IMG/VR virus record: IMGVR_UViG_3300044535_001837
Span: 1 to 56,497 of that record
DNA length: 56,497 bases
Origin: a virus
Strand: one strand, 5' to 3'
Shown: positions 1-56,497 of the stretch, piece after piece
Position numbering within the stretch: the first letter of the stretch is position 1
Layout of the letters: each line of letters starts with the position of its first letter
Notes under the pieces: generated by a model
Database searches by the model: none
The model's input: the letters and a program-made list of their open reading frames with translations, nothing else
Told to the model about the DNA's origin: nothing
Program-made: the position numbers and the translations under genes

Positions 1-803
1 CAAACTATACATTAACATATAGCGAAGGAGTAGAAGGGTGGCCATCCTTCTATTCCTTTTATCCTGACATGATGATCGGGATGAACAATTACTTCTATTC
101 ATTTAAGGGAGGTAACTTGTATCGTCATAATGTAAACGAGACTAGGAATAACTTCTATGGTCAGCAGTTTAATTCTACGATTCAGAGTGTGTTTAATGAT
201 GCTCCTCTTGATAATAAGATATTCAAGACCTTAAACTTAGAGGGTAATGAATCTTGGAAAGCAGAGGCTCAGACTGATATACAGACAAATGGATTAGTAG
301 AAAAGCTTTGGTTCGAGAAGAAGGAGAACTCATGGTTTGCATTCATTAGAAGCACAGGTGGTATCCCTGCTAATGCATCTCAGTATCCAACAAGATCTGT
401 TAATGGTATTGGTAGGAGTTCAACTATATCCGGTACAGGTACTGCTGTTCAGATCAACTTCTCTATATCACCTACCCTTGTTTCAATAGGCAGCATTATT
501 AGTGTTGGAGATTACCTATATTATTCTTTACCACCTAGTTACAGTACTCCATTATTATTAGGAAGAGTTACAAATATCCAAGTAGACTATCCAAATAATC
601 TAAATAGAATTACAGTTAACTCAACAATATCAGGGGCAACTATTCCTACTATTCAGAATCCTTACATAATGTACATTAAGAATGCCACTGCAGAATCTAA
701 TGGTCTACTTGGGCACTACTGCGTATTTACTCTTGAGAATAATGATACATTTAAAGTTGAGTTATTTGCAGTAGAATCTGATGTAATGAAAAGTTATCCT
801 TGA
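1..803 (+). CDS. Tail nozzle/stabilisation protein (P22 gp10-like), C-terminal part, 5' truncated
   Basis: The frame is open from the first base (codons begin at position 3) and ends at 803, so the first in-window ATG at 69 is probably not the true start. The encoded text is rich in Tyr, Asn, Gly and beta-type sequence (for example YSEGVEGWPSFYSFYPD and GMNNYFYSFKGGNLY), a style I associate with the nozzle or stabilisation proteins of crAss-like and related Bacteroidota podoviruses. It is followed by ejection-protein genes, the order seen in T7-like and crAss-like phages. The N-terminal part of what is probably the same gene leaves the right end of the window at 56497, and the two frames agree if the ends are joined. 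A direct join would give only about 390 residues, so sequence may be missing. The family assignment is by sequence style and context. Confidence 0.6.
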   Translation, partial: NYTLTYSEGVEGWPSFYSFYPDMMIGMNNYFYSFKGGNLYRHNVNETRNNFYGQQFNSTIQSVFNDAPLDNKIFKTLNLEGNESWKAEAQTDIQTNGLVEKLWFEKKENSWFAFIRSTGGIPANASQYPTRSVNGIGRSSTISGTGTAVQINFSISPTLVSIGSIISVGDYLYYSLPPSYSTPLLLGRVTNIQVDYPNNLNRITVNSTISGATIPTIQNPYIMYIKNATAESNGLLGHYCVFTLENNDTFKVELFAVESDVMKSYP

Positions 804-810
804 TTTTGAA

Positions 811-818
811 TATCTTTG
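811..818 (+). promoter_or_regulatory. Bacteroidota-type -7 element before ejection-protein genes
   Basis: TATCTTTG matches the TAnnTTTG consensus. It lies 8 bases after the nozzle gene stop and 40 bases before the start codon at 858. No convincing TTTG -33 box is seen about 19 bases upstream. It would give the three ejection genes their own transcript. Confidence 0.5.
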
Positions 819-857
819 TGTAAACGAGTGAACTTTAAGATATAAAATTATTATACT

Positions 858-1664
858 ATGCCAATTTTAGCAACAATCGCAGCAGCTACAGCACTAGCTT
901 CAACTGCATTTACAACAGGCAAGTCTTTTACTTTGGCTTCTAAGCAAAGAAAAATACAAAGAGAAGCTGAGTCTGATGCGGCAAAGGCTATGGCTGAAGC
1001 TCGTAAAAAACTAGAAGTAAACTTCTATGATAATCTATCTATTCTAAAAGAACCATATGAGCGTGAGCGTGAAGCATTAATTGCTGCAGGTGCTGCAGGT
1101 ATTGGTGCTGCTCAAGAAGCTGATCCACGTGGAGCAGCTGCTACAGCAGGAAGAATTCAGTTAGGTGTTCAGCAAGGTCAAAGAGAAATAGCAGGAGCTA
1201 TGGGTCAGGAAATGCTTGGCCTCCAAAAGCTATCTGCAGATGAAGCATCAAGATTACGTGACATGAAAGTTGGCATTGATCTTGGTGAAGTAGAAGGAGC
1301 TCAGTTGAAAGCACGTGATGCACAAGAATCAGCTGCTGCATTTACTCAGCAAGGAATGCAAGGTATTCAAGACTTTGGTGAAAAAGCATACAAGATGGCT
1401 CCATTATTTGATAGCAAAAGTTTAAAGGGATTCCAATCTGAAATAGGTAATTTATCTTTTACACCTGAGGAGTTTACTAAATTTGGTAATGTCGCTGAAC
1501 GTGGAGGATTAGGTCCTCAATTGGAAGGCCCATTTACAAACTTAGACTTTCAGACTGTAGGTAAATTTGACAGAATTCAATTCGAAAATTTTTTAAAGGC
1601 ATTAACTAGACAACAGAAAGATATGCTGTCTAGAAATTTACTAAATCCTTTCAACCCATATTAA
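858..1664 (+). CDS. Internal virion/ejection protein, T7 gp14-like (268 aa)
   Basis: The protein begins with a hydrophobic Ala/Thr stretch (residues 2-20, about one membrane span). A long Ala/Glu/Gln/Lys-rich, probably coiled-coil helix follows to about residue 180, then a less regular tail. T7 gp14 and P22 ejection proteins have the same make-up of an N-terminal hydrophobic helix followed by an Ala-rich helix, and gp14 forms the outer-membrane part of the DNA-ejection channel. It sits between the nozzle gene and two larger virion-type proteins, as gp14 precedes gp15 and gp16 in T7. A promoter-like element lies 40 bases upstream. Function is inferred from composition and order, not from a diagnostic motif. 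Confidence 0.55.
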   Translation: MPILATIAAATALASTAFTTGKSFTLASKQRKIQREAESDAAKAMAEARKKLEVNFYDNLSILKEPYEREREALIAAGAAGIGAAQEADPRGAAATAGRIQLGVQQGQREIAGAMGQEMLGLQKLSADEASRLRDMKVGIDLGEVEGAQLKARDAQESAAAFTQQGMQGIQDFGEKAYKMAPLFDSKSLKGFQSEIGNLSFTPEEFTKFGNVAERGGLGPQLEGPFTNLDFQTVGKFDRIQFENFLKALTRQQKDMLSRNLLNPFNPY

Positions 1665-1670
1665 TTAATA

Positions 1671-3494
1671 ATGGCAGGTACATATTATAAATACGCAGAA
1701 CGTGACGTTGATAGTCAGGTAAATTGGGCTCAGGTAGGAAAGGACCTGAGTGATATGCTTTTAAAAGAAACTGAGCTAAGAGAACAGAAGAAAGCTGAGA
1801 TTGATAAACAGTCTAGAGAACTAGGTCAAAGATTAGAGAATCTTCCTACAGGAAATTCTGATGAGGTAAATGCATGGACTACTAATTTTGCATCTGATAT
1901 GCAGTCTTATAGATTGCTTACTGATAAACTTTTAAAATCAGGTAATCTAAAACTAAAAGATTATAATCTGATAAGACAGAATACTCTTGATGGTACAACA
2001 AACGTACTTAATTTATCCAAAGAATTCCAAGCAGAGTTTGACGAGAAAATGAAGAGACGTATGGAAGACGTTTCATCAGAAGCAGAAACTCAAATGATGG
2101 CATTCTTAGAAGGGTTCTCAAACTTAGCAAAAACAAAACCTGTAATTAATGCTGCCACCGGTGCTGTGAGTTTAGCCAAAATGGAGAAGGGGCCTGATGG
2201 TGTATTAAGGATTAAAGAAGGTAATGACAGTACTGTAACTTCTGCTCAAGCTCGTGAAAGATTAAAGCTAAGAATCGATAAGTATAAACTTAATGATGCC
2301 CTTGCTAGTGAAGTTAAATTAATGGGTAAAGTTGTAGAGGAAGTTCAGACTGCTGCCGGTACAATTTATTCACAGGGTATGATTACTAAACTTAGTGATC
2401 CAACTCAAAGGAAAGGATTAAAACAAGAAGGTCAAGAAGCAGTTAATAACTATCTAGATATAGAAAATAAAATTATAGAATCTAAAACTTCTAATCCATT
2501 TCATGTTTCTTCAATCTTATTTGATTGGTCAGGTGGAGTAGATCCCAATACAAATACTCCTTATCAGATAACATTTGACAAGGATCTTGCAGCTACTAGC
2601 TCGCATTATATCCTTTGGGCTGAGCAGGATGGTGTTCTTCAACCTGACTTTGAATCAACAGATAATGGCAAGCTTCAGTATAATAATGCCAAAGAATATT
2701 CTAAGTTAAAATTCAGAAGTATGCTTGAGCAAAGCAAAGAGCTTAAGCCTACATCTCAACTATCAGATCAGAGACGAACTCCTACTTCAACTGATTATGA
2801 AAGACAAGACTTACAGACAAAGGCTGATAACTTTGGTAAGAATGTGGCTTTCTTAGTAGCAGGTAATGAAGCCCAAAAAAGATTAGCAGTAGATTATTTC
2901 AGAGGTATTCAAGGTATAAAAGGATTTGAGGTATTGGATAATGCTATTAATATTCTTAGAGGATCACAATCAATACCTTATGAATACAGAGGGTCAGCAA
3001 TAGACTATGCTAGTTCTCTTATTTCTAATTTGAATAGAGATGTAGGTCTACCTGAGAATATGATTATGAATGCTGTCCAAAGATTCTTACCTAATCAAAA
3101 TATTTCAAGAATAAAGCTTGGAAGAATTGAGAATCTAGCAGCAAGAGATTATAAACCTGAGGTAGCTAAATATAGTGTAGATAATGTAGTTATTTCAGAA
3201 GATAATCCTCAAGCTACAACAGCATATTTAAATGATAAATTTGGTAAATTAGGATTCTCATTTAGTGGTGGAACAGATGGGGCAACTGATGACTACATAA
3301 TAGCTGTCAGTCCTACAGGTGCAGTTTCTCCTAGATTACAAATTGATGACTTGTCTAATTTGAGTGTAATTATTAAATTTATACAGGATAACTTTGACCC
3401 TAATTTAGCAGGGCAAATGTTTGAACCTCAAAATGAACAGCAGGGTAATACAGGACAACAGGGTGGACAACAAGGTGGTGCCCCAAGACCATAA
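1671..3494 (+). CDS. Probable internal virion/ejection protein, T7 gp15-like position (607 aa)
   Basis: It starts six bases after the preceding stop. The protein is mainly helical and charged. The N-terminus (GTYYKYAERDVDSQVNWAQV) resembles openings of structural proteins in related phages. It ends in a low-complexity Gln/Gly-rich tail (residues about 588-607). No catalytic motif or membrane segment is apparent. Its place between a gp14-like and a giant gp16-like protein suggests the gp15 role, forming the tube that spans the periplasm during DNA entry. I do not recognise the family directly. Confidence 0.45.
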   Translation: MAGTYYKYAERDVDSQVNWAQVGKDLSDMLLKETELREQKKAEIDKQSRELGQRLENLPTGNSDEVNAWTTNFASDMQSYRLLTDKLLKSGNLKLKDYNLIRQNTLDGTTNVLNLSKEFQAEFDEKMKRRMEDVSSEAETQMMAFLEGFSNLAKTKPVINAATGAVSLAKMEKGPDGVLRIKEGNDSTVTSAQARERLKLRIDKYKLNDALASEVKLMGKVVEEVQTAAGTIYSQGMITKLSDPTQRKGLKQEGQEAVNNYLDIENKIIESKTSNPFHVSSILFDWSGGVDPNTNTPYQITFDKDLAATSSHYILWAEQDGVLQPDFESTDNGKLQYNNAKEYSKLKFRSMLEQSKELKPTSQLSDQRRTPTSTDYERQDLQTKADNFGKNVAFLVAGNEAQKRLAVDYFRGIQGIKGFEVLDNAINILRGSQSIPYEYRGSAIDYASSLISNLNRDVGLPENMIMNAVQRFLPNQNISRIKLGRIENLAARDYKPEVAKYSVDNVVISEDNPQATTAYLNDKFGKLGFSFSGGTDGATDDYIIAVSPTGAVSPRLQIDDLSNLSVIIKFIQDNFDPNLAGQMFEPQNEQQGNTGQQGGQQGGAPRP

Positions 3495-3510
3495 AAAAAA
3501 ATAAATACTT

Positions 3511-6500
3511 ATGGATGAGAAATACATACTAGACCTGTATAATACTGTAGTAAAGAATGATCCATCTTTCAAGGTGGATGTATCCTTAGATTTATTCAGA
3601 CAAAAAATGTCTGATCAGAATTATGCCAAAAAAATATATGGGTGGGTATCAGGTGTTGATCAAGAGTTTAAGAACAACAATCCTGAAGATCAGTTCATGA
3701 AACTCCTGTCAGGAGAAATGGCAGGGACTCCTATTGATAGAGAGATAAAAAAAAAAGACAATACGGCATCATCTTTGGAAGATGGTTTATTGGCATACAG
3801 GAGATTTAATCCTACCACAGGAAAGATTGAAGGAGAGGGACCTGAGACTGAGTCTGTCCAAGTAGTAGAACAGGAAGGCCCTGCACAGCAGCCTAGAGAT
3901 TTAAATACAGGTGAGTACATTTTAAACTCAATGAATGCTGTTAGTAGGGGATTCTATAAGAACTTAATTGGTAATCCTATTAAAGGACTTGGTACCTTAT
4001 TGGAGAAAGGTAATCCTTCTAGACTTTTTGGAGACTCCGGAAAGAGTCCTATCAGTGATTCTCTTATTGAATTCGGGACATGGTTTAATAATGCCATTGA
4101 TGAAGTAGCTGAACAAGATGAAGAGTTCAAAGGAACATTAGTTGATCAGGGTTCACAGGCAATGGGTCAAGTACTTTCAACTGTTCTTACTGCAGGGCTT
4201 GGTGGTATGGCATCAAAAACTTTAGGAGGAGCTTCAGCAATACCTACACTTCAAACAGCTGCAACAACAGGTGCAGCTGCAGAGGTAGCAAAGGATGTTG
4301 CAACAGGAATCGTAAGTCTTCCGGGTATAAGCTCTGCATTAACAGTAGGTCAATCAGAGTTTGAAAGAGCTAAAGAAGCAGGTGCTACTGATGATCAGGC
4401 GTTTGAAGCATTCTATAAAAATGCAGGAACAGGATCTGTACTTGAAAGGGTTCCTGTAATGCAGTTCTTAAAAAGATTTAATAAGGCTACTCAAGGAGGT
4501 GTAGTAGATTATTTAGTGGCTAAAGGTAAGGCAGGTGTAACCGGTGGATTGGAAGAATTTAGTACTGAAATATTGCAACAAATATATGCCAACAAAACAG
4601 CTCAAGAAATTTACAATGTTAATCAAGATCTATTTGAAGGAGTAGCTGAATCAGGAGGTGTAGGATTTGGTGTTGGCTTCCTACTAAATGCTTTGGGTGC
4701 CAATGCTAGAATACTTAGAAAGAATGGTAAAGTAGCAGAAGCCAATACAATAGAACAACAGATATCTGAATTTGAGAAAAGAGCTGAAAAGGGGGGTAAA
4801 TCAACATATAAGGTAAATGGATTTAGTATAACAGATCCGAAGATTATCAATGACATGATTGATAAGCTTAGTGGAGTTGATCTATCAAATTCAAATATTG
4901 AAATCATTAATGATCCTGAGCTTAATACCAAACTACAAAATAAGATAGTTGACGATTCACTTAAAGATCAAATAAGAAAAGCCAATCCTGATCTAAATAA
5001 TGCAAGCGTTAATGCTATTGCAGGACTACAGAAAGAATTAAATAATTTAGAAGGTAATACAACTCAGGTCGCTAAGGATAGAGCAGCTGAGATTAGAACT
5101 AAGATAAAAGATATTCAGGCAAATCAACTGACAGAAGAACCAACAACATATAGAGTTGATGGTAAGGATGTGTCTGTAGATTATATTGATGAGCTGATAA
5201 AAACTAAAAGCAAGGAAGAACTTCTTGCTATGAATATTGAAATAAATAATGATCAAACAGGATTAGCAGAAAGACTACAGGCTGCAGGAGGAACTAAAGC
5301 TGCTGCTCCTACAGCAGAGACTCCAACCTCTCTTACAGAGGAGTTGGCACAATCTATTGCTGAAAAAAGAAAAGCAAGAATTACTGAGTTAGAAGATTTA
5401 CTTGATTCAGATTTTGCAATAACTCAAGAAACAGGGAAAGGAAACCTATCATTTGATGAGAGACGAGAAATAAAACAAGAGTTACAAAAATTAAACGCAG
5501 AACAAGATGCCATTCAAGAGCAAGCAGCAGGTCAAGTACCTGTACAGTCAGGAACCGGAGTTAGCCAAGAAGTGGCGGAAGGAACACCCCAAGCAGAACC
5601 TCAAGGCGTTACCCAAGAAGGTCTCCAAGAAGAAATAGATAAGATTAATCAGGAAAGAGAAAAAGAGCTTAAGTCTTTTAGCGGCCCATTAACTCAACCT
5701 TATTTTATATTTGAAACAGATGGACCAACAGTAGAAGAATATATTAATAAAAAGTATGACGATAAGATAAATGAGTTAACATCTAAGTCTTCAACTCAAG
5801 AAGTCAAACCTAGAATATTAACAGAGAGCTTAGGTAGTGGTGTTGTTAAATATTCAAGCGTTGATGAGAACGGAAATGAGATTGGATCTGCAACTGTATC
5901 TGTTGTCGATGACAAAGTTATTGTCGATGATATATTCGTACAAGAAGAATCAAAGAGAAAGGGAGTAGCTACAAGTATCTTTGATAAGATAACAGAAGAC
6001 TACAAAGGAAAGTCTTTCGATTATGTCGATGCCAATAATAGAGAATTTAGCAAGCCTTATCAGTTAGAGTTTGGTACTGTAGTATCAGATGAAGGATCTG
6101 CTTTTGTAGAATCTGTAAAAGAAAAAACAGAAAAGTTTAATGCAGATCAAAAAGGAGCAAGAGATGCTACAGAATTCAGCTTTGATAATCTATCAAGACA
6201 GCCACTAAAAGTATTAGAAGACAAGCTTGAAGAAATAAATAATAGTTTCCCTGCTGATCCTGATGTTGACAAAGCACAAACAGATGCACTCGCTGAACAA
6301 AGGAAAGCTGTTAAGGATGAGATTGAAAAAGCGAAGGCACAAATAAATACTGCGATTGAATCAGCTAAATCAAATCTTGGTAACAGACTACAAGGAGATG
6401 ACTTAGATAATGCTATAGATTTGATCGATGAGCTTTCTGATAACAAGGCTGAGATAGATGAGGATGGTATGGTAACTGTTTACCATAGAACTACTCCTGA

Positions 6501-9500
6501 TAAGAAAGCTGAGATTGAGAAGACAGGCAATATGAAGGGCCTTGAGGATGGGGTATTCTTTTCAACTAAAGAGACAGGTCAAGCAGAAGGTTACGGTGAT
6601 GCAATTGTAAAACTAAAGATCCCTGTAGAACAATTAATTCTTGATGATACATTTGGAGATGAGGCCCATGTAAGAATACCTACAAAGAAAGCCGGTGAGG
6701 TAGTAAAAGTAAAAGACTACATACAAGCTGAACAAAAAGGAAAGTTAGAAGAAGTAGGTCAAGGATTAAATGAGACTGATCTTCCCGGATATGATAAGAT
6801 GATGAATGCAATTAATGATATCATCTATCGAGCATCCAATAGAGCTGATTCAACTCCTGAAACAGTAATGGATGGGGTTATCAAATATCTTCAGACTAGA
6901 TCTCAGGCTTATATAAATGCTACTGACGTTCAACGTGAGCAGATCATTCGTGATGTTCGTAAGCGATTTGGTAAACGTGAGAAGAAGGCACCGACAGCAG
7001 ATAAGATCGTAGGTAAGACAAAGAAGAAGGAAGTTACTGCCGATGAAATGGCAGCTCTTAAAGATCAGATAAAGCTTGAAGAAAAAGCAGCACGTGAGGC
7101 TAAAAAAGATATTAACACTAAGCGTAAGATGATTGCGGATGCTATCAATAAGATGGCTGAAGGAGGAAAAGTTACTGCTAAGAAAGCTGAGGCAATGCTT
7201 AAGAGATTAAGCAAGCTCAATGTTGATAGTCCTGCTATGGTTAATAAGTTTATTGACTACGTATTCAATGTATTTCAAGATGCTGATTATGCATCTAAAT
7301 TATCTACGGCAAAAAGTTTAAGATCTAAGATCAATAAAATATCTAAGAACAAAGACAAGCTTGCTAACCTAAGAGATCTAGGATCTAAGTTTATAAATAT
7401 AGATCCGACTATGCTTAATGCTGATGAATTAGCTGAGTATAATAGCATAGCTGATAAGGTATTAAAATCAATACAGGGATCTACCTTAAAAGGTAAAGGC
7501 AAGTTGGCTGAAATTGTTGTTGAGTCAGATGTAAATAAATACATCGATGATGTTGTCAAGAAACAAAATCAGCAGAGGCTTGATGATGCAGTCAGTGAGA
7601 TGAGTGAATTGATTGGAGTAGAATTAACTGAAGCAGAATACATTCAACTTATGGAAAGTCAGAATGTGGAGGAAGCTTTAGATAAAAAATACGACAAGGC
7701 AAAAATAAGATCATCAATTCAAAAAGCTTTTGATCTTTATTCAACCATGATCAAAGAATCCATTAAGACAGGAAAGGATTTGTTCAATGGCGATGCTGTT
7801 AATTACTCAGCGATTCAGAAAAGAATCTTGAATCAGTTTATTAATATGGATCTCAATTACCTTAATGATAAGGTACTATTAGAATCTGTAGATGCGTTAA
7901 TGAACTTCATGAACAACGGATCTATTGCAAAGATGGATTCCATATTATCCAAGTATAATGGTGAGAAGAATATGGTTGAAGCTTTGAATGATGGAGTCAA
8001 GTCTAGACCTCTACAAAAGTTTTGGTCTAAAGGATTAGGTAAAGTTTTAGTAGAACAAACTGCAAACATAAACATTGTATTCGAAAGAATATTTGGTGGG
8101 TTTACAAAAGGTCAGAAGATGGAGGAGGCTATGGGTGTAGCTGACTTGGTTAATGGCAAAGCAAAAGGTCAGAAAGAATCAGAGAATATTGTAAATGAAT
8201 ATGTAAGTAAGTTCTTCGATAAGAAACCAAATAACAAATTATTTAACGAAGCTTCAAATAATATTGAAAGGGGCATGGGTGCATTCATGTCTCGAAATGT
8301 TAATGGTACTGATGCTGAAATTAAGACAGAGTTTGAAAGAAGAAAGAAATTAATATCTGATTCAATAACTGAACTAGAGAAAGGCAATGAACAGGAGGTA
8401 GAGAAGGCCAAGATTTATCAGGAGATATATGATAAGATCCTTGCTGATTCTAATACAATCGAGGATGTTCAATCCAAAATGGATAAGACTAACCTAGAGG
8501 CTGTTGAATTTTGGCAGGATAAATGGCGTGATAAATACGAGCAACTATATGATGTGGCTCTTAGTGTCTACAATAAAGTGCTAGATAAAGATACCGGATA
8601 CACTACCGATAGATTCTCTAAGCTAAGTTCAGACAAGGATAAAAAGAGTGATCTTCTAAATGAAGACATGGCATTTATTGTTAATAGTGGAAACTCAAGT
8701 ATCTATAAGAAAGAAACAGGGGTATTGATGACAGCTACTAAACCTAAAAAGTTGCCATCAAATGAGAAGGGTAAAACAAATAGATATGTTGATTTATCTT
8801 TTGATAGCAATAATGCTAACTCAATGTATGATGCTCTTGTTGATATCAATACTGCCGCAGCGATTAGACAGATAGATGCAGCGATGGAATCAGATGCATT
8901 CAGCAAGATCATGGATAATCAGAGAGATAAGACTCTTATTCAAAATAGAATACGTTTGTATGTTGCCAACATTAGAAACAAGAATCCATTCTCTAATGAT
9001 GAGTTATCTAGATTTGGTAAAAGACTAAACAGAGTAGCAGCAATAAGTGTTGGCCAATCATTGGGTGGTGTGACTCAACCAATAAAGCAAACTATACCTA
9101 TCGCTATAAATACTTTAATAAATGCAGGGTCATTGGATGTTAAATCAATATTTGATAAATCCAAGCAGTCATTTATTAATCGTTCAGGAAGAGCAATCGC
9201 TAACAGAGGTATTGAATCTCAGGCTCAGGTATCTACATTGAATAAAATGGTAGATGATATAGCCAAAAGCAAAGGAGAGAAAATGTTCAAAGCCATTGAG
9301 AAAGTTAATGATTGGTGGTTGAGAAATTTATTGGTGAAGTTTGACGTAGGTATTGCACGTGCTTCTTGGATGACATACTATGAACAGTCTCTTAAGAAGC
9401 AAGGTATTAATCCAAGTACTATTGATTGGAATACTCATGAAGTAAATGAGAAGGCGGCAAACTATGCACAGAGACAAGTCGATCGTCAGCAGAACGTATC

Positions 9501-10680
9501 TGATTCAGACATGGCCGGAGAGTTATTGTCAAGCAAGGATGCTAAGACACAGATCTTTGTGAAAATGTTGATGCCTTTCGCTTCATTTAGAATGAATCAA
9601 TCTGCAAGACTTGGATCTGATATGTCTGTTCTATTGAATTGGAAAGAATCTGATTCTCAGGATTTGAAGATTGCTGCTAGATCAGTTGCAGGATTTGCTG
9701 CTGAAATGGCTACGTTTAGAATATTATCTGCAGGTATTTCAATACTACTTTATGATGCTGTTAGAGCTATAGTTGGAGGGGATGAAGATGAGGAGAAAAG
9801 ACAGAAGAAGATTGATGCTATCATAAAAGGACAGTTGACTAGTACAGTATCTGATGTGTTATCTCCTTCACCATTGGTAGATCCATTAGTACAAGGAGGA
9901 ACAGCATTTACTTTAGATAATCTACAGAATGCACTTGATATAGAAGATGAAGATCGTGTTTCAATATATGGATCAAATCCAAAAGATCTTTTGCAATCCT
10001 ATGGTACTCTTGGTATGGGTGCTGATAGAGCACTACAACTAGTAGAGATGGGTCAGCTTATTGCAGGTCAGGGATTCAAAGATAATTTCAATAGAACTAA
10101 ATATGTATCTGAAAGATATAGAGATGCACTAGAACTTCTATTTGTTCCTGCAATTATGTCAAACATTGGACTAGCACCTGCTGAAGTAAACAGCATAGTT
10201 AGATCAACGATCTCTGAAGCAAAGAGAAACTCATCTACAGTTGAGGGCGGCAAGACAAAACAAGATGAAGCTATTGAGAAGTTTGATGAGATCAATAAAG
10301 AAGCTGATAAATCAAAACAAGAGCAAGAGGATAGAAAAGAATTGAAAGCTCTTGAAGAATTGAAAGCAAGTGAATATGATTCAGATGTTATAAATGCAGT
10401 CAATGATAGGATCAGAGCTATACGAAATCCTGATGATAAAGACTTAGAGGAGAAGAAGAAGAAGAAGAAGGAAGAGAAAGAAAAACTTCTAGGTGAGTAT
10501 GATAATATGACAGAGATGGAAAGATATGATCCTGAATTATTTGAGGAAAGATTTGGTGAGAACTCTGAGTATTACATGAAAAATAGAGGGGAAGTAGAAG
10601 CAGAAAAGAAACTTAACAAACTTCTTAAGCAGATGGAAGATGAAGAAAGAGGATACTCTAGTAGGAAAAAGAGAAGGTAA
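3511..10680 (+). CDS. Giant polyvalent ejection protein with GNAT-like and ADP-ribosyltransferase-like domains (2,389 aa)
   Basis: This is the largest gene in the window. Layout: residues 1-75, a short helical module of the ELYNTV..KM type repeated in many phage virion proteins; about 200-400, Gly/Ala-rich hydrophobic segments; about 768-856, a GNAT acetyltransferase-like domain with the acetyl-CoA-binding stretch VDDIFVQEESKRKGVATSIF; about 985-1070, an ADP-ribosyltransferase-like fold (VYHRTT, VFFSTKETGQAEGYG, DEAHVRIPTKKAG); about 1530-2000, a long helical region resembling large polyvalent-protein domain 38; about 2055-2090, a hydrophobic stretch; then a highly charged C-terminus. Its position as third ejection gene matches T7 gp16, which enters the cell ahead of the DNA. 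The two enzyme domains would then be injected effectors. Domain calls are by motif recognition. No lysozyme motif was seen. Confidence 0.6.
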   Translation: MDEKYILDLYNTVVKNDPSFKVDVSLDLFRQKMSDQNYAKKIYGWVSGVDQEFKNNNPEDQFMKLLSGEMAGTPIDREIKKKDNTASSLEDGLLAYRRFNPTTGKIEGEGPETESVQVVEQEGPAQQPRDLNTGEYILNSMNAVSRGFYKNLIGNPIKGLGTLLEKGNPSRLFGDSGKSPISDSLIEFGTWFNNAIDEVAEQDEEFKGTLVDQGSQAMGQVLSTVLTAGLGGMASKTLGGASAIPTLQTAATTGAAAEVAKDVATGIVSLPGISSALTVGQSEFERAKEAGATDDQAFEAFYKNAGTGSVLERVPVMQFLKRFNKATQGGVVDYLVAKGKAGVTGGLEEFSTEILQQIYANKTAQEIYNVNQDLFEGVAESGGVGFGVGFLLNALGANARILRKNGKVAEANTIEQQISEFEKRAEKGGKSTYKVNGFSITDPKIINDMIDKLSGVDLSNSNIEIINDPELNTKLQNKIVDDSLKDQIRKANPDLNNASVNAIAGLQKELNNLEGNTTQVAKDRAAEIRTKIKDIQANQLTEEPTTYRVDGKDVSVDYIDELIKTKSKEELLAMNIEINNDQTGLAERLQAAGGTKAAAPTAETPTSLTEELAQSIAEKRKARITELEDLLDSDFAITQETGKGNLSFDERREIKQELQKLNAEQDAIQEQAAGQVPVQSGTGVSQEVAEGTPQAEPQGVTQEGLQEEIDKINQEREKELKSFSGPLTQPYFIFETDGPTVEEYINKKYDDKINELTSKSSTQEVKPRILTESLGSGVVKYSSVDENGNEIGSATVSVVDDKVIVDDIFVQEESKRKGVATSIFDKITEDYKGKSFDYVDANNREFSKPYQLEFGTVVSDEGSAFVESVKEKTEKFNADQKGARDATEFSFDNLSRQPLKVLEDKLEEINNSFPADPDVDKAQTDALAEQRKAVKDEIEKAKAQINTAIESAKSNLGNRLQGDDLDNAIDLIDELSDNKAEIDEDGMVTVYHRTTPDKKAEIEKTGNMKGLEDGVFFSTKETGQAEGYGDAIVKLKIPVEQLILDDTFGDEAHVRIPTKKAGEVVKVKDYIQAEQKGKLEEVGQGLNETDLPGYDKMMNAINDIIYRASNRADSTPETVMDGVIKYLQTRSQAYINATDVQREQIIRDVRKRFGKREKKAPTADKIVGKTKKKEVTADEMAALKDQIKLEEKAAREAKKDINTKRKMIADAINKMAEGGKVTAKKAEAMLKRLSKLNVDSPAMVNKFIDYVFNVFQDADYASKLSTAKSLRSKINKISKNKDKLANLRDLGSKFINIDPTMLNADELAEYNSIADKVLKSIQGSTLKGKGKLAEIVVESDVNKYIDDVVKKQNQQRLDDAVSEMSELIGVELTEAEYIQLMESQNVEEALDKKYDKAKIRSSIQKAFDLYSTMIKESIKTGKDLFNGDAVNYSAIQKRILNQFINMDLNYLNDKVLLESVDALMNFMNNGSIAKMDSILSKYNGEKNMVEALNDGVKSRPLQKFWSKGLGKVLVEQTANINIVFERIFGGFTKGQKMEEAMGVADLVNGKAKGQKESENIVNEYVSKFFDKKPNNKLFNEASNNIERGMGAFMSRNVNGTDAEIKTEFERRKKLISDSITELEKGNEQEVEKAKIYQEIYDKILADSNTIEDVQSKMDKTNLEAVEFWQDKWRDKYEQLYDVALSVYNKVLDKDTGYTTDRFSKLSSDKDKKSDLLNEDMAFIVNSGNSSIYKKETGVLMTATKPKKLPSNEKGKTNRYVDLSFDSNNANSMYDALVDINTAAAIRQIDAAMESDAFSKIMDNQRDKTLIQNRIRLYVANIRNKNPFSNDELSRFGKRLNRVAAISVGQSLGGVTQPIKQTIPIAINTLINAGSLDVKSIFDKSKQSFINRSGRAIANRGIESQAQVSTLNKMVDDIAKSKGEKMFKAIEKVNDWWLRNLLVKFDVGIARASWMTYYEQSLKKQGINPSTIDWNTHEVNEKAANYAQRQVDRQQNVSDSDMAGELLSSKDAKTQIFVKMLMPFASFRMNQSARLGSDMSVLLNWKESDSQDLKIAARSVAGFAAEMATFRILSAGISILLYDAVRAIVGGDEDEEKRQKKIDAIIKGQLTSTVSDVLSPSPLVDPLVQGGTAFTLDNLQNALDIEDEDRVSIYGSNPKDLLQSYGTLGMGADRALQLVEMGQLIAGQGFKDNFNRTKYVSERYRDALELLFVPAIMSNIGLAPAEVNSIVRSTISEAKRNSSTVEGGKTKQDEAIEKFDEINKEADKSKQEQEDRKELKALEELKASEYDSDVINAVNDRIRAIRNPDDKDLEEKKKKKKEEKEKLLGEYDNMTEMERYDPELFEERFGENSEYYMKNRGEVEAEKKLNKLLKQMEDEERGYSSRKKRR

Positions 10681-10683
10681 TGG

Positions 10684-11100
10684 TTAGGTGAATCGGATAT
10701 ACTTTAAATCTTTCTGCTGATCAAAGTAAACCATCATCTCATTATCATTGGAGGCTCCCTCTCTTGGGGGCCTTCCTCCATATTTTACTTGACCAACAAG
10801 TGAGAATACTTTACCATATATTATCCCATCATCGCAAGACCATATCAGTACAGGGTTCAGTCTCTTATCAATAAGCTTTGATAGTTTGCTTAATGAAACC
10901 GGCAATGGGTATGCGGTCTTCATTGTCTTGAGTCTGCCCTTCACCTCAGCATAGGCTAATAGGTTCCCTTCTTTATCGAATACTTTATAGTCGATATCAA
11001 GTGGTCCTAGTTTTTGGAATGATCCTTGAAACACATTTACAAATGTGTTGATTGCTCTCTCTTCTCGTTTAAGATCTTGCTCTGTTTCAAAAATCTTCAT
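10684..11100 (-). CDS. PD-(D/E)XK nuclease-like protein (138 aa)
   Basis: The motif LDIDYKVFDKEGNLLAYAEVKGR (residues about 33-55, given in part) has the spacing of a PD-(D/E)XK core: an Asp on the second strand, then E-V-K on the third. This is the active-site arrangement of restriction-enzyme-like and Holliday-junction nucleases. It is the last gene of the leftward transcript and converges with the giant ejection gene, whose stop is four bases away. It overlaps the next upstream leftward gene by 14 bases. A role in host DNA degradation or recombination is possible, but the substrate cannot be read from sequence. Confidence 0.55.
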   Translation of the reverse strand: MKIFETEQDLKREERAINTFVNVFQGSFQKLGPLDIDYKVFDKEGNLLAYAEVKGRLKTMKTAYPLPVSLSKLSKLIDKRLNPVLIWSCDDGIIYGKVFSLVGQVKYGGRPPREGASNDNEMMVYFDQQKDLKYIRFT

Positions 11101-11284
11101 CGTATTCTATAGTCTTTATGATATCCCTTAGATCTTTAATCAAGGATTTGATATCATTCTTTACTGATTCATATTCCCTGTCTACTAGCTTCTCATAAAT
11201 CATGGCAACGCTAGTATGAAATCCTTCTGTAGTAAAGGCTATCCGGGCTGCCCGGTCTCTTTCTTTTTGGACTCTTCCATCCAT
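11087..11284 (-). CDS. Small helical early protein (65 aa)
   Basis: A short charged helical protein ending IKTIEYDEDF. It overlaps the upstream gene by 46 bases if it starts at 11284. A shorter 38-residue form starting at Met28 (11203) is possible. The residues between the two starts look protein-like, so the longer form is preferred. Function unknown. Confidence 0.5.
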   Translation of the reverse strand: MDGRVQKERDRAARIAFTTEGFHTSVAMIYEKLVDREYESVKNDIKSLIKDLRDIIKTIEYDEDF

Positions 11285-11700
11285 TCTTTCTCAGTTATAA
11301 ATGTGTAAAATGGTTTCATTTTTTCTTTGAGTAATCTTATCTCCTGCTTAAGTGCTTCATTCTCTTGCACTAATCTACCAACAATATTGTACGAATTTAC
11401 AGGTTCCTCCTTAAATTTATTAGCATCTACTAAAGTCTTGCATTTATCATGTAACTCTCTGAATGCTGAATCTATTTCAATCAAATCATAAAACCTATTG
11501 ATGTAATAGTCAGCAGCATATCTGCTCTTCTTCATGTTATATGCAATGCTTTCTCTGTGCATACCTGTATCATTAAGTAACTTAGCGAATATCATTCTTG
11601 CTTCTACCTCTCCTCTGTATCTTGTGGTAGATAGGATCCGCTCTCCTGTTACAAGTTCAACAATGTTTCTTAGATCATCAATCTTCTTCTGATCTTCCAT
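11239..11700 (-). CDS. DnaA domain IV-like DNA-binding protein with C-terminal coiled coil (about 153 aa)
   Basis: Residues about 25-85 (RYRGEVEARMIFAKLL, then MHRESIAYNMKKSRYAADYY, then F..LIEIDSAFRELHDKC) follow the pattern of the DnaA C-terminal domain: a basic residue plus Glu-Ala-Arg at the first helix, a helix-turn-helix, and a final helix ending in L.EIDS.FR. The usual DHSTVLHG signature is replaced by KKSRYAADYY, so this copy is divergent. A heptad-rich helix follows (LVQENEALKQEIRLLKEKM), suggesting dimerisation. There is no AAA+ ATPase domain. The start at 11700 (Met9 of the longest frame) reduces overlap with the upstream nuclease gene to 23 bases. A second, more typical DnaA-IV protein is at 19147-19437. 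Confidence 0.5.
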   Translation of the reverse strand: MEDQKKIDDLRNIVELVTGERILSTTRYRGEVEARMIFAKLLNDTGMHRESIAYNMKKSRYAADYYINRFYDLIEIDSAFRELHDKCKTLVDANKFKEEPVNSYNIVGRLVQENEALKQEIRLLKEKMKPFYTFITEKEWMEESKKKETGQPG

Positions 11701-11932
11701 AAAAGAGTTCCGCTTTAATTCCATGTCTTTGTAGTTCTTTGATTCTATATTCCTGTAGTTTACTTGGCTTACCTGTAGATCGCTTTACCTCGTAGAACTC
11801 AACGTCAGAGTTCTTAGGTATGGCTATGAGATCCGGTATGCCATTCTTATTTGTCTTGACTAACTTGATAACGTAGTACCCCTGATCCTCTAGGTCCTTG
11901 ATAAGTTTAGTCTGTATCTGCTGCTCTGTCAT
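11678..11932 (-). CDS. VRR-NUC domain nuclease (84 aa)
   Basis: A complete minimal VRR-NUC module: an N-terminal EQQIQTKLIKDLE helix with the first Glu, then NGIPDLIAI (Asp), EFYEVKRSTGKPSKLQ (Glu-x-Lys) and a final QEYRIKELQRHGI helix. VRR-NUC is a PD-(D/E)XK branch. Stand-alone phage copies of about 85-100 residues cut branched DNA, such as Holliday junctions. Placement next to other DNA-metabolism genes fits resolution of replication or recombination intermediates before packaging. Confidence 0.8.
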   Translation of the reverse strand: MTEQQIQTKLIKDLEDQGYYVIKLVKTNKNGIPDLIAIPKNSDVEFYEVKRSTGKPSKLQEYRIKELQRHGIKAELFYGRSEED

Positions 11933-12125
11933 AGGGCCTAAAGTTTTTCTTTGCTGTCTGTAATGCTTCTACTTCAGTGTCAGCAACACCTGTGTCATAT
12001 GTAAAGCCATCGCTAAACCAATATAGCCAATCACCACCTATTGATTGGAATACACCTATTGATTCTACAGGAACCTCTCTCATGTAGAATAACTTCTTTG
12101 CTTGGTCACCTATATAGATTGTCAT
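11907..12125 (-). CDS. Small early protein, unknown (72 aa)
   Basis: The start at 12125 (MTIYIGDQ) is chosen because it forms a 4-base ATGA overlap with the stop of the upstream Cys-rich gene. A longer frame opening at 12158 would overlap that gene by 37 bases. The protein has aromatic-rich beta-type sequence (GGDWLYWFSDGFTYDTG) and no recognised motif. It overlaps the VRR-NUC gene by 26 bases. Confidence 0.6.
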   Translation of the reverse strand: MTIYIGDQAKKLFYMREVPVESIGVFQSIGGDWLYWFSDGFTYDTGVADTEVEALQTAKKNFRPYDRAADTD

Positions 12126-12295
12126 TTCACTATGTCTTTTAGTTGATTCTCTCCCCAATAGTAATCACATTTATTATCCTCAATAGGCGGTTTCATAAAC
12201 CAAGATTGCCAAAACTCGCTAGGCTTAGCAGTGTGTCGGTAGCATGTTTCTTTGTAGGGACAATTTGTCCCTACGCACATTGTGATATCAGGCAT
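12122..12295 (-). CDS. Four-cysteine small protein, probable zinc-binding (57 aa)
   Basis: The protein starts MPDITMCVGTNCPYKETCYR and ends with KCDYYWGENQ. Cys7, Cys12, Cys18 and Cys43 are arranged like a small zinc ribbon. The sequence resembles a small family that recurs in phages, with the pattern M.dis.C....CP.k..CYR.tAkP. Its stop overlaps the next start by ATGA (12122-12125), and its own start overlaps the upstream gene by 8 bases. A perfect 9-bp inverted repeat (12254-12274) lies within the Cys7-Cys12 codons. Function unknown. Confidence 0.7.
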   Translation of the reverse strand: MPDITMCVGTNCPYKETCYRHTAKPSEFWQSWFMKPPIEDNKCDYYWGENQLKDIVK

Positions 12296-12605
12296 TTCTA
12301 TATTCGTCTAGTTCTTCTTTTAATCTTTCTAAAAACGATTCTTCCCCATCATCACCACTCAACAACCAATCAATTCGTTGGGCATATATGGCTGCTAGTC
12401 TAAGATAGTGTACTCCTTTCTTGAACTCTGCAATAACCTCTTCAGGATATTCGTAATGATGAGTAGGTTTTTCACCATCAAAAAGAAAATAATCTCTTCT
12501 TTCTTCTTCTGTCAATAACCTACCGCTATTATCTATCTCTCTTTGAATATCATCCGCTATAGGATCTATTCTTCTTTGGTCGTAATTAAAGTGTCCTCCG
12601 CTCAT
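12288..12605 (-). CDS. Conserved phage protein of the MSGGHF type (105 aa)
   Basis: The opening MSGGHFNYDQRRIDPIADDIQ is a signature I recognise from small conserved proteins of many phages. The rest is charged and helical (EEVIAEFKKGVHYLRLAAIYAQRIDWLLSGDDGEESFLERL). No catalytic motif is known. It sits in a run of leftward genes with 4-8 base overlaps, so it is translated as part of one polycistron. Confidence 0.7.
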   Translation of the reverse strand: MSGGHFNYDQRRIDPIADDIQREIDNSGRLLTEEERRDYFLFDGEKPTHHYEYPEEVIAEFKKGVHYLRLAAIYAQRIDWLLSGDDGEESFLERLKEELDEYRNA

Positions 12606-12847
12606 AGTTGTTTGTATGTTTCGTTGTAGTATTGTTCCCCTGAATTTCCATTATCGGGATATCCATCTGAATAGCCCTGTTCATATCCATCTGTAATCTG
12701 CTCCTTCTCTTCCTCAATCAACTCGTACAGTAATCTCTCAATCTGCTGAAGATGATGAGCAGTATGCTTGCCCATTAGAGTTTCATCCATCGATTCCATT
12801 CTACTTCTCACCATCGTAATGGCTTTCTGTATTACTGTCTGTTTCAT
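12602..12847 (-). CDS. MKQT-family early protein, copy 1 (81 aa)
   Basis: The start at 12847 (MKQTVIQKAI) is chosen by comparison with the adjacent paralogue at 12801-13037, which opens MKQTAVEW. Both share a C-terminal pattern of acidic E.EKEQ followed by an aromatic/Gly-rich tail. This copy ends EQGYSDGYPDNGNSGEQYYN. The overlap with the neighbouring copy is 47 bases; a start at Met20 of the longer frame (12814) would reduce it to 14. Function unknown. Confidence 0.55.
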   Translation of the reverse strand: MKQTVIQKAITMVRSRMESMDETLMGKHTAHHLQQIERLLYELIEEEKEQITDGYEQGYSDGYPDNGNSGEQYYNETYKQL

Positions 12848-13037
12848 ATTTTTCTTTATAGATTTGTTCAAAGGTTACATCACTTGGGAAAGGAATAAAG
12901 AACCCATCCTGATAAAACTCCTTCATCTGCTCCTTCTCCATCTCTTTGGCTTTCTCTAAAATGCTATGCCAAATAAACTTATCCTTTGGCGAAGTCCATA
13001 GTTCCGTAAAATACCATTCTACTGCTGTCTGTTTCAT
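12801..13037 (-). CDS. MKQT-family early protein, copy 2 (78 aa)
   Basis: MKQTAVEWYFTELW... with EKAKEMEKEQMKEFYQDG is a small helical type found repeatedly in phages, with the motif EMEK.Q....Y..G. The start forms an ATGA overlap with the stop of the gene at 13034-13186. It is a tandem paralogue of the gene at 12602-12847. Confidence 0.6.
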   Translation of the reverse strand: MKQTAVEWYFTELWTSPKDKFIWHSILEKAKEMEKEQMKEFYQDGFFIPFPSDVTFEQIYKEKYETDSNTESHYDGEK

Positions 13038-13186
13038 AGTTTATCGATTAGATTGTTTAAGTTCTCATCTGATAGGAAGTTCTCCTTGTCAGTACTCCAA
13101 TAGTCTAGGTACCTATCCCTGTGTACAGCGTACCACTTCTGTGTGTATTCATTCCAATGAAATACGTAGTTCCAAATCTTTTCCAT
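13034..13186 (-). CDS. Small aromatic-rich early protein (50 aa)
   Basis: MEKIWNYVFHWNEYTQKWYA... with YLDYWSTDKENFLSDENLNNLIDKL: beta-type N-terminus, helical C-terminus. Similar short proteins occur in other phage early regions. Its stop overlaps the next start by ATGA. Function unknown. Confidence 0.6.
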   Translation of the reverse strand: MEKIWNYVFHWNEYTQKWYAVHRDRYLDYWSTDKENFLSDENLNNLIDKL

Positions 13187-13204
13187 ATCATTTATTTTAA
13201 TGTG

Positions 13205-13350
13205 TAGTCAGGACAGGATTCGAACCTGCATGGTAGGCTTATCTAGAAAGCCGTTTGAAGTACCTATTACAAAGGTATTACGGAGCTTTACACCGACTTT
13301 AACGGACACCAACCTTTGCTTTTAGCGTTTACCAATTCCGCCACCTGACT
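13205..13350 (-). tRNA. Oversized tRNA-Leu-like sequence, possibly split or nested tRNA
   Basis: Read leftward, a perfect 7-bp acceptor stem pairs AGTCAGG (13350-13344) with CCTGACT (13212-13206), followed by an A discriminator. A canonical T-arm (GCAGG-TTCGAAT-CCTGT) lies before the 3' acceptor strand, and a class II D-arm (TGGCGGAATTGGTAAACGC) follows the 5' strand. All of this is typical of Leu tRNA. The gene spans 146 bases, about 60 more than a Leu tRNA. A weak anticodon arm with loop AGCAAAG (anticodon CAA) follows the D-arm. A perfect 5-bp stem GGCTT/AAGCC with loop TCTAGAT precedes the T-arm and could be a second anticodon arm (TAG). Internal AGTCGG can also pair with the 3' acceptor strand. 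Whether it is functional, intron-bearing or a fused pair is unresolved. Confidence 0.5.
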
Positions 13351-13395
13351 AAGTTTGCTACTGTTGGTAGGCACTAGCGACCGAAACATATAACC

Positions 13396-13563
13396 CTATC
13401 TATCTATTTTAATTGTATATTTTTTCCCATATAGTTTTCTTGCATGCTCATTAGCTTCTGAATAAGTTCCTACAAACTCAGAACTATGGTCCCAATCATC
13501 TATATCTTTATTCCACTTGATATAATGATCACCATAAATAAGATATCTACTTCTAGTCTTCAT
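13396..13563 (-). CDS. Small early protein, unknown (55 aa)
   Basis: MKTRSRYLIYGDHYIKWNKD... with HARKLYGKKYTIKIDR. The start makes a 4-base ATGA overlap with the stop of the helicase gene, which supports co-translation. It has alternating Tyr/Ile beta-type sequence around a DIDDWDH turn. No recognised motif. Confidence 0.6.
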   Translation of the reverse strand: MKTRSRYLIYGDHYIKWNKDIDDWDHSSEFVGTYSEANEHARKLYGKKYTIKIDR

Positions 13564-14933
13564 ATCAGATTTTTTTTAAAATGATTAACTGTGTAGTCCT
13601 TCTTCTTTATCACTGTCTTGTATACGTCATGCTCAATTCCTCCCTTACTGAAGACCCAATACACATGATTGAATGATCGCTCTTTAGTTGTCATCCGATC
13701 CCTGCTCTGCCAATAACTAGTAGCACTGAAGTCAATGTTGTAATATACCAAGTACTTGGCTTGCTTAAGACTGATCCCCTCCCTGCCACTAACTATCTGC
13801 AATGCAATGTTCTTATCCGTACTATCAAATATACTAAGCTCAGTAGTAAGCTGATCACCAAACACATCCTTCAGGGCAGACAGCTCTTCCTTAAATTTAT
13901 AGAAGATCCCTATCTTACTTCCTTGAAATTTTTGTTTAATGAACTCAGCCTTGGTTGTGTCAAGCACCATGCTGTTACCACTCTCAAACTTAATAGTCCC
14001 ACTGCATAGTTGATGTACCTTCATCATCAACTTCACCGGTGTATCTGCAAGGATCACTTCATTCTTACCTTCAATTACTAAGTCCTTCTCAAGTTTCTTG
14101 ATTAACTTCATCGTAGATTCCTTCATCTCCACCTCTAGGATCTCCTCAGTAACTGATGATACGAACCCTGCTTCCTTCTGTGAGAAACTAATCATGTATG
14201 GTTTCATCTCATCAAGGATGCTATCCAACCCATTGCTATAGTCATTGATGAATAGACCATTGATGTTCTTCTGCTTCACCTTGACATGTGTATCAGCAAA
14301 CTTGTAGAAGTTAACGAACCGATTGAATGGGTTACTAGGTATGCCATACACCTGATGGTACATCTGCGAATAACTCTCCGGTGTTGGTGTACCTGACATG
14401 AGTATCACCTTTGGTCTATACTTAGAGATAGCGTGTCGGATCATTACAGCCCGATTGCTAGGCTTTGGGAACGCACCTATACTATGAGCCTCATCAATGA
14501 CTATTAGGTCAAATTTGAAGCTGTCTACCACGTTGTGGAGACTCTCATAATTTACAACCTTTATCTGATAACTAGGCTTGAGTAGATCGTAATCATTCTG
14601 TATACTGCTGATGGCTTTCTTCTTGGTTACAAACAGCACAGACTTAGCACCAACATTATCTGCGATCCCTAGGCTAGTCAGGGTCTTCCCTGTACGTACC
14701 TCCATCGCTAGGTACACGAAGCCATACATGTTTATGGCCTGTGCACCCTCAGATATAATCTCCTTTTGATATGGTCTAAACTGCATGCTGTATGTTCCGT
14801 AATGGGAAAGACTATTCTTTATTTTGTTTACTATTTCTGAATCAATATGCTTACTACTTGATACTACATCGTAAAGTATTCCGCAGTACCTAAGCATTTG
14901 CTCATCAGAGTATCCGGGTATTCTCTCAATCAT
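13560..14933 (-). CDS. SNF2-like superfamily 2 DNA helicase/translocase (457 aa)
   Basis: Ordered SF2 motifs are visible: Q-like FRPYQ (52-56), Walker A RTGKT (80-84), DEAH box (147-150), SGTPTP motif III (180-185) and motif VI QSRDRM (from about 409). Spacing and length match the compact SNF2-like helicases found in phage replication regions, which translocate on double-stranded DNA using ATP. An N-terminal 45-residue helical extension precedes the helicase core. The start overlaps the primase-helicase stop by 8 bases, so both are probably expressed together and act on replication or recombination intermediates. Confidence 0.85.
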   Translation of the reverse strand: MIERIPGYSDEQMLRYCGILYDVVSSSKHIDSEIVNKIKNSLSHYGTYSMQFRPYQKEIISEGAQAINMYGFVYLAMEVRTGKTLTSLGIADNVGAKSVLFVTKKKAISSIQNDYDLLKPSYQIKVVNYESLHNVVDSFKFDLIVIDEAHSIGAFPKPSNRAVMIRHAISKYRPKVILMSGTPTPESYSQMYHQVYGIPSNPFNRFVNFYKFADTHVKVKQKNINGLFINDYSNGLDSILDEMKPYMISFSQKEAGFVSSVTEEILEVEMKESTMKLIKKLEKDLVIEGKNEVILADTPVKLMMKVHQLCSGTIKFESGNSMVLDTTKAEFIKQKFQGSKIGIFYKFKEELSALKDVFGDQLTTELSIFDSTDKNIALQIVSGREGISLKQAKYLVYYNIDFSATSYWQSRDRMTTKERSFNHVYWVFSKGGIEHDVYKTVIKKKDYTVNHFKKNLI

Positions 14934-17316
14934 TCGAATGAATTATGATCCATCTACCCAACATATCTCTACCTTCCTCCGGTGCAACACCATACTTGAA
15001 CATGCCATAAGATATCAACCACTTGTAGAACTTAGTCCTACTGATAGTCATCTTAGACTTTGGTCCGTAGTCAGGGTACTCATTGACGAAGTCATTGTAT
15101 AGATCGTTCTTGTACAGCCTTGTCTCCGGCTCAAGCGTATTGTTCTTAGGTTGTCCTTCCACTAGACCGCACCACTCAATGAAGTCATGAGATGTCTCTG
15201 CAGATAGTTGTCTGATCTTAAGGTTGACAAACTTACTTCTCACTAGTCCGGTATGCAGGTAGTTAGATAGGCATGTGATCATGTAGTTATCGAACTCACA
15301 CCAATCGTCATCATTCCAATCACCAAACATCAACTTACCAAACTCATCCAATGGAGTGAATGACTTGGAATAATATTGGTGTAACTCCAACTCCCACTTA
15401 CGTCTTGCGAATGAGTTGCCTGATCCCTTGATTGCGTAGTTAGTTGTGATGGCAATCTTTGGAGACTTGCTGAATGGGATCTTGATCGCATCCTTATTCT
15501 TCTTCTCTAGAGTTAACCCTTCAGTTACCACGCTAAACAAACGCTCGAAGTCGAAGTACTTCTTCACGTCATCGAATACTAGGATCTGAGTGTCCGCAGA
15601 TACTAGTTGATAAGCGAAGCTCCTCTCGAATGTGAATGACTTACCATCGATAGTTACCACCTTCTTCATTTTGCCTAGGGCATTCATGAACAGACCCTTT
15701 CCGGTACCACCCTCAGGGTTATCGCTTATCACCTCGTCATTAAGGATCACTGCCGGACAGAAGCTCAGGTTCTTGTACCCATGTAGAAGGAATCCCATTG
15801 TACTCTCCATAGATTCAACTCTGCTATCATCATTACCGCAGATGTTTCTGATAAACTTCCGATAACTGCATCGATCCGTTACGCTACACATGATGAAGTT
15901 ACGATCGATCACATGGTCCTTCCAAACATATCCACCTAAGTCTAGGTAGTCAATAGGTTTGATCTCAGTCTTGGTTATATGTACTGCACAGTTCTTATAG
16001 TACAGATATGCTGAGTCCTTGGTATCCTCAATGAAGTAGATGTCTATGGTTGATAGCATAGACAGGAACTCCTCCTTGAAGAATCTAGTGTTGTCTGCGA
16101 AGTAGTTGTATACTCCGATGTCATCCAACTCAAGCAGGTGATTTAGTACAAAGTCCTTGATCTCCTTCTCAGATGTATGGTCGATCAGGTTGTTTGTTAC
16201 CTTGACGAACACGTAGTTCTTTCCACCCTCAGGGCAGTACTTATAGAACCCACTATCCTCAAGGAACTGCTTAAACTGAATGTGGATTATTTTTATAACT
16301 CCCTTATCACTCTTGTTCCAAAATGTTTTCTTCGCATTCTCCTCCTCCACTTTCGAAAGAACTGCTTCGATGGTATCGGAATCCAAGTGGGAGTCTTGTA
16401 GTTGGATCCGGATCTCTTTTTTTGATACGCCTCTTCTTAGTTTTGCTTTGATCTGATTGACCCTTTCCTCATCCTCGTAGTACTTGGTACCGAAGTTAGA
16501 AGTATTCTGATAGGCAGAGTCAATGGTCCTTTGGATCTCCCTGATCGAGAAGTCTTCATTGGCATATTGATTCAATACATATCCGGCTAGACTCTTGTTG
16601 ATGCCGAAGTCATTGAACGCCATCGCTAGGATGTACACGTTATGATTACGCTGACCTTCAACCATAGGATACTTCTTGGTCCACCATTTAACAAGGATCT
16701 CTACGATCTTATTCTCGTCAGTAATCGGGATGGTAGGTTGGTCCTTGAACTTGCTTACCTCTGTGTACTCAGGCTCTTCAAGGATATCCCATACAGATGA
16801 GTTCTCATTCACATGAATCAATGGATCATAAGACTCGTAGCATACACGTGATACGTTCTTGCTAGTCTTATCAAAGTATGGACTATTGAAGTGCTTCTCT
16901 AGGCTGTTGAAATAGTTGATGTGGTTGTCTACATCTGCAGGTATTTTAACCAATACCTTTAGCCCATTCCCTGAAGGGGATATGAATACAGAGTAGACAT
17001 ACTTATTCTTAGATAGGTTCTCCTTGTCCTGAAGCAACTCCTTCTGCTTCTGATATCCATCGAAGTCTAGGCACATCAAACCGCTGTGATCTAGGAGTGA
17101 TGCATCGGATCTCTTTGTGAATGTGCCACTAAAACAAATGGCAGGAAGTAATTTCTTTAATTCATTTCGCTCAGGCTTACGCTTCTCAGCTCTGATCTTT
17201 TTGACCAAGTCCTTTGAAGCACCGGATCTAATTCTGTCAAGGATCACCCCTACATTCCTGTGGAATGGAGTGCTAGTCTCTTTAATGTTTTGAAATATTG
17301 TAATCTGATATGTCAT
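14926..17316 (-). CDS. Primase-helicase: BT4734/VirE-N primase-like domain plus SF3-type helicase (796 aa)
   Basis: Residues about 10-185 carry the BT4734-like N-terminal domain found in Bacteroidota mobile elements: CFSGTFTKRSD, LMCLDFDGY (acidic pair), SPSGNGLKVLVKI and RVCYESYDP. This fold belongs to the archaeo-eukaryotic primase group. About 205-285 resembles a primase C-terminal helical module (QRNHNVYILAMAFNDFG). From about 530 comes an SF3-like ATPase: Walker A NPEGGTGKG, Walker B ILVFDD, then KIAITTNYAI as sensor. It would prime and unwind at the phage origin. It lies alone behind a 193-base spacer carrying an AT-rich repeat, and its start ATG at 17316 is the first in frame. Confidence 0.85.
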   Translation of the reverse strand: MTYQITIFQNIKETSTPFHRNVGVILDRIRSGASKDLVKKIRAEKRKPERNELKKLLPAICFSGTFTKRSDASLLDHSGLMCLDFDGYQKQKELLQDKENLSKNKYVYSVFISPSGNGLKVLVKIPADVDNHINYFNSLEKHFNSPYFDKTSKNVSRVCYESYDPLIHVNENSSVWDILEEPEYTEVSKFKDQPTIPITDENKIVEILVKWWTKKYPMVEGQRNHNVYILAMAFNDFGINKSLAGYVLNQYANEDFSIREIQRTIDSAYQNTSNFGTKYYEDEERVNQIKAKLRRGVSKKEIRIQLQDSHLDSDTIEAVLSKVEEENAKKTFWNKSDKGVIKIIHIQFKQFLEDSGFYKYCPEGGKNYVFVKVTNNLIDHTSEKEIKDFVLNHLLELDDIGVYNYFADNTRFFKEEFLSMLSTIDIYFIEDTKDSAYLYYKNCAVHITKTEIKPIDYLDLGGYVWKDHVIDRNFIMCSVTDRCSYRKFIRNICGNDDSRVESMESTMGFLLHGYKNLSFCPAVILNDEVISDNPEGGTGKGLFMNALGKMKKVVTIDGKSFTFERSFAYQLVSADTQILVFDDVKKYFDFERLFSVVTEGLTLEKKNKDAIKIPFSKSPKIAITTNYAIKGSGNSFARRKWELELHQYYSKSFTPLDEFGKLMFGDWNDDDWCEFDNYMITCLSNYLHTGLVRSKFVNLKIRQLSAETSHDFIEWCGLVEGQPKNNTLEPETRLYKNDLYNDFVNEYPDYGPKSKMTISRTKFYKWLISYGMFKYGVAPEEGRDMLGRWIIIHSND

Positions 17317-17339
17317 AAATGCTAATTTGATTCCGTATT

Positions 17340-17452
17340 TGTGTCGAGTAAGTTGCTGATAATCAGATCGATGTCGATTATGTCAATTTAAAAACTAAAA
17401 TGAAATAGAAAATAAATAATAATATATATAAGTATATATATAGTATAAGGGA
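17340..17452. repeat. AT-rich ~110 bp intergenic repeat, copy A
   Basis: This fills most of the 193-base gap between the primase-helicase gene and the SSB-like gene. It contains GTAAGTTGCTGATAATCA (17348-17365), then a GATTATGTC block, then a run of AT steps (17408-17447) ending TATAAGGG. A closely similar block of almost the same length lies at 26101-26212 in the same + orientation. The 18-base upstream motif recurs at 25422-25439. The low-melting tract next to the initiator gene is the kind of sequence used as a DNA unwinding element. Confidence 0.65.
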
Positions 17453-17477
17453 AAACTAAAACGTCATAGTCTAGTGG

Positions 17478-17504
17478 AAAAAAGAGGGGGAATTTAACCC
17501 CCTC
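17478..17504 (-). terminator. Intrinsic terminator after SSB-like gene
   Basis: On the minus strand, GAGGGGG pairs with CCCCCTC (17504-17498 and 17490-17484) around a 7-base loop and is followed by six T residues. It lies 6 bases beyond the stop of the SSB-like gene and would end the early transcript before the primase-helicase unit. Confidence 0.85.
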
Positions 17505-17509
17505 ATATT

Positions 17510-17779
17510 TTAGAAAGGCATATCGTCTGTGTCCTCTACCGGTTGTTCTACCGGCTGTTCACCTTTCTTTTGTGGATCATAAGTATCTAGTGCAACATAA
17601 AGTCCTCCGGATCTACCTCTCTTTACTTCTAGGTTTAACCATCCATCCTTCTCGTGCTTCTTGATAAACTCTAATGCTTCACTAACCTTTAAGGATAGTT
17701 TGGTGATCAAGAAATTTTGAGCATCATCTCTTCTTCTAGCGATGAATCCATCTGCGAAAATTGTTTGTTTGTCTTGCAT
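17510..17779 (-). CDS. SSB-like small DNA-binding protein with acidic DDMPF tip (89 aa)
   Basis: The C-terminus EDTDDMPF copies the acidic tip by which bacterial SSB proteins recruit partners. A Pro/Glu-rich linker (EQPVEQPVE) precedes it. The N-terminal 65 residues (FADGFIARRRDDAQNFLITKLSLKVSEALEFIKKH, in part, then DGWLNLEVKRGRSGGLYVAL) resemble small beta-type phage proteins of this length and are much shorter than E. coli SSB. It stands directly downstream of exonuclease and annealing-protein genes, where phage SSBs usually sit. The single-strand-binding role is inferred from the tail and context. Confidence 0.65.
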   Translation of the reverse strand: MQDKQTIFADGFIARRRDDAQNFLITKLSLKVSEALEFIKKHEKDGWLNLEVKRGRSGGLYVALDTYDPQKKGEQPVEQPVEDTDDMPF

Positions 17780-17780
17780 G

Positions 17781-18515
17781 TTAATAAAGGGTTTCGTTTA
17801 TAAAATAGTTTTCAATATCCTCAGTCTTGTTAGGACCAAAGAACTTATGGTACACCTCCATCGCTCGTTCTACCTTTGCTTCACCACCTTTGATGAACTC
17901 CTCTGATGGTCTGAACAACCCTAGTTGTTGGGTTTCCTTGTCAATAACGTAGAAATAAAGAGGCTTTCCAAATAGTTGTTGGTAAATGTAGCACTGAGAG
18001 TCGTAGTTGTAGGACTTGGCAGACCATCTGAACTTGTTGATGTCAGATGTAGTCTTAAGATCTATTAGGAAATCCGAAGATACTATATCTGCCTTGGCTT
18101 TCCAATCCAATCCCTTGATCTTTCCAATGATAGGCTCTTCGTAAATGTTGCCATCCTTGTAGATGTCATCATAGAAAAGTATGTTGGACTTCATTACCCC
18201 TACTAGATCATGAATCTCATTGTACTCCTTAGTCAACAAGGCGAATGAAAGTCCGGTGTCCTCCAAGAACTTCTTATACTCCTTTGTATTACGAGTACTA
18301 ACATCCACGTGTGGTACATTCACCGCCTTCTCAGGCTCTAGAATTAGTTGATGGAATAGTCTACCCTCATGGAAGTGCTTGGAATCCTCTGATCGTGATC
18401 TAAATAACTTAGGGTTAGTAAGCAAGGAATAGATGTCAGAGTTGGAAAGGTAGTACTTACCCTTACCATTGTAGTACTCTTCATCGTCTCTTAGTTCTTC
18501 GATTATTGATTGCAT
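17781..18515 (-). CDS. RecB-like PD-(D/E)XK exonuclease, DUF3799-type (244 aa)
   Basis: Visible core: SNSDIYSLLTNP and GRLFHQLILEP near the N-terminus, then GLDWKAKADIVSSDFLIDLKTTSDI (Asp, then Asp-Leu-Lys) and YDSQCYIYQ (Gln-Tyr) in the second half. This is the arrangement of RecB-family and DUF3799 phage exonucleases. Such enzymes chew one strand of duplex ends to expose single strands for a partner annealing protein. The Sak-type gene overlaps it by 13 bases upstream and the SSB-like gene follows by one base, forming a three-gene recombination cassette. Confidence 0.75.
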   Translation of the reverse strand: MQSIIEELRDDEEYYNGKGKYYLSNSDIYSLLTNPKLFRSRSEDSKHFHEGRLFHQLILEPEKAVNVPHVDVSTRNTKEYKKFLEDTGLSFALLTKEYNEIHDLVGVMKSNILFYDDIYKDGNIYEEPIIGKIKGLDWKAKADIVSSDFLIDLKTTSDINKFRWSAKSYNYDSQCYIYQQLFGKPLYFYVIDKETQQLGLFRPSEEFIKGGEAKVERAMEVYHKFFGPNKTEDIENYFINETLY

Positions 18516-19150
18516 AGAGTAGATAGTTCTTTTTTAAGTTCACTTGAGATTTTGTACTTAACACCTAGTCTATTTACAAGAGCATCAATACCCTGTGCTT
18601 TGTTAGACTGCACAAAGTTCACAACCTTTTCCCACTCCGGAGTATCCTTCTTCAATTCAATTAAAGAATCTTTCTTCAAAGGCTCCGGCTTTGGTGTTGG
18701 TTCTGACTCCGGAAGATCCTCTCCGGCATAGATGTAGATACCCAATCCAAACATGGCTAGGTTCTTTACCAAGCATCGCATCATTGTCTTGTTGATGTCG
18801 AATGTTGTGGCTGCAGATACGGTCTTTTCTACCTCTACCTTTCTTCCGTTCTCCCACTTTGTACCCTTGTAGGTATAAGATTGCTTCTTCATGCTTTTGT
18901 TAGCACCATCCATTACCGGCAACCACATCTCCAAGGTCTGACCCTCGATGGTTACTTCGCTATGGCACATGAATCCAAGGTCATCATCGTATTCTGTAGG
19001 CAGAATCTTATAAGATGCATCCGGACATTCCTTCTTAGTTACAGACCATGCCCATGCCCATGATAGGTAGGTTAGGTTGTCCTTCTTTTCAACGTGATCA
19101 TTTACATTGATCGCTGATAGTCTTTCGAATACTGATTTTTTTGCTGTCAT
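18503..19150 (-). CDS. Single-strand annealing protein, Sak/DUF1071 family (215 aa)
   Basis: Residues about 8-130 match the DUF1071 pattern: INVNDHVEKKDNLTYLSWAWAW, a HSEVTIEGQTLEMWLPVMDG strand pair, and DINKTMMRCLVKNLAMFGLG. This is the Rad52/Sak-like annealing fold used for phage recombination. A Pro/Lys-rich linker (PTPKPEPLKK) leads to a C-terminal helical tail. It is coupled to the exonuclease gene and acts with it to repair and recombine phage DNA. Confidence 0.8.
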   Translation of the reverse strand: MTAKKSVFERLSAINVNDHVEKKDNLTYLSWAWAWSVTKKECPDASYKILPTEYDDDLGFMCHSEVTIEGQTLEMWLPVMDGANKSMKKQSYTYKGTKWENGRKVEVEKTVSAATTFDINKTMMRCLVKNLAMFGLGIYIYAGEDLPESEPTPKPEPLKKDSLIELKKDTPEWEKVVNFVQSNKAQGIDALVNRLGVKYKISSELKKELSTLCNQ

Positions 19151-19437
19151 TTTTCTAGGTTTTTAATTAGTTGTTTGTAATCGGGATCTGTATTTAATTT
19201 ATGTTCAATCATTTTTATGCCATGGATAATTGACGAATGTCCTATCGAATATCCATTGGCCTCCATGTACATCTGTATATACCCTACAGATATGTTCCTC
19301 TGAAAGCATAGGTAGTATAGCATGTGTCTAGCATCAACTACTTCTCTCTTTTTATTCTTTGAAAAGATCCAATCCCTTGGGATCGAATAGAGATTTATAA
19401 TGTTGTTTAAGTACTTGTTGAAGAATTCAATTTTCAT
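19147..19437 (-). CDS. Stand-alone DnaA domain IV (origin-binding helix-turn-helix) protein (96 aa)
   Basis: The whole protein corresponds to the C-terminal DNA-binding domain of the bacterial initiator DnaA: VVDARHMLYYLC (34-44), the helix NISVGYIQMYM, then GYSIGHSSIIHGIKMIEHKL (63-81, in place of DHSTVLHA..KI), ending TDPDYKQLI. Full-length DnaA is about 450-470 residues with an AAA+ ATPase, which is entirely absent here. The 20-residue N-terminal extension is hydrophobic and helical. It overlaps the annealing-protein start by 4 bases. It could recognise DnaA boxes in phage or host DNA, recruiting or blocking host DnaA. Confidence 0.8.
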   Translation of the reverse strand: MKIEFFNKYLNNIINLYSIPRDWIFSKNKKREVVDARHMLYYLCFQRNISVGYIQMYMEANGYSIGHSSIIHGIKMIEHKLNTDPDYKQLIKNLEK

Positions 19438-19440
19438 TTT

Positions 19441-19632
19441 TTAAATGTTGCTAATTAGTAGAATGTAAACTAGGAATAGTGTAATCATTACACCGAAACT
19501 GATCATGTCAATAATGATCTTCTGTTTGCTAGATGCATCATCATATTTTCTACCGAATACTAATTCGGTAATCAGAATATTGACTGCCACCACTAGGAAA
19601 GCAATGACAATCATGGCTATGAAATCACTCAT
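19441..19632 (-). CDS. Small two-span membrane protein (63 aa)
   Basis: Two hydrophobic segments (about 4-24 and 43-62) flank a polar loop GRKYDDASSKQK. It is coupled by ATGA to the next upstream gene. It is in the early block, far from the lysis genes, so an early membrane function such as superinfection exclusion or host-membrane modification is more likely than a holin, but this is a guess. Confidence 0.6.
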   Translation of the reverse strand: MSDFIAMIVIAFLVVAVNILITELVFGRKYDDASSKQKIIIDMISFGVMITLFLVYILLISNI

Positions 19633-19904
19633 AACCTTCTGATGATCTCTTCAATTATTGCAGATTCAATATCTGATGTTGGCACACAATCTACAGGCAT
19701 GCCACTCTCCCTATCCGCCTTTGCTAGTTGGATGGTACCTAGTATGTTGATAGTGGTCTCACTATCACCCATGTATTCCCAATCGGATTCCTCTCCGGAG
19801 GTAACAACCTCGTAACTTCCGATCCAAAAATAGTCTTCGTCATCAATGCTGAATTCAAGTTCCTCATTGATAAAGACTTCGCTGTCGCTGAATTCTTTTC
19901 CCAT
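19629..19904 (-). CDS. Acidic early protein, unknown (91 aa)
   Basis: Very acidic first half (SDSEVFINEELEFSIDDEDYFWIG), beta-type, followed by a helical C-terminus (ESAIIEEIIRRL). Strong negative charge would suit a nucleic-acid mimic or an inhibitor, but there is no recognised motif. A near-consensus TATATTG sits a short distance upstream on the minus strand. Confidence 0.6.
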   Translation of the reverse strand: MGKEFSDSEVFINEELEFSIDDEDYFWIGSYEVVTSGEESDWEYMGDSETTINILGTIQLAKADRESGMPVDCVPTSDIESAIIEEIIRRL

Positions 19905-19952
19905 TAGATTTGATTTAAATTTGATACAATATAAGACAAATAATAAACAATA

Positions 19953-20099
19953 TCAATCTTTTTTTGCAAAAACTCTTCGTCTATTTAACCAATGATGTTC
20001 ATTGCAGATCCGGTCTATGGCCTCCCACTTTGTGGTGCACATTATCCTTGCGTACAAACTACCGCAGTAGTATACATTAAACATTCGCTTCGCTTCCAT
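19953..20099 (-). CDS. Small early protein (48 aa)
   Basis: MEAKRMFNVYYCGSLYARIMC... with KWEAIDRICNEHHWLNRRRVF. The pattern of a beta strand pair followed by EAIDR recurs in tiny phage early proteins. It overlaps the upstream gene by 23 bases, or 8 if the start is Met6 (20084). Function unknown. Confidence 0.55.
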   Translation of the reverse strand: MEAKRMFNVYYCGSLYARIMCTTKWEAIDRICNEHHWLNRRRVFAKKD

Positions 20100-20271
20100 G
20101 ACTTAACTTTGCTTCGGATCCATACCTTACTTCCCTAGGGCATGGATAAACCTTGAATAAAGTATCAATTGCTTTTACAAACTTCTCCTTGCTTTTGTCA
20201 TCTAGGTATAGCAGTCTGTCATTAATTCCATGTACCAATCTGTACATTTCTATTCTTCCTTCTAGTGTCAT
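20077..20271 (-). CDS. Small early protein (64 aa)
   Basis: MTLEGRIEMYRLVHGINDRL..., a helical and basic protein. The C-terminus contains a short repeat (RYGSEAKLSHGSEANV). It is ATGA-coupled to the 136-residue gene upstream. No recognised family. Confidence 0.55.
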   Translation of the reverse strand: MTLEGRIEMYRLVHGINDRLLYLDDKSKEKFVKAIDTLFKVYPCPREVRYGSEAKLSHGSEANV

Positions 20272-20678
20272 TTCAGTTTATCTTTTACAAATTCAATAAT
20301 AGTATCAACCCAATCCCCATTCCATTCCCTTCCGGCATAGGTATTCTCAAACTCGTTGGTAAAGTCTATGCCTAATGCGTATAGTCCACCCATACCTTCA
20401 GTATCTATTACATTTTCTAGTCTAGATGTCATAGTATCATTGTTGATCATGGCATGGATCGTGCATACGATCTCGTGGTGGGTCTCTGCCCAATCTCTGA
20501 ACCCATTTTTCAGTACGCCTTTTGACTTCTTGGATGCTAACTGATCTAGTATGTTTGATACTAGCGTATACTCTAATTGAGTTACATTCTGTGGCAGATA
20601 CAACGCATCTGTCACCGCTTGGTAGGTGTGATCAAGATCAATTTCCTCCGGTACATTTACTTCGATTGTAATTTTCAT
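20268..20678 (-). CDS. Early protein, unknown (136 aa)
   Basis: Opens with a beta strand MKITIEVNVPEEIDLDHTYQ and continues helical (NVTQLEYTLVSNILDQLA). It contains FRDWAETHHEIVCTIHAMINN and ends DTIIEFVKDKLK. One of the larger members of the early block. Overlaps both neighbours by 4 bases. No function assigned. Confidence 0.6.
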   Translation of the reverse strand: MKITIEVNVPEEIDLDHTYQAVTDALYLPQNVTQLEYTLVSNILDQLASKKSKGVLKNGFRDWAETHHEIVCTIHAMINNDTMTSRLENVIDTEGMGGLYALGIDFTNEFENTYAGREWNGDWVDTIIEFVKDKLK

Positions 20679-20896
20679 AGTTGAATTGTTATGGTGTCAC
20701 TTAAATTTGATTTTATAGTTCTGCTTGGATATGCATCTTCCAATGCAAGTAGGTAGTCCTCTATGGAATAATTCATTTCATCTGCCTCGATCGCCATTGG
20801 ACCGACCACCTTTTTAATTTGTTCTTCGGATAGGGTGGTGTACAAAGTACATTGATCCCCATCCCATGTCCCGATCTTTAATTTAAATACATTCAT
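20675..20896 (-). CDS. Early protein, paralogue of 21887-22108 (73 aa)
   Basis: Shares with the 73-residue protein at 21887-22108 a strand ending in a Trp motif (GTWDGDQ versus TAWEEED), the core LSEEQIKKVVGP versus LTEDQIIGVMKP, and an acidic Y...D....LE.AY segment. The pair evidently arose by duplication within the early block. Function unknown. Confidence 0.6.
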   Translation of the reverse strand: MNVFKLKIGTWDGDQCTLYTTLSEEQIKKVVGPMAIEADEMNYSIEDYLLALEDAYPSRTIKSNLSDTITIQL

Positions 20897-21336
20897 CTTC
20901 CGTGATTTTTTCCTTGTAAATCTTTCTTACTTACTATTAAATTGATGTTGTCTACCTCTCGCTTATGTTTTTGCTTTGTATTTGAAAGTGCATCTTGTAA
21001 TGATTTATTGAGGGGTATTTTTTTAGTCTTGTACCACTTGATTAATTTTAATATCTCTTGATAAGACATCTCATTATATTTATTTTTAATATCCCCAAAC
21101 AAAATATCTTTCCAATGTGGTAATTTACTTGGCTTATCTATTTCAATAAAGTTTGGATATTTATCTTGTAAAATTTCAAGTACCTCTTGATTAAATGATA
21201 TCTTCTCTTGTTCGTAGTAAGTCCTAAGAACCATGAATGGCTTATCATTAATCAACTTTTCAATCGTCCAATTAGGATCGCTATAAAAGAACGCCTTACT
21301 CTTTAGCGTTAATATCCTTAGTCTAGTAATGTCCAT
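20893..21336 (-). CDS. Basic helical early protein, unknown (147 aa)
   Basis: Contains KLPHWKDILFGDIKNKYNEM and several Lys-rich helices, ending KKDLQGKNHGR. The net positive charge suggests nucleic-acid contact. Overlaps its neighbours by 4 and 14 bases. No recognised domain. Confidence 0.55.
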   Translation of the reverse strand: MDITRLRILTLKSKAFFYSDPNWTIEKLINDKPFMVLRTYYEQEKISFNQEVLEILQDKYPNFIEIDKPSKLPHWKDILFGDIKNKYNEMSYQEILKLIKWYKTKKIPLNKSLQDALSNTKQKHKREVDNINLIVSKKDLQGKNHGR

Positions 21337-21484
21337 CGCTTTCTATTAAGTTTGAGAAAGTAGCAACAATAAACTGCTCGTAGGTTATTAGCCTATCTTT
21401 TTTGGGGATACTTTTGTATGCTTTCTTTAGATCCTTTTCGAACCTAGTAACGAATTCATACATCATTTGCATTTCCTTCTCCAT
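21323..21484 (-). CDS. Small helical early protein (53 aa)
   Basis: MEKEMQMMYEFVTRFEKDLK... with IPKKDRLITYEQFIVATFSNL. The frame fills the gap between the two flanking early genes, overlapping them by 14 and 22 bases. Internal Met5, Met7 or Met8 would shorten the upstream overlap. Confidence 0.55.
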   Translation of the reverse strand: MEKEMQMMYEFVTRFEKDLKKAYKSIPKKDRLITYEQFIVATFSNLIESDGHY

Positions 21485-21678
21485 TCCTGTACAATTTTAG
21501 TCGCTTCGAATAATGCATCTGCAGATTCACCCATACCCATGTCCTCATTGGCCATGATCCATTGGTAGATATCATCTACCAACATCTGATCTTGATCCTC
21601 ACGGATCTCCTTGAGTCGCTTCACTTCGCTCCTTAGGAAATCATTTTCTAGTCCTTCAATTGATAGTCCCATATTCAT
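21463..21678 (-). CDS. Acidic helical early protein (71 aa)
   Basis: Almost wholly helical (LENDFLRSEVKRLKEIREDQ, VDDIYQWIMANEDMG), ending ATKIVQEWRRKCK. ATGA-coupled to the upstream gene. Function unknown. Confidence 0.6.
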   Translation of the reverse strand: MNMGLSIEGLENDFLRSEVKRLKEIREDQDQMLVDDIYQWIMANEDMGMGESADALFEATKIVQEWRRKCK

Positions 21679-21887
21679 TTATTGATCATGAATTCGTTCT
21701 TAATAACAGGAAACTTCTTTAGGTCATCCTTGGTCACCAACCCCATGATTAAATAAACTTCGGGGTTACGTGTAGTTCTAGCCTTGAACTCATTGGTGTT
21801 AAGCAATTCGTTCCACTCATTTGCAATTTCAATTGCATCCGGTTCTTTGCCTACGTAGTAGGTCTGTACTTCGATAGTTCTTTCCAT
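21675..21887 (-). CDS. Early protein, unknown (70 aa)
   Basis: Beta-strand opening RTIEVQTYYVGKEPDAIEIA, a helix, then a second strand NPEVYLIMGLVTKDDLKKF, suggesting a compact alpha/beta fold. Overlaps its downstream neighbour by 4 bases and meets the upstream stop by one base. Confidence 0.6.
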   Translation of the reverse strand: MERTIEVQTYYVGKEPDAIEIANEWNELLNTNEFKARTTRNPEVYLIMGLVTKDDLKKFPVIKNEFMINK

Positions 21888-22108
21888 TAGATTATAATTT
21901 TTGAGGGTATTACTTCTATGATCTGATTATTTTGGTATACATATTCAAGTTCGTCAACTAGATCAGCATTGGTGTAATCTTCGTCCAAGTCACGCTTACG
22001 TTCCACAAATGGCTTCATTACTCCAATTATCTGATCCTCTGTTAAGTCAGTTAGGATTATAAAATCCTCCTCCTCCCATGCAGTGGTGTTTATTCTGTAT
22101 GCTTTCAT
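21887..22108 (-). CDS. Early protein, paralogue of 20675-20896 (73 aa)
   Basis: Same length and core as the 20675 gene: a beta strand with a Trp-acidic turn, LTDLTEDQIIGVMKPF, and the acidic helix NADLVDELEYVYQ. The two copies are separated by four unrelated small genes, so they are not a simple tandem. Confidence 0.6.
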   Translation of the reverse strand: MKAYRINTTAWEEEDFIILTDLTEDQIIGVMKPFVERKRDLDEDYTNADLVDELEYVYQNNQIIEVIPSKIII

Positions 22109-22113
22109 GATCT

Positions 22114-22398
22114 TTATTCTGCATAAGACATGTCATATCCTAACTCCTTTAACTTATCGATGATCGATGTAAGCAAGGAATATACCCCATCGTAATCGAC
22201 TAATTTATTCCCTTCAAACCATAGTCCGCCCTCCGCATACCAATCATCCCCTCCGGTCTCTATGTCATAAAGTTCAAAGTATCCATAGTCATCATCCACA
22301 TTTATGGTGATATGTAGTACAACATTATCCTCGTCTTTAATTATCCCAAAACTATTTTCAAGGGCCAAATTTTCTGTTACTTCGAATTCAATTTTCAT
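22114..22398 (-). CDS. Conserved acidic phage protein (94 aa)
   Basis: The start at 22398 (MKIEFEVTENLALENSFG) is preferred over an upstream ATG at 22434, which would overlap the previous gene by 32 bases. The segment DDDYGYFELYDIETGGDDWY, then AEGGLWFEGNKLVDYDGV, is a recognisable signature of a small beta-rich family in phages. Function unknown. Confidence 0.65.
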   Translation of the reverse strand: MKIEFEVTENLALENSFGIIKDEDNVVLHITINVDDDYGYFELYDIETGGDDWYAEGGLWFEGNKLVDYDGVYSLLTSIIDKLKELGYDMSYAE

Positions 22399-22402
22399 GT
22401 TA

Positions 22403-22669
22403 TTAGTTATTAGATAGGTTATTAAATGCATCATTAAATGGCTCGAATCCTTCCACTAGATCCATAAGATTTCTAGTGGCAAGCAGTAGGATAATTTTGT
22501 AGTCCACAGTACTATGGATCATTTCACTTATTCTACTTACCTTTTGTTCCCCTCTATCCATTGAGATAGTTAGGACCGCTGCTAACTGCGAAGCATATTC
22601 ATGTTGACTCACGTCCAATGCCCCCACTAGGGACTCCGCATCATGGTTAAATTTCATTTTATCTTTCAT
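22403..22669 (-). CDS. Helical early protein (88 aa)
   Basis: MKDKMKFNHDAESLVGALDV..., helical with LAAVLTISMDRGEQKVSRIS. It resembles no family I know. Follows its upstream neighbour with an 11-base overlap. Unknown function. Confidence 0.55.
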   Translation of the reverse strand: MKDKMKFNHDAESLVGALDVSQHEYASQLAAVLTISMDRGEQKVSRISEMIHSTVDYKIILLLATRNLMDLVEGFEPFNDAFNNLSNN

Positions 22670-23033
22670 GTCTCTTTATTTTTAGTACTCTATATGCGAA
22701 AAATCCGTATTTATTATCCAATTCAATATAGTTTGAATCTTGATCTGCTATCCTAGTTACTTCAAGTACTTCACCCCTTCTAGGTGGATCCCCCACTAGG
22801 GACACGTCATCTAGGACCACTACCAAGTCCCCAATTTGTATGTGATTTCCATCTGAATCTAAAGCATGGAGAGTAGATTCCAATGATTCTGTGATGTCTA
22901 AAATATCACCATCATCCGACCATTTTTCTAGTATTATCCGGAGGATTTCCACATCATCGAATAGTCTAGAAATATTATTAAAGTTTTTAATGACATCAAT
23001 TGAATGTCCGTTTCTATTATCTAATTGTATCAT
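22659..23033 (-). CDS. Early protein with SH3-like beta domain (124 aa)
   Basis: The start at 23033 (MIQLDNRNGHSIDVI) follows the upstream stop at 23038 closely; a longer frame to 23120 would run 83 bases into that gene. The C-terminal half (IQIGDLVVVLDDVSLVG, RRGEVLEVTRIAD, YGFFAYRVLKI) has the strand pattern of a KOW/SH3-like barrel. Function unknown. Confidence 0.6.
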   Translation of the reverse strand: MIQLDNRNGHSIDVIKNFNNISRLFDDVEILRIILEKWSDDGDILDITESLESTLHALDSDGNHIQIGDLVVVLDDVSLVGDPPRRGEVLEVTRIADQDSNYIELDNKYGFFAYRVLKIKRHER

Positions 23034-23037
23034 GATT

Positions 23038-23250
23038 TTATTTTGTTTTTTCAATTGCTTTTGATATTTCTTTTTGAATTTTAATAGGTAATCCGGCAAC
23101 ACAATGCCACATATGTCCATGTCTTAATTTAAATCCATCATTTACAATATCTACCAATGTAGTATAGTGATATACAATATCTAATGGTTCTACAGGGCAC
23201 TCATTTTTAAAGTCCCAAATGATGTAATCTTGTTTGCTAATATTTTTCAT
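23038..23250 (-). CDS. Small early protein (70 aa)
   Basis: MKNISKQDYIIWDFKNECPV... with a central GFKLRHGHMWHCVAGLPIKI region rich in His and Cys. No recognised motif. Spacing to both neighbours is a few bases. Confidence 0.55.
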   Translation of the reverse strand: MKNISKQDYIIWDFKNECPVEPLDIVYHYTTLVDIVNDGFKLRHGHMWHCVAGLPIKIQKEISKAIEKTK

Positions 23251-23251
23251 G

Positions 23252-23485
23252 TTATTTTTTCATTTGTTGTATAAACATTCCGGTTATCTTATCCTCTAAG
23301 GTGTAATCATTTGTGTCCGTATCTTTAGATAGATCCCCGATCACCTTGGTACCTATTACTTTTACCCGATCTTGATTTCGATCCATAAATCTTAGCCAAT
23401 TTTCTAGATGCTTATCATCTTTAAAATCCCTAGTTTGTGCGAAGGATCCGCCGTAGATCCCTCGCATGTATATGACCGCCTTCAT
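23252..23485 (-). CDS. Small early protein (77 aa)
   Basis: MKAVIYMRGIYGGSFAQTRD... with WLRFMDRNQDRVKVIGTKVI. An alpha/beta protein of unknown role. It ends two bases before the next gene. Confidence 0.55.
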   Translation of the reverse strand: MKAVIYMRGIYGGSFAQTRDFKDDKHLENWLRFMDRNQDRVKVIGTKVIGDLSKDTDTNDYTLEDKITGMFIQQMKK

Positions 23486-23487
23486 TT

Positions 23488-23661
23488 TTAGTATGGCAAA
23501 ATATCAAAAATGTAATCCGGTTCTAGTCCGTAGTCCCATAGCAGTTCCTCCGGATCCGCACCTTCTAGGACCTCCGACCGCATGTCTTGAATGATCTCAA
23601 TCGCTTCGCTTTTGTCATGGCCTTGGTTAATCAAGGCCCTAAATAAATCTAGTTTTTCCAT
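23488..23661 (-). CDS. Small acidic protein of the LEPDYIFD type (57 aa)
   Basis: MEKLDLFRALINQGHDKSEA... followed by VLEGADPEELLWDYGLEPDY. The tail GxDPEELLxxYGLEPDYIFDIL is a signature I recognise from small phage proteins. It fills the space between two flanking genes exactly, with gaps of 2 and 4 bases. Confidence 0.65.
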   Translation of the reverse strand: MEKLDLFRALINQGHDKSEAIEIIQDMRSEVLEGADPEELLWDYGLEPDYIFDILPY

Positions 23662-23665
23662 GGTT

Positions 23666-23875
23666 TTATTTTATATATATGTAGGATCTTTTTTCGTTAA
23701 ATATTTTACTTAAACTTTTTACCTCTTTTTCAAAATCAAAATTCTGAATACATTCCCACGAAAATTCCTCTATCCGGCTGGAATTATCTTTGTAAAATTT
23801 TAGCCTATTTTTTTTGGCTTTTGTATGGCCCTTAATGGCCTTAATTTTTTCGAGTACGTACGTAGTTTTTTCCAT
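23666..23875 (-). CDS. Basic early protein (69 aa)
   Basis: Lys-rich and helical (KIKAIKGHTKAKKNRLKFYK), ending SKIFNEKRSYIYIK. It lies just downstream of a palindromic terminator-like element and may be transcribed by read-through. Function unknown. Confidence 0.5.
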   Translation of the reverse strand: MEKTTYVLEKIKAIKGHTKAKKNRLKFYKDNSSRIEEFSWECIQNFDFEKEVKSLSKIFNEKRSYIYIK

Positions 23876-23894
23876 AGTTTTTTAAAGTTTTAAA

Positions 23895-23921
23895 GATCCC
23901 TCCGGATATCCGGAGGGGATC
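23895..23921 (-). terminator. Near-perfect palindrome, probable terminator of the Gp88-family gene
   Basis: The core CCTCCGGATATCCGGAGG (23899-23916) is an exact 18-base palindrome, extended to GATCC...GGATC arms with one bulged base. It begins 6 bases after the stop of the leftward gene at 23927. The T-tract that follows on the minus strand is weak (ATCTTTAAAAC), so termination may be partial, or the site could bind a dimeric protein. Confidence 0.55.
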
Positions 23922-23926
23922 CGGTT

Positions 23927-24553
23927 TTAGTGTATCAATAAGCCTATCTTATTATTTTCAGTGACCCATTTGGTCGCATTTAGATCCAAATAACTTGAAT
24001 CAAAATAACCTTCCAAGGTCATTTGGTCCATGCTTTTAAAGATCTTTGAATGACGTTCCTTACTTTGGTCGATCAATTCGTCATTTTTCGAACCTAGGCT
24101 AAAAATTAGGTCGAAATTATCCGGCAAAATATATTTACCCCTAATAAATGAATGGCTTTTGGTGTAGGCATAAAACCGGACCGCCGGATTATTTTCGGCG
24201 ATCTTTACCCATTTTTCAAAGTAGGCCGGCGAATAAAAATCACCGGAGTCATGGATCCGGACGTAAATTTGTTTTTTACTTTTTACCTTCGAAAGTTCGT
24301 CGGTAATTAGGTCGACGAAATTATCTTTTTTGCTAGCCTCATATCGATCACTCAAAGCACGTTCCACGTTCCCAAATCGATACATGCCTTTTTTAGCATA
24401 GCAAAGGGATAAACATGATCCGGCAAAAGGGCACGTAATTTTTCCGGTCCTTTTGTCATTACCGGCAGGAATTGAAAAATTGAAAATAGTCACGCCAAAT
24501 TCGGCCGCCGTTTTTTTAAGTTTGGTGTTACCCGATCCCAATAAATTTTTCAT
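23927..24553 (-). CDS. Gp88-family phage protein (208 aa)
   Basis: Two hallmark blocks are present: a Cys cluster CPFAGSCLSLCYAKKG (about 41-56) and RIHDSGDFYS followed by YFEKWVKIAENNP and FYAYTKS. These define the mycobacteriophage-type 'gene product 88' family, whose biochemical role is not established; the conserved Cys, His and Asp suggest metal binding. Length is slightly below the usual 220-250 residues. Codons are richer in CCG/CGG than in late genes. It is followed by a palindromic terminator-like site. Confidence 0.75.
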   Translation of the reverse strand: MKNLLGSGNTKLKKTAAEFGVTIFNFSIPAGNDKRTGKITCPFAGSCLSLCYAKKGMYRFGNVERALSDRYEASKKDNFVDLITDELSKVKSKKQIYVRIHDSGDFYSPAYFEKWVKIAENNPAVRFYAYTKSHSFIRGKYILPDNFDLIFSLGSKNDELIDQSKERHSKIFKSMDQMTLEGYFDSSYLDLNATKWVTENNKIGLLIH

Positions 24554-24590
24554 GGTTTTTTTTGTTTAAGATTTAAATTAATTTAATTGA

Positions 24591-24632
24591 TCCGGCAAGG
24601 GGATTCGAACCCCTTTTTTATCCAATGCCGGA
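24591..24632 (-). ncRNA. tRNA-like minihelix (acceptor stem plus T-arm only)
   Basis: Read leftward: TCCGGCA (24632-24626), an 11-base TTGGATAAAAA linker, AGGGG-TTCGAAT-CCCCT, then TGCCGGA (24597-24591). The 7-bp acceptor and 5-bp T-stem are perfect and the T-loop is the canonical TTCGAAT, but the D-arm and anticodon arm are absent, so it cannot be a decoding tRNA. On the plus strand the outer stem is followed by a T-run, so the same DNA could act as a terminator in that direction. It lies between two leftward genes and would be part of their transcript, where RNase P or RNase Z might recognise it. Confidence 0.6.
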
Positions 24633-24639
24633 TTTTTTT

Positions 24640-24732
24640 TTACTTCATTAAATGAAGGCCAAACATGTACCCCAAGATAAAAATGGGACTTAAGGCGATA
24701 ATGGTCCAAATAAATAAAATTAGTTTTTTCAT
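24640..24732 (-). CDS. Single-span membrane micropeptide (30 aa)
   Basis: MKKLILFIWTIIALSPIFIL... is a Lys-anchored hydrophobic helix with a short tail ending HLMK. A second tiny membrane peptide follows upstream in the operon. Coding status rests on the intact frame, amphiphilic composition and the fit between neighbours. Confidence 0.45.
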   Translation of the reverse strand: MKKLILFIWTIIALSPIFILGYMFGLHLMK

Positions 24733-24737
24733 GGTTT

Positions 24738-24845
24738 TTAAAAGATAGTTTTTTCTAATTCAAGGCCAAAAAAATGGCCAATTGTTATAATTACGGCCAT
24801 TATCAAAATGGCTATAATTGTTGATTTTATTTCGTCCTTTTTCAT
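24738..24845 (-). CDS. Single-span membrane micropeptide (35 aa)
   Basis: MKKDEIKSTIIAILIMAVII... then TIGHFFGLELEKTIF. A charged N-terminus is followed by one transmembrane helix. Its architecture is like the adjacent 30-residue peptide, including a shared GH/GL-type end after the helix, suggesting a pair of related early membrane peptides. Confidence 0.45.
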   Translation of the reverse strand: MKKDEIKSTIIAILIMAVIITIGHFFGLELEKTIF

Positions 24846-24846
24846 T

Positions 24847-25011
24847 TTAGTATTTTTTTAGTATTTCAAAAGTTCCGTTCCCATGTACAAAGATTTTTAC
24901 CTTTGTCGGTTTGAATCCAAATTTTTCTTCTTTTGTGATCCAAATAATGTAGGGGATCCCGTCCCCGTACATTAAATCCGCACATGCCTGATAAATAGTT
25001 TTGAATCTCAT
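24847..25011 (-). CDS. Small early protein (54 aa)
   Basis: MRFKTIYQACADLMYGDGIP... with a beta-rich remainder (PYIIWITKEEKFGFKP, KVKIFVHGNGTFEILKKY). It is ATGA-coupled (25008-25011) to the first gene of the leftward operon. Unknown function. Confidence 0.55.
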   Translation of the reverse strand: MRFKTIYQACADLMYGDGIPYIIWITKEEKFGFKPTKVKIFVHGNGTFEILKKY

Positions 25012-25319
25012 TTTAGTGATTTTTTAAATGATTTTAAGATAATATTTAAAGTATAGTTTAAATGCTTTGCACAAAATTCGTCACCGCCTATAGATTTCTT
25101 ATTCATATTATAACGCTCCTTAGTTTCAAAATATGAATACTTTAAATAAACATCATCCGCCGGCCGAATAGTAACGAATTGATTTTTTACTTCAATCGGT
25201 TTTATTTGTACGTAATACGGCCACGTTCCGCCGGCATACGTTACAGGTGTATGGTCCAATTCATTTACTTGGTTGATCATGGAATTAATTAGGTCGATTT
25301 TTTTGAGTAGTGCTTTCAT
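25008..25319 (-). CDS. First gene of the leftward early operon, unknown (103 aa)
   Basis: A helix (LLKKIDLINSMINQVNELD), an aromatic strand region (YAGGTWPYYVQIKPIEV), then a basic helical end. It starts about 31 bases downstream of a good minus-strand promoter, so it should be among the first proteins made. First-expressed phage genes often modify the host, but no family is recognised. Confidence 0.6.
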   Translation of the reverse strand: MKALLKKIDLINSMINQVNELDHTPVTYAGGTWPYYVQIKPIEVKNQFVTIRPADDVYLKYSYFETKERYNMNKKSIGGDEFCAKHLNYTLNIILKSFKKSLK

Positions 25320-25349
25320 GTGTTTTTTTTGTTAGCGTTTAAATCTTTA

Positions 25350-25380
25350 CAAATATGGTTTAAATCTTTATTAAAACAAA
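25350..25380 (-). promoter_or_regulatory. Leftward early promoter
   Basis: On the minus strand TTTG (25380-25377) is followed by exactly 19 bases and CATATTTG (25357-25350), one mismatch from TAnnTTTG. Spacing is ideal for the Bacteroidota primary sigma factor. It lies about 31 bases upstream of the first leftward gene and is one of the two best promoter matches in the window. Confidence 0.65.
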
Positions 25381-25421
25381 TAGTTAAAAAGATTTTTTTA
25401 ATATATTTTTTTATAAAACGT

Positions 25422-25439
25422 GTAACGTGCTGATAATCA
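25422..25439. repeat. Short repeat copy C in the divergent control region
   Basis: GTAACGTGCTGATAATCA matches copy A (17348-17365) at 16 of 18 positions and copy B (26107-26124) more loosely. The AT-rich half of copies A and B is replaced here by a shorter run of T and A tracts. It lies 65-83 bases upstream of the leftward early promoter and may be a protein-binding site. Confidence 0.5.
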
Positions 25440-25539
25440 AAAAGATAGTTTTAAATAATATTTAAAATTTATTTATTGATCTTTTTTTCGTGGGGATTTT
25501 ATCCCCTACTTAAGATCATTTAACTAGTTTTTTTATTGA

Positions 25540-25760
25540 TCATTGCGAAGGAAGGAAGGAGGGCGAAGGAAGGAAGGAAGGAGGGCCGGCGATCCATGGG
25601 CCGGCGGGCCGGGCCCTAGGGGATCCGATCCAATGCGGGCCGGCATGCATGTAGGTAGGTCCCTAGCAAAAAGCCAAAAAATCAGAGGAAGGCCGGAGGA
25701 CCCGACCCCCACCCCCATCAAAAATAAACGGTTTTCGTTTCCGGCCGGCAACGCAAAACG
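25540..25760. other. G+C-rich palindromic island in the divergent intergenic region
   Basis: The 490-base gap between the divergent transcription units (25320-25808) holds a T-rich left part and this starkly different right part. It contains purine-only repeats of GGAAGGAAGGAGGGC type (25550-25585), four GGCCGGC motifs, and nested palindromes such as GGGCCC, CCTAGG, GGATCC, GCATGC and ATGCAT. Both strands are open in places but no protein-like sequence appears. It could be an origin, a packaging signal or a protein-loading site. Confidence 0.5.
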
Positions 25761-25797
25761 TACTATATAACCCAACTACTCTTATCATCTAAATAGT

Positions 25798-25805
25798 TAT
25801 ATTTG
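25798..25805 (+). promoter_or_regulatory. Rightward -7 element at first rightward gene
   Basis: TATATTTG is an exact TAnnTTTG match, but lies only three bases before the ATG at 25809. Transcription from it would begin at or just inside the start codon, giving a leaderless message or serving a later start (Met at 25866). No -33 box is evident. Confidence 0.4.
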
Positions 25806-25808
25806 TGC

Positions 25809-26006
25809 ATGTACGATGGACTAACAATTAAGAATGGTCGTTTGGTAAATGATCGTCCTAACGGTATGACAGGTATTCAAGAGGCTCTTGATATTAAGAA
25901 GACCTTGAAGAAAGCGAAGAAGCTTGAGATGTATTCTGAAGCTGTTTCAGTCGGTATCCAAAAAGCAGAGAATGTCGAAAAATTAAAGGAGATGTTCTTC
26001 AAGTAA
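25809..26006 (+). CDS. Small helical protein, first rightward gene (65 aa)
   Basis: MYDGLTIKNGRLVNDRPNGM... then a Lys-rich helical part (ALDIKKTLKKAKKLEMYSEA, NVEKLKEMFFK). The ATG at 25809 is preferred to a TTG two codons earlier. It is transcribed alone: an exact promoter element precedes it and a strong terminator follows. Function unknown; as an isolated early rightward gene it may be regulatory. Confidence 0.55.
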   Translation: MYDGLTIKNGRLVNDRPNGMTGIQEALDIKKTLKKAKKLEMYSEAVSVGIQKAENVEKLKEMFFK

Positions 26007-26028
26007 TAGCTTTTGGGTTTATTTGAGA

Positions 26029-26057
26029 AGAGGGATTTTATGGTCCCTCTTTTTTTA
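26029..26057 (+). terminator. Intrinsic terminator
   Basis: AGAGGGA (26029-26035) pairs with TCCCTCT (26044-26050) around an 8-base loop, followed by seven T residues. It ends the single-gene transcript at 25809-26006. Confidence 0.85.
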
Positions 26058-26100
26058 TTATTGACTATGCTAAAAATCTGACATAGCATGTACGTTTTTA

Positions 26101-26212
26101 TGTCGTGTAACTAATTGATTTTCAATCTACTGATAGATTATGTCGATTTTCAACCTAAGTTCTAGTCAGAAATAAATAATATATATAATAATATATATAT
26201 ATATATATAGGG
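26101..26212. repeat. AT-rich ~110 bp intergenic repeat, copy B
   Basis: It starts TGTCGTGTAACTAATTGATT, contains GATTATGTCGATTTT, then AGAAATAAATAAT and a (TA)n run (26178-26209) ending TATAGGG. It aligns along its full length with copy A at 17340-17452 in the same + orientation. It fills the gap between a terminator and the next promoter. The gene to its right is rightward, whereas copy A precedes a leftward gene, so the element is oriented independently of transcription. Confidence 0.65.
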
Positions 26213-26253
26213 AAGGAAAGCTTTGACATGGAATTGATGTTCCATTTTTTCAT

Positions 26254-26261
26254 TATCTTTG
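26254..26261 (+). promoter_or_regulatory. Promoter -7 element for the 96-residue gene
   Basis: TATCTTTG matches TAnnTTTG, 26 bases before the ATG at 26288. A TTGA at 26234-26237 lies at a plausible -33 distance. Confidence 0.55.
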
Positions 26262-26287
26262 TATACACCAAAAAAACAAAAAAGAAA

Positions 26288-26578
26288 ATGGAGAAGTTTT
26301 TAAGTATCCCGGTAACAAATGAGCAGCGTCAATTGATTTCTGCGACAGGTATTGTATTAATCGAGCAAGAGTCAACTACAGTTGTTCACGTGCACTACAA
26401 GGCTAGCACAGGAACTGATGTTGTTGTAATTACTCATGCGGCAGCACCTGCAGGAAATGAGTCTATGCGTGATGCTATTCAAGATGCTCTTGTGAATGCA
26501 TTGGCTACATCATGGACTTATGTAGCGTTTGAGGTTGATAACCTACCATTTGCTGTATCAGGTATTACAGTTGGTTAA
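26288..26578 (+). CDS. Small conserved phage protein of the MEKFLSIPVTNEQ type (96 aa)
   Basis: Opens MEKFLSIPVTNEQRQLISAT, followed by beta strands (VVHVHYKASTGTDVVVITHA) and the motif SMRDAIQDALVNALATSW. Small proteins with this opening and RDAIQDA segment recur in marine and freshwater phages, often near structural genes; a virion role is plausible but unproven. A longer frame from 26228 begins upstream of the promoter-like element and is rejected. It has its own promoter and terminator, which suggests strong, separate expression. Confidence 0.65.
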   Translation: MEKFLSIPVTNEQRQLISATGIVLIEQESTTVVHVHYKASTGTDVVVITHAAAPAGNESMRDAIQDALVNALATSWTYVAFEVDNLPFAVSGITVG

Positions 26579-26599
26579 TATTCCTGATCTATTAAAGAG

Positions 26600-26624
26600 A
26601 GCCATTCTTCGGGATGGCTTTTTT
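26600..26624 (+). terminator. Intrinsic terminator with TTCG tetraloop
   Basis: AGCCATTC (26600-26607), loop TTCG, GGATGGCT (26612-26619), then a T-run. The 8-bp stem has one G-T wobble. The T-run overlaps the -33 box of the groEL promoter. Confidence 0.85.
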
Positions 26625-26651
26625 GTTTTATATATTTTTTTTCTAGATTTG
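26622..26651 (+). promoter_or_regulatory. groEL promoter
   Basis: TTTG (26622-26625), an 18-base spacer and TAGATTTG (26644-26651) give the best full match to the Bacteroidota promoter in the window. It is 16 bases before the groEL start codon. Confidence 0.65.
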
Positions 26652-26667
26652 GTAAAAATTAAATCAA

Positions 26668-28272
26668 ATGGAACCTAAAGATTTATTCTTCGCCCAAGAG
26701 GGCAGACTCAAGTTGATCTCAGGGATCAAGAAGATTGCAGGAGCTGTAAAGAGTACTTTGGGCCCTAATGGGAACACGGTACTAATTGAGAGTCCTAATC
26801 ACACGCATGGTATCACAGTAACAAAGGATGGGGTAACTGTCGCTAAGGCGGTTGACTTGATTGATCCTGTTGAGAACCTTGCGGTACGAATTATGAAGGA
26901 GGCTGCGGATAAGACAGCTACATCTGCCGGAGATGGTACTACCACGGCGATTGTATTGACCGAGGGGTTAGTTCTTGGATGGGTAGATCATTTTGTAAGT
27001 TCGGGTACTAATGTGAATTCAACAGAGGTATTGCGTAACATTCATGAGTTGAGTGAGAAGGTGATTGGTAATCTTAGGAAGAAAGCCAAGAAGGTAAGTT
27101 CTTCAAAGTTGTTGGACGTTGCTACTATCTCTGCGAATAATGATCGTGAGGTAGGTAGGATTATTTCTGAGGTGTACAAGGAAGTTGGGGACAATGGCAT
27201 TGTAACTGTTGAGCGAAGCCAAACTTCAGATACGTATGCTGATGTAACTAAGGGTTTGAAGATTGACAGAGGATACTCTAGTCCATTGTTCATTAATGAT
27301 CAGGGTAGGGATGAGTGTGTGTTTGAGGATGTGTATGTATTAGTGTCTGACATTGGCATTGATAATATCCTTCAGATCCATGATAAGGTATTGCAGCCGA
27401 TTACTCAGAGTGGTAAGAAGCTATTGGTAATATCACCTTGTTCTACAAATGTGGTGAACACGTTTGCTGCTAACGTAATGAAGAACAACTTTAAGTTCTG
27501 CGTTATACAGCCACCAAGCTTTGGTTACAAGCAGCATGAGTTGATGCAGGACATTGCATTAAGTATTGGTGCGACATACTTCAGTGAGAAGACAGGTGAT
27601 GATCTTTCTAGAATGACTATGAGTGACTTGGGTCATGCATCCAAGATCGTAGTTGGAAAGGATAAGACCATTATTATTAAGAGCGATCTTAAGATTGACC
27701 AACAATTAATTGATGAAAGGGTTCAGCAACTATGGGATGCTCATAGTATTGCTAAGAAGAAGGCTGATCGTGATCATATCTTGGAGCGTATTGCTTCTTT
27801 GACAGGTGGTATTGGAGTGATCTACGTAGGAGGCAACACTGACCTAGAGCAGAAGGAGTTGTATGACCGGGTTGATGATGCGGTGTGTGCGGTACGATCT
27901 GCATTGGAGGAAGGAATCCTTCCGGGTGCCGGCAAGGCTTTAGTAGATGAGAGTGCTAATTTGCTTGCTGAGCTTGGTAATTTGAATAGAAGTGATGAGT
28001 ATGATGCAGCACTTAAGATCTTGATCAATGCGATGATGGCACCGTTTCAGCAGATCCTTGCTAACGCAGGATTGAAACCAAGTGAGATCTACAATGGTGA
28101 GATTCCTGTAGGTCATGGTTATAACTTGAAGACAGGTGAGATGGGTGACTTGATTAAGATGGGGGTAATTGACCCACTAAAGGTTACACGTAGTGCATTA
28201 CAGAACGCTGTGAGTGTAGCAACAACTATTCTATCAACTAACGCTATCATCACGATGGCTAGACCTTACTAA
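26668..28272 (+). CDS. groEL: Phage-encoded chaperonin GroEL (534 aa)
   Basis: All chaperonin signatures are present: TLGPNG (30-35) and KDGVTVAK (53-60) around the nucleotide, GDGTTT (88-93) with the ATPase Asp, apical-domain text such as RGYSSPLFINDQGRDE, and EEGILPGAG near residue 415 of the equatorial domain. Length is close to bacterial GroEL (about 545), but the flexible GGM-repeat tail is missing; the protein ends ITMARPY. It should form tetradecameric rings in the cytoplasm that fold phage or host proteins with a GroES lid. A small GroES lies at 31585-31842. Host capsid folding by GroEL is known for other phages, so virion proteins are likely clients. Confidence 0.95.
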   Translation: MEPKDLFFAQEGRLKLISGIKKIAGAVKSTLGPNGNTVLIESPNHTHGITVTKDGVTVAKAVDLIDPVENLAVRIMKEAADKTATSAGDGTTTAIVLTEGLVLGWVDHFVSSGTNVNSTEVLRNIHELSEKVIGNLRKKAKKVSSSKLLDVATISANNDREVGRIISEVYKEVGDNGIVTVERSQTSDTYADVTKGLKIDRGYSSPLFINDQGRDECVFEDVYVLVSDIGIDNILQIHDKVLQPITQSGKKLLVISPCSTNVVNTFAANVMKNNFKFCVIQPPSFGYKQHELMQDIALSIGATYFSEKTGDDLSRMTMSDLGHASKIVVGKDKTIIIKSDLKIDQQLIDERVQQLWDAHSIAKKKADRDHILERIASLTGGIGVIYVGGNTDLEQKELYDRVDDAVCAVRSALEEGILPGAGKALVDESANLLAELGNLNRSDEYDAALKILINAMMAPFQQILANAGLKPSEIYNGEIPVGHGYNLKTGEMGDLIKMGVIDPLKVTRSALQNAVSVATTILSTNAIITMARPY

Positions 28273-28274
28273 CT

Positions 28275-28508
28275 ATGGAGACTGTACTAAACCCATTTGG
28301 CCACGGCCAAGCGAAAAAAGTCGTTGACGAGAACCGCAAGACTTGGGAAGAATACCTAAGTACTGCTGTTGTGCATGATGAGAATGAGTTCTACATTCTG
28401 TTTGAGGATGGTCTTTTAGTAAAGAAGGGTAGATCAAAGTTCCGAACTAGTCAGTATATTAAGGGAGAGCGATTCAAAAGTTTCGCAGATCACTATGAGA
28501 ACGTTTAA
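28275..28508 (+). CDS. Small protein downstream of groEL (77 aa)
   Basis: METVLNPFGHGQAKKVVDEN... then EFYILFEDGLLVKKGRSKFR. It starts two bases after the groEL stop and so shares its transcript. Alpha/beta composition, no recognised family. A link to the chaperonin is suggested only by adjacency. Confidence 0.6.
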   Translation: METVLNPFGHGQAKKVVDENRKTWEEYLSTAVVHDENEFYILFEDGLLVKKGRSKFRTSQYIKGERFKSFADHYENV

Positions 28509-28511
28509 GTC

Positions 28512-28817
28512 ATGGATAATTGTTGTGGGAACGGCTGTGATATTTGCACTGCTAACAATACTGTGGTACCATTTTCAATCAAGGTACAATTAGTTCTTGA
28601 TAGCATAGAGAAAATGCTCATTGAGAAGAACCGGAAGTATGGTAACTCAGCTCTTGAACCTATAGGTGTATTCAGTAAGCTCTCCTCTAGGGAGGGTTTG
28701 CTGATACGCATCGATGATAAGTTAAAGCGAATCAAGAACGGTAGCTTAGATAATGATGACGAAGACGTTGTGAATGACCTGATTGGGTACCTAGTCTTGT
28801 TAAAAATTCATGCATAA
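28512..28817 (+). CDS. DUF1599/Nmad1-like all-helical protein, possible nucleotide enzyme (101 aa)
   Basis: The core KNRKYGNSALEPIGVFSKL, RIDDKLKRIKNG and DEDVVNDLIGYLVLLKIH matches the DUF1599 'nucleotide modification associated domain 1' pattern, related to MazG-like helical NTP pyrophosphatases. The conserved acidic residues (RIDDK, DEDVV.DL) could bind metal. A Cys-rich N-terminus (NCCGNGCDIC) is an unusual addition that might hold zinc. It may adjust nucleotide pools or DNA modification, though no partner modification enzyme is visible nearby. Confidence 0.6.
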   Translation: MDNCCGNGCDICTANNTVVPFSIKVQLVLDSIEKMLIEKNRKYGNSALEPIGVFSKLSSREGLLIRIDDKLKRIKNGSLDNDDEDVVNDLIGYLVLLKIHA

Positions 28818-28862
28818 TTCGGATAGTTTCCGAATAACCACCTATATCTAACCATATAAGTT

Positions 28863-29513
28863 ATGAACATTCTACAAATTCAGTTTCCTGCAAGTCAATA
28901 CATAGCAGAGGAGCATCCTAAGAAACAAATATATCTTCACCATACAGCAGGAAGCCCTAATGGTATAGGTACATTTGGATGGTGGGCATCTAATACAGAG
29001 AGAGTTGCTACTTGTGTATCTATATCCGGTATTGGTAAAGGATGTGTAGATGGTCAGATTGTTCAGGGATTCAATTCAAAGTATTGGGCATACCATCTAG
29101 GATTACAAAGAAGTGTATTTAGCAGTCGCAAGATCCCATATCAACAACTAGATAAGATTAGCATTGGGATTGAGATCTGTAATTGGGGTAATTTGAGAGA
29201 GTCTAATGGTAAGTTTTATAATTATGTTGGTAAAGAGATGACTGATGGGATTATAAAACTAGATAAGCCATATAAGGGATTTACTTATTTCCATAGTTAT
29301 ACTGATGCTCAGATAGAATCTGTAAGGCAATTGCTTTTACTATGGAAAAAAAGATACAATATCCCACTAGACTACAACGATGACATTTGGGATATAACAC
29401 CTAGAGCTCTTAAAGGAGAAGCAGGTGTCTTTACACATAACTCAGTTAGGAGAGATAAGATTGATATCTACCCTCATCCAAAAATGATTGAGATGTTGAA
29501 GAGTTTAAAATAG
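28863..29513 (+). CDS. Endolysin: N-acetylmuramoyl-L-alanine amidase (216 aa)
   Basis: An amidase_2/T7-lysozyme-type zinc amidase: first zinc His in YLHHTAGSPNG, central strand SIGIEICNWGNL, and the late block VFTHNSVRRDKIDIYP giving the second His, the catalytic Lys and the third ligand (Asp). The enzyme cuts the bond between muramic acid and the peptide stem at the end of infection. No signal peptide or cell-wall-binding domain is visible, so release needs a holin; the best candidate is at 35028. The stop overlaps the convergent spanin-like gene by 9 bases. Confidence 0.85.
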   Translation: MNILQIQFPASQYIAEEHPKKQIYLHHTAGSPNGIGTFGWWASNTERVATCVSISGIGKGCVDGQIVQGFNSKYWAYHLGLQRSVFSSRKIPYQQLDKISIGIEICNWGNLRESNGKFYNYVGKEMTDGIIKLDKPYKGFTYFHSYTDAQIESVRQLLLLWKKRYNIPLDYNDDIWDITPRALKGEAGVFTHNSVRRDKIDIYPHPKMIEMLKSLK

Positions 29514-30053
29514 TTTTTTGCTTACACCTATTTGGTGAACACGTTGCATAGGTTGATATTGGTACTGAAACAAATACTTATTATCCAAGTATGAGGCTGA
29601 AGCACTAGGTTGTAGTAGTGAGTTGACTCCTACTCCTAAGTAAATTCCTTTAGGCTTCTTTATAATCGTTTCAGTTTTAGTATTAGTAACAGTGTTAGTT
29701 ATCACAGGGATTTTAAAATCGTTCGTAACATCCATTTTAAGTACCTCTCCAAGGACTTCCCCACTCACATAGGTATTGCCATGCTCAAATGGAGTTGTAG
29801 TACTGAATGATTTAATAGTGGGCTTATGATCAATTAGGATTGTATCCCTAATAACTTTAGTTTTGATTTCTTTTTTAGGGATATAAACTGTCTCCACTTT
29901 GTCGACAAACAAAGTATCAGTCTCTGTAACTGTAGAAAATCTATAAACCTGTTCTGCTTCAGGTTTAGGATAAACTATAAAAGCTAAAATTACACCTGCC
30001 ATAAAAGATAAAATAGCAATTCTGATTCGCTCGTCATCTAATAACTGTTTCAT
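29505..30053 (-). CDS. Membrane-anchored spanin-like protein (182 aa)
   Basis: A short cytoplasmic N-terminus and one transmembrane helix (about 11-28: IAILSFMAGVILAFIVYP) are followed by a long polar, beta-type periplasmic region (TETDTLFVDKVETVYIP) and a C-terminus GIYLGVGVNSLLQPSASASY. This inner-membrane-anchored topology beside the endolysin suggests a spanin-type outer-membrane disruption role, possibly a single-gene spanin. No lipobox or partner gene was found, so the call is tentative. Confidence 0.5.
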   Translation of the reverse strand: MKQLLDDERIRIAILSFMAGVILAFIVYPKPEAEQVYRFSTVTETDTLFVDKVETVYIPKKEIKTKVIRDTILIDHKPTIKSFSTTTPFEHGNTYVSGEVLGEVLKMDVTNDFKIPVITNTVTNTKTETIIKKPKGIYLGVGVNSLLQPSASASYLDNKYLFQYQYQPMQRVHQIGVSKKLF

Positions 30054-30274
30054 TACTGTTCAATAAATAAATTGTCGTCCAATAGTATTTTTCTTAGTTC
30101 CTCACGGCACCATTTATAAGCTTTATAGGTTTCATCAGATAATTCTTTGTATTTCATTTCAGATCGAAGTAACTGATCAAAGTCCCAAATAGCACTTTTA
30201 TACTTATGACCATTAATTGCTGACTGAAATTCAATATTTTCTTCAGGCAAATCAAATTCTAGTACTGCTTTCAT
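30053..30274 (-). CDS. Small conserved phage protein of the MKAVLEFDLPE type (73 aa)
   Basis: The start at 30274 (MKAVLEFDLPEENIEFQSAI) is chosen because it forms an ATGA overlap with the phosphoesterase stop; five extra codons are possible upstream. The pattern WDFDQLLRSEMKY and AYKWCREELRKILLD recurs in small phage proteins of unknown role. Confidence 0.7.
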   Translation of the reverse strand: MKAVLEFDLPEENIEFQSAINGHKYKSAIWDFDQLLRSEMKYKELSDETYKAYKWCREELRKILLDDNLFIEQ

Positions 30275-31152
30275 AGGGGAAACTTGCAACTATCCACTAG
30301 TAATTCATAACTTCTTAATTCTTTCCTGTGTGTTTCTATTCCTGATAGGGTAAGTATCCTTCCACCGGTAGGTTTTACAGGAGCTCCACGTTCTACATGC
30401 CAGCCAAAGGCTCCATCTTCATACTCTTCTTTGTATGAACCTGTAATTGCTAGGTGAATTTGCTTATGAACTAGTTCATGTACGTGTTTACCCGGATTAA
30501 ATTGGATAGCATCACGAACATCATTACGACTAGAGTTCTCATGTATGTGACCCATGATAAATACGTCCATGTTCTCGTACATTTCTAGAGCTCTTGTTAA
30601 GTTAATAGCCCCCTTTGTAACTATACCTCCACCTCCACTGCCATGAAAGTACTTTAAATTTTTTGACATGTAGGTATTATTACCTAAGTGATATTTTATT
30701 ATCAACCATCCTCCATATCCACCTGTATAAACTTGTGTTTTGTTGGTATAGTTTAAAAGATCTACAAATCTTTGAAGAGGATCTGTCTCAAGATTCTTTA
30801 TGATTGCAGTCTCATGGTTACCATATCCGATTACTGTGAGTAAGTGAGCGTAAGGAGACCACCAATTAACTGCATCTTCAATGACTGCATCGATATAGTT
30901 TGATTTGTTATGTTCAGGAAGAATATCTTTCTTATTTCTTCTAGGATCATATTTACCTTGCATGAGACATAGGAAATCTCCGTTGATAAAGATGGGGATA
31001 TTGTGTTCTTTGCAGTAGTCTAGATGATTCTTTAGCTTTTCTCTATCGCACTTTGGATTGTCCCAATGTATATCTGATAGTAATGCTAATTTTGATTCTT
31101 CTTTACCAAGTTCTAGTACGTGAACATTTCTGCTAACCTTTTTTAGATTCAT
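30271..31152 (-). CDS. Calcineurin-like metallophosphoesterase (about 293 aa)
   Basis: The five metal-binding motifs appear in order: LLSDIHWDN, FINGDF, GYGNHET, YFHGSG and IMGHIHENS. This is the binuclear metallophosphoesterase fold; in phages such enzymes act as nucleases, protein phosphatases or small-molecule phosphodiesterases. The start at ATG 31152 (MNLKKVSRNVHV) is preferred over a GTG at 31224 because promoter-like sequence lies between them. It is unusual for such a gene to head a short leftward unit beside lysis genes; the substrate is unknown. Confidence 0.8.
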   Translation of the reverse strand: MNLKKVSRNVHVLELGKEESKLALLSDIHWDNPKCDREKLKNHLDYCKEHNIPIFINGDFLCLMQGKYDPRRNKKDILPEHNKSNYIDAVIEDAVNWWSPYAHLLTVIGYGNHETAIIKNLETDPLQRFVDLLNYTNKTQVYTGGYGGWLIIKYHLGNNTYMSKNLKYFHGSGGGGIVTKGAINLTRALEMYENMDVFIMGHIHENSSRNDVRDAIQFNPGKHVHELVHKQIHLAITGSYKEEYEDGAFGWHVERGAPVKPTGGRILTLSGIETHRKELRSYELLVDSCKFPL

Positions 31153-31173
31153 CAGAAGATTATTTGTTGTCCA

Positions 31174-31203
31174 TAAAGTTACTATTTTTTTTGGTTTTCC
31201 AAA
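31174..31203 (-). promoter_or_regulatory. Possible promoter of the leftward phosphoesterase unit
   Basis: On the minus strand TTTG (31203-31200), an 18-base spacer and TAACTTTA (31181-31174), one mismatch from TAnnTTTG, 21 bases before the ATG at 31152. It overlaps a small inverted repeat (GGTTTTCCAAACC). Confidence 0.45.
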
Positions 31204-31238
31204 CCAAAGCTGTATATTGTACACATAATAATAATCTT

Positions 31239-31343
31239 ATGGCACTAAATGAGAGAGATTATCGCAACTTCATAGATGGGCTTATAATAGGGGTTGTATT
31301 TGGATTCATTGTTTCTACCATCTTTTTCCTAGCATTCTCATGA
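31239..31343 (+). CDS. Single-span membrane micropeptide (34 aa)
   Basis: MALNERDYRNFIDGLIIGVV... continues FGFIVSTIFFLAFS: a polar 13-residue N-terminus and one transmembrane helix reaching the C-terminus. Its TGA overlaps the next ATG (ATGA at 31340-31343), which supports translation. Being beside the lysis region, it could be a small holin or antiholin, but it could equally serve another membrane role. Confidence 0.55.
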   Translation: MALNERDYRNFIDGLIIGVVFGFIVSTIFFLAFS

Positions 31344-31588
31344 CTATACTTGAACAGATTATCATTGACTATCCTGAAGAGTCTTTCTATATTGCTGATG
31401 GATTTGATGATGCCATAATAGGGTTTGATGAATCAAACAGAAGACTTGTTTATGATATGGATAAAGTAATTGATATTCTTATTCTTGATGGAATGGAATA
31501 TGATGAGGCTATAGAATATTACGATTTTAATATATCAAGTGCTTACATTGGAGAAGGAACTCCTATCTTTGTAAAAAATTATTCATGA
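31340..31588 (+). CDS. Conserved small acidic phage protein (82 aa)
   Basis: Contains RRLVYDMDKVIDILILDGM, YDEAIEYYDFNISSAYIGEG and TPIFVKN, a signature that recurs in small phage proteins. Function unknown. It is ATGA-linked on both sides, between the membrane micropeptide and groES. Confidence 0.7.
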   Translation: MTILEQIIIDYPEESFYIADGFDDAIIGFDESNRRLVYDMDKVIDILILDGMEYDEAIEYYDFNISSAYIGEGTPIFVKNYS

Positions 31589-31842
31589 AAGCAATCGGAA
31601 AAAACATTGTAATCAAATCTATTAATGAAGAAGTAAAGACTTCATCAGGATTAATTTTATCAGGAGAAGACACGAATCAATTAAGATACAAACGTGGAAC
31701 AGTAGTAACTCCCGGTACAGAAGTAAGCAACATTAAAGAAGGCGATGAGATATACTATGACAAAGCTCAGAGCTATACGATGATCATTAATGATGATCAA
31801 TTTACAATTATTCAAGAACGTGACGTTGTTCTTGTTCTTTAA
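31585..31842 (+). CDS. groES: Phage-encoded co-chaperonin GroES (85 aa)
   Basis: MKAIGKNIVIKSINEEVKTS with SGLILSGEDTN as mobile loop, GTVVTPGTEVSNIKEGDEIY as the central strand pair, and DQFTIIQERDVVLVL as the last strands: the complete GroES barrel, about ten residues shorter than host GroES. It would cap the phage GroEL encoded 3.3 kb upstream, not adjacent as in bacteria. It is ATGA-coupled to the preceding gene. Its last 35 bases overlap the convergent winged-helix gene. Confidence 0.85.
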   Translation: MKAIGKNIVIKSINEEVKTSSGLILSGEDTNQLRYKRGTVVTPGTEVSNIKEGDEIYYDKAQSYTMIINDDQFTIIQERDVVLVL

Positions 31843-32260
31843 GTTTTGAATCTTTAATTTCTTTATTCATTTGAATGATCATGTTGCGGTATACCTTATC
31901 GGTGTACCGTACTTTTTTTGCAAACATTGGATTGTTGCATGCGGTCATTGGAATCTCCTCACCCTCTAACTTTTTATAGATAGAGTTTACCATTCGTTTG
32001 GCTTTATATGATAGAGCGTATACTGCTCTTCTTCCTTTGTATCCGGGCCTAAAGTTTTCTATCCATCCATTTTCAAGAAGTCTATTGAACCTTGATCTAT
32101 CCCAAGAAAGGAGTTCACTAAATTCTTTAAACTTTGTGACTTTGAAATATTTTTCCGAATATAGGAAAAGGATTACGTCAAGGTCTGATTGTGAGATCTT
32201 ATACTTGACTTTAGTGTATTGAGAGATGACCTTCCAATATTTTAAATAATCTGATTTCAT
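31808..32260 (-). CDS. Winged-helix DNA-binding protein, possible late-gene switch regulator (150 aa)
   Basis: The start at 32260 (MKSDYLKYWKVISQYTKVKY) is used; the longer frame to 32464 would run through the divergent gene. Residues about 20-95 (ISQSDLDVILFLYSEKYF, FSELLSWDRSRFNRLLENGW, YKGRRAVYALSYKAKRMV) have the helix-turn-helix and wing pattern of MarR-like regulators. A basic C-terminal helix follows. Its minus-strand promoter overlaps the promoter of the divergent basic-protein cluster, so the protein may control both. Confidence 0.6.
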   Translation of the reverse strand: MKSDYLKYWKVISQYTKVKYKISQSDLDVILFLYSEKYFKVTKFKEFSELLSWDRSRFNRLLENGWIENFRPGYKGRRAVYALSYKAKRMVNSIYKKLEGEEIPMTACNNPMFAKKVRYTDKVYRNMIIQMNKEIKDSKLKEQEQRHVLE

Positions 32261-32265
32261 TTTAT

Positions 32266-32286
32266 TACATTTGTAAAGCAAAGTTA
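32266..32286. promoter_or_regulatory. Overlapping divergent promoter pair
   Basis: Plus strand TACATTTG (32266-32273) and minus strand TAACTTTG (32286-32279) both match TAnnTTTG and are only five bases apart, pointing at the basic-protein cluster and the winged-helix gene. Simultaneous use by RNA polymerase is sterically unlikely, a set-up typical of a switch. Confidence 0.55.
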
Positions 32287-32297
32287 AAATATTAATC

Positions 32298-32609
32298 ATG
32301 GCAAAGTCAAGAAACAAAGATTTTCCTTTAAGCAATCCTTCTAATCCCATGAAGAATAAGAGGAAAGATATTCCTTTGGCTCCTACTCCTGATCCCGGAA
32401 ATAGAAAGACTCTTACTAAAAAAGAGTATAAAGAGCAGAAGAAGCAAGCTAGATGGCAAAGCAATATTGATCAAGCTCGTGAGGGAACACTAGCTGATAG
32501 AAGAATTGAAAGAGCAGCAAAAATAGGATCTGCTGTTGGAGATGCTATAGCAACAGCGACAGGAGTTGGAGCAATAGCAAACGCCATTAAGTCAAGAAGA
32601 AATAGATAG
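32298..32609 (+). CDS. Basic protein, first of the small basic cluster (103 aa)
   Basis: Arg/Lys-rich with Pro-rich N-terminus (DFPLSNPSNPMKNKRKDIPL), a basic helix (KKEYKEQKKQARWQSNIDQA) and a Gly/Ala hydrophobic helix near the end (GSAVGDAIATATGVGAIANA), then KSRRNR. It may combine nucleic-acid contact with a membrane-active or packing helix. Function unknown. Confidence 0.6.
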   Translation: MAKSRNKDFPLSNPSNPMKNKRKDIPLAPTPDPGNRKTLTKKEYKEQKKQARWQSNIDQAREGTLADRRIERAAKIGSAVGDAIATATGVGAIANAIKSRRNR

Positions 32610-32629
32610 TAAATTTAAATAATAAGATT

Positions 32630-32695
32630 ATGAAACCTTGTACACAAAAAGTTAAAACAGCAACATCTTACAAACCAAAACCAAAAACAAAATGA
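32630..32695 (+). CDS. Possible 21-residue basic micropeptide
   Basis: MKPCTQKVKTATSYKPKPKT(K) precedes the histone-like gene and overlaps it by ATGA. The Lys/Pro-rich sequence fits the cluster, but such a short frame is weak evidence. Confidence 0.35.
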   Translation: MKPCTQKVKTATSYKPKPKTK

Positions 32696-32835
32696 AAGGA
32701 GATCAAATGATGGCAATGGGTATGCCCAAAGCTGCAGTCCTAGGTGGACCAAAGAAATCAATGGTAAAGAAAGCAGTAGCTAAGAAGCCTGTAGTTAAGA
32801 AGGCTGTAGCTAAGAAGATGGGTAAGAAAAAATAA
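32692..32835 (+). CDS. Histone-H1-like Lys/Ala-rich micro-protein (47 aa)
   Basis: MKGDQMMAMGMPKAAVLGGP is followed by a run built on VKKAVAKKP-type repeats. It has about 16 lysines, few acidic residues and no aromatics: a small DNA-condensing tail like those of bacterial H1-like proteins. The 149-residue protein at 53113 has a related KKVVKKV stretch. Confidence 0.6.
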   Translation: MKGDQMMAMGMPKAAVLGGPKKSMVKKAVAKKPVVKKAVAKKMGKKK

Positions 32836-32838
32836 CCT

Positions 32839-33051
32839 ATGCTTAAAAGTAAAATGATCGGTGGTGGCAGTCGTGTCGCTAAAGAAGATAAGAAAGAAGC
32901 TAGATTAGCTAAGAGAGTTGATAGACTTATGGATAAGGAGGCGAAGCAATTTGCTAAGTCTAAATATCCTGTTTATGAATTCTTTAAATCTGAATCAAAA
33001 TTTTCCAAGAAGGCTCAAAAGCTTACTGATCGTTATAACAGAAAGAAGTAA
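32839..33051 (+). CDS. Basic helical protein (70 aa)
   Basis: MLKSKMIGGGSRVAKEDKKE... with AKRVDRLMDKEAKQFAKSKY and KKAQKLTDRYNRKK. Short Lys/Arg helices throughout. Third or fourth member of the basic cluster; unknown function. Confidence 0.6.
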   Translation: MLKSKMIGGGSRVAKEDKKEARLAKRVDRLMDKEAKQFAKSKYPVYEFFKSESKFSKKAQKLTDRYNRKK

Positions 33052-33053
33052 TT

Positions 33054-33344
33054 ATGGCTGTTAAGTCTAAAATGAAATGTAACCGTGTCGTTGCTTCTGA
33101 CAGACCCGGCAAAAAGAGAATGGTTAAAGCTTGTGCTAATGGACAAGAAAAGCTAATTCACTTTGGTGCTGAGGGTTATGGTCATAACTATTCAGCAGCG
33201 GCACGGTCTTCATTTAAGGCTCGTCATAAATGCGATACTGCTAAAGATAAATTATCTGCTAAGTATTGGGCATGTAAGAACTTATGGGCAGGTCCCGGAG
33301 GATCTACTAAATCTTCACCTAAATCAAGAAGAGGTAAGTACTGA
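33054..33344 (+). CDS. Conserved basic phage protein with HKCDTAKDKL motif (96 aa)
   Basis: MAVKSKMKCNRVVASDRPGK, then EKLIHFGAEGYGHNYSAAA, SFKARHKCDTAKDKL and YWACKNLW, four cysteines in all. This sequence style is familiar from small proteins of many environmental phages. The Cys and His pattern could bind a metal. Its stop shares a base with the next start (TGATG). Confidence 0.65.
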   Translation: MAVKSKMKCNRVVASDRPGKKRMVKACANGQEKLIHFGAEGYGHNYSAAARSSFKARHKCDTAKDKLSAKYWACKNLWAGPGGSTKSSPKSRRGKY

Positions 33345-33628
33345 TGAAAAATCCTATTCAAGTAAATACTTATAGAAGAAGTACCAATAAGAATGGTAAG
33401 TTCTCTTCTGTTTTTACTTCTAACATAGATACAGGTGACACCAAGATGGTCACTCAGAATATAGTTAAGGGTGATAAGGGTAAGTACCGAAGTGCTTCAT
33501 TAAAGAAGAATGATAATGGTACTGTGTCAGGTAACTTTGTTAAGGGAGAAAAAGGTAAGTACTTGACAGGAGGTAGGGCTGAAAGAAAGTTTTCTCGTTT
33601 GTCTACTAGGATGAATAGAAAGAAATGA
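33344..33628 (+). CDS. Basic repeat protein (94 aa)
   Basis: Contains a Gly/Lys repeat: IVKGDKGKYRSASLKKNDNG and later FVKGEKGKYLTGGRAERKFS, two copies of (V)KGxKGKYxxx about 20 residues apart. It ends RLSTRMNRKK. Function unknown, part of the basic cluster. Confidence 0.6.
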   Translation: MKNPIQVNTYRRSTNKNGKFSSVFTSNIDTGDTKMVTQNIVKGDKGKYRSASLKKNDNGTVSGNFVKGEKGKYLTGGRAERKFSRLSTRMNRKK

Positions 33629-33960
33629 AAGACTCTTGTTACAAAAAGGTAAAGGCATCTTATGATGTGTTCCCTTCTGCTAGGGCTTCTCAAGCTATTG
33701 CTAAATGTCGTAAGGCATCGGGTAATGTAAAGAAAAGTTCTGCAGGGACTAGTCTAAAGCGTTGGCAAGCAGAGAAGTGGAAGGATACAAAAAGCGGTAA
33801 ACCATGCGGAGCAGGTGGACGTAATGAATACTGCAGACCGACCAAAAGAATATCATCAGAAACACCAAAGACTAAGAGTGAGATAAGTCCTTCAAGACTT
33901 GCTGCTAAAAAATTAGAGAAGAGTAAAGTTGGAATGGGTAAAAGAATTTCTAAAGTTTAA
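33625..33960 (+). CDS. Basic protein combining two small phage motifs (DUF5872-like second half, 111 aa)
   Basis: The first half CYKKVKASYDVFPSARASQA, then IAKCRKASG, resembles a small Cys-containing phage protein (YxVWPSAYASGALVKCRK type). The second half SLKRWQAEKWKDTKSGKPCG with GGRNEYCRPT resembles DUF5872-like proteins. Other phages often carry these as separate small genes, so this may be a fusion. It overlaps the preceding gene by ATGA. Confidence 0.55.
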   Translation: MKDSCYKKVKASYDVFPSARASQAIAKCRKASGNVKKSSAGTSLKRWQAEKWKDTKSGKPCGAGGRNEYCRPTKRISSETPKTKSEISPSRLAAKKLEKSKVGMGKRISKV

Positions 33961-33962
33961 CT

Positions 33963-33970
33963 ATATTTGT
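33963..33970 (+). promoter_or_regulatory. Promoter -7 element
   Basis: TATATTTG directly follows the basic-cluster stop and lies 24 bases before the ATG at 33994. No -33 box is evident. Confidence 0.55.
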
Positions 33971-33993
33971 TCATCATTAAAAAATTAAATCAA

Positions 33994-34395
33994 ATGGCAC
34001 AGAAAGTATTAAAGACAAACGCTGAATTGCTAGAACTAGTTAGAGCGTTGAACATGACTCCTACTGAGAAAGGCAGTAAGGCAGAGGCAAAGATTAAAAA
34101 GATCGTAGATAAGATCAAGCCTCTATTTGATGAGTATAATGAGAAGAGAGAAGACATTCGTCTTGATCATGCTCATACAGATTCTAACGGTGTTTTGAAT
34201 CTAAAAGAGAATGGTGAATATAACTTCACTAAGGATGGCATCAAAGCGATGTCTAAGGATATGAAAAAATTGCTTGATGAGACTTTCGAGTTTTATCAAT
34301 TTACTTTCTCAAGTGAAGGTATTGAGAACTTTAAGTTCTTAGCAGGATGGGTTGAAGGTATTGATGCTGAGCAATCTGTTGAAGAAGTTGAATAA
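33994..34395 (+). CDS. Acidic helical protein, unknown (133 aa)
   Basis: MAQKVLKTNAELLELVRALN... with KIVDKIKPLFDEYNEKREDI and GYNFTKDG-like text, ending DAEQSVEEVE. The ATG at 33994 is preferred to a TTG at 33967 that lies within the promoter element. It is transcribed from its own promoter to a hairpin terminator. An acidic, helical protein among basic ones; function unknown. Confidence 0.6.
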   Translation: MAQKVLKTNAELLELVRALNMTPTEKGSKAEAKIKKIVDKIKPLFDEYNEKREDIRLDHAHTDSNGVLNLKENGEYNFTKDGIKAMSKDMKKLLDETFEFYQFTFSSEGIENFKFLAGWVEGIDAEQSVEEVE

Positions 34396-34419
34396 ATTAT
34401 TCACTTAAAAATAAACAGT

Positions 34420-34460
34420 AAGAACGGCATCAGTCTTAATTGGTTGGTGCCATTCTTTCT
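34420..34460 (+). terminator. Probable intrinsic terminator
   Basis: AAGAACGGCATCA (34420-34432) pairs with TGGTGCCATTCTT (34445-34457) with one mismatch and one wobble across a 12-base loop. A short T-rich stretch follows. Confidence 0.6.
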
Positions 34461-34470
34461 TATAAAGAAT

Positions 34471-34629
34471 ATGAAAAGCAAAGGACTAGGAGATACCATC
34501 GAAAAGATAACTAAGGTTACAGGTATCAAGAAAGTAGTTGAGACTGTAGCTAAAGCTGCAGATAAAGATTGTGGCTGTTCAAAAAGACGTGATGCACTTA
34601 ATCGTGCATTTCCATATAAAGAAGATTAA
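34471..34629 (+). CDS. Conserved small phage protein (52 aa)
   Basis: MKSKGLGDTIEKITKVTGIK, then ADKDCGCSKRRDALNRAFPY. The KSKGLGDT...TGI..V and D.DCGC.KR...LN..FPY pattern is familiar from small proteins near structural genes of other phages; the CGC triplet may bind metal. The start at 34471 is preferred to an ATG nine codons earlier inside the terminator. Confidence 0.65.
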   Translation: MKSKGLGDTIEKITKVTGIKKVVETVAKAADKDCGCSKRRDALNRAFPYKED

Positions 34630-34640
34630 TTAATAAGATC

Positions 34641-34898
34641 ATGGCATATCAGAAATTACAACAATCAAGAGCCGCTGTTGTCACTAAGAGTGATACTGTA
34701 AACATTCCAAATCCCGGTAACGGACAAGTAGAGGGATGTGTATTATATGTTGGTACAGGAGGAGTATTACGTGTATTGACAGCAGGTGGTGATGACATTA
34801 CTTTCACAAACGTACCAAACGGATTTCTATCTACTTTCCAAGTGATTAGAGTATTCGCTACTGACACAACTGCTAATAACATTATCGCACTTTGGTAG
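34641..34898 (+). CDS. Conserved small virion-type protein (85 aa)
   Basis: MAYQKLQQSRAAVVTKSDTV, GCVLYVGTGGVLRVLTAGGD, QVIRVFATDTTANNIIALW: an all-beta protein that closely fits a small family seen in many tailed phages near structural genes. A decoration or tail-associated role is likely, but not shown. Confidence 0.65.
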   Translation: MAYQKLQQSRAAVVTKSDTVNIPNPGNGQVEGCVLYVGTGGVLRVLTAGGDDITFTNVPNGFLSTFQVIRVFATDTTANNIIALW

Positions 34899-34899
34899 A

Positions 34900-35031
34900 A
34901 TGGCAAAGGTAATAGTAAGTAGCATCTACAAGAAGAAGCATAAGAAGAAGGGCTTGGCTGCTAAGAATTCTACAAGTAGCAATAAGAGTAGCAAGCTTTA
35001 TAAGAAGACTTATAAAGGGCAGGGAAGATGA
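34900..35031 (+). CDS. Very basic micro-protein (43 aa)
   Basis: MAKVIVSSIYKKKHKKKGLA... with Ser/Lys-rich remainder ending YKKTYKGQGR. Its stop overlaps the holin start by ATGA (35028-35031). It belongs by composition with the 32.3-34.0 kb cluster. Confidence 0.55.
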   Translation: MAKVIVSSIYKKKHKKKGLAAKNSTSSNKSSKLYKKTYKGQGR

Positions 35032-35459
35032 AATATATACAATATCTTTTTGCCTCCTTACTTTTATTATTTGTCCCAATATATGGGCTTCTTGTTGCCG
35101 TTGCTATGGCTATTATCCTTGACACTTTTACAGGAGTATTTAAATCAATAAAACTTCACGGTTTGAAAAGTATTAGAAGTAGAAAGCTTTCTACTATAGT
35201 TAGTAAAATGCTTCTATATGAAGTAACTGTGCTTTTCCTTTTCCTTATGGACAAATATCTTTTAAATGAATTTGTTGTCTTATGGTTCGGGATTGAGTTT
35301 ATGTTTACTAAAATGTGTGCTATAGTTCTTATATTTATAGAACTAGTTTCAGTTAAAGAAAACATAGAGGAAGCTTACAATATCGATATATGGAATATGC
35401 TCAAGCGTTTATTGAGCAGAGCCAAAGAGATTAAGTCTGATATCGATGACTTAAAATAA
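35028..35459 (+). CDS. Phage holin (143 aa)
   Basis: At least three hydrophobic spans (about 4-35, 62-75 and 80-108), the motif ILDTFTGVFKSIK followed by KLSTIVSKMLLYE, and a charged C-terminal tail. The LDT.TG....K pattern is typical of the toxin-secretion/phage-lysis holin families of Firmicutes and Bacteroidota. It would form lesions in the inner membrane that release the amidase encoded 6 kb upstream. It is coupled to the preceding basic micro-protein and lies immediately before the tail fibres. Confidence 0.75.
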   Translation: MKYIQYLFASLLLLFVPIYGLLVAVAMAIILDTFTGVFKSIKLHGLKSIRSRKLSTIVSKMLLYEVTVLFLFLMDKYLLNEFVVLWFGIEFMFTKMCAIVLIFIELVSVKENIEEAYNIDIWNMLKRLLSRAKEIKSDIDDLK

Positions 35460-35469
35460 ACTTGGAATA

Positions 35470-38400
35470 ATGTCACAGATAAGTTCATATCCGATATTAT
35501 CAAATCCTACATTAAGTGATCTATTAATAGGTACTGATGTAGATAATTTGAATCTTACCAAAAACTTTTCGATAAGTTCTATAGGTGATCTTATTGGATT
35601 GGACTATGTGCCATATACAGGTGCTTTACAAAATGTAAACTTAGGTTCATTTAATATTACATCTTCAGCATTTATTGTTGGAGGTGGAACATCTAGCCAA
35701 TTTTTAAAAGCAAACGGTACCCTCGATTCTACAGTATATGTTCCTGCAACAAGGACTATTACAATTAACTCTGTAGGATATGACTTAAGTGCAAATAGAT
35801 CTTGGGATCTAAACACAATTAATAGCTTAACCACAACAGGTACAAGCGGTGCTGCTACATATGTAGGTAAAGTTTTAAATATACCTATATATCAAGCACA
35901 AGGTAATTATATCACTCAACTTTCAGGAGAAGCAACTGCTGTTGGTCCGGGTAATGCTGTTGTTACACTTGATAATACTGCTGTAATCAGCAAGGTATTG
36001 ACCGGTTTAAATGTAACAGGTGGAAATGTAGTAGCCTCTGATACAATACTACAGGCATTTGGAAAAGTACAGAACCAAATTAATGGGCTTGTTGGTGGTG
36101 TTCAGTACCAAGGTACATGGAATGCTGCCACCAATACACCTACTTTGCAGAGTTCTGTTGGTACAAAAGGACACTACTATGTAGTAAGTGTTCCCGGTAA
36201 TACTAACCTAAATGGAATTACTGATTGGAAGTTAGGCGATTGGGCTATCTATGATGGAACAGCTTGGCAAAAGGTAGATAATACTGATTCAGTAATTAGT
36301 GTTAATGGTTATACCGGAGAAGTTATCCTTACTTATAGTGATGTCGGTGCTCCTCCATCTACAAGAACTCTTACAATTAATGGAGTTGGTTATGATCTAA
36401 GTGCAAATAGAGCTTGGACTGTAGGTGATGTACGTACAGATAATTCTTATGCTAACCCATCATGGATTACTTCATTAGCGTGGAGTAAAATTACTAGTAC
36501 TCCTACTACTCTTGCAGGTTATGGGATTACTGATGGAGTTAATACTTCAAGAACTTTAACTATAAATGGGCAATCTTTTGATCTTAGTGCCAATCGTACA
36601 TGGTCAGTAGGTACAGTTACTAGCATTGCTACTAGTGGACCAATTACAGGTGGACCAATTACAGGATCAGGTACAATTGGGATTACTCAAGCAGGTGCAA
36701 GTTCAGATGGTTACCTAAGTAGTTCAGATTGGAATGCATTTAATAATAAGCAGGAGGTAATATCTGTATCTGCTCCATTAACATTTGTATCAGGTGTTAT
36801 TGGTATTCCACAATCAACAGCTACAATAAATGGATATTTAAGTAGCACTGATTGGACTACATTTAATAATAAGCAAAATGCATTAGTAAATCCTGTAACA
36901 GGTACAGGTACACTATATACTCTTCCTATGTGGGGAGGTACAACATCATTGGTAAATAGTCCATTATCTTATGGATCTGATTCATTTAATTTTCAGTACA
37001 ATAGTACAACAGGAGCATCTGTAGTATTTTCTAATATAGGACTTACTCCATACTCATACACAGTAACTATGAATAACTTTGGATCTCCAAGATCAACAGT
37101 TCATAGTTATACTGATGGAATTGTATATCACAACATTGCAGGCACTCAGTATCAAAGAATCTTTGCTAATGGTAATACTATTATTGGACAAGGTCTTGCT
37201 GATACAGGATATAAACTTTATGTTGAAGGAGAAGTATTCATAAACTCAGTAATAAATGCAGCTACTGATCCAAACAAATATATGGTTTGGGATACAGGTG
37301 CTGTTAAATATGTTACTGCTAGTCAGATGATTACTACTCTAGGTGCAGTACCGTATACAGGTGCTACTGCAAATGTTAACCTAGGGGAGTTTGGACTTAC
37401 TACAGGATACTTAGGATTTGATCTTACTCCTACCAATACACCTGTTACTCAGGGCACAATGTATTGGGATGATAGTGAGTTGACTGTAGCCTTAAATATG
37501 GGTACGGTTATACAACACATTGGTGAGGATGTATATTACAATGTAAAGAATAGTTCAGGTTCAACTATACCAAAAGGAACTGCTGTTAGATTTGCAGGTA
37601 CTGATGGAAATAGTGGACATATATTAATTGCTCCTTTCTTAGCAGATGGTACTTATCCATCTACTTATTTTATGGGAGTAACTGCTGCTGCTATATCCAA
37701 TGGTAGCTTTGGAAAGGTAGTTCAGTTTGGTAAGTTAGAAGGAGTAAATACAAATAGTTTTACTAGTGGAGCTATTTTATATGCATCTACAACTGTAGCA
37801 GGAGGATTTCAAACTACTGTTCCTGTAGCTCCTAATAACATTGTTCAGGTAGCCGCTGTATTATCTTCTGCAAATAATGGGAAGATTATGGTTAGACCTA
37901 CTTTAGGTTCTAACATAACACAAGATGAAGGGGTTGTTATTACATCTCCTGTATTGAATCAAGGATTGTTTTATGATTCAGGTCTATGGGTAAATAAGAC
38001 TATAGCATCTGCACTAGGATATACTCCTGCAAATCAAGCTAGAACACTTAGTGTAAATGGTACTACTTATGATCTGAGTGCAAATAGGACTTGGAATGTT
38101 GGTACTGTTACTTCTGTAAACATGAGTGTTCCTACAGGATTTTCAATAGGAGGAAATCCGGTTACATCTAGTGGAACTCTTGCTTTATCTTTTTCATCAG
38201 GATATAGTTTGCCTACAGATGCTAGTCAATCTAATTGGGATGTTGCTTATAACAACAGAATTACATCACTTAATACTACTCCATCAAGTGGTGCTGCTAC
38301 TTTAATTGGAAATGTTCTTACTATTCCTGTATATCAAGAGCAGGGCAACTATATTACAGCACTTACAGGTGAGGCTACTGCTAGTGGTCCGGGATCTGCA

Positions 38401-39312
38401 AGTGTCACATTAGTAAACTCAGCTGTTACCGGTAAGATCCTTACAGGTCTATCTGTGTCAGGAACAACAATATCATCTACTGACAGTATACTTTCTGCAT
38501 TCGGTAAACTACAAGGTCAAATAAATAATCTTATCGGTGGGCTTAAATATGAAGGGACTTGGAATGCATCTACAAATACTCCAACGATTACATCAGGAGT
38601 AGGTACAGATGGAACATTCTATATTGTCAGTGTTGCAGGAACTACTAATATTGATGGAATTACTGATTGGCAAGTAGGTGATTGGATTGTATTTCATGGT
38701 ACTGCATGGCAGAAGGTTGATAACACTGAATCTGTTGTATCTGTAAATGGATTGACAGGAGCTGTAAATCTTACTACTTCAAATATTTCTGAGGGTACTA
38801 ATTTATACTTTACAAATAGTAGAGCTAGACAAGCAATAAGTTTAACTACTACAGGATCAAGTGGGTCTTCTACATATGACAATGGTACAGGTGTATTGAA
38901 TGTACCTCAGTATACATTAAGTGGATTGGGAGGAGTTCCTACTACAAGAACATTGACTATTAATGGTACTAGCTATGACTTGAGTGCTGATAGATCTTGG
39001 ACAATTGTAGCAGGTATAACAGGCAGTGGTACTACAAACTATATTAGTAAATTTAGTGCTAGTGATACAATTGCAAACAGTTTATTATTTGACAATGGAT
39101 CAGGAGTAGGCTTAGGAACAGCAAGTATTAATACTTCAGCATTGTTTCAGATGGATAGTACTACAAAAGGATTTTTACCTCCACGAATGACAGCTGCTCA
39201 GAGAGGATCTATTAGTTCTCCTGCTGAAGGATTAATAGTTTATCAGACAGATTCGGTAATAGGTTTGTATATTTACAGCAACTCCACGTGGAGATCATTA
39301 ACAATGGTATAA
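35470..39312 (+). CDS. Long tail fibre/receptor-binding protein 1 (1,280 aa)
   Basis: The N-terminal adaptor (SSYPILSNPTLSDLLIGTDV, NLTKNFSISSIGDL) is shared with the 79-residue protein at 44483. The shaft is built from repeats such as TRTLTINGVGYDLSANR (at least five variants) and GYLSSSDWNAFNNKQ (two). A middle module (DVYYNVKNSSGSTIPKGTAV, GVTAAAISNGSF) occurs in other phage tail proteins. The C-terminus TTKGFLPPRMTAAQRGSISS with GLIVYQTDS is a common Bacteroidota fibre ending. A ~150-residue block (about 115-285 and 930-1098) is present twice. It probably forms a trimeric fibre that binds the host surface. Confidence 0.8.
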   Translation: MSQISSYPILSNPTLSDLLIGTDVDNLNLTKNFSISSIGDLIGLDYVPYTGALQNVNLGSFNITSSAFIVGGGTSSQFLKANGTLDSTVYVPATRTITINSVGYDLSANRSWDLNTINSLTTTGTSGAATYVGKVLNIPIYQAQGNYITQLSGEATAVGPGNAVVTLDNTAVISKVLTGLNVTGGNVVASDTILQAFGKVQNQINGLVGGVQYQGTWNAATNTPTLQSSVGTKGHYYVVSVPGNTNLNGITDWKLGDWAIYDGTAWQKVDNTDSVISVNGYTGEVILTYSDVGAPPSTRTLTINGVGYDLSANRAWTVGDVRTDNSYANPSWITSLAWSKITSTPTTLAGYGITDGVNTSRTLTINGQSFDLSANRTWSVGTVTSIATSGPITGGPITGSGTIGITQAGASSDGYLSSSDWNAFNNKQEVISVSAPLTFVSGVIGIPQSTATINGYLSSTDWTTFNNKQNALVNPVTGTGTLYTLPMWGGTTSLVNSPLSYGSDSFNFQYNSTTGASVVFSNIGLTPYSYTVTMNNFGSPRSTVHSYTDGIVYHNIAGTQYQRIFANGNTIIGQGLADTGYKLYVEGEVFINSVINAATDPNKYMVWDTGAVKYVTASQMITTLGAVPYTGATANVNLGEFGLTTGYLGFDLTPTNTPVTQGTMYWDDSELTVALNMGTVIQHIGEDVYYNVKNSSGSTIPKGTAVRFAGTDGNSGHILIAPFLADGTYPSTYFMGVTAAAISNGSFGKVVQFGKLEGVNTNSFTSGAILYASTTVAGGFQTTVPVAPNNIVQVAAVLSSANNGKIMVRPTLGSNITQDEGVVITSPVLNQGLFYDSGLWVNKTIASALGYTPANQARTLSVNGTTYDLSANRTWNVGTVTSVNMSVPTGFSIGGNPVTSSGTLALSFSSGYSLPTDASQSNWDVAYNNRITSLNTTPSSGAATLIGNVLTIPVYQEQGNYITALTGEATASGPGSASVTLVNSAVTGKILTGLSVSGTTISSTDSILSAFGKLQGQINNLIGGLKYEGTWNASTNTPTITSGVGTDGTFYIVSVAGTTNIDGITDWQVGDWIVFHGTAWQKVDNTESVVSVNGLTGAVNLTTSNISEGTNLYFTNSRARQAISLTTTGSSGSSTYDNGTGVLNVPQYTLSGLGGVPTTRTLTINGTSYDLSADRSWTIVAGITGSGTTNYISKFSASDTIANSLLFDNGSGVGLGTASINTSALFQMDSTTKGFLPPRMTAAQRGSISSPAEGLIVYQTDSVIGLYIYSNSTWRSLTMV
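35818..36330 (+). repeat. Internal fibre duplication, first copy
   Basis: Encodes SGAATYVGKVLNIPIYQAQG through GVQYQGTWNAATNTP and ITDWKLGDWAIYDGTAWQKV. The corresponding segment at 38265-38770 encodes the same series with about two-thirds identity by eye. Confidence 0.7.
38265..38770 (+). repeat. Internal fibre duplication, second copy
   Basis: Encodes SGAATLIGNVLTIPVYQEQG through GLKYEGTWNASTNTP and ITDWQVGDWIVFHGTAWQKV. It is the partner of 35818-36330, 2.4 kb downstream in the same gene and the same frame. Confidence 0.7.
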
Positions 39313-39315
39313 GAT

Positions 39316-42300
39316 ATGTCGAATTTAGCAACTATAGTAAACAACATATTAGCTGACAGTGGGATTGATGACATCAGTGTTGTCATTGGATCAGGCACTT
39401 CAGGTTATATACCTGTGTTTACATCTACCGGTAGAACTATTGGAAATAGTATTCTAAATCAAAGTGGAGGTAACTTATTAATTGGAGGGAACATTGCTCT
39501 TCATGCAGGAAACTTTAATTCATATGCTCCTACGCTAACAGGTGTAGGTGCTAGTGGTACTTGGGGTATTAGCATTACAGGTAATGCAGATACAGTTGAT
39601 GGTTACCACATGAATCAAAATTTATTGACTAGTTCAAGTCCTACATTTGCAGGACTTACTTCTAATGGGTCAATATTTGTAAATGGGGTTGGTGTATTTA
39701 CTTCATCTAGTGATCATCAGATTTCTTTAAGAAGTCCGGATGCATGGACAGGGATTGAATTCGATGATTCTCAAAGTGGATTTGACTATATATGGTTCAA
39801 TGGCATTTATCAAACCTTTGCTATTGGTGGAGGAGGAGCTAGTGTATTAGGGAAGAAACTTCACATTGATGGAGGGACAACTATTGGATCTAATTATGAT
39901 TCTACATCTGCTCCTAGTAATGGATTAAATGTTGAAGGAGCTATACAACAAGCAGGTAACCAAGTTCTTCATGCAGGAAATTTCAACTCTTATGCACCTA
40001 CCTTAACAGGTGGAGGAGCAAGTGGTACATGGGGTATTAGTATTACAGGTAATGCAAATACAGCAACTAACTTAAGTAATAGTTGGACTAATTGGAATTC
40101 AGTAGGAGGTATTGGTAGCGTTGTAGGAATGTTAGCATGGAAAAACTATGGTAATAATCATGTTATTTTTGATGCTTCTAACTCTACTTCACCAAGTGGT
40201 AGCGGTGTTAATAGTTCAAATCCTGATGTTACATGGTCAGCAAGTTATCCAACTTTAATGGGATGGAATGGATCATCTACATACGGAGTTCGTGTTGATA
40301 GTGCAAGATATTCAGATTTTGTTGGTGGATTTAGTGCAGCTACTTTTTATAGAAGTCTTGGGTTTGGTTCAGGTTATCCAAGTTGGAATTTGAATACAGT
40401 AGATCCTGATAGATCAGGATTTACTTATGGTAATGGAGGGCCTTATACAGGTCCATTTATACATATAGGTGCTAGTGGATATGGATTACAGTTTAATGCT
40501 CCTTATGGTGGGGATGGTTATGGGTTAGCATTTAGAACTAGAAATGGAGATACAGGAAGTTGGAACTCTTGGAGATATCCTGCTGTATACGGTGTAAATA
40601 TTAATGGTGGAGGAGCTTTATATGCTACAATTTATTATGATCAAAATGATACAGGATACTATGTTGATCCTGCATCAGGATCTAGAATGAATTCTATAAC
40701 CTATGACAATCTTTATTTTTCAGCAGATTCTACTTATGGGTTCTTAGGAAGAAACGTATACGCTGATACAGTAAATGGTAGAGGTTCGGATCCATTAGAA
40801 CTTAACTATTACGATGGTGGAGAGGTACACATTGGATCAGGTGGCTCAAAAGTTCTTAGATCGGGAACATTTTATTCTCCAATATTTTATGATTCTCAAG
40901 ATACTTATTATTATTTAGATCCTAACTCAACATCTAGAGTCAATGTGTTAGGAAGCTTTAGTCTTAGAAATAATTACACTGTAGATGTAGATCATACGTA
41001 TGGTATTTATTTTGATTCAGGAGGATCTAATGGTTATGCAATATATCGTGAAAGCGGTTCTTGGGCTTTTCCTTATCCTGATTTAAGAATTTCATTCCAT
41101 ACAGGAATTAAACTTGGAGCTAATGCTTCTTATAACGGTATAAGATTTTATACAGATACTGACATGGGCACACAAGTTATGTCAGTTAATAATGCATCTG
41201 ATGGAGTTGGGGGAGGTAATGTTTATGTAAATAATACTCTTGTTGCAGGTGACTCTTTAAGAGCTACTATTTTCTACGATTCTAATAATACAGGGTATTA
41301 TGTAGATCCAAGCTCTACATCAAATGATGCTCTTAGGATACAAGGAGGTGCTTTATTTGGGCCTAATCCTACATGGGGACAATATCTTGCAGTTGGTACA
41401 AATGGTCGTTGGTCCGGTTCTTATGCATCTGTTGCTACCACAGATGGAAATTTGCACTTAGATGCTAAAGATGGAAGTAATATTTATTTAGCTTGGTATA
41501 ATGGATCTGATGTAATTGTTGGTGGAGGTATTCAATCTACTATTTATTACGATAGAAATGATACAGGATTTTATGTTAATCCTAATAGTGCTTCAAGATT
41601 AAATATCATATACCCAAACACTAGTTATTTTGGAGTTGATGGTAATAAGGGATATGGTCAAGGGTTTGGAACATACTCATCGTCTCTACATAAGATAGCA
41701 TACATGTCTTTTGATTGGGATTCTAATTACGATACTTATTCAAATCATGGAATCGCTTCCACTAGTCGTTTTGGAGGTTTTTCAGATAGTATGAGTATTA
41801 ACTCATATAATGATATTAATTTAAGAATTGATACTAATGACAATGATTCATCTTCGTATGTAAGATTTCACCATCACACTACAGGAGAAAATACATTTGC
41901 ATACATAGGATACAACCATTGTATTAGTGAATTCCAAATGTTCCTTGCAGGCATGTATTGCACTAGCAGTTATTCAGGATATTGCTACAATGATGGATAT
42001 TATAATGGTGGATATAGTTCATCTGCTTACATGAGAAGTTCTGATTTTTGTCAAATATTTAATACAGGATTCTGTGGATTATATGTAGTTAATTATGGAC
42101 CATCAATAGATTTTGGTACATATAGTTTGATTCAGAGACCTTCTACAGGAGAATGCTTCTATTATGATGGTGGAAGTGGAACTCTTTATATAGGTGGTAA
42201 TATATGTCAAAACTATTATTCTGATTGTAAATACAAGGAAAACATTACAGAGATTGATTCAGCTCTTGATAAGATTGAAGCAATGCGTGGGGTTGAGTTT

Positions 42301-42546
42301 GATTGGAATGAATTAGGTGAAGAAGAAGCATTTAGAAAAGGACATGAGGTTGGAGTGATAGCACAAGAAGTTCAGGCTGTATATCCTCAAGCTGTCAGAG
42401 AAGTTTATAAAGAAAGAGAAGACCATGTAGCAACTGCTCTTGTTGTTGATTATGAAAAGTTCACACCTCTTCTTATTCAATCAATAAAAGAACTTAAGGT
42501 AAAAGTTGACAACATAAAATCTAGATTAGATGCAGGCGGTTTATAA
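39316..42546 (+). CDS. Tail fibre 2 with C-terminal S74 intramolecular chaperone (1,076 aa)
   Basis: A long beta-rich shaft contains four copies of IYYDxNDTGYYVDPxSxSR-type repeats (about residues 440, 530, 655 and 750) and two copies of LHAGNFNSYAPTLTG. Near the end, eight Cys occur in about 100 residues, unusual for a phage fibre. The last ~105 residues are the S74 chaperone: SDCKYKENITEIDSALDKIE, GVIAQEVQAVYPQAVRE, VDYEKFTPLLIQSIKELK. Such domains assemble the trimer and then cut themselves off at a Ser of the SD.K.KENI motif. It starts four bases after the first fibre gene. Confidence 0.85.
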   Translation: MSNLATIVNNILADSGIDDISVVIGSGTSGYIPVFTSTGRTIGNSILNQSGGNLLIGGNIALHAGNFNSYAPTLTGVGASGTWGISITGNADTVDGYHMNQNLLTSSSPTFAGLTSNGSIFVNGVGVFTSSSDHQISLRSPDAWTGIEFDDSQSGFDYIWFNGIYQTFAIGGGGASVLGKKLHIDGGTTIGSNYDSTSAPSNGLNVEGAIQQAGNQVLHAGNFNSYAPTLTGGGASGTWGISITGNANTATNLSNSWTNWNSVGGIGSVVGMLAWKNYGNNHVIFDASNSTSPSGSGVNSSNPDVTWSASYPTLMGWNGSSTYGVRVDSARYSDFVGGFSAATFYRSLGFGSGYPSWNLNTVDPDRSGFTYGNGGPYTGPFIHIGASGYGLQFNAPYGGDGYGLAFRTRNGDTGSWNSWRYPAVYGVNINGGGALYATIYYDQNDTGYYVDPASGSRMNSITYDNLYFSADSTYGFLGRNVYADTVNGRGSDPLELNYYDGGEVHIGSGGSKVLRSGTFYSPIFYDSQDTYYYLDPNSTSRVNVLGSFSLRNNYTVDVDHTYGIYFDSGGSNGYAIYRESGSWAFPYPDLRISFHTGIKLGANASYNGIRFYTDTDMGTQVMSVNNASDGVGGGNVYVNNTLVAGDSLRATIFYDSNNTGYYVDPSSTSNDALRIQGGALFGPNPTWGQYLAVGTNGRWSGSYASVATTDGNLHLDAKDGSNIYLAWYNGSDVIVGGGIQSTIYYDRNDTGFYVNPNSASRLNIIYPNTSYFGVDGNKGYGQGFGTYSSSLHKIAYMSFDWDSNYDTYSNHGIASTSRFGGFSDSMSINSYNDINLRIDTNDNDSSSYVRFHHHTTGENTFAYIGYNHCISEFQMFLAGMYCTSSYSGYCYNDGYYNGGYSSSAYMRSSDFCQIFNTGFCGLYVVNYGPSIDFGTYSLIQRPSTGECFYYDGGSGTLYIGGNICQNYYSDCKYKENITEIDSALDKIEAMRGVEFDWNELGEEEAFRKGHEVGVIAQEVQAVYPQAVREVYKEREDHVATALVVDYEKFTPLLIQSIKELKVKVDNIKSRLDAGGL

Positions 42547-42859
42547 TTGGAAATTAGGAAGAATAGAAGCTAAGAAAAGCTTTAGAGATAAGTTTGGTAA
42601 CGTAAGAGAAAACGTAATCAAATCAGTAGAACTAATTCTTGTAGGCGAGAAAGGTGATGATAGAAAAGAATATACTACTAATGTTTATTTTAACTTGATT
42701 GATCTATCTAATTTTAAAGATGCATCAACACTTTCAAAAGAGGAAGTACTTCAATGGGCACTTGAAAAAATTGATCCTAAAGAGAAACAGTATATTGAAA
42801 GAATTGTTAAATTACAGCTCAATGAAGAAGAGTCAAAGACTCTAACAATAGAACTATAA
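42530..42859 (+). CDS. DUF7936-like small tail-associated protein, copy 1 (109 aa)
   Basis: AVYNWKLGRIEAKKSF opens like the VYTWKV start of the 118-residue protein at 44125. Both then have a beta strand and a DG/DD turn, and end LSKEEVLQWALEKI versus LTEEIVLGWIQAVV. A family with this layout occurs downstream of tail fibres in cyanophages and other marine phages. It overlaps the fibre-2 stop by 17 bases. Possibly a fibre-assembly chaperone. Confidence 0.5.
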   Translation: MQAVYNWKLGRIEAKKSFRDKFGNVRENVIKSVELILVGEKGDDRKEYTTNVYFNLIDLSNFKDASTLSKEEVLQWALEKIDPKEKQYIERIVKLQLNEEESKTLTIEL

Positions 42860-42868
42860 TTTAATAAA

Positions 42869-43747
42869 ATGAACATTCTGCTTGATATCAATGGAGGGCT
42901 TGGCAAGAACATAGCCTCAACAGCATTTTGTGCAAGGATAAAAAAGAAATATCCTGAAAGTAAACTGATAGTATTTACATTTTGGAAAGATGCTTTTCTA
43001 AATAATCCTAATGTAGATGTATGTCTTGAAAAAGGAGAGGACAATGACTTCTATGAAAAGTACGTTGAAGGACAAGAGATTTTATTTTTAGTAACTGATC
43101 CGTATTTAATGAATGCCCATATGAATAAAAAGGAGCATTTAATACAGACATGGTTTTCAATGATTGGAGAGGAATACAATGATGAACTTCCTGAACTTTA
43201 TTTTACCAAACAAGAGAAGCAATACTACAATCAGTTTTTTAAGTTTCCAAAAGATGTATTTATAATTCAGGCTAATGGTGGAGGGAAACCTCAGCAGGGA
43301 ATGGATTCATATAATTGGGCTAGAGATATTCCACCTAATTTGGTCCAAAAAATTATTGATAAGTATAGTGAAGATTATTCTGTTGGAGTAATAAGACAAG
43401 GACATCAAATAAAGTATAACAATTGTCTAGATTTCAGAGACAAATGGAGAATGCTTGCAATAGGAATGAAGTCTTCAAATAAGAGACTATTTATAGATAG
43501 TTCTTTTCAGCATGTTGCAGCAGCATTAAATTTACCATCTACAGTTCTTTGGAGCGTAACTGATCCTAAAGTATTTGGGTACAAAATACATGATAACATA
43601 TTAGCAAATCCTCATACTAAATATCAAAAACCTACAGATATTGCAAATAAGTTTAGGTTTGTTGAACCTTTGCAAAATATGCCATATGAAAGTTTTAGCG
43701 AAGTTTTCAACTTTGATTCTATAATCAAATCTATTAATAGACAATGA
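42869..43747 (+). CDS. GT9-like (heptosyltransferase-type) glycosyltransferase (292 aa)
   Basis: Opens MNILLDINGGLGKNIASTAF, the GT9 opening with a Gly-rich loop, then RIKKKYPESKLIVFTFWKDA. The diagnostic nucleotide-sugar site is FIDSSFQHVAAALNLPSTVL followed by SVTDPKVFG (about 205-235). Related enzymes move heptose or similar sugars onto LPS. It is ATGA-coupled to a DUF6165 gene and sits between fibre genes, so it may glycosylate the fibre or alter the host surface against superinfection. Confidence 0.7.
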   Translation: MNILLDINGGLGKNIASTAFCARIKKKYPESKLIVFTFWKDAFLNNPNVDVCLEKGEDNDFYEKYVEGQEILFLVTDPYLMNAHMNKKEHLIQTWFSMIGEEYNDELPELYFTKQEKQYYNQFFKFPKDVFIIQANGGGKPQQGMDSYNWARDIPPNLVQKIIDKYSEDYSVGVIRQGHQIKYNNCLDFRDKWRMLAIGMKSSNKRLFIDSSFQHVAAALNLPSTVLWSVTDPKVFGYKIHDNILANPHTKYQKPTDIANKFRFVEPLQNMPYESFSEVFNFDSIIKSINRQ

Positions 43748-44112
43748 TAGTTGAAGTATCAGTTGGTGAATTGCTAGATAAGTGGACGATACTTAAGATT
43801 AAGTCTGAGATGATTTCAGATTGTGGTAAACTTATGAATGTAAAAAAAGAAAGAGATTATCTTTATAAGCAAATCTTAACTATCGATGGGTTGATCAATG
43901 ATGATCTTTGTGAGTATTTGCTAGATACTAATTATAGTCTTTGGGAAGTTGAAGATAGCTTGAGGAGTTTAGAGTCTAAGAAAAAGTTTGATGAATCATT
44001 TATATCTTTGGCTAGAAGTGTTTACAAGCTAAATGATTTAAGAGCAGAGATTAAAAGAAAAATTAATTTAAAATATAAGTCTAACTTTGTAGAAGAAAAA
44101 TCATACATCTAA
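43744..44112 (+). CDS. DUF6165-like protein (122 aa)
   Basis: IVEVSVGELLDKWTILKIKS and LMNVKKERDYLYKQI match the SxGELxDKxTILxIK...N..KE...L pattern of DUF6165, a helical family often found near sugar-transferase genes. The 4-base overlap with the glycosyltransferase suggests a shared role, perhaps as an accessory subunit. Function not established. Confidence 0.6.
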   Translation: MIVEVSVGELLDKWTILKIKSEMISDCGKLMNVKKERDYLYKQILTIDGLINDDLCEYLLDTNYSLWEVEDSLRSLESKKKFDESFISLARSVYKLNDLRAEIKRKINLKYKSNFVEEKSYI

Positions 44113-44124
44113 AAATAAAAAAAA

Positions 44125-44481
44125 ATGGTTTACACTTGGAAAGTAACAGGCATGAAGGGAATAGATTTGCCTAATGAGCCAAATACAATTATACAGACTT
44201 ATTGGACAAAAACCGGAACTGATGATCAAGGTAATGAAGGAATATTTACAGGAGCAACTCCTTTTAATCCTGCTGACATTGATCCTGCTAATTTTATTCC
44301 TTACGATCAACTAACAGAAGAGATTGTACTTGGATGGATTCAAGCTGTTGTTGTTGGATCTTATGCAGAACACGTTGATGCTCAGATTCAAAAACAGATT
44401 GATTCTAAAAAAGTTAAAGATGAGCCACTTCCTTGGGCACCTCCTACTCCTCCTCCTACACCTATTGTAACCGCAGAATAA
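44125..44481 (+). CDS. DUF7936-like small tail-associated protein, copy 2 (118 aa)
   Basis: MVYTWKVTGMKGIDLPNEPN, then TYWTKTGTDDQGNEGIFTGA, ADIDPANFIPYDQLTEEIVL with GWIQAVV: close to DUF7936 proteins of cyanophage tail-fibre regions. The C-terminal Pro-rich tail (PPTPPPTP) is an addition. It is paralogous to the gene at 42530-42859, with the glycosyltransferase pair lying between them. Confidence 0.65.
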   Translation: MVYTWKVTGMKGIDLPNEPNTIIQTYWTKTGTDDQGNEGIFTGATPFNPADIDPANFIPYDQLTEEIVLGWIQAVVVGSYAEHVDAQIQKQIDSKKVKDEPLPWAPPTPPPTPIVTAE

Positions 44482-44482
44482 T

Positions 44483-44722
44483 ATGTCAACTATCAACTCA
44501 TACGCTACAGATACTAATGTATCTTATAACGATAAGCTTATTGGGACTGATGCTGAAGACAGCAACAAGACTAAGAACTTTACCATTGGAAGCATTTTAT
44601 CTATGCCACTTCCAAATGTACCTGTATACCCTAACAATGCAGCAGCCATTGCAGCAGGACTAACTGTTGGACGAGTTTATAGAATTACAGGAAGTACAGG
44701 ACAACTAGCGGTTGTATTTTAA
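44483..44722 (+). CDS. Miniature tail-fibre adaptor protein (79 aa)
   Basis: The first 40 residues (STINSYATDTNVSYNDKLIG, DSNKTKNFTIGSIL) align with the N-terminal adaptor of the 1,280-residue fibre (SQISSYPILSNPTLSDLLIG, LNLTKNFSISSIG). The C-terminal part YPNNAAAIAAGLTVGRVYRI with STGQLAVVF is a short terminal fold seen at the ends of fibre proteins. It looks like a fibre with adaptor and tip but no shaft, or the remnant of a deleted fibre. Confidence 0.6.
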   Translation: MSTINSYATDTNVSYNDKLIGTDAEDSNKTKNFTIGSILSMPLPNVPVYPNNAAAIAAGLTVGRVYRITGSTGQLAVVF

Positions 44723-44749
44723 ATACATTCCGAAATAAAATTTAATCTA

Positions 44750-44977
44750 ATGGACATAAGAAAAATATCAGTAGGACCTGATTATAAAGGTAGCTCAATG
44801 CATTACATTGTAGGACAAAAAGTTCTTGGTGATACATATGAAATAGAGGCTATCCTTTTTAATGTTGACTTAGGATCAATACGTGTTTATATTAGAAACG
44901 AAAAGAATGAGACTGTAATGTGGAAAGAATTCAACCACAATATGCCTATTTCAATTGAATACAATATAAACTACTAA
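44750..44977 (+). CDS. Small beta-rich protein, unknown (75 aa)
   Basis: MDIRKISVGPDYKGSSMHYI... with strands GDTYEIEAILFNVDLGSIRV and NETVMWKEFNHNM. It shares a base with the next start (TAATG). Small and beta-rich, next to tail and packaging genes; no family recognised. Confidence 0.55.
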   Translation: MDIRKISVGPDYKGSSMHYIVGQKVLGDTYEIEAILFNVDLGSIRVYIRNEKNETVMWKEFNHNMPISIEYNINY

Positions 44978-45540
44978 TGAAATCCCCATTCGATTTTATC
45001 GTTAGACCAATAAATGGTGAGCGATACAATAACACCAAGGAAAGTGGTGGCGTTGAAATAATTGTCAATACATCAGAAGAAGACCATAGGTTCTCCAATA
45101 GATATGCTGAGGTTATTGAGGTCCCCTATGGATATGATGGTCCTATACAAGCAGGTGATATCTTATTGGTTCACCATAATGTGTTTAAGTTCTATAATGA
45201 CATTAGAGGAAGACGTAAGAGTGGGCGTGCATTTTTTAGAGACGATCAGTTTTTTATAGAGCCTGATCAGTTTTTTATGTACAAGCGTAATGGAGAATGG
45301 CATACTTACAATCGATTTTGTTTTGTAAAGCCTATACCGGCAATTGAGAGTTACATCATGAAGCCATTTACTCATGAGCCTCTTATGGGGGAGATGGTGT
45401 ATCCAAATGAATACTTAATTTCACAGGGTATAAAGTCAGGAGATATTGTTTGTTTCAAGCCTGACAGTGAGTATGAGTTTGATGTTGATGGAGAAAAACT
45501 TTATAGGATGTTTGACCATCAAATAACTATGGTGCTATGA
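44977..45540 (+). CDS. Two-barrel GroES-like protein beside the terminase (187 aa)
   Basis: Residues 1-115 follow a GroES-like order: a loop (YNNTKESGGVEIIV), then NRYAEVIEVPYGYDGPIQAG followed by DILLVHHNVFK, the G.V..V..G......vkvGD.vl pattern. Residues about 130-187 repeat it in shorter form (LMGEMVYPNEYLISQGIKSG, then DIVCFKPDSEYEFDVDGEKL and DHQITMVL). This would be a fused pair of GroES-type barrels. It overlaps the TerS-like gene by ATGA. The fold is inferred; it could also be an unrelated beta protein. Confidence 0.4.
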   Translation: MKSPFDFIVRPINGERYNNTKESGGVEIIVNTSEEDHRFSNRYAEVIEVPYGYDGPIQAGDILLVHHNVFKFYNDIRGRRKSGRAFFRDDQFFIEPDQFFMYKRNGEWHTYNRFCFVKPIPAIESYIMKPFTHEPLMGEMVYPNEYLISQGIKSGDIVCFKPDSEYEFDVDGEKLYRMFDHQITMVL

Positions 45541-45830
45541 GAGATCCTAAGGAAATAAAACTTAAGATAATTGAAGCAGGTCATCAGGCTGTAGAGCAGT
45601 TAATTAAGGTTGCTAAGGAAGCAATTATAAAGCACGAGGATGATGATGAGTTGTCTGCTGACAGATTAAAGAATGCTGCAGCTACAAAGAAGTTAGCCAT
45701 CTTTGATGCGTTTGAGATTCTAAATAGAATAGAGTCTGAACGTGAAGCTCTTGAGATGTTGGATAAAGGAGTGAACAGAACAGAAACCAAACAAGGATTT
45801 GCAGAGCGAAGGTCTATATCGAATCGTTAA
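45537..45830 (+). CDS. Probable small terminase subunit (97 aa)
   Basis: A short helical protein with a long central coiled-coil-like segment (EIKLKIIEAGHQAVEQLIKV, AATKKLAIFDAFEILNRIES). It sits immediately before and overlaps TerL by 32 bases, the usual TerS position. It lacks an obvious N-terminal helix-turn-helix and is shorter than most TerS proteins, so the call rests on position and helical character. Confidence 0.5.
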   Translation: MRDPKEIKLKIIEAGHQAVEQLIKVAKEAIIKHEDDDELSADRLKNAAATKKLAIFDAFEILNRIESEREALEMLDKGVNRTETKQGFAERRSISNR

Positions 45831-48036
45831 GGACTATGTTCCTCAAAACGCTATCAGTAAAAAGAATGGCGGTAGATCATGGTTATATGGCTATAATGAG
45901 CAATATGACATGGTCGTTATATCTAGGACCGGTGAGATAGGTGATATCATAAATATCTCAGGACTTTATATTGCGTTACCTAAAGCACCTAAAGAGGTAT
46001 ATAAAAGATCAGATAAGACTTCAGAACAATATTGGGAAAGACATGACTTACCTAAAGAGCTGTCAAAGATACAGTCAATCTTCCATTGGAACGAGATGCC
46101 TGCTGAGTTTAAGGACAGGTGGGTAGACTATATTGAGACAGAGTTTGATAGACGTGAGGATGGGATGTGGTTCATGAACAATGGAGAACCAACATACATT
46201 ACAGGATCTCATTACATGTATCTTCAATGGTCAAGCATTGACGTAGGATATGCAGACTACCGTGAAGCAAACAGAATATTCTTTATATTTTGGGAAGCAT
46301 GTAGAGCTGATAGTAGATCCTTTGGTATGATATACCTAAAGATTAGACGTTCAGGATTCTCATTCATGTCATCGTCTGAATGCGTTAACATAGCCACTCT
46401 TGCTCGTGATTCTCGTGTTGGCATCTTATCAAAGACAGGTGCTGATGCTAAGAAGATGTTTACTGATAAAGTGGTACCAATAAATAGTAGACTACCATTC
46501 TTCTTTAGACCTATTATGGATGGTATGGATAAGCCAAAGACTGAGCTTGCGTACCGGGTACCTGCATCAAAGATTACAAAGAAGAACATGGCAACAGCTT
46601 CTGATAATGAAGTAATTGGTCTTGATACTACTATAGATTGGAAGAACACTGAAGAAAACTCTTATGATGGTGAGAAGCTATTGTTCTTAGCACATGACGA
46701 ATCTGCAAAGTGGGTAAAGCCAAATAACATTCTTAACAATTGGAGGGTAACCAAAACCTGTCTTAGAGTTGGTAGCAAGATCATTGGCAAATGCATGATG
46801 GGATCTACCTCTAATGCTCTAAGCAAAGGTGGTGATAACTATAAGAAACTATATGAAGACTCAAATGTACTTCAAAGAAATGCTAATGGTCAAACTAAGA
46901 GCGGTCTATACTCACTGTTTATTCCAATGGAATGGAACATGGAAGGATTCATTGATAGGTATGGTATGCCTGTATTTAGAAAACCTTCTACTCCTATCAT
47001 TGGTGTTGACAACCAAATGATAAAAAACGGTGCTATTGATTATTGGGAAGCTGAGGTTGACTCATTGAAGAATGATGCCGATGCACTCAATGAGTTTTAT
47101 AGACAGTTCCCTAGAACAGAGAGTCATGCTTTCCGTGATGAGAGCAAGTCATCTATATTTAACTTGACAAAGATCTATCAGCAAATAGACTATAATGATT
47201 CAAACATAGAAGGTCAACTAATAACACGTGGATCCTTTCATTGGAGAGATGGTGAGAAGGATGGTAAAGTTATATGGACACCTGATCAACGTGGTAGGTT
47301 TTTGATAAGTTGGTTTCCCCCACCACATATGCAGAACAATGTATCTACAAGGAATGGTGTGAAGTATCCGGGGAATGAACACCTAGGGTCATTCGGATGT
47401 GACCCTTATGATATATCAGCAGTTGTAGGTGGACGTGGATCTAATGGTTCGTTACATGGTATGACTAAGTACCACATGGATGATGCTCCTGTAAATCAAT
47501 TCTTCTTAGAGTATATTGCTAGACCACAAACAGCTGAGATATTCTTTGAGGATGTATTGATGGCATGTGTATTTTATGGAATGCCAATGCTTGCAGAGAA
47601 TAATAAAGCTCGTATATTATATCACTTTAAGAATAGAGGGTATAGAGCATTCTCATTGAATAGACCGGATAGAGTATTGAATAAGCTTAGTAAGACAGAA
47701 CGTGAGCTTGGAGGTATACCAAACTCTTCAGAAGAAGTTAAGCAGGCACATGCATCAGCTATTGAAACTTATATTGAAAAGTTTGTTGGGATTGATTCTA
47801 CAGGATCATATAGACCTACAGATGAAATAGGTAATATGCCATTCACTAGAACATTAGAAGATTGGGCTAAATTTGATATTAATGATAGAACTAAACACGA
47901 TGCTTCAATTAGTTCAGGATTAGCTATAATGGCAAATCAAAAGCACGTATATTTACCTGATAAAAAAGAGTCAAAAATTAGTGTTAGTTTTGCAAGGTAC
48001 ACTAATAGTGGAACAAGAAGTGAGCTTATTAGATGA
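45799..48036 (+). CDS. terL: Terminase large subunit (745 aa)
   Basis: A two-domain packaging motor. ATPase: adenine-region text YITGSHYMYLQWS, a deviant Walker A KIRRSGFSF (about 181-189, with the Lys at the front as in lambda gpA), Walker B LLFLAHDE (about 294-301) and coupling motif MMGSTSN. Nuclease: GSFGCDPYDI (about 530) with later acidic residues in FFEDVLMACVFYG. It pumps DNA into the prohead through the portal, encoded by the next gene with a 4-base overlap. It is longer than the typical 450-650 residues. Confidence 0.9.
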   Translation: MQSEGLYRIVKDYVPQNAISKKNGGRSWLYGYNEQYDMVVISRTGEIGDIINISGLYIALPKAPKEVYKRSDKTSEQYWERHDLPKELSKIQSIFHWNEMPAEFKDRWVDYIETEFDRREDGMWFMNNGEPTYITGSHYMYLQWSSIDVGYADYREANRIFFIFWEACRADSRSFGMIYLKIRRSGFSFMSSSECVNIATLARDSRVGILSKTGADAKKMFTDKVVPINSRLPFFFRPIMDGMDKPKTELAYRVPASKITKKNMATASDNEVIGLDTTIDWKNTEENSYDGEKLLFLAHDESAKWVKPNNILNNWRVTKTCLRVGSKIIGKCMMGSTSNALSKGGDNYKKLYEDSNVLQRNANGQTKSGLYSLFIPMEWNMEGFIDRYGMPVFRKPSTPIIGVDNQMIKNGAIDYWEAEVDSLKNDADALNEFYRQFPRTESHAFRDESKSSIFNLTKIYQQIDYNDSNIEGQLITRGSFHWRDGEKDGKVIWTPDQRGRFLISWFPPPHMQNNVSTRNGVKYPGNEHLGSFGCDPYDISAVVGGRGSNGSLHGMTKYHMDDAPVNQFFLEYIARPQTAEIFFEDVLMACVFYGMPMLAENNKARILYHFKNRGYRAFSLNRPDRVLNKLSKTERELGGIPNSSEEVKQAHASAIETYIEKFVGIDSTGSYRPTDEIGNMPFTRTLEDWAKFDINDRTKHDASISSGLAIMANQKHVYLPDKKESKISVSFARYTNSGTRSELIR

Positions 48037-50468
48037 AAGATGTCGTAGTTAACATATCCGCAACAGGATTCCCAAGCCAATTTGTAACTGATGCAGAAAA
48101 AGCATCTGATGAATTTGGTCTACAGGTTGGTCAAGCAATTCAGTATGAATGGTTTAGAAAGGACGGCAATCAATGTCGTTACTATAACCAATGGAGAGAC
48201 TTTAATCGTCTTCGCCTTTATGCTCGTGGAGAACAATCTGTTCAGAAATATAAGAATGAGTTAGCTATTGATGGTGACTTGTCTTATCTAAATCTTGATT
48301 GGACTCCTGTACCTATTCTCCCAAAGTTTGTAGACATTGTCGTTAATGGCATGAATGACAGACTATTTAAGGTTAAGGCATATGCACAAGATGCAATGTC
48401 TCAGGCTAAGAGAAGTAAATATCAGGACATGATTGAAGGGCAGATGGCTGCCAAAGATGTATTAACTATTATACAAAATGAAACAGGCATTAATCCATTT
48501 ATTATGGAGCCTGATGAATTGCCAAACACTGATGAAGAACTGTCTCTATACATGCAGCTTAATTATAAGCCTGCAATTGAGATAGCTGAAGAAGAAGCAA
48601 TCAATACAATTTTTGATGAGAACCATTACCAAGATACACGTAAGCGTATTGACTATGACTTGACTGTAATTGGTATTGGTGTAGCAAAGCATGAGTTTTT
48701 ACCCGGTGCAGGAGTACAGGTATCTTATGTAGATCCTGCAAACATAGTATATAGCTATACTGAAGATCCTTATTTTCAAGATGTATTCTATTGGGGAGAA
48801 ATAAAGACTCTTCCTATTACTGAGCTTTTAAAGATTGATCCTACTCTTACTCGTGAGCAGATGCAAGAGATCTCTATGTATTCTCAGAGTTGGTATGACT
48901 ATTATAATGTAGCTCAGTTTTATGAGAACAGTTTGTTCTATAGAGATACATGTACTTTGCTATACTTCAATTATAAGACTACAAAGAAGATAGTATATAA
49001 GAAGAAGATTCTTGAAGGTGGATCCTCAAGAATGATTGAGAAGGATGATACATTTAATCCTCCTGTTGAAATGATGGAGGAAGGTCGATTCGAGAAAGTT
49101 GAAAAGACTATTGATGTATGGTATGATGGAGTAATGGTTATGGGCACTAACATCTTGCTTAAGTGGGAGATGGCAGAGAACATGGTTAGACCAAAGTCAG
49201 CATCGCAACATGCATTACCAAACTATGTAGCAGTAGCACCACGTATGTATAAGGGTGTGATTGAGTCATTGGTTAGAAGGATGATTCCTTTTGCTGACTT
49301 GATTCAACTTACTCATTTGAAGCTACAGCAAGTTATTGCTAGAACTGTACCTGATGGTGTATTCATTGATGCAGATGGATTGAATGAGGTTGACTTGGGA
49401 ACAGGTGCAAATTATAATCCTGAGGATGCACTAAGACTATACTTCCAAACAGGTAGTGTTATTGGTCGAAGCTATACTCAAGAAGGTGATTTTAATAATG
49501 CTAGAATTCCTATTCAACAGCTTACATCAAACTCAGGTGCATCTAAAACACAGATGCTATTAGCAAACTACAACCATTATCTTGATATGATTCGATCTGT
49601 AACCGGATTGAATGAAGTTAGAGATGGGTCTACTCCTGATCCAAATGCATTAGTTGGAGTTCAGAAGCTTGCTGCATTAAGTTCTAACACTGCTACAAGA
49701 CATATATTAGAAGGAGGTCTATTTATATATAGATCTCTATCTGAAGCACTAACATATCGTGTTGCTGATATTTTAGAATACGCAGACTTTAAAGATGATT
49801 TTGCCAATAAGATTGGTAAGTACAATGTATCTATACTTAATGAGATTAAGGATCTTTACATTTATGACTTTGGTATCTTTATTGAGATTTCTCCTGATGA
49901 AGAACAAAGAGCACAACTCGAAGCCAATATTCAAATTGCTCTTGCTAAAGGAGACATTAATCTTGAAGATGCAATTGACATCAGAGAAATTAAAAATCTT
50001 AAGCTTGCCAATCAATTATTGAAAGTCAAGAGAGTTAAGAAGCAAGATAGAGAAGAGAAGATGGCTATGCAAAAGCAGGCCATGATTGCTCAACAACAAA
50101 TTGAATCTCAACAAATGGCTTCAGAAGCTGCAGTTCAACAGATACAACTTGAGTCTCAATCTAAGATTCAAATGAAGCAAGCAGAAGTAGCATTTGAAAT
50201 TGAAAAATTAAAAGCCGAAGCTGAGTTAAAGAGAATGCTTATGGCTGAAGAATTTAGATATCAAATGCAAGTTGCCGGTGTTAAAGAAACTGCACTTGTT
50301 GATAGAGATATGATGAAAGAAAAATCTAAGGCTAAACGTATTAGTCAACAAAATACGGAGCAGTCTAAATTGATTAATCAAAGAAAGAATAATCTGCCAC
50401 CATTGAACTTTGAATCCAACGAAGATACTCTAGATGGATTTGATATGGCAGAGTTCGAACCGAGATAA
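48033..50468 (+). CDS. Portal protein (811 aa)
   Basis: A large portal resembling those of crAss-like phages: N-terminal QWRDFNRLRLYARGEQSVQK, LDWTPVPILPKFVDIVVNGM, a beta wing around VQVSYVDPANIVYSYTEDPY, a stem/clip region GVIESLVRRMIPFADLIQLT, and a long Gln/Glu/Lys-rich coiled coil (about 670-770: QKQAMIAQQQIESQQMASEA) forming the barrel. Twelve copies would make the DNA channel at one capsid vertex. It is coupled to terL by ATGA. Confidence 0.85.
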   Translation: MKDVVVNISATGFPSQFVTDAEKASDEFGLQVGQAIQYEWFRKDGNQCRYYNQWRDFNRLRLYARGEQSVQKYKNELAIDGDLSYLNLDWTPVPILPKFVDIVVNGMNDRLFKVKAYAQDAMSQAKRSKYQDMIEGQMAAKDVLTIIQNETGINPFIMEPDELPNTDEELSLYMQLNYKPAIEIAEEEAINTIFDENHYQDTRKRIDYDLTVIGIGVAKHEFLPGAGVQVSYVDPANIVYSYTEDPYFQDVFYWGEIKTLPITELLKIDPTLTREQMQEISMYSQSWYDYYNVAQFYENSLFYRDTCTLLYFNYKTTKKIVYKKKILEGGSSRMIEKDDTFNPPVEMMEEGRFEKVEKTIDVWYDGVMVMGTNILLKWEMAENMVRPKSASQHALPNYVAVAPRMYKGVIESLVRRMIPFADLIQLTHLKLQQVIARTVPDGVFIDADGLNEVDLGTGANYNPEDALRLYFQTGSVIGRSYTQEGDFNNARIPIQQLTSNSGASKTQMLLANYNHYLDMIRSVTGLNEVRDGSTPDPNALVGVQKLAALSSNTATRHILEGGLFIYRSLSEALTYRVADILEYADFKDDFANKIGKYNVSILNEIKDLYIYDFGIFIEISPDEEQRAQLEANIQIALAKGDINLEDAIDIREIKNLKLANQLLKVKRVKKQDREEKMAMQKQAMIAQQQIESQQMASEAAVQQIQLESQSKIQMKQAEVAFEIEKLKAEAELKRMLMAEEFRYQMQVAGVKETALVDRDMMKEKSKAKRISQQNTEQSKLINQRKNNLPPLNFESNEDTLDGFDMAEFEPR

Positions 50469-50479
50469 AAAAAAATATA

Positions 50480-50487
50480 TAAATTTG
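50480..50487 (+). promoter_or_regulatory. Promoter -7 element before scaffold-capsid genes
   Basis: TAAATTTG matches TAnnTTTG, 21 bases before the scaffold-like start at 50508. It would give extra capsid transcript. Confidence 0.5.
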
Positions 50488-50507
50488 TAAATATAAAATC
50501 TAATTAA

Positions 50508-51611
50508 ATGGAAATTAAAGTAAGATCACTAGATGGTATTGAGCCAAAGAGCATGCAAGAAGTAGAAAAAGAACTTCTTGAAAAACATGAAAAAGAAATT
50601 AATGGCGAAATAGAAAGTGGAGTTGTTATTGATACAACTAATATTGATAATAATATTCAAGATACTCCTGCAGAAGAGCAGGAACTATCAGAGGAAAAAG
50701 TTCTTTCTTATATTGGTAAAAGGTATAATAAGCAGATCAATTCATTTGATGAGTTGATGGATCAAAGAGAAAGTAATGAAGAATTACCTGAAGATGTTGC
50801 TGCTTATTTAAAATATAAGAAGGATACAGGACGTGGATTTGATGACTTTCTAAATCTTAGAAAGGATTACGATGCTATGGACCCTGATAAACTTCTTAGA
50901 GAGTACCTTTTAGATACGCAAAAGAATCTTGATGATGAAGATATTGATGTCTTAATGGAGGAATATACCTACGATGAGGATCTCGATGAAGAGTCAAAGA
51001 TTAAGCGTACAAAGATTGCAAGAAAAAAGGCTATTGCGGAAGCGAAGAATTACTTTAATTCTCAGAAGGAAAAATATAAACTACCACTTGAGTCAAGTGG
51101 ATCAGGGTTATCCGAAAATGAGAAAGCTGAGTATGAGGCGTACCGACAATATATAAAGGAAGCTAAGACTTCACAGGAGGAGAACGATCGAAAGAGTAAA
51201 TGGTTTGAACAAAAAACGGACGATGTCTTTAGTAAAGACTTTAAGGGGTTTGAGTTTGACATTGACGAAAAGAAAGTTGTATTCACTCCTGCTTCTGCAG
51301 CTGAACTAAAAAAGATTCAATCAACACCAATGAACTTTATCAATAAGTTTTTGGATGATCAGGGTCTAATGAGTGATGCAGTAGGATACCATAAGTCATT
51401 AGCGATTGCAATGAACCCTGACAAATTTGCTAAGTTCTTTTATGAACAAGGTAAATCTGATGCCACTGACAGTGAATTACGTAAGATTAAAAACATAAAC
51501 ATGTCTGAGCGTAGAGCACCTGAAGTTACTAACAAGGGAGGATTACAGGTAAAGTCGGTGACACCTGACTCAGGAAAGAGTTTAAAGATCCGAAGCATTA
51601 AAAAAATATAA
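50508..51611 (+). CDS. Probable scaffold/prohead assembly protein (367 aa)
   Basis: Highly charged, Glu/Asp/Lys-rich helical protein (for example MQEVEKELLEKHEKEINGEI and EEYTYDEDLDEESKIKRTKI) with a basic C-terminus SGKSLKIRSIKKI. Scaffold proteins have the same acidic helical body and basic tail that contacts the coat, and are encoded just before the capsid gene, as here. No protease motif was seen. Confidence 0.65.
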   Translation: MEIKVRSLDGIEPKSMQEVEKELLEKHEKEINGEIESGVVIDTTNIDNNIQDTPAEEQELSEEKVLSYIGKRYNKQINSFDELMDQRESNEELPEDVAAYLKYKKDTGRGFDDFLNLRKDYDAMDPDKLLREYLLDTQKNLDDEDIDVLMEEYTYDEDLDEESKIKRTKIARKKAIAEAKNYFNSQKEKYKLPLESSGSGLSENEKAEYEAYRQYIKEAKTSQEENDRKSKWFEQKTDDVFSKDFKGFEFDIDEKKVVFTPASAAELKKIQSTPMNFINKFLDDQGLMSDAVGYHKSLAIAMNPDKFAKFFYEQGKSDATDSELRKIKNINMSERRAPEVTNKGGLQVKSVTPDSGKSLKIRSIKKI

Positions 51612-51630
51612 AAACTAACTAAAAAAAACA

Positions 51631-53052
51631 ATGGCAATTTTGAACAACCCCGGTTATCAGCTTCAGCCAAGTGCTGAGCAGGTACCATTATCAACTAACT
51701 ACATTACCAACTTCAACTTCTTGAATCAGTATCTACCTGATACTTATGAGAAAGAATTTGAGCGTTATGGTAATCGTACTGTAGCATCTTTTCTTCGTAT
51801 GGTAGGTGCTGAAATGCCGTCCAACTCTGATATGATCAAGTGGGCCGAGCAAGGTCGTTTGCATACTAAGTATGTGAACTGCGATTCTTCTGCTGCTGCA
51901 GGAGCAGACACTGCTATTATCACTGTTAACGATTCTAACGTAAGTGGTATTGCTATTCGTGTTGGACAAACTGTATTCATTTCTGACAATGCTACAGGTC
52001 TTTCTAACAAGGGTATTGTTACTGCTGTTAACACTACTGCATCTACATTTGACGTAGCTTACTATGAAGGACCCGGACAGACTTTCTCAGGAACTGCTGT
52101 TCTTTCTGTATGGATCTATGGTTCTGAATTTAAGAAAGGTACTGCCGGAATGATCGGTTCTTTGGAAGCTGAAGATGAGATCTTCGACAACTCTCCAATC
52201 ATCATCAAAGACAAGTATGCTGTAAGTGGTTCTGACATGGCTCAGATTGGATGGGTAGAAGTAACTACCGAGAATGGTGCAACCGGATACCTTTGGTATT
52301 TGAAATCTGAGCACGAGACTCGTCTACGTTTCGAAGACTATCTTGAGACCGCAATGATTGAAGCAGTTCCTGCTGAATCAGGTTCAGGTGTAGCTACTCA
52401 AACTGCTAACTCTCAAGTTGGTAACAAAGGATCTGAAGGTGTATTCTATGTTGTTAACAACAGAGGTAACGTATGGGGTGGTGGTATCCCAACTACTCTT
52501 TCTGACTTTGATAGCATCATCTCTCGTCTTGATAAGCAGGGATCTATCGAAGAGAACGTAATCTTCGTTAACAGAGCATTCAGCTTTGACATCGATGATA
52601 TGTTGGCAGCTCAGAACAGCTACGGTGCAGGTGGTACTTCTTATGGTCTATTTGACAATGATAAGGACATGGCCTTGAATCTTGGATTCACCGGATTCCG
52701 TAGAGGTTATGACTTCTATAAGTCTGATTGGAAATACTTGAACGATCCTACTATGCGTGGTGGATTGCCAACAGGTGCACAAGCAGCCGGTACTGTAACA
52801 GGTCTATTGGTTCCTGCAGGTTCTACTACTGTATATGATCAGATCCTTGGTAAGAACGCTAAGAGACCATTCTTGCACGTTCGTTACAGAGCTTCTGAGA
52901 CTGAAGACAGACGTTACAAGACTTGGATCACAGGTTCTGCCGGTGGTGCACAGACTAGCGATCTCGATGCAATGGAGGTCAACTTCTTGTCTGAGCGTTG
53001 TGTATGTACCTTGGGTGCTAACAACTTCGTATTGTTCCGTTACGGATCATAA
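51631..53052 (+). CDS. Major capsid protein (473 aa)
   Basis: Begins MAILNNPGYQLQPSAEQVPL with YLPDTYEKEFERYGNRTVAS, and continues with the beta-rich, Gly/Asn/Thr-rich body expected of an HK97-fold coat protein, resembling crAss-like capsid proteins. Codon choice is noticeably smoother (frequent GTA, GAC, AAC, TTC) than in neighbours, as in highly expressed genes. A strong terminator follows 14 bases after the stop. The position after the scaffold and before connector genes is standard. Confidence 0.8.
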   Translation: MAILNNPGYQLQPSAEQVPLSTNYITNFNFLNQYLPDTYEKEFERYGNRTVASFLRMVGAEMPSNSDMIKWAEQGRLHTKYVNCDSSAAAGADTAIITVNDSNVSGIAIRVGQTVFISDNATGLSNKGIVTAVNTTASTFDVAYYEGPGQTFSGTAVLSVWIYGSEFKKGTAGMIGSLEAEDEIFDNSPIIIKDKYAVSGSDMAQIGWVEVTTENGATGYLWYLKSEHETRLRFEDYLETAMIEAVPAESGSGVATQTANSQVGNKGSEGVFYVVNNRGNVWGGGIPTTLSDFDSIISRLDKQGSIEENVIFVNRAFSFDIDDMLAAQNSYGAGGTSYGLFDNDKDMALNLGFTGFRRGYDFYKSDWKYLNDPTMRGGLPTGAQAAGTVTGLLVPAGSTTVYDQILGKNAKRPFLHVRYRASETEDRRYKTWITGSAGGAQTSDLDAMEVNFLSERCVCTLGANNFVLFRYGS

Positions 53053-53066
53053 TTTAAAAAAAAAAT

Positions 53067-53090
53067 GGAGGGGCCTATTGGCTCCTCCTT
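53067..53090 (+). terminator. Intrinsic terminator after the capsid gene
   Basis: GGAGGGGCC (53067-53075) pairs with GGCTCCTCC (53080-53088) with one G-T wobble and a TATT loop; the T-tract is short. Confidence 0.75.
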
Positions 53091-53112
53091 TAACCTTTAA
53101 ACAAAAAAGACA

Positions 53113-53562
53113 ATGGCAATTGGATTAGGTCCCGGTAAAGGGAAAAAGAAACAAGCTTCTAAGCCTTTAAAAGCTTATAGTAAAGATGGGCAAATGGTTG
53201 CTGCTCAGGGTTATGCAATGGGAACTATCCCAAAGAAAGATGGTAAGACTCATAAAATGCTTCAGTCAAAGTATGGAACTTCAATGGTTCCAAGTGGAAT
53301 TATCGGTCCAAAACCATTAGGCCCCGGAGGAAAAGCTGCTGCTGCTCCTGCTAAGAAAGGTCCTAGTGTAGCGAAAAAGGTAGTTAAAAAAGTAGGACAG
53401 GCTGTTACTGACGTTAAAAATGCTGTAGATTTAGCTAAACGTAAAAGAATCGCTACTTCTGCTTATAGAGGAGGAAGAGGATTAGGCATTGGTAGAGCTT
53501 TGCAAAGAGTAGGCGAAACTTGTGCTGCTTATGCAGGATATCCTGCGAGAAGACGTAGATAA
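53113..53562 (+). CDS. Very basic Gly/Lys/Ala-rich protein, possible DNA-condensing head protein (149 aa)
   Basis: Opens MAIGLGPGKGKKKQASKPLK, has a Pro/Ala linker (GKAAAAPAKKGPSVAKKVVK), then KRKRIATSAYRGGRGLGIGR and ends ARRRR. Strongly positive and low in aromatics, like histone-like or protamine-like proteins. Set between capsid and connector genes with its own terminator, it may be packaged with DNA or line the head. Function inferred only from composition and place. Confidence 0.5.
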   Translation: MAIGLGPGKGKKKQASKPLKAYSKDGQMVAAQGYAMGTIPKKDGKTHKMLQSKYGTSMVPSGIIGPKPLGPGGKAAAAPAKKGPSVAKKVVKKVGQAVTDVKNAVDLAKRKRIATSAYRGGRGLGIGRALQRVGETCAAYAGYPARRRR

Positions 53563-53573
53563 AATAAGTTACT

Positions 53574-53602
53574 GAGGGGATCAGTTTAGATCCCCTCTAT
53601 TT
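53574..53602 (+). terminator. Intrinsic terminator
   Basis: GAGGGGATC (53574-53582) pairs perfectly with GATCCCCTC (53589-53597) around a 6-base loop, followed by TATTTT. Confidence 0.8.
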
Positions 53603-53628
53603 TAAATCTTTAAATTAAATTATATCAA

Positions 53629-54378
53629 ATGAAAAACAAGTTAATCCCAACAGACAAAATCTATAAGCTTAAAGGTAACTCAGCTCCTTTATCTTATACT
53701 ATCCCATCACGTAATACCAAGAGATATCCATTGCTTTGGTTTGATGAGGTCAACAATGTTAATCGTGTACTGAGATATGCCATCAATCAAAAGTCACCTT
53801 TTGAGGATGAACAAGATGGTAATGCAATTGTAGAGCCAATCGTATTTGAGAATGGGTTCTTATCAGTACCAAAAAATAATCCTGTATTACAACAATTCCT
53901 ACATTATCACCCTCTCAATGGGAGAACTTTTATTGAGGTTGATTTTGAGAAAGATGCTGCTGAAGAAGTTGAGATTCTTAATGATGAAGTAGATGCATTA
54001 ATTCAGGCTAGACAATTAAGTATTGAACAACTTGAAACTGCTACAAGAGTTTTATTTGGAAAAGATCCATCTAAATCTACAACAGCAGAACTAAAGAGAG
54101 ATGTTCTAATATATGCTAAGAGAGATCCACATGGATTTTTGAATATGCTAAATGATCCTATGTTGAAGTTACAGTCAGATGTGCATGTATTCTTCGAGAA
54201 TAAACTATTGGCATTTAGAAATGGACAGAAGGAAGTTTGGTTTAATACGTCTTCTAATAAGAAAAAGATGTTATCAGTACCTTACGGAGAAGATCCATAT
54301 TTCTGTGTGGCTGAATATTTAAAAACAGATGAAGGCATTACTGCTTTAAAAATGTTAGAAAATAATTTAGATTTGTAA
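53629..54378 (+). CDS. Structural-region protein, unknown (249 aa)
   Basis: SAPLSYTIPSRNTKRYPLLW, VLRYAINQKSPFEDEQDGNA and QQFLHYHPLNGRTFIEVDFE form a recognisable block shared by proteins next to capsid genes in other uncultured Bacteroidota phages. The C-terminal part is helical. It may be a head or vertex protein, but no homologue with a known function comes to mind. Confidence 0.55.
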   Translation: MKNKLIPTDKIYKLKGNSAPLSYTIPSRNTKRYPLLWFDEVNNVNRVLRYAINQKSPFEDEQDGNAIVEPIVFENGFLSVPKNNPVLQQFLHYHPLNGRTFIEVDFEKDAAEEVEILNDEVDALIQARQLSIEQLETATRVLFGKDPSKSTTAELKRDVLIYAKRDPHGFLNMLNDPMLKLQSDVHVFFENKLLAFRNGQKEVWFNTSSNKKKMLSVPYGEDPYFCVAEYLKTDEGITALKMLENNLDL

Positions 54379-54412
54379 TGTTATTTTTCATGGTTTAATA
54401 AATCAAAAATGG

Positions 54413-54438
54413 GGGTGTAATAACACCCTCTTTTTTTT
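54413..54438 (+). terminator. Intrinsic terminator
   Basis: GGGTGT (54413-54418), loop AATA, ACACCC (54423-54428), then eight T residues. Confidence 0.85.
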
Positions 54439-54441
54439 GTT

Positions 54442-54449
54442 TATATTTG
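54442..54449 (+). promoter_or_regulatory. Promoter -7 element for connector/tail genes
   Basis: TATATTTG starts four bases after the preceding terminator T-run and 21 bases before the ATG at 54463, so a new transcript begins here. Confidence 0.6.
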
Positions 54450-54462
54450 TAAAAAGAGAACG

Positions 54463-55203
54463 ATGATAAACTCAGTAAGAAACACCGTATTGGCAATTCT
54501 GAACAAGAATAATTACGGATATATTTCTCCTTCTGACTTTAACCTGTTTGCCAAGCAGGCTCAGTTAGAAATATTTGAGGAGTACTTTTCTGATTACAAT
54601 AAGATTTTAAATCTAGAGAATAGCAGGGTATCGGGTACTGACTATGCTGATCAAAAGAAAGCTTTAGAGGAAGCAATTGAAACATTTGCAACTACATCCA
54701 CTCTTGCTCAGGTAGCATCAGCATCAAATAGATATTATCTTCCTTCCGTAACTACTACAGGATTTGATTACTTTATGCTTAATAAGGTATTGTGCTATGA
54801 TGCATCAGTATCTCCTAGAGTATATAAGGGTGAAGCTGAGAAGGTTACACATGGTAAGATTACTATGCTAGTAAATTCTAACCTAACTGCTCCTACTGAA
54901 AACTATCCTGCATATACTCAATCAGGAAGTATACTTACTGTTTATCCTTCGACTATTAATTTAGCAAATGAGGTAGAGGCTGTATACTTTAGATACCCTA
55001 AGGATCCAAAGTGGACATACATTACTGTTGGTAATGGTAGTCCGGTATTTGATCAGTCTCAATCTGACTATCAAGATTTTGAGTTACCAATAGAAGATGA
55101 GATCAAATTAGTCAGTAAGATCCTTCAATATGCAGGAATGTCCATACGTGAAATTGAAGCTGTTCAATTTGCAAATCTTGAAGAACAAAAACAATCTGTA
55201 TAA
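54463..55203 (+). CDS. Probable head-tail connector/ring protein (246 aa)
   Basis: INSVRNTVLAILNKNNYGYI, SPSDFNLFAKQAQLEIFEEY and VYFRYPKDPKWTYI. The opening 'NxxxxxVxxILNKxxxGYIxPxxFNxxAxxAQ' is common to a structural protein of crAss-like and related phages placed just before the gp4-like ring protein. It probably forms part of the collar under the portal. Confidence 0.6.
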   Translation: MINSVRNTVLAILNKNNYGYISPSDFNLFAKQAQLEIFEEYFSDYNKILNLENSRVSGTDYADQKKALEEAIETFATTSTLAQVASASNRYYLPSVTTTGFDYFMLNKVLCYDASVSPRVYKGEAEKVTHGKITMLVNSNLTAPTENYPAYTQSGSILTVYPSTINLANEVEAVYFRYPKDPKWTYITVGNGSPVFDQSQSDYQDFELPIEDEIKLVSKILQYAGMSIREIEAVQFANLEEQKQSV

Positions 55204-55205
55204 TC

Positions 55206-56129
55206 ATGACTTATATATCACAGTTACAGTATTATGAAAATGGAGGTCAAACTCCTAGAGATGCCAATTGGGGGTCTTACCAATATGTAAGTCTATACGA
55301 CATAGTTAATAATTTTTTGTTGATGTATTCAGGTAACCATTCCTTGGTTAACAATGAGGAAAGGTATAAGGTATTGTTCCATGCTAAGAGAGCTATACAG
55401 GAACTGAACTACGATGCATTCAAAGAGTTAAAGGTTCTAGAACTAACTGTAGATGATACACTTAGATATGTTCTCCCTTCTGATTATGTCAATTGGGTTA
55501 GAGTAAACCTATACAAGGATGGATACCTAAGACCTTTAACTGAGAACATTCAAGTTCTTTCTGCTAAGGCATACTTGCAGGACCAAACCGGTAAGATTTT
55601 ATTTGATGCTCAAGGAAATGTCTTGTCTCCTGAATACTCTGAGATTGATCTGCAAAGACTAGAAGGTACTAAGAAAAGTATTTACTTGAATCCTCAAAGT
55701 AATTATAATGGGCAAGAAGGGTGGAACTATGATGGTCAGTGGTTTTTCGACTATAGTCTTGGAGAAAGATATGGTCTTAATACAGAGACAGCAAACTTTA
55801 ATCCAACATTCAACATCGACAAAAAATCAGGGGTAATTGTTTTTAACTCAGATATGTATGGTCAATCCGTAATTCTTGAGTATATTTCTGATGGAATGGA
55901 GAACGGCAATGATGCTGCTGTCAGTGTAAATAAGCTTTTTGAAAAGTACATTTACGCTTATATTTCATATGAGATCTTAAACTCCAAGCTTGGTGTTCAA
56001 GAATATGTAGTAGTACGTGCACGTAAAGAGAAGCAGTCTCTTCTTAGAAATGCTAAAATTAGAATTAGTAACATTCATCCGGGAAGACTTTTGATGAACC
56101 TTCGTGGAATGGACAAGTGGTTGAAATAA
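55206..56129 (+). CDS. Probable tail-tube/ring (adaptor) protein (307 aa)
   Basis: Contains SLYDIVNNFLLMYSGNHSLV, HAKRAIQELNYDAFKELKVL, VLPSDYVNWVRVNLYKDGYL and ending NIHPGRLLMNLRGMDKWLK. The helical bundle followed by 'L.LP.DYV..VR' is the pattern of P22 gp4/T7 gp11-like adaptor proteins that bind the portal and receive the nozzle. It starts two bases after the previous stop and is followed by the nozzle gene at 56131. Confidence 0.6.
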   Translation: MTYISQLQYYENGGQTPRDANWGSYQYVSLYDIVNNFLLMYSGNHSLVNNEERYKVLFHAKRAIQELNYDAFKELKVLELTVDDTLRYVLPSDYVNWVRVNLYKDGYLRPLTENIQVLSAKAYLQDQTGKILFDAQGNVLSPEYSEIDLQRLEGTKKSIYLNPQSNYNGQEGWNYDGQWFFDYSLGERYGLNTETANFNPTFNIDKKSGVIVFNSDMYGQSVILEYISDGMENGNDAAVSVNKLFEKYIYAYISYEILNSKLGVQEYVVVRARKEKQSLLRNAKIRISNIHPGRLLMNLRGMDKWLK

Positions 56130-56130
56130 T

Positions 56131-56497
56131 ATGACTAATATTACACGTAATTTTGTAGCAGGTAGAATGAATAAAGTCGTTGATGAACGGCTTATTCCTA
56201 ATGGTGAATACATTGATGCTCTCAATATTCGCATGGGCTCTACTGAGCAATCCGAAATTGGTGTAGTTGAAAATACTAAAGGTAACGAAAGGCTTACCAC
56301 ATTGAAGTACATTAATGGTACTGCATTAAGTTCTTCTGCTAAATGTATAGGTGCTGTAGAGGATAGTGCTAATGAAGAGATCTATTGGTTTATTCATGAC
56401 TCGAACTTTCCGGTAGGTGCTACAGGTAAGCTTGATATGATTGTATCATTCAATGTTCTTACAGGGATACTAACTTATCATTTGGTCAGCATCAATG
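56131..56497 (+). CDS. Tail nozzle/stabilisation protein (P22 gp10-like), N-terminal part, 3' truncated
   Basis: MTNITRNFVAGRMNKVVDER and YIDALNIRMGSTEQSEIGVV, then NTKGNERL and AVEDSANEEIYWFIHDS: the characteristic beginning of P22 gp10/crAss-like stabilisation proteins, which open with a 'GxMNKDxDERLIPNGEYxDAxNxxxG' type segment and continue as beta-propeller-like repeats. It forms the lower tail. The frame runs off the window and is in phase with the frame at position 3 if the ends are joined. Confidence 0.75.
   Translation, partial: MTNITRNFVAGRMNKVVDERLIPNGEYIDALNIRMGSTEQSEIGVVENTKGNERLTTLKYINGTALSSSAKCIGAVEDSANEEIYWFIHDSNFPVGATGKLDMIVSFNVLTGILTYHLVSIN

Follow-up and report, generated by a model that had tools for sequence, protein, structure and literature searches.

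Two similar AT-rich elements in the same orientation, one directly upstream of a primase-helicase gene and one on the groEL side, raise the question of what a phage genome needs such a pair for. The window analysed here is the whole 56,497-nucleotide stretch of IMG/VR virus record IMGVR_UViG_3300044535_001837, a podovirus-like genome that encodes terminase, portal and virion structural genes as well as recombination genes. Leftward early-type genes extend from 25.3 to 10.7 kb and rightward genes from 25.8 kb onward; neither tRNA genes nor Rfam matches were found in the window. Among cultured phages, its closest relatives belong to the genus Elemovirus and infect Flavobacterium. Phage elemoF has a similar genome layout, with 41% identity in the primase, 35% in groEL, 45% in the terminase and 47% in the portal protein; an element search did not find the paired element in elemoF. 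The closest record in the phage collection was MW202828, at 80%, and megablast of the region against phage records gave no match. Based on comparison with over a hundred relatives overall, we consider it probable (roughly 75%) that both elements, here called copies A and B, are iteron-type replication origins of this Elemovirus-related podovirus, read by a winged helix of its primase-helicase.

A self-search of the window aligned 17334-17443 with 26093-26210 at 72.7% identity over 121 columns (E 8e-7), which confirms that the repeats are real and that both lie on the + strand, as the initial annotation had claimed. Its borders, 17340-17452 and 26101-26212, paired the right regions but were too narrow, as the iterons of A begin at 17311 and B occupies 26079-26228. 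A profile built solely from copy-A regions upstream of the primase (69 relatives plus the window) matched A itself at 17306-17505 (E 4.5e-32) and B at 26093-26229 (E 3.5e-18), with no further match in the window, which sets the two apart from mere AT-rich background. A proposed third occurrence of an 18-base motif at 25422 had to be rejected as a copy. The exact 18-mer is present there alone (A differs at 2/18 positions, B at 5/18), and the site consists of a central block without iterons that the profile does not match. This motif is kept at its position in the nearest relatives only, being perfect in G001 and with one mismatch in G012, and a few others have weaker matches nearby.

Table 1. 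Features of the two elements and of the proposed initiator gene in the window
Feature	Position	Strand	Description	Basis
Primase-helicase, proposed initiator	14926..17316	-	BT4734-like AEP, PriCT_1, SF3-like helicase, winged helix	Pfam and PHROGs matches, SF3-like motifs in alignment
C-terminal domain, proposed iteron reader	14929..15249	-	Residues 690-796	AF2 model and covariation with iteron class
Copy A	17306..17470	+	Iteron, central block and AT-tract element directly upstream of primase gene	Profile match
Iterons of A	17311..17385	+	TGTCA 17311-17315, TGTCG 17342-17346, TGTCG 17372-17376, TGTCA 17381-17385	
Central block of A	17349..17365	+	TAAGTTGCTGATAATCA; IHF-like YAANNNNTTGATW, one mismatch	
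AT tract of A, proposed unwinding element	17409..17448	+	Second least stable 50-mer of window	
Hairpin and T-run	17478..17504	-	GAGGGGG..CCCCCTC; read as terminator of leftward gene 17510-17779	Sequence reading
Copy B	26079..26228	+	Second element, groEL side	Profile match
Direct iterons of B	26101..26145	+	TGTCG 26101-26105, 26141-26145	
Inverted iterons of B			TGACA 26079-26083, 26224-26228	
Central block of B	26108..26124	+	TAACTAATTGATTTTCA; perfect IHF-like consensus	
AT tract of B	26170..26209	+	40 bp, A/T only; least stable 50-mer of window	
Bacteroidetes-type promoter for rightward genes	26232..26261	+	TATCTTTG; -7 box at 26254; outside B core	

Both copies share one anatomy (Table 1). 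On the + strand, direct TGTC(G/A) iterons are followed by the block TAACTnATTGATTATTAA, an iteron pair 9 nt apart, the AT tract and, usually though not in every element, inverted iterons beyond it. Each copy in the window has four short iterons and no more. A has 4.0 forward iterons per 110 bp and B has 3.0; the expectation is 0.19 per strand, which makes the enrichment about 20-fold and 15-fold, respectively. Their spacings (mostly 9, 11, 20, 30, 41, 51 and 82 nt) are near whole helical turns. Helically phased direct repeats, as in iteron origins, are therefore present, and so is the AT-rich putative unwinding region adjoining them. In B of most relatives two iteron sets flank the AT-rich region; in A of the window the right-hand set is degenerate. 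The suggestion that a low-melting tract lies beside the initiator gene was borne out by duplex stability: the AT tract of A ranks first or second for instability among all 50-mers in 21/22 whole genomes, and that of B ranks within the first five in 16/22.

Allowing for one mismatch, the central block agrees with the reversed IHF consensus in 20/22 copies of A and 22/22 copies of B, compared with 10.5% of AT-rich background 60-mers; because the blocks of A and B are homologous, these matches express conservation and not 44 independent cases. Even in relatives with a primase identity of about 46%, in which the words around it are different, the block can still be made out. As it persists while neighbouring words change, we take a conserved protein, probably one of the host, to occupy it. 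Cumulative GC skew was uninformative as an origin locator since it tracks gene direction and the chosen start, and coding-strand skew at fourfold sites differed weakly between segments.

Conservation in related phages, one of the points on which the initial annotation had staked the origin reading, was found. In each of the 22 whole genomes (20 from IMG/VR, the window and MW202828) exactly two elements are present, both on the same strand: A adjoins the primase start, and B is found on the groEL side at a distance of 8.7-13.6 kb. In a first set of 80 primase relatives, copy A was present in 70/70 close relatives having at least 150 bp upstream. In a copy tree of low resolution most copies group by type, A with A and B with B, the exceptions being A_G017, B_G022 and both MW202828 copies; given this grouping, the duplication probably dates far back. 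Of the loci in a second set of relatives, 60 have A and 22 lack it; those without A come mainly from one sister clade around L171. A B-type element was present in this clade wherever the groEL side could be read (G031-G035, L171, L185, L187, L189, L199). Scans for clusters of at least four iterons miss many true copies and return stray matches and were therefore applied solely to this clade; in its five longer records B was the sole matching cluster, besides stray matches in G032 and G034. By these sequence comparisons B is the more constant element; A was either lost from one clade or never present in it.

These positions bear on the possibility that the elements are operators without an origin role, at which the primase-helicase or another phage regulator binds the iterons and controls the primase operon from A and the rightward operon from B. 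Each copy does sit between a terminator and the next gene, and the stretch from the terminator to the primase start showed no host-type promoter, so the primase promoter may be part of A; plasmid iteron initiators also often autoregulate. However, A and B share a strand although their adjoining genes run in opposite directions. From this orientation the initial annotation had concluded that a simple promoter role is unlikely; the observation stands, but the argument is incomplete, as leftward transcription could in principle start from B. A better argument comes from the sister clade without A: it keeps B, and A is thus not needed for primase expression there. In addition, the host-type promoter of the B side lies outside the B core, genes can separate B from groEL (as in L255), and the AT tracts are extreme on a genome-wide scale. 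We therefore regard a purely regulatory function as improbable, whereas an origin at A may additionally let the primase regulate its own expression, as the lack of a visible host-type promoter between terminator and primase start would allow. The terminator at 17478..17504 is read as shielding A from upstream transcription.

The protein encoded beside A is a plausible initiator. Its Pfam matches are BT4734-like_N (E 2.3e-17), DUF5906 and a weak PriCT_1 match just below the Pfam cut-off, with no match to the TOPRIM family in Pfam; the domains were assigned to AEP and SF3 from family profiles and motifs. A link between this protein and the elements comes from the iteron word, which differs among relatives (TGTCGA, TGACGA or TGTTGA) while the remainder of the element is unchanged. 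All three words occur in the clade without A, in a constant layout, and TGTTGA is also found in several branches carrying both copies. The two copies of a genome belong to the same iteron class in 37/38 classified genomes (31 C/C, 6 T/T; Fisher 2.5e-6, a naive value as the genomes are related). The six T/T genomes fall in three clades, the overall agreement draws on two strictly independent A/B pairs, and L168, the sole disagreement, has a mixed B. A tree built from primase residues 1-700 requires at least 10 changes of class, with the class of nine genomes without A assigned by eye.

The closest comparison is that of L171 and L185, in which all seven iterons of B change from TGTCGAA to TGACGAA at the same base in an otherwise near-identical element. 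Their primases are 96% identical, and 19 of the 31 amino-acid differences lie within residues 715-791 (hypergeometric 4e-13); codon changes comprise 117 silent and 12 replacing before residue 715 and 29 silent and 19 replacing after it. Because rapid evolution is a general feature of the C-terminus, such a pair has to be judged against same-class pairs at equal N-terminal distance. At N-terminal distances below 3%, C-terminal divergence reaches at most 10.4% in same-class pairs but 19.8% between L171 and L185. The pair L170/L247 likewise exceeds all 132 same-class pairs in its bin, whereas L188/L189 is not clearly above them. In 40-residue windows along the primase, the excess for different-class pairs is highest at 761-796 (+0.067) and 721-760 (+0.042), followed by 81-120 (+0.035). 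Finally, L185 and L187, which both carry TGACGA, differ by 24.0% in the C-terminus compared with 33.3% between L171 and L187, at an equal N-terminal distance of 14.1%. Taken together, this suggests that the iteron words and the reading part of the primase change together, which makes the matching rule directly testable.

An AF2 model of the C-terminal domain alone (pLDDT 83.4) has winged-helix topology, and its long predicted helix 760-775 (window numbering) contains the equivalents of the changed L171 residues 757, 764, 765, 768 and 769. Structural matches of this model are generic winged helices, with the P4 origin-binding domain 1ka8 tied among them (Z 5.1, 3.1 A over 71 residues). Foldseek with the same model returned nothing at E 0.001 or better, with winged-helix proteins near the top at weak scores. 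The full-length AF2 primase model was unusable (pLDDT 41.7), and a primase profile search against PDB sequences gave spurious matches only. From covariation and model we infer that the C-terminal winged helix is the iteron reader.

Alternatively, a different phage or host protein could read the iterons and the association with the primase C-terminus could reflect hitchhiking by recombination. Several small genes, seen as unaligned gaps, also differ between L171 and L185, the C-terminus is fast-evolving, and independent pairs are few. Yet the changes fall in the predicted recognition helix, the same-class pair L185/L187 is closer in the C-terminus than L171/L187 at equal N-terminal distance, and in P4 alpha and the PLE protein RepA a DNA-binding domain of the protein itself binds the origin repeats (PMC4234260, PMC8263062). 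We thus judge a separate reader to be unlikely.

Less credible still is a T7-like arrangement in which the TATATATAGGG ends would serve a phage RNA polymerase as promoters. The elements of many relatives, like both copies here, do end in TATA-steps followed by AGGG, but no RNA polymerase family match was obtained among the proteins scanned, including a 2389-aa giant protein. Transcription from A would moreover enter the leftward genes antisense, and switching of the iterons with the primase would be left unexplained. The least probable explanation of all is that the repeats, which lie about 9 kb apart in direct orientation, serve recombination or packaging: the window copies differ by about 27% and copies mostly cluster by type, so that they are not being homogenised, and the iteron and AT architecture is not known from att or pac sites.

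The origin reading therefore remains the best supported, with the motif at 25422 left out: it draws on 22/22 conservation, the unstable AT tract, phased iterons and an iteron class that covaries with the winged-helix end of the primase. From these patterns we infer primase-iteron binding, melting, origin activity and a host bending protein; either or both copies may fire, possibly to different extents. Briefly, the primase-helicase would bind the short phased iterons via its C-terminal winged helix, and bending of the central block would probably fall to a host HU/IHF-type protein. The AT tract next to the iterons would then melt, and the SF3-type helicase ring could load there. The AEP domain would prime synthesis, and a host DNA polymerase would extend the primed strand, as no phage DNA polymerase was seen among the genes examined.

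Satellite phage P4 also has two cis sites, ori and a second cis region (crr), and its iteron words differ from those described here. Unlike in P4, both sites here have the full iteron and AT anatomy and lie in a phage of roughly 60 kb. P4 alpha combines helicase and primase in one protein and binds origin repeats with a C-terminal winged helix (PMC4234260), a likeness that extends to the winged helix predicted here, but its primase is of the TOPRIM type as opposed to a BT4734-like AEP. Two P4 replicons are mentioned in titles cited in PMC6092414. In Gram-negative PICI origins (pri-rep-ori), an AT-rich region is flanked by two sets of iterons (PMC6092414). These elements are satellites with one origin described, whereas most genomes here carry a second element at 8.7-13.6 kb from the primase, and the window, with its terminase, portal and virion structural genes, is not an integrative satellite of this kind. 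In PLE, a Vibrio cholerae satellite, the DNA-binding domain of RepA covaries with the origin, switching has been inferred repeatedly, and swaps show matching (PMC8263062). PLE, however, uses a RepA_N initiator and iterons of about 30 bp, in contrast to words of 5-8 bp, a putative winged-helix reader on a primase-helicase and the at least 10 class changes on the primase tree.

The domain order AEP, SF3 and winged helix is the same as in pRN1 ORF904 and BIP-1, and for proteins of this type assembly at a stem-loop 3' of the gene was proposed (PMC4234260). Here, the iterons lie 5' of the gene, and its 3' end has no intergenic space for a stem-loop, as the next gene (13560-14933) overlaps it. The BT4734-like proteins constitute one family of AEPs, and a role in recognising the origin has been suggested for C-terminal winged helices of AEP proteins (PMC5862659). 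Iteron origins as such, and covariation of initiator with origin, have precedents elsewhere, but the twin arrangement in this phage group appears to be undescribed; the part of the literature searched contained no description of origins in Elemovirus-like phages.

If the origin reading is true, replication starts would be located for a widespread, mostly uncultured phage group whose hosts are presumed to be Bacteroidetes, and an AEP-SF3-winged-helix initiator would read iterons where stem-loops had been proposed for this protein type. It is tempting, if speculative, to propose that words and winged helix were repeatedly switched under antagonistic selection, for example by origin-directed nucleases or initiator-hijacking satellites as in PLE versus ICP1, with twin origins that must switch together. 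Were this so, the phage group would be a natural library of matched initiator-origin codes. With many natural combinations of word and domain, the recognition code could be tested with short DNA probes, and origins would become recognisable in other genomes.

On the groEL side of the genome, where copy B of the two proposed origins lies, there is a GC-rich island, which reaches about 68% GC in 120 bp vs about 37% for the window and coincides with the genome-wide GC maximum in about 12 of the 22 genomes. Its sequence diverges strongly from phage to phage and is made up of words that resemble simple repeats, with four-base palindromes over-represented in the window's island. The segment AAAAGCCAAAAAATC .. 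GACCCCCACCCCC that follows the island, unlike the island sequence itself, recurs among the phages.

Immediately ahead of the island, several genomes carry a perfect hairpin word; similar words occur near terminators at other places. In most relatives examined, an ORF similar in size to the window's small rightward one ends about 50-130 nt ahead of B. A tRNA-like sequence appears to adjoin copy B directly in L353, L354, and L355, which are regions from the groEL side of the phages to which L249, L250, and L259 belong.

Features to the left of copy B
Feature	Position	Direction	Details
Central-block motif	window 25422-25439		without iterons; near leftward early promoter
GC-rich island	window 25540-25740		about 520 bp left of copy B
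Small ORF	window 25803-26006	rightward	listed at 67 aa; lies between the GC island and B
Perfect hairpin, GTGTCTTTGAAGACAC or GTGTCTTCAAAGACAC	few hundred bp left of B		genomes G003, G005, G010, G014, G020, G022 (loci L093-L096, L101-L103, L115-L118, L127-L130, L137-L140, L149-L152)

The stand-alone IHF-like central-block motif is retained only in the window's nearest relatives and could be a separate regulator site.
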